A DNA stretch of 34,173 nt from Chromatiales bacterium USCg_Taylor (GTDB lineage Bacteria; Pseudomonadota; Gammaproteobacteria; JACCXJ01), in assembly GCA_002007425.1 (NCBI GenBank), contig MUGK01000020.1:1-34173 (forward strand). Direction: 5' to 3'. The position numbers and the translations under genes are program-made. The notes beneath the pieces were generated by a model that was given only the letters and a program-made list of their open reading frames with translations, ran no database searches and was not told the origin of the DNA. The stretch's first letter is position 1. Each line of letters begins with the position of its first letter. Shown piece by piece: positions 1 through 34,173 of this stretch.

Positions 1-101
1 CACGGTGATATCCAGCGAAAAGCAAAAAACTCACTAAACCCTATGTCCGACGCCATTTCCCGCCGCTTACCCCCAGAATTTATGCAACTGGAAGGTTTAT
101 C

Positions 102-341
102 ATGCGCGTGTGCCTGGGCGGGCTCCTTGGGGTCATCGGCGGCATCATGTTATCTCTCGATGAGACGGAGCTCGAAACCTACAGTCTCTCGACCGTCGTC
201 GTCGCCTTTCTCATGGGGTATAGCGTGGAGTTCGCCTTCACGCTGTTCGACCGCTTGATCGAGCGGGGAAAATCCCTGTTCACGCCCGAGGTGCGCTCAT
301 CCGAGACGCCAAACGCGGAAACACCGGTAACCAAGCCCTAG
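102..341 (+). CDS. hypothetical membrane protein, possibly the C-terminal remnant of a longer gene
   Basis: ORF with two hydrophobic stretches; the same frame stays open back to a stop at about 6-8, so the true start is unclear. Confidence 0.4.
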   Translation: MRVCLGGLLGVIGGIMLSLDETELETYSLSTVVVAFLMGYSVEFAFTLFDRLIERGKSLFTPEVRSSETPNAETPVTKP

Positions 342-345
342 GCGC

Positions 346-1449
346 TTAGTCGCTTCTTTCGAGCCCGCCTTTCACTCCATACGGGGTCAGCAATATCTGC
401 CATAGTTGCGATGCCCTGAGGTCGAATATCACCTTAGAACCCACTAGATAGAACTCCCACATCCTCTGGAATCGGAGAGGATACCGGTCCGAACCCTGAA
501 GATATGCTTTCGAATGCCGGTTCCAAGCATCCAGCGTCTTGGCGTAACCGGGGCCGAAGTTATGCCAATCCTCCATCACCCACAGGCCCTCCATCGCCTT
601 CCCCAACTGGGCAACCGAGGGCGTCATACCGTTTGTAAATATGTACTTGTCCACCCAGTCGTCAGGGCGTCTAACCGATACATTACCTCCTATGGTATGC
701 AGGAGAAAGATGCCATCGTCCTTGGTAACATGCCGGACAGACTCGAAAAAGTCCGCATAGTTCTTGAATCCGACGTGCTCGAGCATGCCAACGGAGACCA
801 CGCGGTCATACGATCTCCGATGATACTTTCGAAGCTCACGGTAATCGTGCAGAAAAATGGAGTTGAGACCAAACTTCTCCTGCCCGAACCTTTGCTGCTC
901 TCGCGATAACGTTACCCCGGTGACGTCAACGCTATAGCGATCGCTCATGTACTTCATCAATCCGCCGAATCCACAACCGACGTCCAAGACCTTTGCTCCC
1001 CTCTGCAAACGGAGCTTCCTGCAAATCAGGTCCATCTTGGCGAGTTGTGCGTCTTCCAAGGTCGTGGCATCCTTCCAGTAACCGCAGCTGTATTGCATGT
1101 GGGGATCCAGCATTGCTTCGTACAGATCATTACCGATATCGTAGTGCCTCTCGGCGGAGCGTCTGCTTTTCAGGATCGTCTGCATGTTGAGCAAGGTATG
1201 TTGTAGGCCCGACACGATGCTGACGTTCTGTGAGGTCGTAACCATCCGCAAACACCTTGTCAACATGCCTTCCAGGTCCTCGCAGCTCCAATCACCATCC
1301 ATGTAACCTTCGCCGATCCCGAGGCTATAGTTCCATAAAACGCGCCGGTAGAACCTCCGATGATGCACGTGGATATCATAGGGCCTGTCCCCATTGATGC
1401 GCACATCAATGCCCTTCTTACCGCCGATATACTCAAGTATTCTTTTCAC
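346..1449 (-). CDS. cfa: cyclopropane-fatty-acyl-phospholipid synthase
   Basis: 367 aa; SAM motif VLDVGCGFGGL, ERHYDIGNDLYEAMLDPHMQYSCGYW and MLEHVGFKNY signatures of the CFA synthase family. Confidence 0.95.
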   Translation of the reverse strand: MKRILEYIGGKKGIDVRINGDRPYDIHVHHRRFYRRVLWNYSLGIGEGYMDGDWSCEDLEGMLTRCLRMVTTSQNVSIVSGLQHTLLNMQTILKSRRSAERHYDIGNDLYEAMLDPHMQYSCGYWKDATTLEDAQLAKMDLICRKLRLQRGAKVLDVGCGFGGLMKYMSDRYSVDVTGVTLSREQQRFGQEKFGLNSIFLHDYRELRKYHRRSYDRVVSVGMLEHVGFKNYADFFESVRHVTKDDGIFLLHTIGGNVSVRRPDDWVDKYIFTNGMTPSVAQLGKAMEGLWVMEDWHNFGPGYAKTLDAWNRHSKAYLQGSDRYPLRFQRMWEFYLVGSKVIFDLRASQLWQILLTPYGVKGGLERSD

Positions 1450-1615
1450 GGACGTTGGTACTAATAACTACGGTATACTGCGCGCGGGCATTAGGTACGT
1501 TTCTCTTATTGCCACCTTTCAAAAAAAAAAGCGAGGCCTCAAGCTACGGATTTCACCCAACAAACTCGCGCACGGGAGATCCTCGCTATGAAGCAGCGTA
1601 ACTATCGTTCACACG

Positions 1616-2674
1616 ATGTCAAGCAAGTGGAGTGGGCTTGTGGAACCCAGGTTGACGGGACTTGAACAGTTTCATGCTCAAGAACGATGCGATCCCGCGT
1701 GTTGGTTCCTGCTCGCCATGATCATCTGGATCGCGGCGATGAGCGGCAGCATTGCAGTTGACAGCGTTCTTACCGCACTCGCTCTTTCGATCGTTGGTGG
1801 CGTGGCGGGATCGCAATTGTTTGTCACCGCCCATGACGCTTGCCACGGAAGCTTCACATCAAGTCGCACGCTCAATGCGGTCATCGGCCGGTTGGCATTC
1901 GTACCCAGCGTTCACAGTTATTCGTTGTGGGCGTATTTCCACAACGGTCTGCACCACAACTTCACAAACCTCAGGGGGCTTGATTTTGTCTGGACGCCGC
2001 TCTCGCCCGATGAGTTCAGCCGGCTTTCGCTGCCGAGGCGATTGATGGAGTTCATATACCGGCACCCGACGGGCGGCGGATTCGGACTCTACTATGCGCT
2101 GGAGCTATGGCGTCGAAAGTTTGTGTGGCCCCCGAGTGGTGTGCCGAAGCGCGTCGTGCGTTCGGCCTATGCGGACGTAGCAACCGTGGTTATGACGTGG
2201 TTAGTTGTAGGGGGAACGACGGCATTTCTATGCGATGCGGGTGCTTGGAGCTTGCTGTCCAGGATGGCGCTCTTTGCCGCCGCCTCGCTCATGATCACGA
2301 GTTGGGCGATTGGTTTCGTGGTGTTCTTCAATCACACTCACCCGCGGGTTAAATGGTTTGAATCGGCGGAAGAATGGCGAACGGAGTTCTCGCAGGCGAC
2401 CGGGGCCTGCCACGTCAGGTTTAGCGGGATCTGGTGGTACCTGTTGCCCAATGTCGTGATGAACCATACGCTCCACCACTTGGACACCCGCATCCCGGTG
2501 CGAAGCCTAGCGGCCGCCGAGAGGTATTTGGCATCCCGCACCGGCGTTCGACTGATATCTTGGCGGTGGACCCCGCTGCGCCATTACGCGATTGTGAAAC
2601 AATGTGGCCTGTTTGATTATGCCCAAGGACGGTGGATCAGCCTCGATTGGGGCCGGGTGCTCCACAATCGCTAA
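1616..2674 (+). CDS. membrane fatty acid desaturase family protein
   Basis: Histidine boxes HDACHG, HNGLHHNF and HTLHHLDTRIP with several hydrophobic segments. Confidence 0.88.
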   Translation: MSSKWSGLVEPRLTGLEQFHAQERCDPACWFLLAMIIWIAAMSGSIAVDSVLTALALSIVGGVAGSQLFVTAHDACHGSFTSSRTLNAVIGRLAFVPSVHSYSLWAYFHNGLHHNFTNLRGLDFVWTPLSPDEFSRLSLPRRLMEFIYRHPTGGGFGLYYALELWRRKFVWPPSGVPKRVVRSAYADVATVVMTWLVVGGTTAFLCDAGAWSLLSRMALFAAASLMITSWAIGFVVFFNHTHPRVKWFESAEEWRTEFSQATGACHVRFSGIWWYLLPNVVMNHTLHHLDTRIPVRSLAAAERYLASRTGVRLISWRWTPLRHYAIVKQCGLFDYAQGRWISLDWGRVLHNR

Positions 2675-2798
2675 GGCCACGCGACCGTGCCGCAGGTGAG
2701 CACCCTTTCGGAGCCGGTCCGTCATGCACGCTACGCTTAGAGGCTCTAACCCCGTAGTCGCCTCGTCGAATGCTCACGCCGCGGACGGCTTTTGATCC

Positions 2799-4102
2799 AT
2801 GTGTGTAAATCAGAAAACCTCCCGAGGTACAGAGAGTGCGGACTCCGGGGCGGCCCGCAAGCCGCAAGTCGTGATCGTCGGAGCCGGATTCGGCGGACTG
2901 GCTGCGGCAAAGGCTCTAGCGGACGCTCCGGTCGCCGTCACAGTCGTGGACCGTCAGAACTACCATTTGTTTCAACCGCTGCTCTATCAGGTCGCCACCG
3001 CCGCCCTCTCTCCGGGCGATATCGCTTGGCCCATCCGCCGCCTGCTGCGACGTCAGCCGAACGCGCGGGTCTTGCTGGGCGAAGTGACCGTGGTCGATAC
3101 GGCGCGGAAGGTGTTGCACATGGGCAAGCGATCGCTCCCCTATGATTATCTAGTGTTATCTACAGGAGTCCGGCACGACTACTTTGGCCGCGGAGACTGG
3201 GAGCGGTTTGCCCCCGGGCTCAAGCACCTCGACGATGCCACGGCGATCAGGCGGCGCATCCTTTCCGCTTTCGAACAGGCCGAGATGGAAACCGATGAGC
3301 GCGAGCGGAAACGCCTCCTGACCTTCGTTATCGTCGGCGCGGGACCGACGGGGGTGGAGCTGGCCGGGGCTATCGCGGAGCTGGCGCGCAAGGCGCTCTC
3401 GGCTGACTTCCGCCTTATCGATCCGCGCACAGCGCCCGCATCCTGCTCGTCGAGGCCGGCCCGCGCGTCCTGCCGGCCTTCCCCAAGGCCCTCTCGCAGT
3501 TCGCCCTGGCCTCGCTCGGGCGGCTCGGGGTGGAGGTACGCTTGAGCCAGCCGGTGACGGCTTGCGACGCGGGCGGCGTGTCGCTCGGCGATAGCCCGAT
3601 CCCCGCGGCCACCATCCTGTGGGCGGCGGGAGTCGCAGCCGCACCGGCGGCGCACTGGCTGGGCGCCGAGCAGGATCGGGCCGGCCGCGTTATCGTGAAG
3701 CCCGACCTCTCCGTACCGGGCTTACCCAACGTATTTGTGATCGGCGACGCAGCCCTCGTGCTGGACCCCCATGGTAGGCCGGTACCCGGAATTGCTCCGG
3801 CCGCCAAGCAAGCGGGTGTCTATGTCGCGCGGCTGATCCAGGCGCGGATCGCGGGGCAGACCGCGCCTCCGGCGTTTCGCTATCGTAACCGGGGGAACCT
3901 CGCCACCGTCGGGCGCAAATCAGCGGTCATTGACTTCGGCTGGCTGCGCCTTAAAGGGAACCTTGCCTGGTGGATCTGGGGTCTCGCGCACATTTATTTT
4001 CTCATCAGCCTGCGCAACCGTCTGCTCGTCGCCCTGCAGTGGCTCTGGTCGTACCTGACCTTCGAACGCGGCACGCGCCTTATCACCGGATCCGATCGAT
4101 GA
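2799..4102 (+). pseudogene. ndh: type II NADH dehydrogenase / FAD-dependent pyridine nucleotide-disulphide oxidoreductase, interrupted by a frameshift near 3428-3431
   Basis: ORF 2799-3545 carries VVIVGAGFGGLAAAKAL and FVIVGAGPTGVELAGAIAEL; homology-like sequence continues in another frame (ARILLVEAGPRVLPAFPKAL...) into ORF 3530-4102 (TILWAAGVAA, NVFVIGDAA). Confidence 0.85.
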
Positions 4103-4129
4103 CACCAGGCCAGGGTTTATCACAACCTC

Positions 4130-4492
4130 TCATCCCTCCTCGCCCCGGTAAACACAACCGGCCGTGCAGGTCTCGCGGACCACGACTTTTGTAAGCTGCG
4201 AAAGGACGGGTTTCAGCCGTTGCCAGATCCAACGGGCTAGGTTCTCACTGGTCGGATTCTCCAGGCCTTCGATTTCGTTAAGACAGTGATGATCCAGCGT
4301 CTCGAAGAGCGGCTGGAATTTCTCTCCGACATCGGCGAAATCCATGACCCAACCGCTTTTCGGTTCCAGCGCGCCACGGACATGGATTGCGATTTGGAAC
4401 GAGTGGCCATGTAGGCGGCGGCACTTGTGGCCTTCGGGGACGTTAGGAAGGCGGTGCGCGGCCTCGATCGAGAATTCCTTGAAGATCTCCAT
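4130..4492 (-). CDS. queD: 6-carboxytetrahydropterin synthase (QueD/PTPS family)
   Basis: [26 protein letters not shown] zinc/catalytic motif and LDHHCLN. Confidence 0.92.
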
Positions 4493-4578
4493 GATAGGTC
4501 ATCCTACCGCTTTTTCGGTTGTCGTTGGAGGACGCCCTCGCATCGCTAGAGACTATCGGCGCCCATGTGTACATCCGC

Positions 4579-5433
4579 TTAAGGTGGTGCGTCTCTTAAC
4601 GCCTGGCCCGCCTTAAACCGTTCGTACAGTTCAAACACCCGCGTCCACAGCGGTCCCGGTTCACCGCTGCCCACGGGATGCCCGTCCAAGACGGTCACCG
4701 GCAGGATCTCGCGGACCGAGCTCGTCAGCCAAATTTCCTCCGCACCCATCAGCTCGGCGCGCGGAACCTCGGTTTCCACGCAGGGGATCCCTGCCGCGGG
4801 CAATAGTTCCACCAGCACGTCGCGGGTGATCCCCGGCAGGAGCGCATGGCTTTTGGGCGGTGTTTTGACAATACCGCCCGCGGCGATGAACACGTTGCTG
4901 GCCGCTCCCTCGGTCAGCCGGCCGTCCCGCAGCAAGATGGCTTCATAGGCCCCGCCATCGGCGGCGCGCTGCCGCAGCATCACGTTCGCCAGCAGATCGA
5001 TAGCCTTGATGTGGCAGTAGTGCCAGCGGATATCATCGCAGGTGATCGCGCTGACGGGCGCATGGCCGCGCTTGGGGTCGAGGCAGGTGCTCATCGCAAA
5101 CACGGTCGGCGTGATGGGCTCGGGCAATACATGGTCGCGCTTGGCAGCCCCGCGGGTCACCTGAACATACAGGGATTGGTCGCCCCCCCCATTACGCTCG
5201 ACGAGCGTATTCAATAGGCCCGCCCAATCGCACTCGCAGAGAGGCTGCGGGATGCGAATCGCCTCTAGGCTCTGCCGCAGCCGCGCGAGGTGCTGGTCCA
5301 AGCGAAATGTGCGTCCGTTGAATACCGGGATCACCTCATAGACGCCGTCACCGAAGATGAAGCCCCGGTCCAACACGGACACGCGCGCGCATTCGAGGGC
5401 GATGAATTCGCCGTTAAGATAGCAATCCGGCAT
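4579..5433 (-). CDS. dat: class IV aminotransferase, probably D-amino-acid (D-alanine) transaminase
   Basis: RVSVLDRGFIFGDGVYEVIPVFNG and EGAASNVFI motifs; next to dacA. Confidence 0.85.
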   Translation of the reverse strand: MPDCYLNGEFIALECARVSVLDRGFIFGDGVYEVIPVFNGRTFRLDQHLARLRQSLEAIRIPQPLCECDWAGLLNTLVERNGGGDQSLYVQVTRGAAKRDHVLPEPITPTVFAMSTCLDPKRGHAPVSAITCDDIRWHYCHIKAIDLLANVMLRQRAADGGAYEAILLRDGRLTEGAASNVFIAAGGIVKTPPKSHALLPGITRDVLVELLPAAGIPCVETEVPRAELMGAEEIWLTSSVREILPVTVLDGHPVGSGEPGPLWTRVFELYERFKAGQALRDAPP

Positions 5434-5445
5434 CGCGGGAAACGA

Positions 5446-6591
5446 CTACTGTATAAGCATCCAAACTTCGTCGACGAGGCGGTTATAGAGCGGCCCCTCG
5501 GGGACGGATCTCAGCAAAACCAGCGGTCTTTGCATAAGCTCCTTGCCGCCAAGATTGATCTTCAAGGTCCCGCCTCGTTGCCCTTTCGCCACCGGAGCAA
5601 CGATACGCGGTTCGATATGTATCGCCGCCTTCAATTCCTTATGCCGCCGCCGCGGCAAGGTGATAAAAAGGTCTTCCACCAGGCCCACGTCGGCGGCTTG
5701 CGGTTCACCCTTCCACACGCGCACCTGGGCGAGCGCTTGATGGGCGGCGTACAGGCGATGGGTTTCGTAAAACCGGAATCCATAATTGAGTAATCCTTGG
5801 GTTGCGGCGCCGCGATTCTTTTCCGTTTTCGACCCCAGCACCACCGAAATTAGACGCATGCCGTCGCGCAGCGCGGAGGCCACCAAACAATACCCGGCGC
5901 CCTGCGTGTGCCCGGTCTTGAGGCCGTCCACGGACGCATCGCGCCACAGTAGTTTATTGCGGTTAGGTTGTTTAATGCCGTTAAAAGTGAATTCCTTGAT
6001 CTTGGAAAGCGCGTAGACATCCGGATAATCCCGGACGAGCGCCCTGGACATGAGGGCGAGATCGCGCGCCGTCGCGTAGTGGTTTGGATCGGGAAGCCCC
6101 GAGGTGTTGGTAAAGTGAGTGTTTTTAAGACCGATACGCCGCGCGTGCTGGTTCATGAGCTCCGCGAAGACCTCTTCGGAACCGGAAATATGCTCGGCGA
6201 GCGCAACGCTCGCGTCGTTGCCCGATTGGATGACCACGCCCATTAACAGGTCCTTGACGGAAACCTGTTTGCCGACCTCGATAAACATCTTCGACCCGCC
6301 CGTGCGCCACGCCTGCTCACTGATGGTTACCGGATCCTCCAAGGCGACATTCCCTTCCTTCAGCTCGTGAGCGAGCGCGTACATGGTCATGATCTTGGTC
6401 AGGCTCGCGGGTTCCCAGCGCTGGTCAGGGTTGCCCTCGGCGAGGAGATCGCCACTGTGATAATCCATCAAAACGTGTGCCGCGGCGTCGATCCGCGGCG
6501 GAGGCGCCACCGGCGTCTCAATGGCATACGCAGAATTCGATAACACCGACAGTAGGACCAAGAGTGAATAGGTTTTCATGGTGGTTTGCAA
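5446..6591 (-). CDS. dacA: D-alanyl-D-alanine carboxypeptidase (PBP5/6 family)
   Basis: Signal peptide, SLTKIM (SxxK), SGN and KTGHT motifs. Confidence 0.95.
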   Translation of the reverse strand: MQTTMKTYSLLVLLSVLSNSAYAIETPVAPPPRIDAAAHVLMDYHSGDLLAEGNPDQRWEPASLTKIMTMYALAHELKEGNVALEDPVTISEQAWRTGGSKMFIEVGKQVSVKDLLMGVVIQSGNDASVALAEHISGSEEVFAELMNQHARRIGLKNTHFTNTSGLPDPNHYATARDLALMSRALVRDYPDVYALSKIKEFTFNGIKQPNRNKLLWRDASVDGLKTGHTQGAGYCLVASALRDGMRLISVVLGSKTEKNRGAATQGLLNYGFRFYETHRLYAAHQALAQVRVWKGEPQAADVGLVEDLFITLPRRRHKELKAAIHIEPRIVAPVAKGQRGGTLKINLGGKELMQRPLVLLRSVPEGPLYNRLVDEVWMLIQ

Positions 6592-6637
6592 TGCTCTGGG
6601 CGCATACCTGAAAAGGCTGCTACCCGGAAACAGGGGA

Positions 6638-7483
6638 TCAGTTGTCGATAAGGCGATGGTGCTGGACGCCGATTCGTGTAAGCCGTGCGGCGAGGCGGCT
6701 TGCGGCCGCCGTCGTTGCCAACGGACCGACGTGTACTAGGTAATAGGATTTGTCCTTGATGACGTCCGGCCGAATTTCAACGCTATTATCGAGCAGCGCT
6801 ACGATATGGTTGCGCAGGCGCTCCGCGTTGCTCATGTCGGAAAAGGCGCCCACCTGCAAATAATACCCGAAGCGCTTGGGTGATCGATGGAGCGGCGACG
6901 GCGTCGCGGCACGGACCGCCGGCCGGCGGCCAGGCGCGATGGTCCGCAGCTCGACACGCGCCGTACCGGGTCCATGAACACCGAGCTTGACGGCCGCCGC
7001 AAAGGAAAGATCGATGACACGATCATCCTTGAACGGTCCCCGATCGTTGACCCTTACGATGGCCCGGCGGCCGTTCTGCAGATTGGTGACCTCGACGTAG
7101 GTCGGCAACGGCAAGACCCGATGCGCCGCCGTCATCTTATACATATCGTAGGTCTCTCCGCTCGAGGTGCGGCGCAGGTGGAAGTCGCGGCCATACCAAG
7201 AGGCGATCCCGCGTTCCGCGAATCCCGCGGCATTTTTCAACGGGCGATAACGCCGGCCAAAGACCTCGTAGAATTCGGGGTTACCGTAACGACTCAAGGG
7301 TTCGTCACGAACCGTCGGGCCGGGATCGGGAATTTTTGCTGTCGGGGAAGCGGGTCCTTGCCGCAAGGGCGCCGTGCCGCACCCCGTGGCTAGCAGGCCT
7401 AGGCAGAGTAGAAAAGCGTACCCATAGGTTAGATTTCGGCCGGCTTCAGTGGCTGGCGATGGGATCACGCGGATTAGCTTCAC
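6638..7483 (-). CDS. rlpA: septal ring lytic transglycosylase RlpA-like lipoprotein with SPOR domain
   Basis: Lipobox-like LLATGC, GIASWYG, VRVNDRGPF motifs and C-terminal SPOR-like YYLQVGAFSD...YYLVHVGPL. The exact start is uncertain because the ORF overlaps mltB. Confidence 0.9.
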   Translation of the reverse strand: MKLIRVIPSPATEAGRNLTYGYAFLLCLGLLATGCGTAPLRQGPASPTAKIPDPGPTVRDEPLSRYGNPEFYEVFGRRYRPLKNAAGFAERGIASWYGRDFHLRRTSSGETYDMYKMTAAHRVLPLPTYVEVTNLQNGRRAIVRVNDRGPFKDDRVIDLSFAAAVKLGVHGPGTARVELRTIAPGRRPAVRAATPSPLHRSPKRFGYYLQVGAFSDMSNAERLRNHIVALLDNSVEIRPDVIKDKSYYLVHVGPLATTAAASRLAARLTRIGVQHHRLIDN

Positions 7484-8456
7484 TGTTTTTATAGCCGTGC
7501 CTGACGGCCTCGGCTAGTTGAAATACGGCCATCGCGTATAAGGCGCTATGATTATAGCGCGTTATCACGAAGAAGTTTTTCAGCGCCCACCAAAATTCCC
7601 GGCCGGCGCCGGTGTCCAAGGCGACAAGAAATCCGAGAAGGTCATCGCCAATGAGTCTCTCCGGGACGATCCCCGCCTCCCGCATTGTTTTCAAGCTCGC
7701 ACTGGGCTCCCTGCCTTGATACAAGAATGTATCATACCGCCGGCCGGTGACGCGGGCGGGCACCGCGATCGGCTTTCCCGCTTCCCAACCGTGGGCTTTT
7801 AAATAGTTTCCCACGCTGGCAATCGCATCGGCCGGATTTCCCCAAATGTCCGCGCGGCCGTCGTGATCGAAATCCACCGCGAAGCGGCGATAGCTACTGG
7901 GAATAAATTGAGGGATCCCCATGGCGCCGGCATAGGAGCCCTTAATCGATAGCGCATCCATGCCATGATCGCGGGTGAACAGCAGGAAGTTCTCGAGCTC
8001 GCTACGAAAGAACGCGGCGCGTGGCGGAAAGTGAAACGCCAGGGTACTGAGCGCGTCCACGACCACATGCGTGCCGGTATTCTTTCCGTAGGAGGTCTCG
8101 ACCCCAATGATGCCGGCGATGATGTGAGGCGGTACCCCAAAAGCACGTTCCGCCCGTTCCAGGGCCGCGCAGTTACGGGCCCAGAAATCGACGCCTGCTT
8201 CGGTTCGCTCGGGCGTTACGAAGTTGGTGCGGTATTGATACCAAGGCTTGGACTCGGCGGGTTTCGCGATCGCGGCCAATACCACCGGCGCCAAGCGGAC
8301 TTCACGGAACAAAGCATCGAGATCGCCGCGCGAAAAAGCGTGGCGTCCCACCATCTCATCGATAAATACCTTGACTGCATTGCGATCGAGATCGCTCGAA
8401 AACGACGGTCCGATGCACAAAATTGCGAGGCACACGGCCCCAATCAACGCCTTCAA
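7446..8456 (-). CDS. mltB: lytic murein transglycosylase B
   Basis: GIIGVETSYGKNTG, GSYAGAMGIPQFIPSSY and DFDHDGRADIW motifs; signal peptide. Confidence 0.93.
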   Translation of the reverse strand: MKALIGAVCLAILCIGPSFSSDLDRNAVKVFIDEMVGRHAFSRGDLDALFREVRLAPVVLAAIAKPAESKPWYQYRTNFVTPERTEAGVDFWARNCAALERAERAFGVPPHIIAGIIGVETSYGKNTGTHVVVDALSTLAFHFPPRAAFFRSELENFLLFTRDHGMDALSIKGSYAGAMGIPQFIPSSYRRFAVDFDHDGRADIWGNPADAIASVGNYLKAHGWEAGKPIAVPARVTGRRYDTFLYQGREPSASLKTMREAGIVPERLIGDDLLGFLVALDTGAGREFWWALKNFFVITRYNHSALYAMAVFQLAEAVRHGYKNSEANPRDPIASH

Positions 8457-8465
8457 ACGTGCTCC

Positions 8466-9563
8466 TCAATTCGACAGTAGTCGTTTGTGGGTGTGAATAG
8501 ACATCAGAATACCGAAACTCGCGAGCAGAGTCACGAGCGAGGTTCCTCCGTAGCTAATGAAAGGCAACGGGATGCCGACAACCGGCAATTGGCCGACCAC
8601 CATACCCATGTTGACGAGGATATAAATAAACAGTGTGATCGTAAGGCTCCCGGCGAATAAGCGCACGAAGCTTTCTCGCGCCGCAAGGGCGATCGTGAAT
8701 CCGCGCAGGATCACGAATAAATAAACGCTTAGAAGCAGTAACACACCCATTAATCCGAATTCCTCGCACAGCACGGCGAAAATAAAGTCGGTCGACCGTT
8801 CCGGCAAAAATTCCAAGTGGGATTGCGTGCCGTTTAACCAGCCCTTGCCGTACAACCCTCCGGAACCGACGGCAATCATGGATTGGATAATATGATAGCC
8901 CGACCCTAGCGGATCATTCTCCGGATCCAACAGAGTGAGCAAGCGCTGGCGCTGGTATTCATGCATGTAATACCAAAGAACCGGCGCGCCCGCCGCGGTC
9001 ACGATCGTCCCAACGCCGAGCAAGCGCCAGTTTACGCCGGCTAAAAACAATACCGACAGACCGCTCGCCGCCACCAGCGTCGCGGTGCCGAGATCCGGTT
9101 GCTCGGCAATGAGAGCCGCTGGAATCATAACGATGCCGAGGGTCACGAGTGTGCAGCGAAAGCCCGGAGCCATTCCCGCGTTGCTCAAATACCAACAAAC
9201 CATCATCGGCACCGCGATCTTCATTAGCTCCGAGGGTTGAAAACGGATGACGCCGAGATCGAGCCAGCGCTGAGCGCCGCGCCCCGTGCCGTGAAGCATC
9301 ACCAAACCGAGCAGCGCCACGCCAATCGCATAGGACCAGGGTGCCCAGCGTCGGAACTGGGCCGGGGGAATCTGCGCCATGCCGACCATGATCCCAAGCC
9401 CGGCGGCCATCTTAACGCCTTGGCCGATGACAACTCCCATCTGTTGCCCGCCGGCGCTATAGAGCACCAGCAAACCCATCGCACACAAGATCAGCACCGC
9501 GGTAAGCAGAGGCGGATCGAGATGAAACCGACTAATGGCCGGGAGCAGGCTATCCGCCGCCAA
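8466..9563 (-). CDS. rodA: rod shape-determining protein RodA (SEDS family)
   Basis: GLYGKGWLNGTQSHLEFLPERSTDFIFAVLCEEFG and PLPFISYGGTSL motifs. The ATG-initiated ORF extends to 9701 but its N-terminal part is not membrane-like; a TTG at 9563 (LAADSLLPAISRF) overlapping the mrdA end is a more likely start. Confidence 0.9.
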   Translation of the reverse strand: MAADSLLPAISRFHLDPPLLTAVLILCAMGLLVLYSAGGQQMGVVIGQGVKMAAGLGIMVGMAQIPPAQFRRWAPWSYAIGVALLGLVMLHGTGRGAQRWLDLGVIRFQPSELMKIAVPMMVCWYLSNAGMAPGFRCTLVTLGIVMIPAALIAEQPDLGTATLVAASGLSVLFLAGVNWRLLGVGTIVTAAGAPVLWYYMHEYQRQRLLTLLDPENDPLGSGYHIIQSMIAVGSGGLYGKGWLNGTQSHLEFLPERSTDFIFAVLCEEFGLMGVLLLLSVYLFVILRGFTIALAARESFVRLFAGSLTITLFIYILVNMGMVVGQLPVVGIPLPFISYGGTSLVTLLASFGILMSIHTHKRLLSN

Positions 9564-11424
9564 CTTGCCGCATCTCCGTCGTGTCGGCGCTAAGATACTG
9601 ATCCAAGAGTCTGCGCGCGATCGGTGCCGCGGCCTCGCTGCCGCTGCCCCCGTGCTCGACCACGATCGCCAGCACGATAACTGGCGCTTCCACCGGGGCA
9701 AATGCTATGAATAGGGCGTGATCACGCAGATGCTCCGGTACGTTTTTGTTGTTGATCACCTGACCTTGCTTGATTCTGAACACCTGGGAAGTACCGGTCT
9801 TCCCCGCAAACCGAAACGGCGCATCCAGGCCGACCGTTCGGGCAGTGCCATCACTACCGTGAACCACCCGTTCCATGGATTGCACGATCTGTAGCCGGTC
9901 GGCGGCCCTGATGAAGGGCGCTTCGGCCTTGGCGGGGTCCTCCACCGGAGTGCTCGTCTGAGCTCGGCGGTCAACCGTGTGGCTCACGACGCGCGGTGTA
10001 ACGCGGCGGCCGCCGTTAGCGAGCATCGCCGTGGCCGTTACGAGCTGCAAGGGTGTCGCCAACACGAATCCTTGCCCAATGCCGGTGATCAAGGTCTCCC
10101 CGGGGTACCAGGTAAGACGCCGCGACTTTCGTTTCCACGCTGGCGAGGGCAGAAGTCCGGATGCCTCACTCGGTAAATCGATTCCCGTAGGTTGTCCGAA
10201 GTTGAACCGGCTCAGATAGGCGTGCAAACGCTCGATTCCGAGATCGTGCGCCAGGCGGTAAAAATACACATCGCAGGATTGGGCGACGGCCCGCCCGAGA
10301 TCGACATGCCCGTGACCGGTCTTTTTCCAACAGCGGTATTTGTGCCGTTGCCCGGCCAGGCTGAACCAACCGGGGCACCAGCTCGCCGTCGCGGGCGTTC
10401 TCAACCCTGAGTCCAGGCCGGCCAGCGCCACGAACGGTTTGATCGTGGAACCGGGTGGATACATTCCTTGAAGCGCGCGGTTGAAAAGCGGCCGATCCGG
10501 GGAATCACGCAATGCTTTGTACTCGTCGATGCCGATACCGCCGACGAATACATTCGGATCATGCACTGGGTTACTGACCAAGGCCAATACCGCCCCGGTT
10601 CGAGGATCGGCGGCCAGCACCGCACCCCGTTTCGCACCTAGCTCCTGCAAAGCCGCACGTTGCAGCCGGGTATCGATAGACAGGTGCAGGTCCCGACCCG
10701 GTTCTGACGGCACGCGCTTCAAAACCCTGATCACGCGCCCTTCGGCGTTCACCTCCACTTCTTGATAGCCCACGCGGCCGTGGAGCATCGCTTCATAGGA
10801 TTTTTCTACGCCGGTCTTACCGATGTGGGTGGTCGCGCTGTAGTTGGAGGTGTCCAATTGCTTGGTCTCCGCCTCGTCGATCCGGCCCATGTAGCCGACG
10901 ACGTGAGCCAGCTGGGCTCCACGCGGGTAGTAGCGGCTTAAACGCGCAACAATAGCCACGCCTGGGAAACGGTGACGATCGACGACAAAGCGCGCAACGT
11001 CCTCCTCGCCGACATTACTTACTAAGGGCACCCCTTCGAACCTGCGCTTTTTGCGCACGGACCGATAGAAGGTCTTGAGATCATCGTCGCCAATCGTCAT
11101 CAACTCCCGCAGCTCACGCATGACCTTAGGGAGATCATGCGTCCTTTCCGGTACGATCTCGAGGCTGAAAGTAGGCCGGTTGTCGGCCAGCAGCACGCCC
11201 TCATGGCTGTATATAAGTCCACGTGCCGGAGCGACCGGCACGATCTTGAGCCGATTCTCTTGCGATAGCGTCTTATAGCGGTCGTGCTCGAATACCTGAA
11301 GCTTGATAAGCCTCCCGATGACCAGCAATAGCGACACGCCCATAATCACGAGCGAGGCGATGACGCGGTTACGAAAAATCCGAGTCTCGTTCGCCGAATC
11401 CGTAAGGACAAGTGGGTAAGGCAC
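9550..11424 (-). CDS. mrdA: penicillin-binding protein 2 (peptidoglycan DD-transpeptidase MrdA)
   Basis: PPGSTIKPFVAL (SxxK region), SCDVYFY (SxN-type) and FAGKTGTSQV (KTG) motifs; N-terminal TM segment; next to rodA. Confidence 0.95.
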   Translation of the reverse strand: MPYPLVLTDSANETRIFRNRVIASLVIMGVSLLLVIGRLIKLQVFEHDRYKTLSQENRLKIVPVAPARGLIYSHEGVLLADNRPTFSLEIVPERTHDLPKVMRELRELMTIGDDDLKTFYRSVRKKRRFEGVPLVSNVGEEDVARFVVDRHRFPGVAIVARLSRYYPRGAQLAHVVGYMGRIDEAETKQLDTSNYSATTHIGKTGVEKSYEAMLHGRVGYQEVEVNAEGRVIRVLKRVPSEPGRDLHLSIDTRLQRAALQELGAKRGAVLAADPRTGAVLALVSNPVHDPNVFVGGIGIDEYKALRDSPDRPLFNRALQGMYPPGSTIKPFVALAGLDSGLRTPATASWCPGWFSLAGQRHKYRCWKKTGHGHVDLGRAVAQSCDVYFYRLAHDLGIERLHAYLSRFNFGQPTGIDLPSEASGLLPSPAWKRKSRRLTWYPGETLITGIGQGFVLATPLQLVTATAMLANGGRRVTPRVVSHTVDRRAQTSTPVEDPAKAEAPFIRAADRLQIVQSMERVVHGSDGTARTVGLDAPFRFAGKTGTSQVFRIKQGQVINNKNVPEHLRDHALFIAFAPVEAPVIVLAIVVEHGGSGSEAAAPIARRLLDQYLSADTTEMRQVGGG

Positions 11425-11462
11425 CTGTATACTAACTTACCGGAGCCCGCGGGTGAAACCAG

Positions 11463-11951
11463 TTAGACGATGCCGTGTTTGCGGCGCATATCGCGCAGCA
11501 CCAGATAGAGCCATGGCCAGAACACCATGGTCGAGATGACGGGCAACCAGTGGATCGCATAGTTCGGGGTTAAGCCCATGATTCCTTGGACCCAGGATTT
11601 CAATAGCGCATTGGTTGCGACTAGCAGACCCACGCATAAGGACTGTTGAAACCATGAAAAGGCACGCAAGCGCCGGTGATTCGTCACGGTGAGGTAGGCG
11701 ATGATCGCGAACCCGGCGGCGTGTTGCCCAAGCAGACTCCCCTCCAAGGCGTCGAGGACCAGCCCGATAACCCAAGCGGCGCCGATACCGACGCGGTCCG
11801 GCACGGCCATGCACCAATAGATCAACACCATGACCGTCCACGCGGGCCGCCACGCCACCGCCCAGTCAGGCAGGGGCATGAGCGTGAGTACGATCGCCGC
11901 CAGCAAGGTCACCGGAATAGCCCAAGCCGATCCGCCTTGTTCCGCCATCAT
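11463..11951 (-). CDS. mreD: rod shape-determining protein MreD
   Basis: Small polytopic membrane protein between mreC and mrdA; typical MreD hydrophobic pattern. Confidence 0.88.
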   Translation of the reverse strand: MMAEQGGSAWAIPVTLLAAIVLTLMPLPDWAVAWRPAWTVMVLIYWCMAVPDRVGIGAAWVIGLVLDALEGSLLGQHAAGFAIIAYLTVTNHRRLRAFSWFQQSLCVGLLVATNALLKSWVQGIMGLTPNYAIHWLPVISTMVFWPWLYLVLRDMRRKHGIV

Positions 11952-12823
11952 TGAAACGCAATACTCTCTCTGGACGATGGATGGTCGGGGCTCTGGCGCC
12001 TGTCAGGCCAAAGCAAAAGGACCTCCCGCGCCTGTTCGACCTTCGCGCTTGCGACGGCCATGACCTTCGCGAAAGGTTCACCCGGATCAACGCTGATTAC
12101 GGTCACCACGCCCACCGGGTAGCCGGCCGGAAAACGCCCATCAAGGCCCGAAGAGACGATTAAATCCCCGCGTTTCACATCGGCATTCAACGGTACGTGC
12201 GCGAGCTCCAGACCATCGGCTGAACCGCTGCCACTGGCGATGGCGCGCACGCCGCTGCGATTGATTTGCACCGGCAAGGCATGACTGATATCGGTGATCA
12301 GCAAGGCCGTGGATGAAATCGGATTCACATGGATGATCTGCCCCATGATGCCGTCCCCATCGATGATCGGTTGACCTTGATAGACGCCCTGCTGGCTGCC
12401 CTTGTCGAGCACGGCGGTTCGGCTGGGCGAGACCAGCTCCAAGGCGATTACATCGGCTACCAACACCCGCTCGCTCACCTCCAGCGACGATTCCAGCAGC
12501 TCCCGCAAGCGCATGTTTTCCGCTTCCAACGCCGCAAACCGCTGGGAACGTGTCTTAAGCATCAAGTTTTGCCTGCGCAGGCGCCGATTCTCGGCGATTA
12601 AGCTAGTTTGGGTTACGAGTGTTTTACGCACCCCGCGAACGATTTCCTGCGGAAGGTTTACAACGTACTGAAGCGGATACACCACGAGCGAGAGGGCCCC
12701 GCGTACGTTCTCCAGCTGCTCGCGCTGATGGTCGACGATCATCAAGCCGAGCGATGTCAGCAACAGCAGGCCAAGACGTAACCTGAGCAGCGGCCCGCGC
12801 CGAAATAGGGTCTTTTCCGCCAC
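11948..12823 (-). CDS. mreC: rod shape-determining protein MreC
   Basis: N-terminal TM, coiled coil, and VLDKGSQQGVYQGQPIID...GVVTVISVDPGEPFAKVMAVASAKVEQAREVLLLW. Confidence 0.95.
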   Translation of the reverse strand: MAEKTLFRRGPLLRLRLGLLLLTSLGLMIVDHQREQLENVRGALSLVVYPLQYVVNLPQEIVRGVRKTLVTQTSLIAENRRLRRQNLMLKTRSQRFAALEAENMRLRELLESSLEVSERVLVADVIALELVSPSRTAVLDKGSQQGVYQGQPIIDGDGIMGQIIHVNPISSTALLITDISHALPVQINRSGVRAIASGSGSADGLELAHVPLNADVKRGDLIVSSGLDGRFPAGYPVGVVTVISVDPGEPFAKVMAVASAKVEQAREVLLLWPDRRQSPDHPSSRESIAFQ

Positions 12824-12847
12824 AATCCCTCCGTGCCGTGTTGACGC

Positions 12848-13894
12848 TTACTCTAACGATAAAACCTCGGGACCGAGCTCATCGATCAGTTCCAGTACGC
12901 GCCCACCACCGCGCGCGACGCAGGTGAGCGGGTCCTCGGCAATCACCACCGGGATGCCGGTTTCTTCTTTCAGCAACCGATCGAAGTCCCGGAGCAAGGC
13001 GCCTCCACCGGTTAGCACCATGCCCCGCTCCGAGACGTCCGAGGCGAGCTCCGGCGGTGTCTTTTCCAGGGATGTCTTCACGGCGCTTACGATTCCTGAC
13101 AAGGGCTCCTGCAAGGCCTCCAAGATCTCGTTGCTGTTCAGGGTGAAGCTGCGGGGCAGCCCTTCGGCAAGATTCCTACCCCGTACCTCCATTTCCCTCA
13201 CCTCATCGCCGGGATAGGCGCAACCTATCGTGTGCTTGATGCGCTCGGCGGTCGCATCCCCAATCAGGGTCCCGTAGTTACGACGCACATAATTGATGAT
13301 CGCGTCGTCCAATCGATCGCCGCCGATACGCACGGAATCTGCAAATACAATGCCGTTAAGGGATATAATCGCAACCTCGGAGGTGCCACCGCCGATATCC
13401 AAGACCATGGAACCGCTGGCATCGCTGACCGGCAACCCGGCGCCGATGGCCGCGGCCAAAGGCTCTTCCAGCAGGTAGACATCGCGCGCGCCCGCTCCGG
13501 CGGCTGATTCGCGGATGGCCCGCCGCTCCACCTGTGTCGATCCGCAGGGTACACACACCACGACCCGCGGGCTTGGTTTCAAGAAGCGATTTCCATGGAC
13601 CTTATGCATAAAGTGCTGCAGCATTTTTTCGGTGATGGTAAAATCCGCGATGACCCCATCCTTGAGCGGACGCGTCGCGGTGATATTGCCCGGCGTGCGC
13701 CCCAACATGCGCTTGGCCTCGGTGCCGACGGCTGCGATACTCTTTTGGTTGGAATGATTCGAGTTCTGCCGAATGGCCACGACCGAGGGCTCGTTCAGAA
13801 CGACGCCCTTTCCGCGCATGTAGATGAGCGTATTTGCCGTCCCCAGATCGATGGATAGGTCGTTCGAAAAAAATCCGCGCAATCGGCTAAGCAT
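12848..13894 (-). CDS. mreB: rod shape-determining actin homologue MreB
   Basis: [39 protein letters not shown] and [14 protein letters not shown] motifs. Confidence 0.98.
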
Positions 13895-14065
13895 ACCAGA
13901 CGCAACTCGCGAATGCGGGCGGCGAAAACCGGCCCGGTGCGATTAAGATCCACGCACTAAACGTTTTCCCAGTCAACGTATGTGTCACTGTAGCAGTCGC
14001 CAAGGTTTCGAGCAAGCTTGTGGCTGTGGTAAATTTGGGATCCCGGACCCGCATGGCGAGCTAAA

Positions 14066-14356
14066 ATGACCCTGGAAAAAACGGACGTGGAGAGAATCGC
14101 GTGGTTGGCGCGGTTAAAGCTGAGTGACAACGACATTCCCGAGGTTGCGCGGCAGCTTTCCAGTATCCTGGCCTTGGTCGAACAAATGAACACCGTGGAT
14201 ACAGTCAGCGTCGCACCGCTCGCCCATCCTCTGGAGCTGAGCCTGAAACTCCGCGACGACGTGGTCACGGAAGGAAATCAGAGAGAGACGTTTCAAGCGC
14301 TTGCCTCACACGTGGAGGCGGGGCTTTATTGTGTCCCGAAGGTGATAGATACCTAG
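14066..14356 (+). CDS. gatC: Asp/Glu-tRNA amidotransferase subunit C
   Basis: [16 protein letters not shown]...[16 protein letters not shown]; directly upstream of gatA. Confidence 0.93.
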
Positions 14357-14363
14357 TCGCCGG

Positions 14364-15818
14364 ATGCATAAAAATTCCCTAATCCAATTGTCGCGGGCCC
14401 TCGATCGGCGCGAGATCTCGAGTGTTGAGCTGACCGAGATCTACCTCGATCGCATCGCGCGCATGGACGGGAAATACAATAGCTTCATCACGGTCACCGC
14501 GGAGCTCGCGCGCGCTCAAGCCAGGGAGGCCGATCAACGGCGACAGGCGGGTAACAATGGACCGCTCACGGGCATCCCGATCGCGCACAAAGACATTTTT
14601 TGTACGCGCGGCGTCAAGACCTCCTGCGGCTCGCGAATGCTGGACAACTTTATCGCTCCCTACGATGCAACGGTCGTCGAAAAGCTCCGGCGGGCCGGTA
14701 TGGTGATGCTCGGCAAGACCAATATGGATGAATTCGCCATGGGATCGTCCACCGAGACCAGTTTTTACGGACCCGTGCGCAACCCTTGGGACCTCGAGCG
14801 CGTGCCGGGGGGCTCGTCCGGCGGCTCCGCATGCGTCGTGGCGGCCCGCTTGGCGCCCGCCGCCACCGGCACCGACACCGGCGGGTCTATTCGCCAACCC
14901 GCGGCCCTCTGCGGTCTTACCGGCATTAAGCCCACTTATGGGACCGTGTCCCGCTATGGGATGATCGCCTATGCATCGAGCCTCGATCAAGGCGGACCGA
15001 TCGCCCGTTCCGCAGAGGATGCGGCGCTATTGCTCACCGCCATGGCAGGCTTCGATGCGCGGGATTCGACCTCCGCCGAGCGCCCGGCCGAAGACTACTC
15101 GACACACCTCGAGGACTCGATCGAGGGACTCCGAATCGGGCTCCCGCGCGAATTCTTCGGAGAAGGGCTAGACTCCCAAATCGGCGCCGTGATCGAATCC
15201 GCAGTTAAACAATTTGAACGCCTGGGGGCGGTCGTTGCCGAGATTTCACTCCCCAATACCCGCCTGTCCATCCCGGCGTACTATGTGGTTGCGCCGGCCG
15301 AATGCTCTTCCAACCTCGCCCGTTTCGATGGCGTACGTTACGGCTACCGTTGCGATGATGCGGCGGATATCAACGATCTCTTTTCCCGCTCCCGCGGGGA
15401 GGGGTTCGGCGCCGAGGTCAAGCGGCGCATCATGATCGGAACCTATGCTCTCTCGGCCGGTTACTACGATGCTTACTACCTCAAGGCGCAGCGGATCCGG
15501 CGACTCATCCGCGATGACTTTCACCGGGCCTTCGCGGAGGCCGATGTGATCCTCTGCCCGACCTCGCCGACCGTCGCCTTCAAGCTCGGTGAAAAGACCG
15601 ACGATCCGGTCACGATGTATCTCTCCGACATCTATACGATTTCGATCAATCTGGCGGGATTACCGGCCCTCTCGCTGCCAGCGGGCTTTGTCGGGCGTCT
15701 TCCCGTGGGATTACAGCTCATCGGCGATCACTTCGGCGAAGCCCGGTTATTAAACGCGGCCCACCGCTACCAGCAGGCGACAGACTGGCACCTGCGTGCG
15801 CCCGAAGGGTGCGGTTGA
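14364..15818 (+). CDS. gatA: Asp/Glu-tRNA amidotransferase subunit A
   Basis: Amidase signature [36 protein letters not shown]. Confidence 0.98.
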
Positions 15819-15819
15819 A

Positions 15820-17236
15820 ATGGATTGGGAACCGGTTATCGGACTCGAAATTCACGCGCAGCTCGCGACAAGGAGCAAGATCTTTTCCGGGGCTGCCACC
15901 GCGTACGGCGCCCTTCCGAATACGCAGGCCTGCGGCGTCGATCTGGGGCTGCCCGGGGTGCTGCCGGTGCTCAATAAAGAAGCCGTGAGGATGGCGGTGA
16001 AGTTCGGACTCGCGATCCATGCGGACATCAGCCGGCGATCGGTATTCGCCCGCAAGAACTATTTCTACCCCGATCTCCCCAAAGGCTATCAGATCAGCCA
16101 GTATGAGATCCCCATCGTTGGACGGGGATCGATCGAGATCGAGGGCGAAAATGGCGCCGTTATGCGCATTGGCATCACGCGGGCGCATCTCGAAGAGGAT
16201 GCGGGAAAATCGCTGCATGAAGCCGTTCACGGAATGTCGGGCATCGACTTGAACCGGGCGGGAACGCCGCTGCTTGAAATCGTCTCGGAGCCGGAGCTAC
16301 GTTCGGCCAAGCAAGCCGTCGCCTACATGAAAAAGATCCATAGCTTAGTCCGGTATCTCGAAATCTGCGATGGAAACATGCAGGAAGGCTCGTTCCGCTG
16401 TGACGCCAACGTCTCGGTCCGCCCGCGAGGACAAACCAAGTTCGGGACTCGGGCCGAAATTAAAAACCTGAACTCGTTTCGGTTTGTCGAGCGGGCCATC
16501 AATTACGAGATCCAACGGCAGATCGACTTGCTTGGATCCGGCGGGCGGGTCGTCCAGGAGACCAGGCTCTACGATGCCGAACGCGGCGAGACCCGTTCGA
16601 TGCGCTTAAAAGAAGAGGCCAACGATTATCGGTATTTTCCCGATCCCGATCTCTTACCCTTGGAGCTCAGCGAAGAATTCATCGCCGGGGTCGAGGCCAC
16701 GCTACCCGAGCTGCCCGATGCCAAGAAACACCGGTTCATGGCGGAGTTCGGGTTGTCCGCCTATGACGCAGCGCTGCTGACGGCGAACCGGGAGACCGCG
16801 GACTATTTCGAGGCCACCGTTACGGCCTCCGGCGGTCAGGCCAAGCTATCCGCCAACTGGGTAATGGGCGAAGTGATGGCCGCGCTTAACCGTGAGAGCA
16901 AAGACATCACCCAAAGCCCCATCAGCCCGACGCTGCTCGGGGGCTTGGTCCGGCGGATTGCCGACAACACGATCGTTCGAAGCAATGTGGAACGGCGCAG
17001 GCGATGCCGACACTATCATCGGTACGAAAGGCCTTAAGCAAGTCACCGATACGGCCGCGATTGCGGCGATGATCGAGGAAGTACTGCAAGGGAATCCGTC
17101 GCAAGTCAGTCAATACCGCCAAGGCAAAGAGCAATTGCTGGCCTTCTTCGTCGGGCAGGCCATGAAGAAATCCAAGGGCAAAGCCAACCCGCAGCAGATC
17201 AATGCGATCCTCAAACAGAAGCTAGAAAATCCCTGA
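15820..17236 (+). pseudogene. gatB: Asp/Glu-tRNA amidotransferase subunit B, reading frame disrupted near 16975
   Basis: [33 protein letters not shown] and YRYFPDPDL motifs up to RRIADNTI; the tail continues in another frame ([26 protein letters not shown]...[27 protein letters not shown]). Confidence 0.9.
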
Positions 17237-17320
17237 ACCGCCGGTGGTTGTTACGTTGGTACCTGAGCTTATTGACAGGTTCAGAAAACTAGTAGTCAGT
17301 CAACTTGATTCTGATAGATA

Positions 17321-17421
17321 CTCCTTCCCCCTGCCAGGGGGAAGGTTGGGATGGGGGTTGAGAGCTTGGGAAATGCTCGGCGCCCCACCCCACCCTCGCC
17401 CTCCCCCTACCAGGAGGAGGG
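17321..17421. repeat. intergenic imperfect inverted-repeat element, about 101 bp
   Basis: Left tccttccccctgccagggggaaggttgggatggggg matches the reverse complement of the right end (tccctcctcctggtagggggagggcgagggtggggtgggg). Confidence 0.75.
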
Positions 17422-17473
17422 AATGAACTGCGTATTCCATGAGTATCAGACTTACTAGGGCGGCGCACCCGCC

Positions 17474-18052
17474 CTACCCTCGTCCCGGACTCCGCGTAAG
17501 CTCCTGCAACGTTGCTAGCCACCTCGCCCAATCCGTCACAAGCCGCGATTCCGATCGGGAAGCCTCGGCTCCGAAGACATCCACCTGTCCAGAAGAGTGC
17601 ACGATCCATGCTTCTTGCGCACCTGCATCGAGATACAGTTGCACACGCTCTTGAAGCTCGCCATAGGTGTTCGAGGGCGACATCACTTCGATACAGAGCT
17701 CAGGCGCTTCTTGGAACGCAGCCGCCCATTCCTCCCATATGCGAACGTGGCGAGCGAGGAACGCCGTCGAACACCACACCACATCCGCGACCCGCAGACC
17801 CCCCGAGGTTACAATTGCACATTCGGTGAACGCCTTACTGCCAAGTCGGTCCTCAAGCAACCTCACCAAGCTCGAGGCGATACTCATGTGACGGGGACTT
17901 GCAGGCGGTGTCATTTCGATATGCCCCCATTTGTTGAGCTCAATCCGATACGGCAGATTGCGGAGTGTGGGATCTTCCAATACCCCCGCCCAACGTAGTA
18001 CGAGCTCGGCGGGAGCAAAGGCTTTGCGTGCAGCGGGTGAGACCACGGACAT
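17474..18052 (-). CDS. Uma2 family (DUF820) putative restriction endonuclease-like protein
   Basis: PPASPRHMSIASSLVRLLEDRL...VADVVW...PELCIEVMSPSNTYGELQERVQLYLDAGAQEAWIV, typical of the Uma2/DUF820 nuclease fold. Confidence 0.88.
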   Translation of the reverse strand: MSVVSPAARKAFAPAELVLRWAGVLEDPTLRNLPYRIELNKWGHIEMTPPASPRHMSIASSLVRLLEDRLGSKAFTECAIVTSGGLRVADVVWCSTAFLARHVRIWEEWAAAFQEAPELCIEVMSPSNTYGELQERVQLYLDAGAQEAWIVHSSGQVDVFGAEASRSESRLVTDWARWLATLQELTRSPGRG

Positions 18053-18170
18053 TAGGCTAATCTCTCAAGGTGTAGGACTCTTCATATTAGCACCCCGCCT
18101 CGATCCGTGCATGCCTCCCCGTTTTTATTCATGTCGTAGAAAAGGGGTGGATTAGCAGTTTTTTTGGCTC

Positions 18171-18212
18171 GCGTTAACCCGCCACGCGGCTAACCCCGGC
18201 GGGTTTATGCGC
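18171..18212. repeat. short palindromic hairpin repeat
   Basis: AACCCGCC (18176-18183) pairs with GGCGGGTT (18198-18205), with GC-rich flanks. Confidence 0.5.
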
Positions 18213-18255
18213 GTTAGGGATGGGATAACTTTTCCGAGGTGTTGGTAGGCCATAC

Positions 18256-18344
18256 GCCTAACGCCGCGTTGAGCCGCGCGGAGCACGGACACAAAAGGAA
18301 CGGTGCGCTGTCTCACCGCGTCGGCCTCGAAAGCGAAGTTAAGT
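18256..18344 (-). other. candidate attC-like integron cassette recombination site
   Basis: On the minus strand: ACTTAAC (RYYYAAC) ... GTTAGGC (GTTRRRY) bounding 89 bp; inner arms pair GC-TT-GAG-CCG-CGCGG with three unpaired bases on one arm; starts 1 nt after an ORF stop codon (18346-18348). Confidence 0.6.
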
Positions 18345-18345
18345 T

Positions 18346-18959
18346 TCACGCATGCGTCCATTCATGACAGACGCTATACCGTGTAGCGAAGTGCGGCTCT
18401 TGGAAAATGGACGCTTCGACCAACTCAATGAGTAGCTCGGGCCATCGCTGCTTGATGCAAACGAAGAGATCTCGTCGCTTTGCAATACTTCTGTCAGTGT
18501 CTCCGGCGCGGAGCAGAACGAAAGAATCGATGAATCTCTTTGGGGATACGACATAGGCCAAAGCGGGCTCTGGGGACGAAAAATATATGTCATCTGGTGA
18601 AGGGTCATACTCGAAACGGGAAAGACCGTCGTAAGACTTGTAAGACGCTCAAAATCGAGCCTGCCCAGAAACTCATCAGTGTTTATCTCAGAAACCACAA
18701 GAACGCGTTCGGGCGCAAAGAATGCCAACGAAGGCAACTCATCTATATAGAACACAGTTCCTTGAACCCTGCGCGTTTCGCAAAATGCCTTTGCGGAGTC
18801 GAGGGTCGAGTGTATACAACCCGGAGAGTAACGCGTTATCCAAGTGCTCCACCAAGCGTTTCTTCCGGTGGTGACATAAAAAACCTTGACGACCTTGACC
18901 GCGCGCGCCATGAAGCGAAGGTCCGCCGGCTTAGCGTTTGATGCTGTGATGAGCTGCAT
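18346..18959 (-). pseudogene. hypothetical cassette-type protein of about 202 aa, apparently frameshifted in a homopolymer
   Basis: Frame of ORF 18339-18959 reads coding-like to ...MTLHQMTYIF; sequence then continues naturally in another frame (SSPEPALAYVVSPKRFIDSFVLLRAGDTDRSIAKRRDLFVCIKQRWPELLIELVEAS...CHEWTHA*). Confidence 0.55.
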
Positions 18960-18986
18960 GTAAAACCTAACGAGCGGTAAGACGAG

Positions 18987-19265
18987 CTACCTAATATCGA
19001 ATGCCGGCAGCCCATACGAAGCATCCTTGTTATGGACGGCTGGGTACAGCTGCGAAGCGCGGATTTCAAAGGCGGGTAACCCGTAGGCACAGCGTTTGTT
19101 GTGCACGGTTGGATAGAGCTTAGAGCCACGTATCTCAAATGCGGGTAGCCCGAATGAATCGTGCTGGTTATGCACGGTGGGATAAAGCTGGGTGCCTCGG
19201 ATCTCGTATGCGGGCAAGCCGTACGAGGCTCCTTTGTTTTGCACGGTCGGATACAAAGCGCTCAT
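18987..19265 (-). CDS. small four-fold tandem-repeat protein (92 aa, 23-aa units LYPTVHNxxxxxGLPAFEIRGxx)
   Basis: Four in-register repeats after MSA; repeated residues are conserved while codons differ between units. Confidence 0.82.
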   Translation of the reverse strand: MSALYPTVQNKGASYGLPAYEIRGTQLYPTVHNQHDSFGLPAFEIRGSKLYPTVHNKRCAYGLPAFEIRASQLYPAVHNKDASYGLPAFDIR

Positions 19266-19448
19266 GACCTGTTCCTCAACGCAGTTTTTCTGCTATGCCC
19301 AACCAATGATTAGATGTTTTCTGGATATTATCCTACGAATGGATATCACACCGTTGGTATCGTGACAATAAGGCCTTGTTTCGACAACCATTGTTTGTCT
19401 GTATATCATGCCTATTTACAAGGTAGCCCGGCTAGCACGCCGTCATTT

Positions 19449-19476
19449 GCTGACCCTCAAGTGGCTGACCCTCAAG
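19449..19476. repeat. 13-bp direct repeat gctgaccctcaag, period 15
   Basis: Exact copies at 19449-19461 and 19464-19476. Confidence 0.7.
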
Positions 19477-19596
19477 CAGGAGAATAGCTTATTGGATTCT
19501 TAAGACTACGAATGTCGGCTTTTTCGTAAAGGCGACCGGCCGCTTCTGGCCTCTAGCCGAAAGTCAAGCTGAGACACTACCATCCGTCGCTGGTTC

Positions 19597-20328
19597 TTAC
19601 GTTGATTCCTCGAAGCTTATTGGCAGGCCCACGCACAGGTCCAGCACCCTATCGGCGCGCCCCTGGTTGACGGCGATCTCGGCGAGCCCGTTCGAGTTTT
19701 CGTACCACATGGGATGTCCCACAGGAACGTCACTGAATGTTGTGGCCTTGGGCACGCTTTGTCCCGCGATTGTGATGGCGGCCTGCGGCGATACGACCGA
19801 GGCGCGCACACCGGTCATCGCGTTCCCGAAGTGGTCGAGGTAGACGATCTCATGGAGATCATCGGGCCACGCCGCATAATCGCTTAGCTCCAGCGGCTCG
19901 CATTGGGGAAATTGACCGCGGGTGAGGGCGGCGGCAACGGGCGCGTAGAGATCGCGGCCGTGAAACGTCGACGAGATCACCTCGGGGCGCCAAGTGATTG
20001 TCCAGGCACGGCCAGGTCCCCCATGCTTCATCACCGCATTAAAGATGCCGTTGCCGGGACCGACAAACCATTGTTCGCCGACTTGCACGACAATCGGTGC
20101 GTGCAGGTGGCTTCCGACACCGGGATCCACGACGCATAAAAACACACTGTTCTTCGGGAATCCGTGCCGATAGGCCGCGAGCAGATAGGCCGTGGCGCGA
20201 GGATCGTAAGTGGGCGCATTGGCGAAGAGGTTGACGACCTGGACCCCAGGCGCAGATTGATACAGCACGGAGATAACCTGACCGAGATACGGCCCTTCCA
20301 TCGCGTAATCCGTCACCAACACGATCAT
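19597..20328 (-). CDS. SAM hydroxide adenosyltransferase (DUF62 / SAM_HAT family)
   Basis: MIVLVTDYAMEGPYLGQ, VVDPGVGS, FVGPGNGIF, FHGRDLYAPVAA and YLDHFGNAMTG motifs. Confidence 0.92.
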   Translation of the reverse strand: MIVLVTDYAMEGPYLGQVISVLYQSAPGVQVVNLFANAPTYDPRATAYLLAAYRHGFPKNSVFLCVVDPGVGSHLHAPIVVQVGEQWFVGPGNGIFNAVMKHGGPGRAWTITWRPEVISSTFHGRDLYAPVAAALTRGQFPQCEPLELSDYAAWPDDLHEIVYLDHFGNAMTGVRASVVSPQAAITIAGQSVPKATTFSDVPVGHPMWYENSNGLAEIAVNQGRADRVLDLCVGLPISFEEST

Positions 20329-20436
20329 GACAGTCGATTGTCGAGAGGCGTAGCCTCGCTGCCACCTCCACTCACGCCCAGGGCTGCAGATTGCGGCGCT
20401 CGCCGGCGTCTCGCGGCCGCGGCGGCGTGGAGCGGA

Positions 20437-20847
20437 TCAGGAAGTCTTCGCGTCCTTCGTAGCGTCGGCGCCGGTCGCCTCTTGCGGTAAGGGCCGATCG
20501 ACGAGCTCGACCAAGGCCATGGGAGCGCGGTCACCGTTACGGAAACCGCACTTAAGGATCCGTAAATAACCACCGGGCCTCTCCCGATAACGCGGTCCGA
20601 GATCGCTAAAAAGCTTCGCGACCACCTGTTTGTCCCGCAAGCGGGCAAACGCTAACCGGCGTTTCGCCATCGTGTCTTGTTTGGCAAGCGTAATCAGCGG
20701 CTCTGCGGTGCGGCGCAGTTCCTTGGCCTTGGGAACGGAGGTCTTGATAACCTCGTGCCGAAACAGCGACACCGCCATGTTCCTGAGCATCGCCTTGCGA
20801 TGGCTGCTATTGCGGCTAAGCTGCCTGCCGATGTTGAGATGTCGCAT
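20437..20847 (-). CDS. rplQ: 50S ribosomal protein L17
   Basis: [28 protein letters not shown]; follows rpoA. Confidence 0.98.
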
Positions 20848-20850
20848 TCC

Positions 20851-21876
20851 TTAACTTCCTTCGGCTCCCGCCCCTTCAGCTCCGGCCGAGACTTTTTGCA
20901 AGCCCGGCGGCGGCCAATTAGCGAGCCGCATGCCGAGCGACAGGCCCCGTGTGGCTAACACATCCTTGATCTCGGTGAGTGATTTTTTCCCTAGATTCGG
21001 TGTCTTGAGCAACTCCACCTCGGTACGCTGGATGAGATCGCCGATATAGTAGATGTTCTCCGCTTTCAGGCAGTTCGCCGAGCGCACCGTCAATTCCAGA
21101 TCGTCGATGGAGCGCAGCAAAATCGGGTCGATCTCCACATCCCTCGTTCCCTGCGGCGTCGGCTGCTCGCCGCCGCTGAGATCGACGAAGATGGATAACT
21201 GCTCCTGTAAAATGCCGGCCGCCCTGCGGACAGCGGTCTCGGGATCCACGGTGCCGTTGGTTTCAATCTCCATGACCAATTTATCCAGGTCGGTGCGTTG
21301 CTCGACGCGGGCATTTTGAACCTCGTACGCAACCCGGCGAATAGGGCTAAACGAGGCGTCCACCTTCAAGCGGCCGATCGCATGCTCTTCCTCCTCGGCG
21401 TTCATCCGGGTATTCGCCGGGACATAACCTCGCCCGCGCGTGACCCGCAGCGTTAGATGGAGCTCCCCGACCTCCATCAAGGTCGCGAGATGATGTTCCG
21501 GATTGACGATCTCGACATCATGGTCTAGGGATATATCGCGCGCCAGCACATCGCCGCGGCCCTTCTTGTTGAGCGTCAACATCGCCTCGTCACGGGCGTG
21601 CATGCGTATCGCGAGGCCTTTGAGATTCAACAAGATGTCCGTGACATCCTCTTGGACGCCGGGAATCGTCGTGTATTCGTGCAAAACGTTTTCGATCGTG
21701 ACTTCCGTGACGGCACAGCCCGGAAGCGATGACAGCAAGACGCGCCGCAAGGCGTTTCCCAGGGTGTGCCCGAAGCCCCGGTCCAAGGGCTCCAATATCA
21801 TGCGCGCACAGCGGCTGCTCACCGCTTGGACGTCGATCTGGCGTGGCTTTAATAGACTGACAGTATTTGCCAACAT
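20851..21876 (-). CDS. rpoA: RNA polymerase alpha subunit
   Basis: [31 protein letters not shown]-terminal domain [38 protein letters not shown]. Confidence 0.99.
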
Positions 21877-21895
21877 GCGAACTGGTCCCTCTCGG

Positions 21896-22519
21896 CTACT
21901 TCGAATAAAGCGCCACTACGAGCGATTCGTTGATATCCGGCGGCAGCTCGCCGCGATCCGGAACGGTTTTAAATATGCCTTCCATTTTCTTGGGATCGAC
22001 CTCGACCCACTCTGGGAATCCGTACTGTTCGGAGAGGGTCAATGCGTCCTGGATCCTAACCTGAGTCCGACCCTTCGGCGAGACGCTGATCACGTCATTG
22101 GCTCGCACTTCATAGGATGAGATGTTGGTCGCCTTGCCGTTAACCCATATAGCCTTGTGACTCACCAACTGCCGCGCCTCAGCCCGCGTCACCCCAAACC
22201 CCATACGGTAGACGACATTGTCCAGACGGGACTCCAGTAGCTTGAGAAGGTTTTCGCCTGTTGATCCCTTGCGGCGAGCGGCCTCCTGATAGACTTTGCG
22301 AAACTGACGTTCCAACACCCCGTACATGATGCGCAGCTTCTGCTTCTCTCTAAGTTGCAGCGCGTAGTCCGATATGCGGCGCTGGCGACTCTCCCCATGC
22401 TGGCCCGGGGGTTTGTCTAAGTGACACTTGGTCTCGAGCGGCCGGGCGCGGCTCTTGAGCGCGAGATCGACTCCTTGACGCCGGCTTAAGCGGCACGTCG
22501 GTCCGAGGTATCTGGCCAT
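21896..22519 (-). CDS. rpsD: 30S ribosomal protein S4
   Basis: [20 protein letters not shown]4 domain [11 protein letters not shown]. Confidence 0.98.
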
Positions 22520-22531
22520 AGTCTCTCTCGT

Positions 22532-22921
22532 CTATACGCGGCGCCGCTTCGGCGGGCGGCATCCGTTGTGAGGAATGGGTGTGACATCAGTGATGTTGGT
22601 GATCTTGAACCCGGCCGCATTGAGCGCGCGCACCGCCGATTCCCGGCCCGGCCCAGGTCCCTTGACGTAGACCTCGAGCGTCTCGACACCGAATTCTTTC
22701 ACCGCGGTCCCGACCTTCTCGGCCGCGACTTGCGCCGCGAACGGCGTGCTTTTCCGCGAGCCCCGGAAACCGCTGGCGCCGGACGTGGACCAGCCGAGCG
22801 TATTGCCTTGTTTGTCGGTGATCGTAATGATCGTGTTGTTAAAAGAGGCATGGATATGGACCACCCCATCAACCACGATCTTCTTCGCCCGTTTGTGCGG
22901 ACGTGCAGGCTTGTTGGCCAC
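22532..22921 (-). CDS. rpsK: 30S ribosomal protein S11
   Basis: [35 protein letters not shown]. Confidence 0.98.
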
Positions 22922-22923
22922 GC

Positions 22924-23280
22924 TTATTTTCTGATCGCCTTGCGGGGTCCTTTTCGCGTTCGGGCATTGGTGCGCGTCCGCTGCCCGCGTACCGGCAAAC
23001 CTCGGCGATGCCGCAGTCCACGGTAGCAGCCTAGGTCCATCAAGCGCTTGATGTTCATCGATACCTCGCGCCGGAGATCGCCTTCGACAGGGTACTTGGC
23101 TATTTCGGCGCGCAGCGCATCCAATTGTTCCTCACTCAATTCCTTTACCTTGGCCGCCGGCGGCACGCGAGCCGCTCGGCAAATTTCGACCGCGCGATTA
23201 TGCCCGATCCCGTAGACATGGGTAAGCGCGACGCTCGTATGTTTCTGTACAGGTATGTTGACGCCGGCTACGCGGGCCAT
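22924..23280 (-). CDS. rpsM: 30S ribosomal protein S13
   Basis: [14 protein letters not shown]...[25 protein letters not shown]; start set to the internal ATG at 23280. Confidence 0.98.
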
Positions 23281-23327
23281 CGGGAGCACCTCTTAATCAT
23301 CTTGATCATAGTGACACCTTGGCGCAC

Positions 23328-23441
23328 TTAACCCTGCCTTTGCTTATGCCGCTTTTCGGTGCAGATGACACGCACGACCCCTCGGCGCCGCACAATCCTG
23401 CAACTTCGGCAAACCTTTTTTACAGACGTCCTAACTTTCAT
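23328..23441 (-). CDS. rpmJ: 50S ribosomal protein L36 (37 aa; below the ORF-track size limit)
   Basis: Manual translation [37 protein letters not shown] between rpsM and secY. Confidence 0.97.
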
Positions 23442-23450
23442 AATTTTTCT

Positions 23451-24793
<1,343 letters not shown>

Positions 24794-24794
<1 letters not shown>

Positions 24795-25228
24795 CAGTCC
24801 TCGATTTTGCCGCCCTGGGCTTCAATGATCGCGCGCGCGCCCTTCGTCACCGCAAGACCCTTGAGCTTCAGCGCCTTATCCAGCGTTCCGGTCGCAATGA
24901 CCTTCGCACGCTTCACTTGCCCGGCGACGAGCTTCGCGGCTTTGAGCGCGGCTAAATCGATGAAGTCCGCATCGACGCGGACAAGATCGCCCAAGCGCAC
25001 CTCGGACACGTAGCGCGCGCTTCGGGATGCGAATCCGAATTTCGGTAGGCGCCGCTGCAAGGGCATTTGCCCGCCTTCGAACCCGCGCTTATGGTACCCG
25101 CCCGCGCGGGCGTGCTGCCCTTTATGCCCACGCCCGGCCGTCTTTCCCAAACCCGAACCCATCCCCCGGCCGAGCCTTCGGCGCTCCCGCTTGGAACCCC
25201 GCGCCGGCTTCAATGTATTAAATCTCAT
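24794..25228 (-). CDS. rplO: 50S ribosomal protein L15
   Basis: [38 protein letters not shown]. Confidence 0.98.
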
Positions 25229-25229
25229 C

Positions 25230-25427
25230 TCAAGTTTCTTCCACCGCTAAGAGGTAGGATACCTTCGTTATCATGCCGCGGATGGCGGGCGTATCATTCA
25301 CGACGGTGCTGTGTCCGATGCGCCGTAGCCCCAAGCCTCGCACACACGCTTGATGAGCCGCTAAGCGCCCAATCACACTCCGCACCAGAGTCACTTTCAA
25401 GCGCCCTTGCGATTTAGGCGTCGTCAT
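25230..25427 (-). CDS. rpmD: 50S ribosomal protein L30
   Basis: Internal start [53 protein letters not shown]. Confidence 0.96.
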
Positions 25428-25938
25428 GGATCTCCTCAACCGTCTTGCCACGCTTGGACGCATACCAGGCGGGATCACGGATGCCGGACAGGCCCTTGAT
25501 GGTCGCCCTGACCACATTGACCTTGTTGGTCGTACCAATGCACTTGGCGACGACATTCTTCACTCCCGCCACCTCGAATACGGCCCGCATGGCGCCGCCC
25601 GCGATGATGCCCGTACCCTCGGGCGCCGGAAGAATAAGGACCTTGGCCGCGCCGTGGCGTGCGGTGACGGGGTATTGAACCGTGCTACTGTCCCGCAAGG
25701 AAATTGAGCACATACTTCTTCTAGCCTTCTCCATTGCTTTTTGGATCGCCACAGGAACCTCACGCGCCTTGCCGCGCCCGAAACCGACCCTTCCGGCGCC
25801 GTCACCGACCACCGTTAGGGCCGAAAAACCGAAGATGCGCCCTCCTTTAACGACCTTGGCCACGCGATTTACGTGCACGAGTTTCTCCAAAAAACCTTCG
25901 CTCGATTCGCTTAAGCTTTCTAACGCCATGCCCGCCAC
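25414..25938 (-). CDS. rpsE: 30S ribosomal protein S5
   Basis: [43 protein letters not shown]. Confidence 0.98.
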
Positions 25939-25940
25939 AC

Positions 25941-26297
25941 CTAAAATTGGAGGCCCGATTCGCGCACCGCATTGGCCAGCGCCTTGATCCGGCCATGGTA
26001 CTTGAATCCCGATCGGTCAAATGCAACCCGCTCGAGGCCTGCCGATTTGGCGCGATCACCGACGGCTTTACCCACCATCACCGCGGCCTTTATGTTGCCG
26101 CCGTAGCCGATCTCCGCGCGTAGCGCCTTATCCAAGCTGGAAGCGCTGGCGACGACCCGAGCCCCGACCGGTGCTATGACCTGGGCGTAGATATGCCGCG
26201 GCGTTTTATGGACGCTTAGCCGATGCAGCCCCAGTTCTTTTATCTTCGCGCGAGTACGGCGGGCGCGTCTGAGCCGGGTCGTTTTTTTGTCCACCAA
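25941..26297 (-). CDS. rplR: 50S ribosomal protein L18
   Basis: [15 protein letters not shown]...[28 protein letters not shown]. Confidence 0.97.
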
Positions 26298-26309
26298 GTC
26301 CTTACCTCG

Positions 26310-26843
26310 CTACGCTTTCTTTGCTTCCTTACGCCTGATCACTTCGCCAGCGTACCGGATCCCCTTCCCCTTGTAAGGTTCCGGCGGCCGATACCTGCGA
26401 ATATTCGCCGCGATCTGCCCCACCTGCTGTTTATTCGCCCCTTTTACCACGATTTCCGTCGTACTTGGGGTCTGGATCGTGATGCCTTCGGGAATGTCGA
26501 AGTGAATCGGGTGAGAATAGCCGAGCGTGAGGTTCAATACCCTGCCCTGCACTTGGGCGCGATAGCCCACCCCGGTGATCTCCAGTTTTTTCTGGAACCC
26601 CGTGGCGACACCTTCGAGCATATTGGCTAACAACGCCCGCGTCGTGCCCGCGAACATGCGGCCGGCCTTGGAGCCATCCTTGGGTGACACGCACAACCTC
26701 TGGTCTTTGTTGATGATCTCCACCAAGCTTGAAAAGTCCCGTGACATCGTACCTTGAGAACCTTTCAGAATCACGGTCTGGTCCGTCACGGTGGCCTCGA
26801 CCTCCTTCGGGAGCAGTATCGGAATTTTCGCGACTCTAGACAT
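26310..26843 (-). CDS. rplF: 50S ribosomal protein L6
   Basis: MSRVAKIPILLPKEVEATV...YKGKGIRYAGEVIRRKEAKKA; true start taken at 26843. Confidence 0.97.
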   Translation of the reverse strand: MSRVAKIPILLPKEVEATVTDQTVILKGSQGTMSRDFSSLVEIINKDQRLCVSPKDGSKAGRMFAGTTRALLANMLEGVATGFQKKLEITGVGYRAQVQGRVLNLTLGYSHPIHFDIPEGITIQTPSTTEIVVKGANKQQVGQIAANIRRYRPPEPYKGKGIRYAGEVIRRKEAKKA

Positions 26844-26851
26844 GGCTACCC

Positions 26852-27247
26852 TCAGACGATGTAGCCCAGCACTTCGCCACCGATGCCGCGCTGGCGCGCG
26901 TCGCGGTCGGACATGAGACCCTGCGAGGTGCTCACGATGGCGATCCCTAGACCGCCGCTGACTTTTGGGATAGCGTTTTGCGCGCGGTAGATACGCAGGC
27001 CAGGGCGGCTGGCGCGCTCGATTTTCTCGATCACGGGCCGTCCTTCGAAATACTTGAGCGTCACTGCAAGCGCCGGCTTTCCATCGCGCTCCTGCCCGGA
27101 ATAGTCCTCGATATAACCCTCGCGCTTGAGGACCTCGGCAAGTGCGCTTTTTTGCTTGGAACCCGGCAGGACAATACAACGCTTGCCCGCCGCTTGTCCA
27201 TTGCGGAGCTGGGTGAACATGTCCGCAATCGGATCTTGCATGGTCAT
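26852..27247 (-). CDS. rpsH: 30S ribosomal protein S8
   Basis: [20 protein letters not shown]...[27 protein letters not shown]. Confidence 0.98.
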
Positions 27248-27301
27248 ACGTTTAGCGTACCTTCCATAAACGATAATAGCAGGCCGTGACGGCGCGCATG
27301 G

Positions 27302-27607
27302 TTACCAACTTGCCTTGACCAATCCCGGGACGTCGCCGTTCATTGCGGCCAGGCGCAGCTTGTTGCGCGATAGGCCGAACTTGCGGTAAAAACCGCGCGG
27401 TCGCCCCGTAGCCCGACATCGACTGCGCAGCCGTACCGGACTCGAGTCTCGAGGCAGCATGTGTAGTTTCACCCGCGCCTGCTGACGATCTTCTTCGCTG
27501 AGCGTGGTGTCTTTCATCTGCGCCGATAGGCGCGCGCGCGCGGCCGCGTATTTTTTTACCATCTTCTGCCGCCGCAGGCCGCGATTGATGAGCGATGTTT
27601 TTGCCAT
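27302..27607 (-). CDS. rpsN: 30S ribosomal protein S14
   Basis: [24 protein letters not shown]-type N-terminus; [36 protein letters not shown] ribosome-binding region. Confidence 0.97.
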
Positions 27608-27625
27608 TTCTTTACCTTGGGCTCA

Positions 27626-27809
27626 GAGCTTGTGAAATAATCTACTGCGCTCGGGATCTCGCGTTCCGGCGGTGCTAGGAACCCTCATGTATTTCCACAT
27701 CCACTCCGGTGCGCTCCGGCGGAAAGCCAGGGCCAGGGAGTGGCCCTGTTTGGCGCGCCGAGGATGCAACGCGATCTCTCTTCGCTCGCGACGATTTTTT
27801 CACAAGCTC
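27626..27809. mobile_element. MITE-like non-coding element between rplE and rpsN
   Basis: Termini GAGCTTGTGAAATAATC (27626-27642) and reverse complement GAGCTTGTGAAAAAATC (27793-27809), 16/17 identical; flanked by TCA at 27623-27625 and 27810-27812; no ORF required by synteny. Confidence 0.72.
27728..27748. repeat. perfect 8-bp stem-loop inside the MITE-like element
   Basis: cagggcca - gggag - tggccctg. Confidence 0.7.
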
Positions 27810-28349
27810 TCAGTGACGCAGCGGAAGCTTGAACGCGGTCAGCAAGGCCCGCGCTTCATCGTCCGTCCTTGCGGTAGTGGTAATACAGATATCCAAGCCC
27901 CGGATCACGTCGATCTTGTCGTAATCGATTTCCGGAAAAATAATCTGCTCCTTCACGCCGAAGCTGTAATTCCCTCGTCCGTCGAAGGCACGGCCGCTCA
28001 AGCCGCGAAAATCGCGGATCCTCGGTATCGCGATATTGATCAAGCGATCCAAAAACTCATACATGCGTTCGCTCCGCAGAGTCACCTTGCAGCCGATAGG
28101 CCAGCCGTCCCGGATCTTGAAGTTGGCAATCGATTTACGCGCTCGCGTCACCACCGGTTTCTGACCGGCGATCCGCGTTAAATCGTCGACCGCATGGTCA
28201 ATAATTTTCTTATCCGCCACCGCTTCGCCAAGTCCCATGTTCAGCGTGATTTTGATAATCCGGGGGACCGCCATGACGCTCTTGTACCCATACGCCTTTT
28301 GCAACTCTGCGACGATGGTTTCGCGATAAATTGTACGCAACCGGGGCAT
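27810..28349 (-). CDS. rplE: 50S ribosomal protein L5
   Basis: [26 protein letters not shown]...[20 protein letters not shown]. Confidence 0.98.
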
Positions 28350-28362
28350 GCCAACACCTGTG

Positions 28363-28680
28363 TTAGGTCTCTACTACTTCCCCCGAGGATTTGAAATAGC
28401 GCACCTTGCGGCCGTCCTCGAGTACTTTGAAGCCGACCTTGTCGGCCTTTTTCGTCTGGGGGTTATATAGCGCCACATTGGAGATATGGATGGGCGCTTC
28501 CTTCTCGACGATCCCGCCCGCGGTGCCCGAGCGCGGGTTAGGCCGGGTGTGGCGCTTTACCATATTGGCGCTCTCGACCACGACCCTGTCATTGGGGAAA
28601 ACGCGCGTCACCACCCCGCGGTGGCCTTTCGATTTACCCACGGAGATGACGACTTGATCACCTTTTTTGATCTTACGCAT
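28363..28680 (-). CDS. rplX: 50S ribosomal protein L24
   Basis: [24 protein letters not shown] (KOW motif). Confidence 0.98.
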
Positions 28681-28688
28681 TGCTCGAC

Positions 28689-29057
28689 TCAGAGTACTTC
28701 AGGCGCTAACGAGATGATGCGCATAAACCGCTGGGTACGCAGCTCCCGCGTGACCGGGCCAAAAACCCGTGTCCCGATAGGTTGCAACTGCTTATCCAAT
28801 AACACCGCGGCATTACCATCGAATCGGATTACCGATCCGTCCGCTCGCCGCACTCCCTTTTTCGTACGCACGACCACCGCGTCATACACCTCGCCCTTTT
28901 TTACCTTGCCCCGAGGGATGGCCTCCTTAATCGTGACTTTTATGATATCGCCGACATAAGCATATCTGCGCTTTGACCCGCCCAAAACCTTTATACACAT
29001 CAAGCGCCGCGCTCCGCTGTTGTCGGCCGCATCCAAATTCGATTGCATCTGTATCAT
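28689..29057 (-). CDS. rplN: 50S ribosomal protein L14
   Basis: [33 protein letters not shown]. Confidence 0.99.
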
Positions 29058-29084
29058 CGGTCAGTTCCTGGCCATGACCATGGC

Positions 29085-29351
29085 TCAAAGCTCCACGGCA
29101 CGCTCGATAAGCTTTTGAACGCGCCAGCTTTTCCGCTTCGAGATCGGCCGACACTCCTCGATAGCCACCGTATCCCCTTGCTTACAGGTACTGGCTTCGT
29201 CGTGGGCGAGCAACTTCGTCGAACGGCGTATGTATTTCTTGTACAAGGGGTGCAATACCTTGCGCTCGACGAGCACGGCAACGGTTTTTTGCATCTTATC
29301 GCTGACCACCTGACCGATCAGGATCCGCGGCGCTCTTAACGGCTCATTCAC
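29085..29351 (-). CDS. rpsQ: 30S ribosomal protein S17
   Basis: [40 protein letters not shown]. Confidence 0.98.
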
Positions 29352-29551
29352 GCGGACTCGCCTTGCTTCAGCTCGTGAAGCACGGTCTTCACGCGGGCGA
29401 TCTCCCGTCTCACACCCTGGAGCCGGGTTGGCCTTACCGTTTGACCGGCGCCTCTTTGCATACGCAAATTAAATTGCTCCCGCCGCAGGTCCAATAATAG
29501 ACTTTGCAGCTCGCCGGGTTGTTTTTTCCTCAGTTCGTTCGCTTGCATCAT
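29348..29551 (-). CDS. rpmC: 50S ribosomal protein L29
   Basis: [28 protein letters not shown]; between rplP and rpsQ. Confidence 0.97.
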
Positions 29552-29961
29552 AACAGCGTCCGACTCGCCATCGTGGTATTCACGGGGAGTTTAGCCCCTG
29601 CCAAGCGAAACGCTTCGCGCGCGATATCGGCGGGCACGCCTTCCACTTCGTACAGTACGCGGCCCGCTTGCACCTGCGCGACCCAATACTCCACGTTTCC
29701 CTTTCCTTTGCCTTGCCTGACTTCCAAGGGTTTGGTCGTGATGGGTTTGTCGGGGAACACTCGAATCCACAGTTTGCCGCCCCGCTTCACATGGCGCGAA
29801 ATCGCGCGCCGCGCCGCTTCCAACTGGCGCGCCGTGATGCGTCCCGCCGTGGTGGCTTTTAACCCATACTCGCCAAAGCTTACGCGTAGGCCCGTGGTCG
29901 CCATACCGCGATTGCGGCCCTTTTGCTGCTTGCGATACTTCGTTTGCTTAGGTTGAAGCAT
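29548..29961 (-). CDS. rplP: 50S ribosomal protein L16
   Basis: [19 protein letters not shown]...[29 protein letters not shown]. Confidence 0.99.
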
Positions 29962-29974
29962 AACGCTTAGCCGA

Positions 29975-30652
29975 TTAACGAGGCAGGGCTCCGTCCACGC
30001 TCCGATCTTCGATCGCTACCGCGCGATCTATCACCTCACCTTTGAAGATCCAAACCTTCACGCCTATCACGCCGTAGGTCGTCTTGGCCTCCGCTAAACC
30101 GTAATCGATGTCCGCCCGCAAGGTGTGCAAGGGCACGCGCCCTTCCCGGTACCACTCGGAACGGGCGATCTCCGCGCCGTTGAGCCTTCCGGCGACGTGG
30201 ATCTTGATCCCCTGCGCCCCGAGCCTCATGGCGTTAGTCACCGCCCGTTTCATCGCCCGCCGGAACATGATACGGCGCTCGAGCTGACCCGCGACACTCT
30301 CCGCAACGAGATAAGCATCCAGTTCTGGTTTACGGATCTCCTCGACGCTGATCTGCACCGGCACGCCCATCAACCCCGACACTTGCTTGCGCAGCGACTC
30401 GATGTCTTCACCTTTTTTGCCGATGACGATACCGGGTCTCGCCGTATGAATAATGATGCGCGCATTGTTCGCCGGCCGTTCTATTTGGATGCGGCTGACC
30501 GAGGCCTGCCTCAGTTTCTTGTGCAAGAACTCGCGCACGGCGAGATCCATATTTAGATAATCCGCGTACTTCTTCGAATCGACATACCATTTCGACGACC
30601 AGTCTTTGACGATCCCGAGCCGTATACCTGTTGGATGAACCTTCTGTCCCAT
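29975..30652 (-). CDS. rpsC: 30S ribosomal protein S3
   Basis: [35 protein letters not shown] domain [14 protein letters not shown]. Confidence 0.99.
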
Positions 30653-30662
30653 GGCTATCTCG

Positions 30663-30992
30663 TTACTCCGCGACGCGGACGGTGATGTGGCTGGTCCTTT
30701 TCATGAGTCGATTGGCGCGCCCCCGGGCTCGAGCCACCACCCGCTTCATCATCGGCGCGGTATCAATCATGATGGTTTCGACTTTAAGCGCATCAATGTC
30801 CGCACCGTCATTGTGCTCGGCATTCGCGATCGCCGATTCTAACACTTTTCTGATGATTCCCGCAGCCTTTTTACCGCTGAACGTCAATAGGCTCAGGGCG
30901 CGATCCACCGGGAGCCCGCGGATTTGATCCGCAACCAGACGCGCCTTTTGCGGAGACACCCGAACGAACCGAAGTTTAGCTGCCGTTGCCAT
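30663..30992 (-). CDS. rplV: 50S ribosomal protein L22
   Basis: [23 protein letters not shown]...[19 protein letters not shown]. Confidence 0.98.
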
Positions 30993-31017
30993 CGTACACG
31001 TGCCTTATGCGTGGGCC

Positions 31018-31296
31018 TTACGGACTCTTGGCCTTGCGATCGGCCGAATGGCCGCGAAAGGTCCTGGTTACCGCAAACTCCCCGAGCTTATGCCCGACCA
31101 TATTCTCGGTAATATAAACCGGCAGGTGCTGGCGTCCATTATGGATGGCGATCGTGATCCCGACCATCTCCGGCGCCACCACCGAACGGCGCGACCAGGT
31201 CTTGATGGGCCGCTTGTCCTTGCTGTCGCGGGCCTTGGCAACCTTTGCGGCAAGGTGGTGATCTATGAAGGGCCCTTTTTTGAGTGAGCGTGGCAC
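31018..31296 (-). CDS. rpsS: 30S ribosomal protein S19
   Basis: [19 protein letters not shown]...[51 protein letters not shown]. Confidence 0.99.
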
Positions 31297-31311
31297 GCGA
31301 GCCTCCAGACG

Positions 31312-32142
31312 CTAAGTTGCCTTATGCCGATTGCGCACGATCATGCCAGTCGTCCGCTTGTTTTTCCGAGTCTTGTGGCCCTTGGTGGGCTGACCCCATG
31401 GGGTCACCGGGTGCCGCCCCCCGGAGCTCTTGCCTTCCCCTCCCCCGTGCGGATGATCGACAGGATTCATGGCCACACCGCGCACCGTTGGGCGGATACC
31501 TCGCCAGCGCGTCGCGCCGGCTTTACCGAGCGAACGCAGGGCATGCTCATTGTTACCAACGTCGCCAATAGTCGCCCGGCAATCGAGAGGAACTTTCCGG
31601 ACTTCCCCGGACCGCAGCCGCAACGTCGCATGTCCCCCTTCCCGAGCGATCAGTTGCACCGCGGCGCCCGCGCTCCGGGCCAACTGGGCGCCTTTCCCGG
31701 GCCGCAGCTCCACGCAATGAATCGTCGTGCCGAGGGGAATGTTGCGCAGGGCCAACGAATTTCCCGGCTGAATCGCCGCCTCGCTCCCCGACATCAAACG
31801 CGTGCCCGCTCGCACATCTTTCGGTGCGACGATGTAACGACGCTCGCCGTCCGCATACAGCAGCAACGCGATATGGGCGCTGCGGTTCGGATCGTACTCG
31901 ATACGCTCAACGCGCGCCGGGATCCCGTCCTTACGGCGCTTAAAATCGATGATGCGGTAATGTTGCTTATGCCCGCCTCCCTGGTGGCGCACCGTAATTC
32001 GACCCCTGTTGTTGCGTCCAGCCTTGCGTGTCTGTTTTTCAGTCAGCGGCCAATGAGGATCACCCTTGTGCAACCCGGGCGTTACTACCCGCACCACGCC
32101 GCGCGTACCCGCCGAGGTCGGTTTGAGTTGCTTCAATGCCAC
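31312..32142 (-). CDS. rplB: 50S ribosomal protein L2
   Basis: [28 protein letters not shown]...[31 protein letters not shown]. Confidence 0.99.
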
Positions 32143-32148
32143 GGCGGC

Positions 32149-32445
32149 TTACTCCTTACCCACGAAATTGATGTCAAATCCGGGTTTGAGGCTGACATAG
32201 GCTTTCTTTATGTCCGAACGGCGTCCCCGCATGCGGCGATTCGCCTTAACTTTCCCCTTGATTGTGCAAACTCTCACGCCCTCGACTTCGACCTTAAACA
32301 TCAGCTCGACCGCTTGCTTTATCTCGGGCTTGGTTGCGTTCGGGACCACGCGAAATACGAACTGCCGGGCGCTGTCCGCAAGCCGCGTCGCTTTCTCCGA
32401 GACCCGGGGCTCGATGAGAACCTGCAGCAACCGCTCCTGGTTCAT
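32149..32445 (-). CDS. rplW: 50S ribosomal protein L23
   Basis: [38 protein letters not shown]. Confidence 0.98.
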
Positions 32446-33062
32446 GCGAGCCGAGCCTCGACGAGCTTGAGGGCGCCTTGCGTCATAACCACCGTCTGGT
32501 GCGCGATCAAACGGACCGGATCGAGCGCGCGCGCTCCGGTGACCTCGACGTGCAGGAGGTTCCTGGATGCCAGATCAAGGTTCCTTTCCTCTCCGTCGAC
32601 GACGATTAGTCCCGCCTCAAGACCCAAGACCTTAAGCCGCTCGATGAGCACTTTCGTCTTGGGCAAATGCATCACTAATGCGTCCACGATCTTGAGTCTT
32701 CCCGTGCGTGCGAGCTCGGAGAGGATGGACCGGAGTGCACCTGCATACATTCTTCGATTGACCTTTTGCGCGTAATCCCTCGGCACCGCCGCAAAGGTGA
32801 CCCCACCGCTTCGCCACAGCGGACTGCGTGAGCTGCCGGCGCGAGCGTTTCCCGTGCCCTTTTGTTTCCACGGCTTGCGGCCACCGCCCCGGACCTGCGC
32901 GCGGGACTTTTGGGCTTTGGTCCCGTTACGGCCCGCGGCGAGATAGGCTGTTACTACTTGATGCACGAGGGCCTCATTGTATTTGGCGTTAAACAATTGC
33001 TCGGAAACGGCAACGCTACCGACCACGGCCCCGGTGTCGCCCGATTGGACCTGAAGCTCCAT
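32442..33062 (-). CDS. rplD: 50S ribosomal protein L4
   Basis: [45 protein letters not shown]. Confidence 0.98.
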
Positions 33063-33064
33063 GC

Positions 33065-33706
33065 TTAACGCCCCTTAACCGCTGACCGTACGACCACATG
33101 GCCGCCGCGCGCGCCCGGCACGGCGCCCTTCACGAGCAGCAAGTTTCTCTCGGCATCGACGCGCACCACCTCCAGATTCGAGACCGTGCGATTTACGTTA
33201 CCCAGATGCCCCGGCATGTGCTTGCCCTTGAACACGCGGCCGGGAGTCTGACGCTGCCCGGTGGAACCAGGCGTGCGGTGCGAAAGCGAGTTACCGTGCG
33301 TGGCGTCCCCGGATCTAAAGTGATGCCGTTTGATCGTCCCGGCGAAGCCTTTCCCCTGTGTGGCACCGCTCACGTCGACCATCTCGCCCGCTTTGAATAC
33401 ATCGACCTTGACTTCCTGGCCGACGCTGAGCGCCTCGCCTTCGCTCGCTTCCAGCCGGAACTCCCACAAACCCTGCCCACTTTCGACACCTGCTTTCTTA
33501 TAGATTCCGGCCAGCGCCTTGCTAATTCGATTCCGTTTTTGGGAACCCTTTGTTACTTGTATGGCGCGATAGCCATCGCGTTCCAGCGTCTTGACTTGGG
33601 TGATCCGGTTAGCTTCGGCGGCGATGACGGTCACCGGGATCGCGGCTCCTTCTTCGTTATAGATGCGCGTCATGCCGCATTTTCGCCCTATTATGCCCAA
33701 CGCCAT
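33065..33706 (-). CDS. rplC: 50S ribosomal protein L3
   Basis: [20 protein letters not shown]...[52 protein letters not shown]. Confidence 0.99.
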
Positions 33707-33723
33707 TCGCGCAACCTCCGCTC

Positions 33724-34035
33724 TCAGCTCAGCTTGATCTGGACATCTACGCCCGCGGCCAGATCGAGCTTCATCAGCGCATCCACGGTCTTGTCGGTGG
33801 GATTGACGATGTCGAGCAGGCGTTTGTGGGTGCGGATCTCGTACTGATCGCGGGCATCCTTGTCTGCATGCGGTGAGATTAGCACCGTAAAGCGTTCCAT
33901 TTTTGTGGGCAAAGGGATGGGCCCTCGGACCTGGGCGCCCGTGCGCCGGGCAGTCTCGACGATCTCGCGCGTCGAGCGGTCGATCAACCGATGGTCGAAG
34001 GCCTTGAGACGGATACGGATGATTTGGTCGTTCAT
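33724..34035 (-). CDS. rpsJ: 30S ribosomal protein S10
   Basis: [53 protein letters not shown]. Confidence 0.99.
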
Positions 34036-34075
34036 GGATGATTCATCTTGGGCCCGGTCTTAAGCATAGGCTCTG

Positions 34076-34173
34076 CTACTCGACGACCTTAGCGACGACG
34101 CCGGCCCCGACGGTGCGGCCCCCTTCGCGGATCGCAAACCTCACCCCCTCTTCCATCGCAATCGGCGCAATCA
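34076..34173 (-). CDS. tuf: elongation factor Tu, C-terminal end (truncated by window edge)
   Basis: Manual translation [31 protein letters not shown] upstream of rpsJ. Confidence 0.96.

Follow-up and report, generated by a model that had tools for sequence, protein, structure and literature searches.

The window that we analysed comprises positions 1–34,173 of contig MUGK01000020.1 of Chromatiales bacterium USCg_Taylor. On its minus strand lies a small open reading frame, P0001, whose product consists almost entirely of four repeated units, together with short motifs of the kind that can bound integron gene cassettes. The features of the locus are as follows.

18987–19265, minus strand: open reading frame P0001 for the four-repeat protein, 92 aa, ATG to TAG, with homologues
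19188–19256, minus strand: unit 1, LYPTVQNKGASYGLPAYEIRGTQ
19119–19187, minus strand: unit 2, LYPTVHNQHDSFGLPAFEIRGSK
19050–19118, minus strand: unit 3, LYPTVHNKRCAYGLPAFEIRASQ
18990–19049, minus strand: unit 4, LYPAVHNKDASYGLPAFDIR, without the final three residues of the unit
19274–19277, minus strand: GAGG, Shine-Dalgarno-like, 8 nt upstream of the P0001 ATG, by direct reading
19297–19303, minus strand: GTTGGGC, possible upstream cassette boundary (GTTRRRY), motif only and, at 7 bases, weak evidence
18965–18971, minus strand: GTTAGGT, possible 3′ boundary of a cassette after the P0001 frame, motif only
18256–18262, minus strand: GTTAGGC, possible 3′ boundary of the next cassette, motif only

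The 92-residue peptide and its four 23-residue units, as proposed in a sequence-only reading of this DNA, match the minus-strand translation exactly, and the forward frame across 18987–19265 is interrupted by stops. Purine-rich motifs similar to the GAGG of P0001 also precede most of its homologues. When the protein is compared with itself at a lag of 23 residues, 46 of 69 positions are identical, the best of 20,000 shuffles reaching 15 at any lag. The leucine of the GLPA motif is indeed encoded by four different codons in units 1 to 4 (TTG, CTA, TTA and CTG), and between units pS is 0.73–1.05, with synonymous sites near saturation, and pN is 0.12–0.20, a combination indicating that selection acts on the protein. 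A dN/dS near 1 between units had been named as evidence against such selection; we find dN (0.13–0.23) far below dS. The neighbouring open reading frame called at 18339–18959, also on the minus strand, looks frameshifted, its sense-looking reading shifting near 18560 to the frame of the ORF at 18346–18561 (RAGDTDRSIAKRRDLFVCIKQRWPELLIELVEASIFQEPHF); as called, it matches no family.

A single peptide-word scan of 85,488 species genomes recovers six true relatives with 57–71% identity, in Pseudomonas yangonensis, Corallococcus, Idiomarina, a Bacteroidia MAG, a Mycobacterium MAG and Georgenia. Two other candidates were dropped, one in Leeuwenhoekiella (L009) that is a lone YGLPAFEI peptide within a large unrelated protein, and one in Corallococcus (C1165) that is a low-complexity false match. 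Plasmid records add relatives at 35–43% identity from E. coli and Enterobacter, where they are on small plasmids, and from Cupriavidus, as well as one from Vibrio; a viral contig adds another (L014, 47% identity), and an actinobacterial genome one more (L041). The actinobacterial copy is enclosed in an open frame of 758 aa, which is an artefact of GC-rich sequence and no fusion. The family ranges over Gammaproteobacteria, Myxococcota, Bacteroidota and Actinomycetota (four phyla), with identities mostly of 42–71%. The number of units, whose conservation among homologues had been proposed as a test of the repeats' significance, is constant, with exactly four in all 10 of the 10 intact full-length relatives, each of 23 residues except in Vibrio (18 residues). 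The Georgenia relative (L008, 5998–6141) is a protein of 47 residues with two units only, and could be either a dimerising half-ring or a remnant. The Cupriavidus copy (L013, 5001–5279) contains one in-frame stop codon.

The gene is rare and patchy. Among genomes drawn evenly, it is present in one of 398 Pseudomonadota beyond the window genome (as a Cupriavidus-type pseudogene), in none of 398 further Bacteroidota and in one of 348 further Actinomycetota, and the plasmid form is found in 14 of 5,426 E. coli genomes, plasmid-borne in every case. This rarity, taken with the high identity across phyla, implies horizontal transfer. Sequence searches of Pfam, NCBIfam, PHROGs, PADLOC and PDB with P0001 give no significant match, although phrog_11467 recurs with E-values of 4e-4 to 0.02 over only ~25 residues; phage records contain no match, and a literature search by repeat peptides found no paper about the family. 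The annotation of two plasmids (L011, 2142–2648, and L012, 5407–5709) has a hypothetical protein antisense to the four-repeat gene; in most of the other E. coli records the site is without an annotated gene. That the E. coli homologue mostly goes unannotated in RefSeq and PLSDB, or is replaced there by an ORF called on the opposite strand, could suggest a chance ORF lying over a tandem repeat, but this is exceedingly improbable and already refuted by selection and conservation, since synonymous change is saturated and non-synonymous change low both between units and between homologues (dN/dS is ~0.05 for L010 against L011), and length and start are the same across distant phyla. P0001 is a real translated small protein, and its family is one that had no name.

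The surroundings of the relatives show how the gene travels. In P. yangonensis the copy lies within a run of same-strand ORFs with attC-like repeated elements on both sides, the spacers of the array being related 60–75-nt elements ending CGTTGGGC, CGTTATGC and CGTTAGAAC, and on the Idiomarina contig positions 2741–2800 form an attC-like site; such calls were made by eye and with a simple attC scan that missed the P. yangonensis elements. The P. yangonensis copy is like an integron gene cassette in being a small ORF, in sharing the orientation of its neighbours and in having attC-like elements, and the window genome has a gene for a full-length integron integrase, IntI (L017, 1382–2323, on contig C134 of genome G000; TIGR02249, 500 bits). 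The window copy differs from integron cassettes in having GTTRRRY boundaries only and in that IntI is on another contig. Scanning, folding and genome-wide similarity, used without an attC covariance model, reveal no convincing attC hairpin in the window; no attC-type hairpin was found before the GTTAGGT at 18965–18971, and the GTTAGGC element at 18256–18262 has no repeat elsewhere in the window genome. The 2.6-kb IntI contig, separate from P0001, carries the integrase beside an ABC-transporter permease-like gene, with no array visible there. On the viral contig a phage integrase is close to the L014 copy. Taking these settings together, the gene moves as cargo on integron-like arrays, small plasmids and a phage-like contig.

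Comparison of 36 units shows that positions Y2, P3, T4, G13, L14, P15, E18 and R20 are nearly invariant and that positions 8–11, 16 and 22–23 are variable. The T, N, E and R residues are kept in nearly every unit copy, position 13 is G in 32 of the 36, and position 10 is D or N in at least 16. In seven proteins, the identity of units between proteins is 0.607 for matching positions and 0.606 for non-matching positions (permutation p 0.43), and that of units within a protein is slightly higher, at 0.668. The simplest reading of these alignments is that the same constraint would act on all four unit positions, as in a symmetric ring. Because synonymous sites are saturated between the units of the window gene, their likeness is not due to recent copying, and the earlier description of the repeats as old holds for this gene; it does not hold for other members, in which units have been homogenised recently. 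Recent copying of units is evident from the sequences of Corallococcus, in which units 2 and 3 are almost the same DNA, and of the plasmid members, whose units share 92–96% protein identity.

Structure prediction, which had been suggested as a check, is uninformative with AlphaFold2 when P0001 is given as a single sequence (pLDDT 42). With a seven-row family alignment one of the five models is confident (pLDDT 85.9, pTM 0.75), but the other four have pLDDT values of 50.0 or below. A low-confidence, disordered prediction had been named as a ground for rejecting the idea; with its one confident model this check, like those on unit number and on dN/dS, favours the idea. The best model has eight short strands in four repeats (residues 3–6, 20–23, 26–29, 43–46, 49–52, 66–69, 72–75 and 89–91), with turns of ~2 residues alternating with loops of ~13 residues, and it leaves the first strand and the last free to pair with each other, which suggests a closed ring. 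On this model the four units probably close into a four-petalled ring. Each unit would contribute a strand (LYPT), a long loop (VHNxxDSYGLP) and a second strand (A[FY]EIR) followed by a two-residue turn, and the units would pair as eight short antiparallel strands to form a beta-ring of the beta-flower type.

Beta-flowers are closed, shallow barrels of 8, 10 or 12 short antiparallel strands, whose hairpins form petals in 4-, 5- or 6-fold symmetry. Their long loops are on one face and their short loops on the opposite one, a [DNEQ]xxG motif is semiconserved at the hairpin tip, and the fold is reported to be without a match in the PDB (PMC10584680). The P0001 family is most readily compared with the 4-fold beta-flowers (PF21784, clan CL0395; Durairaj et al. 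2023, PMC10584680), which it resembles in its length of ~90–100 residues, in the predicted eight short strands in four repeats with alternating short and long connections, and in the placement of G at the end of the long loop with D, N or E three residues earlier in about half of the units. It differs in its 23-aa unit and 13-residue loop, compared with a unit of ~16–18 aa in the PF21784 member L029, and in being without a secretion signal or central helix. The 6-fold beta-flowers (PF21786) have six units rather than four, and their members L046 and L047 look secreted. Neither P0001 nor the scanned homologues with 23-aa units match PF21784, PF21785 or PF21786 above the curated cut-off. A Vibrio conjugative-plasmid protein (L025, 3977–4213; WP_016800108.1) has four 18-aa units with the same pattern (KxYKYMSASxxxYEIKGN) and scores 22.5 bits against PF21786 (Bflower_3), below the 34-bit cut-off, a match we consider weak because the same protein also matches Myb_Rap1, surely spuriously. 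The Foldseek and HMM searches that had been recommended gave no match to the P0001 model in PDB or BFVD and no significant comparison of the whole-family HMM with beta-flower sequences (whole-profile hhalign 0.1%); only at the level of the unit is there a weak match, to PF21786 (E 0.0086, probability 4.7%), with strand, turn and strand in the same register. The initial idea of a four-fold toroid or beta-flower is partly supported: the predicted eight strands, the loop pattern and the motif would fit it, but no beta-flower profile scores above cut-off; as modelled, the resemblance in shape and motif is good and the profile support is weak.

The genes beside the family, which like its mobile setting could not be seen in the sequence-only reading, offer hints as to what it does. 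Five of the 11 loci have, directly beside the four-repeat gene or nearly so, a gene with a strong match to a phage-defence model. The Bacteroidia MAG (L006) has a tight cluster in which an AriA/OLD-like ATPase (AriA-like, 252 bits) lies one gene upstream of the four-repeat gene, whose neighbours are 11 and 20 bp away; in Cupriavidus (L013) a CBASS SAVED-PDDEXK effector (678 bits) is 70 bp upstream; a convergent PDC-S53 gene (1308 bits) is at 35 bp in L007; and there is a PD-T4-6-like kinase (142 bits) nearby in L004 and a SLATT protein (114 bits) nearby in Idiomarina (L005). Two E. coli plasmids have a NACHT gene beside the four-repeat gene, and in the window a Uma2 gene with a weak PDC-S03 match is one gene away from P0001. 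TniQ and AAA genes also lie near the Cupriavidus copy, the one with the in-frame stop. For comparison, ten further genes were taken from these loci, two of which are near the four-repeat gene, and they gave a single weak match (23 bits); the contrast is suggestive, but this comparison set is small and defence models readily match kinases and ATPases. Each locus has different defence neighbours, and PADLOC gives no match for P0001 or its homologue L003.

As a single guess, a putative role in association with defence is the likeliest. The whole reading that we favour, tentatively and at somewhat below an even chance, is that of a translated, soluble, four-petalled ring of the beta-flower type that is mobile cargo and helps or regulates nearby defence or stress genes. 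The gene would spread horizontally with integron-like arrays, small plasmids and phage-like elements, and the protein may act on neighbouring phage-defence or stress genes through a small molecule, a nucleic acid or a partner protein. The ring would present four small putative binding sites, which are most likely equivalent since the units have no position-specific signature and T, N, E and R are near-constant.

A modest but appreciable probability attaches to a stand-alone mobile gene that is unrelated to defence and is co-located with defence genes through common mobile elements. The copies in P. yangonensis, Georgenia, Vibrio, most E. coli plasmids and the actinobacterial genome G1252 are without a recognised adjacent defence gene, as would be expected of such a gene, but the strong defence matches close by in five of 11 loci, against the one weak match in ten comparison genes, are then less easily accounted for. 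It is also conceivable, though unlikely, that the protein is a counter-defence or an immunity or antitoxin-like factor, with the ring binding and restraining a defence effector or signal: carriage on plasmids, the phage-like contig and integron-like arrays would suit this, as would the proximity to the Cupriavidus CBASS effector and the AriA-like cluster, but the effectors vary by locus, many copies are without any, and a conserved toxin partner is absent. The Tubby resemblance of the fold raises the prospect of a membrane- or lipid-binding beta-flower whose ring docks on the inner membrane, and some beta-flowers are reported to have lipoprotein motifs and Tubby-like features (PMC10584680), with a membrane-type SLATT protein neighbouring the Idiomarina copy; we regard this as quite doubtful, given that the family has no apparent signal peptide, lipobox or hydrophobic helix and that the tips of the long loops are variable and mostly polar. 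The favoured reading of a ring that aids or regulates defence can be taken further, to an undescribed mobile family of four-fold beta-rings serving as a shared accessory of unrelated CBASS, AriA-like, NACHT, PDC-S53 and SLATT systems, in which the four equivalent sites might, for example, bind a signal nucleotide or phage product that the systems have in common, but we consider this extension improbable.

P0001 is a minimal natural repeat protein, with four nearly interchangeable units in 92 residues, and the natural two-unit relative could be used to test the formation of rings from half-rings. Because public annotation mostly misses the gene, surveys of mobile cargo and defence islands do not see it. 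If the link to defence holds, it would provide the first testable role for a beta-flower-like shape, whose function has been unknown so far.
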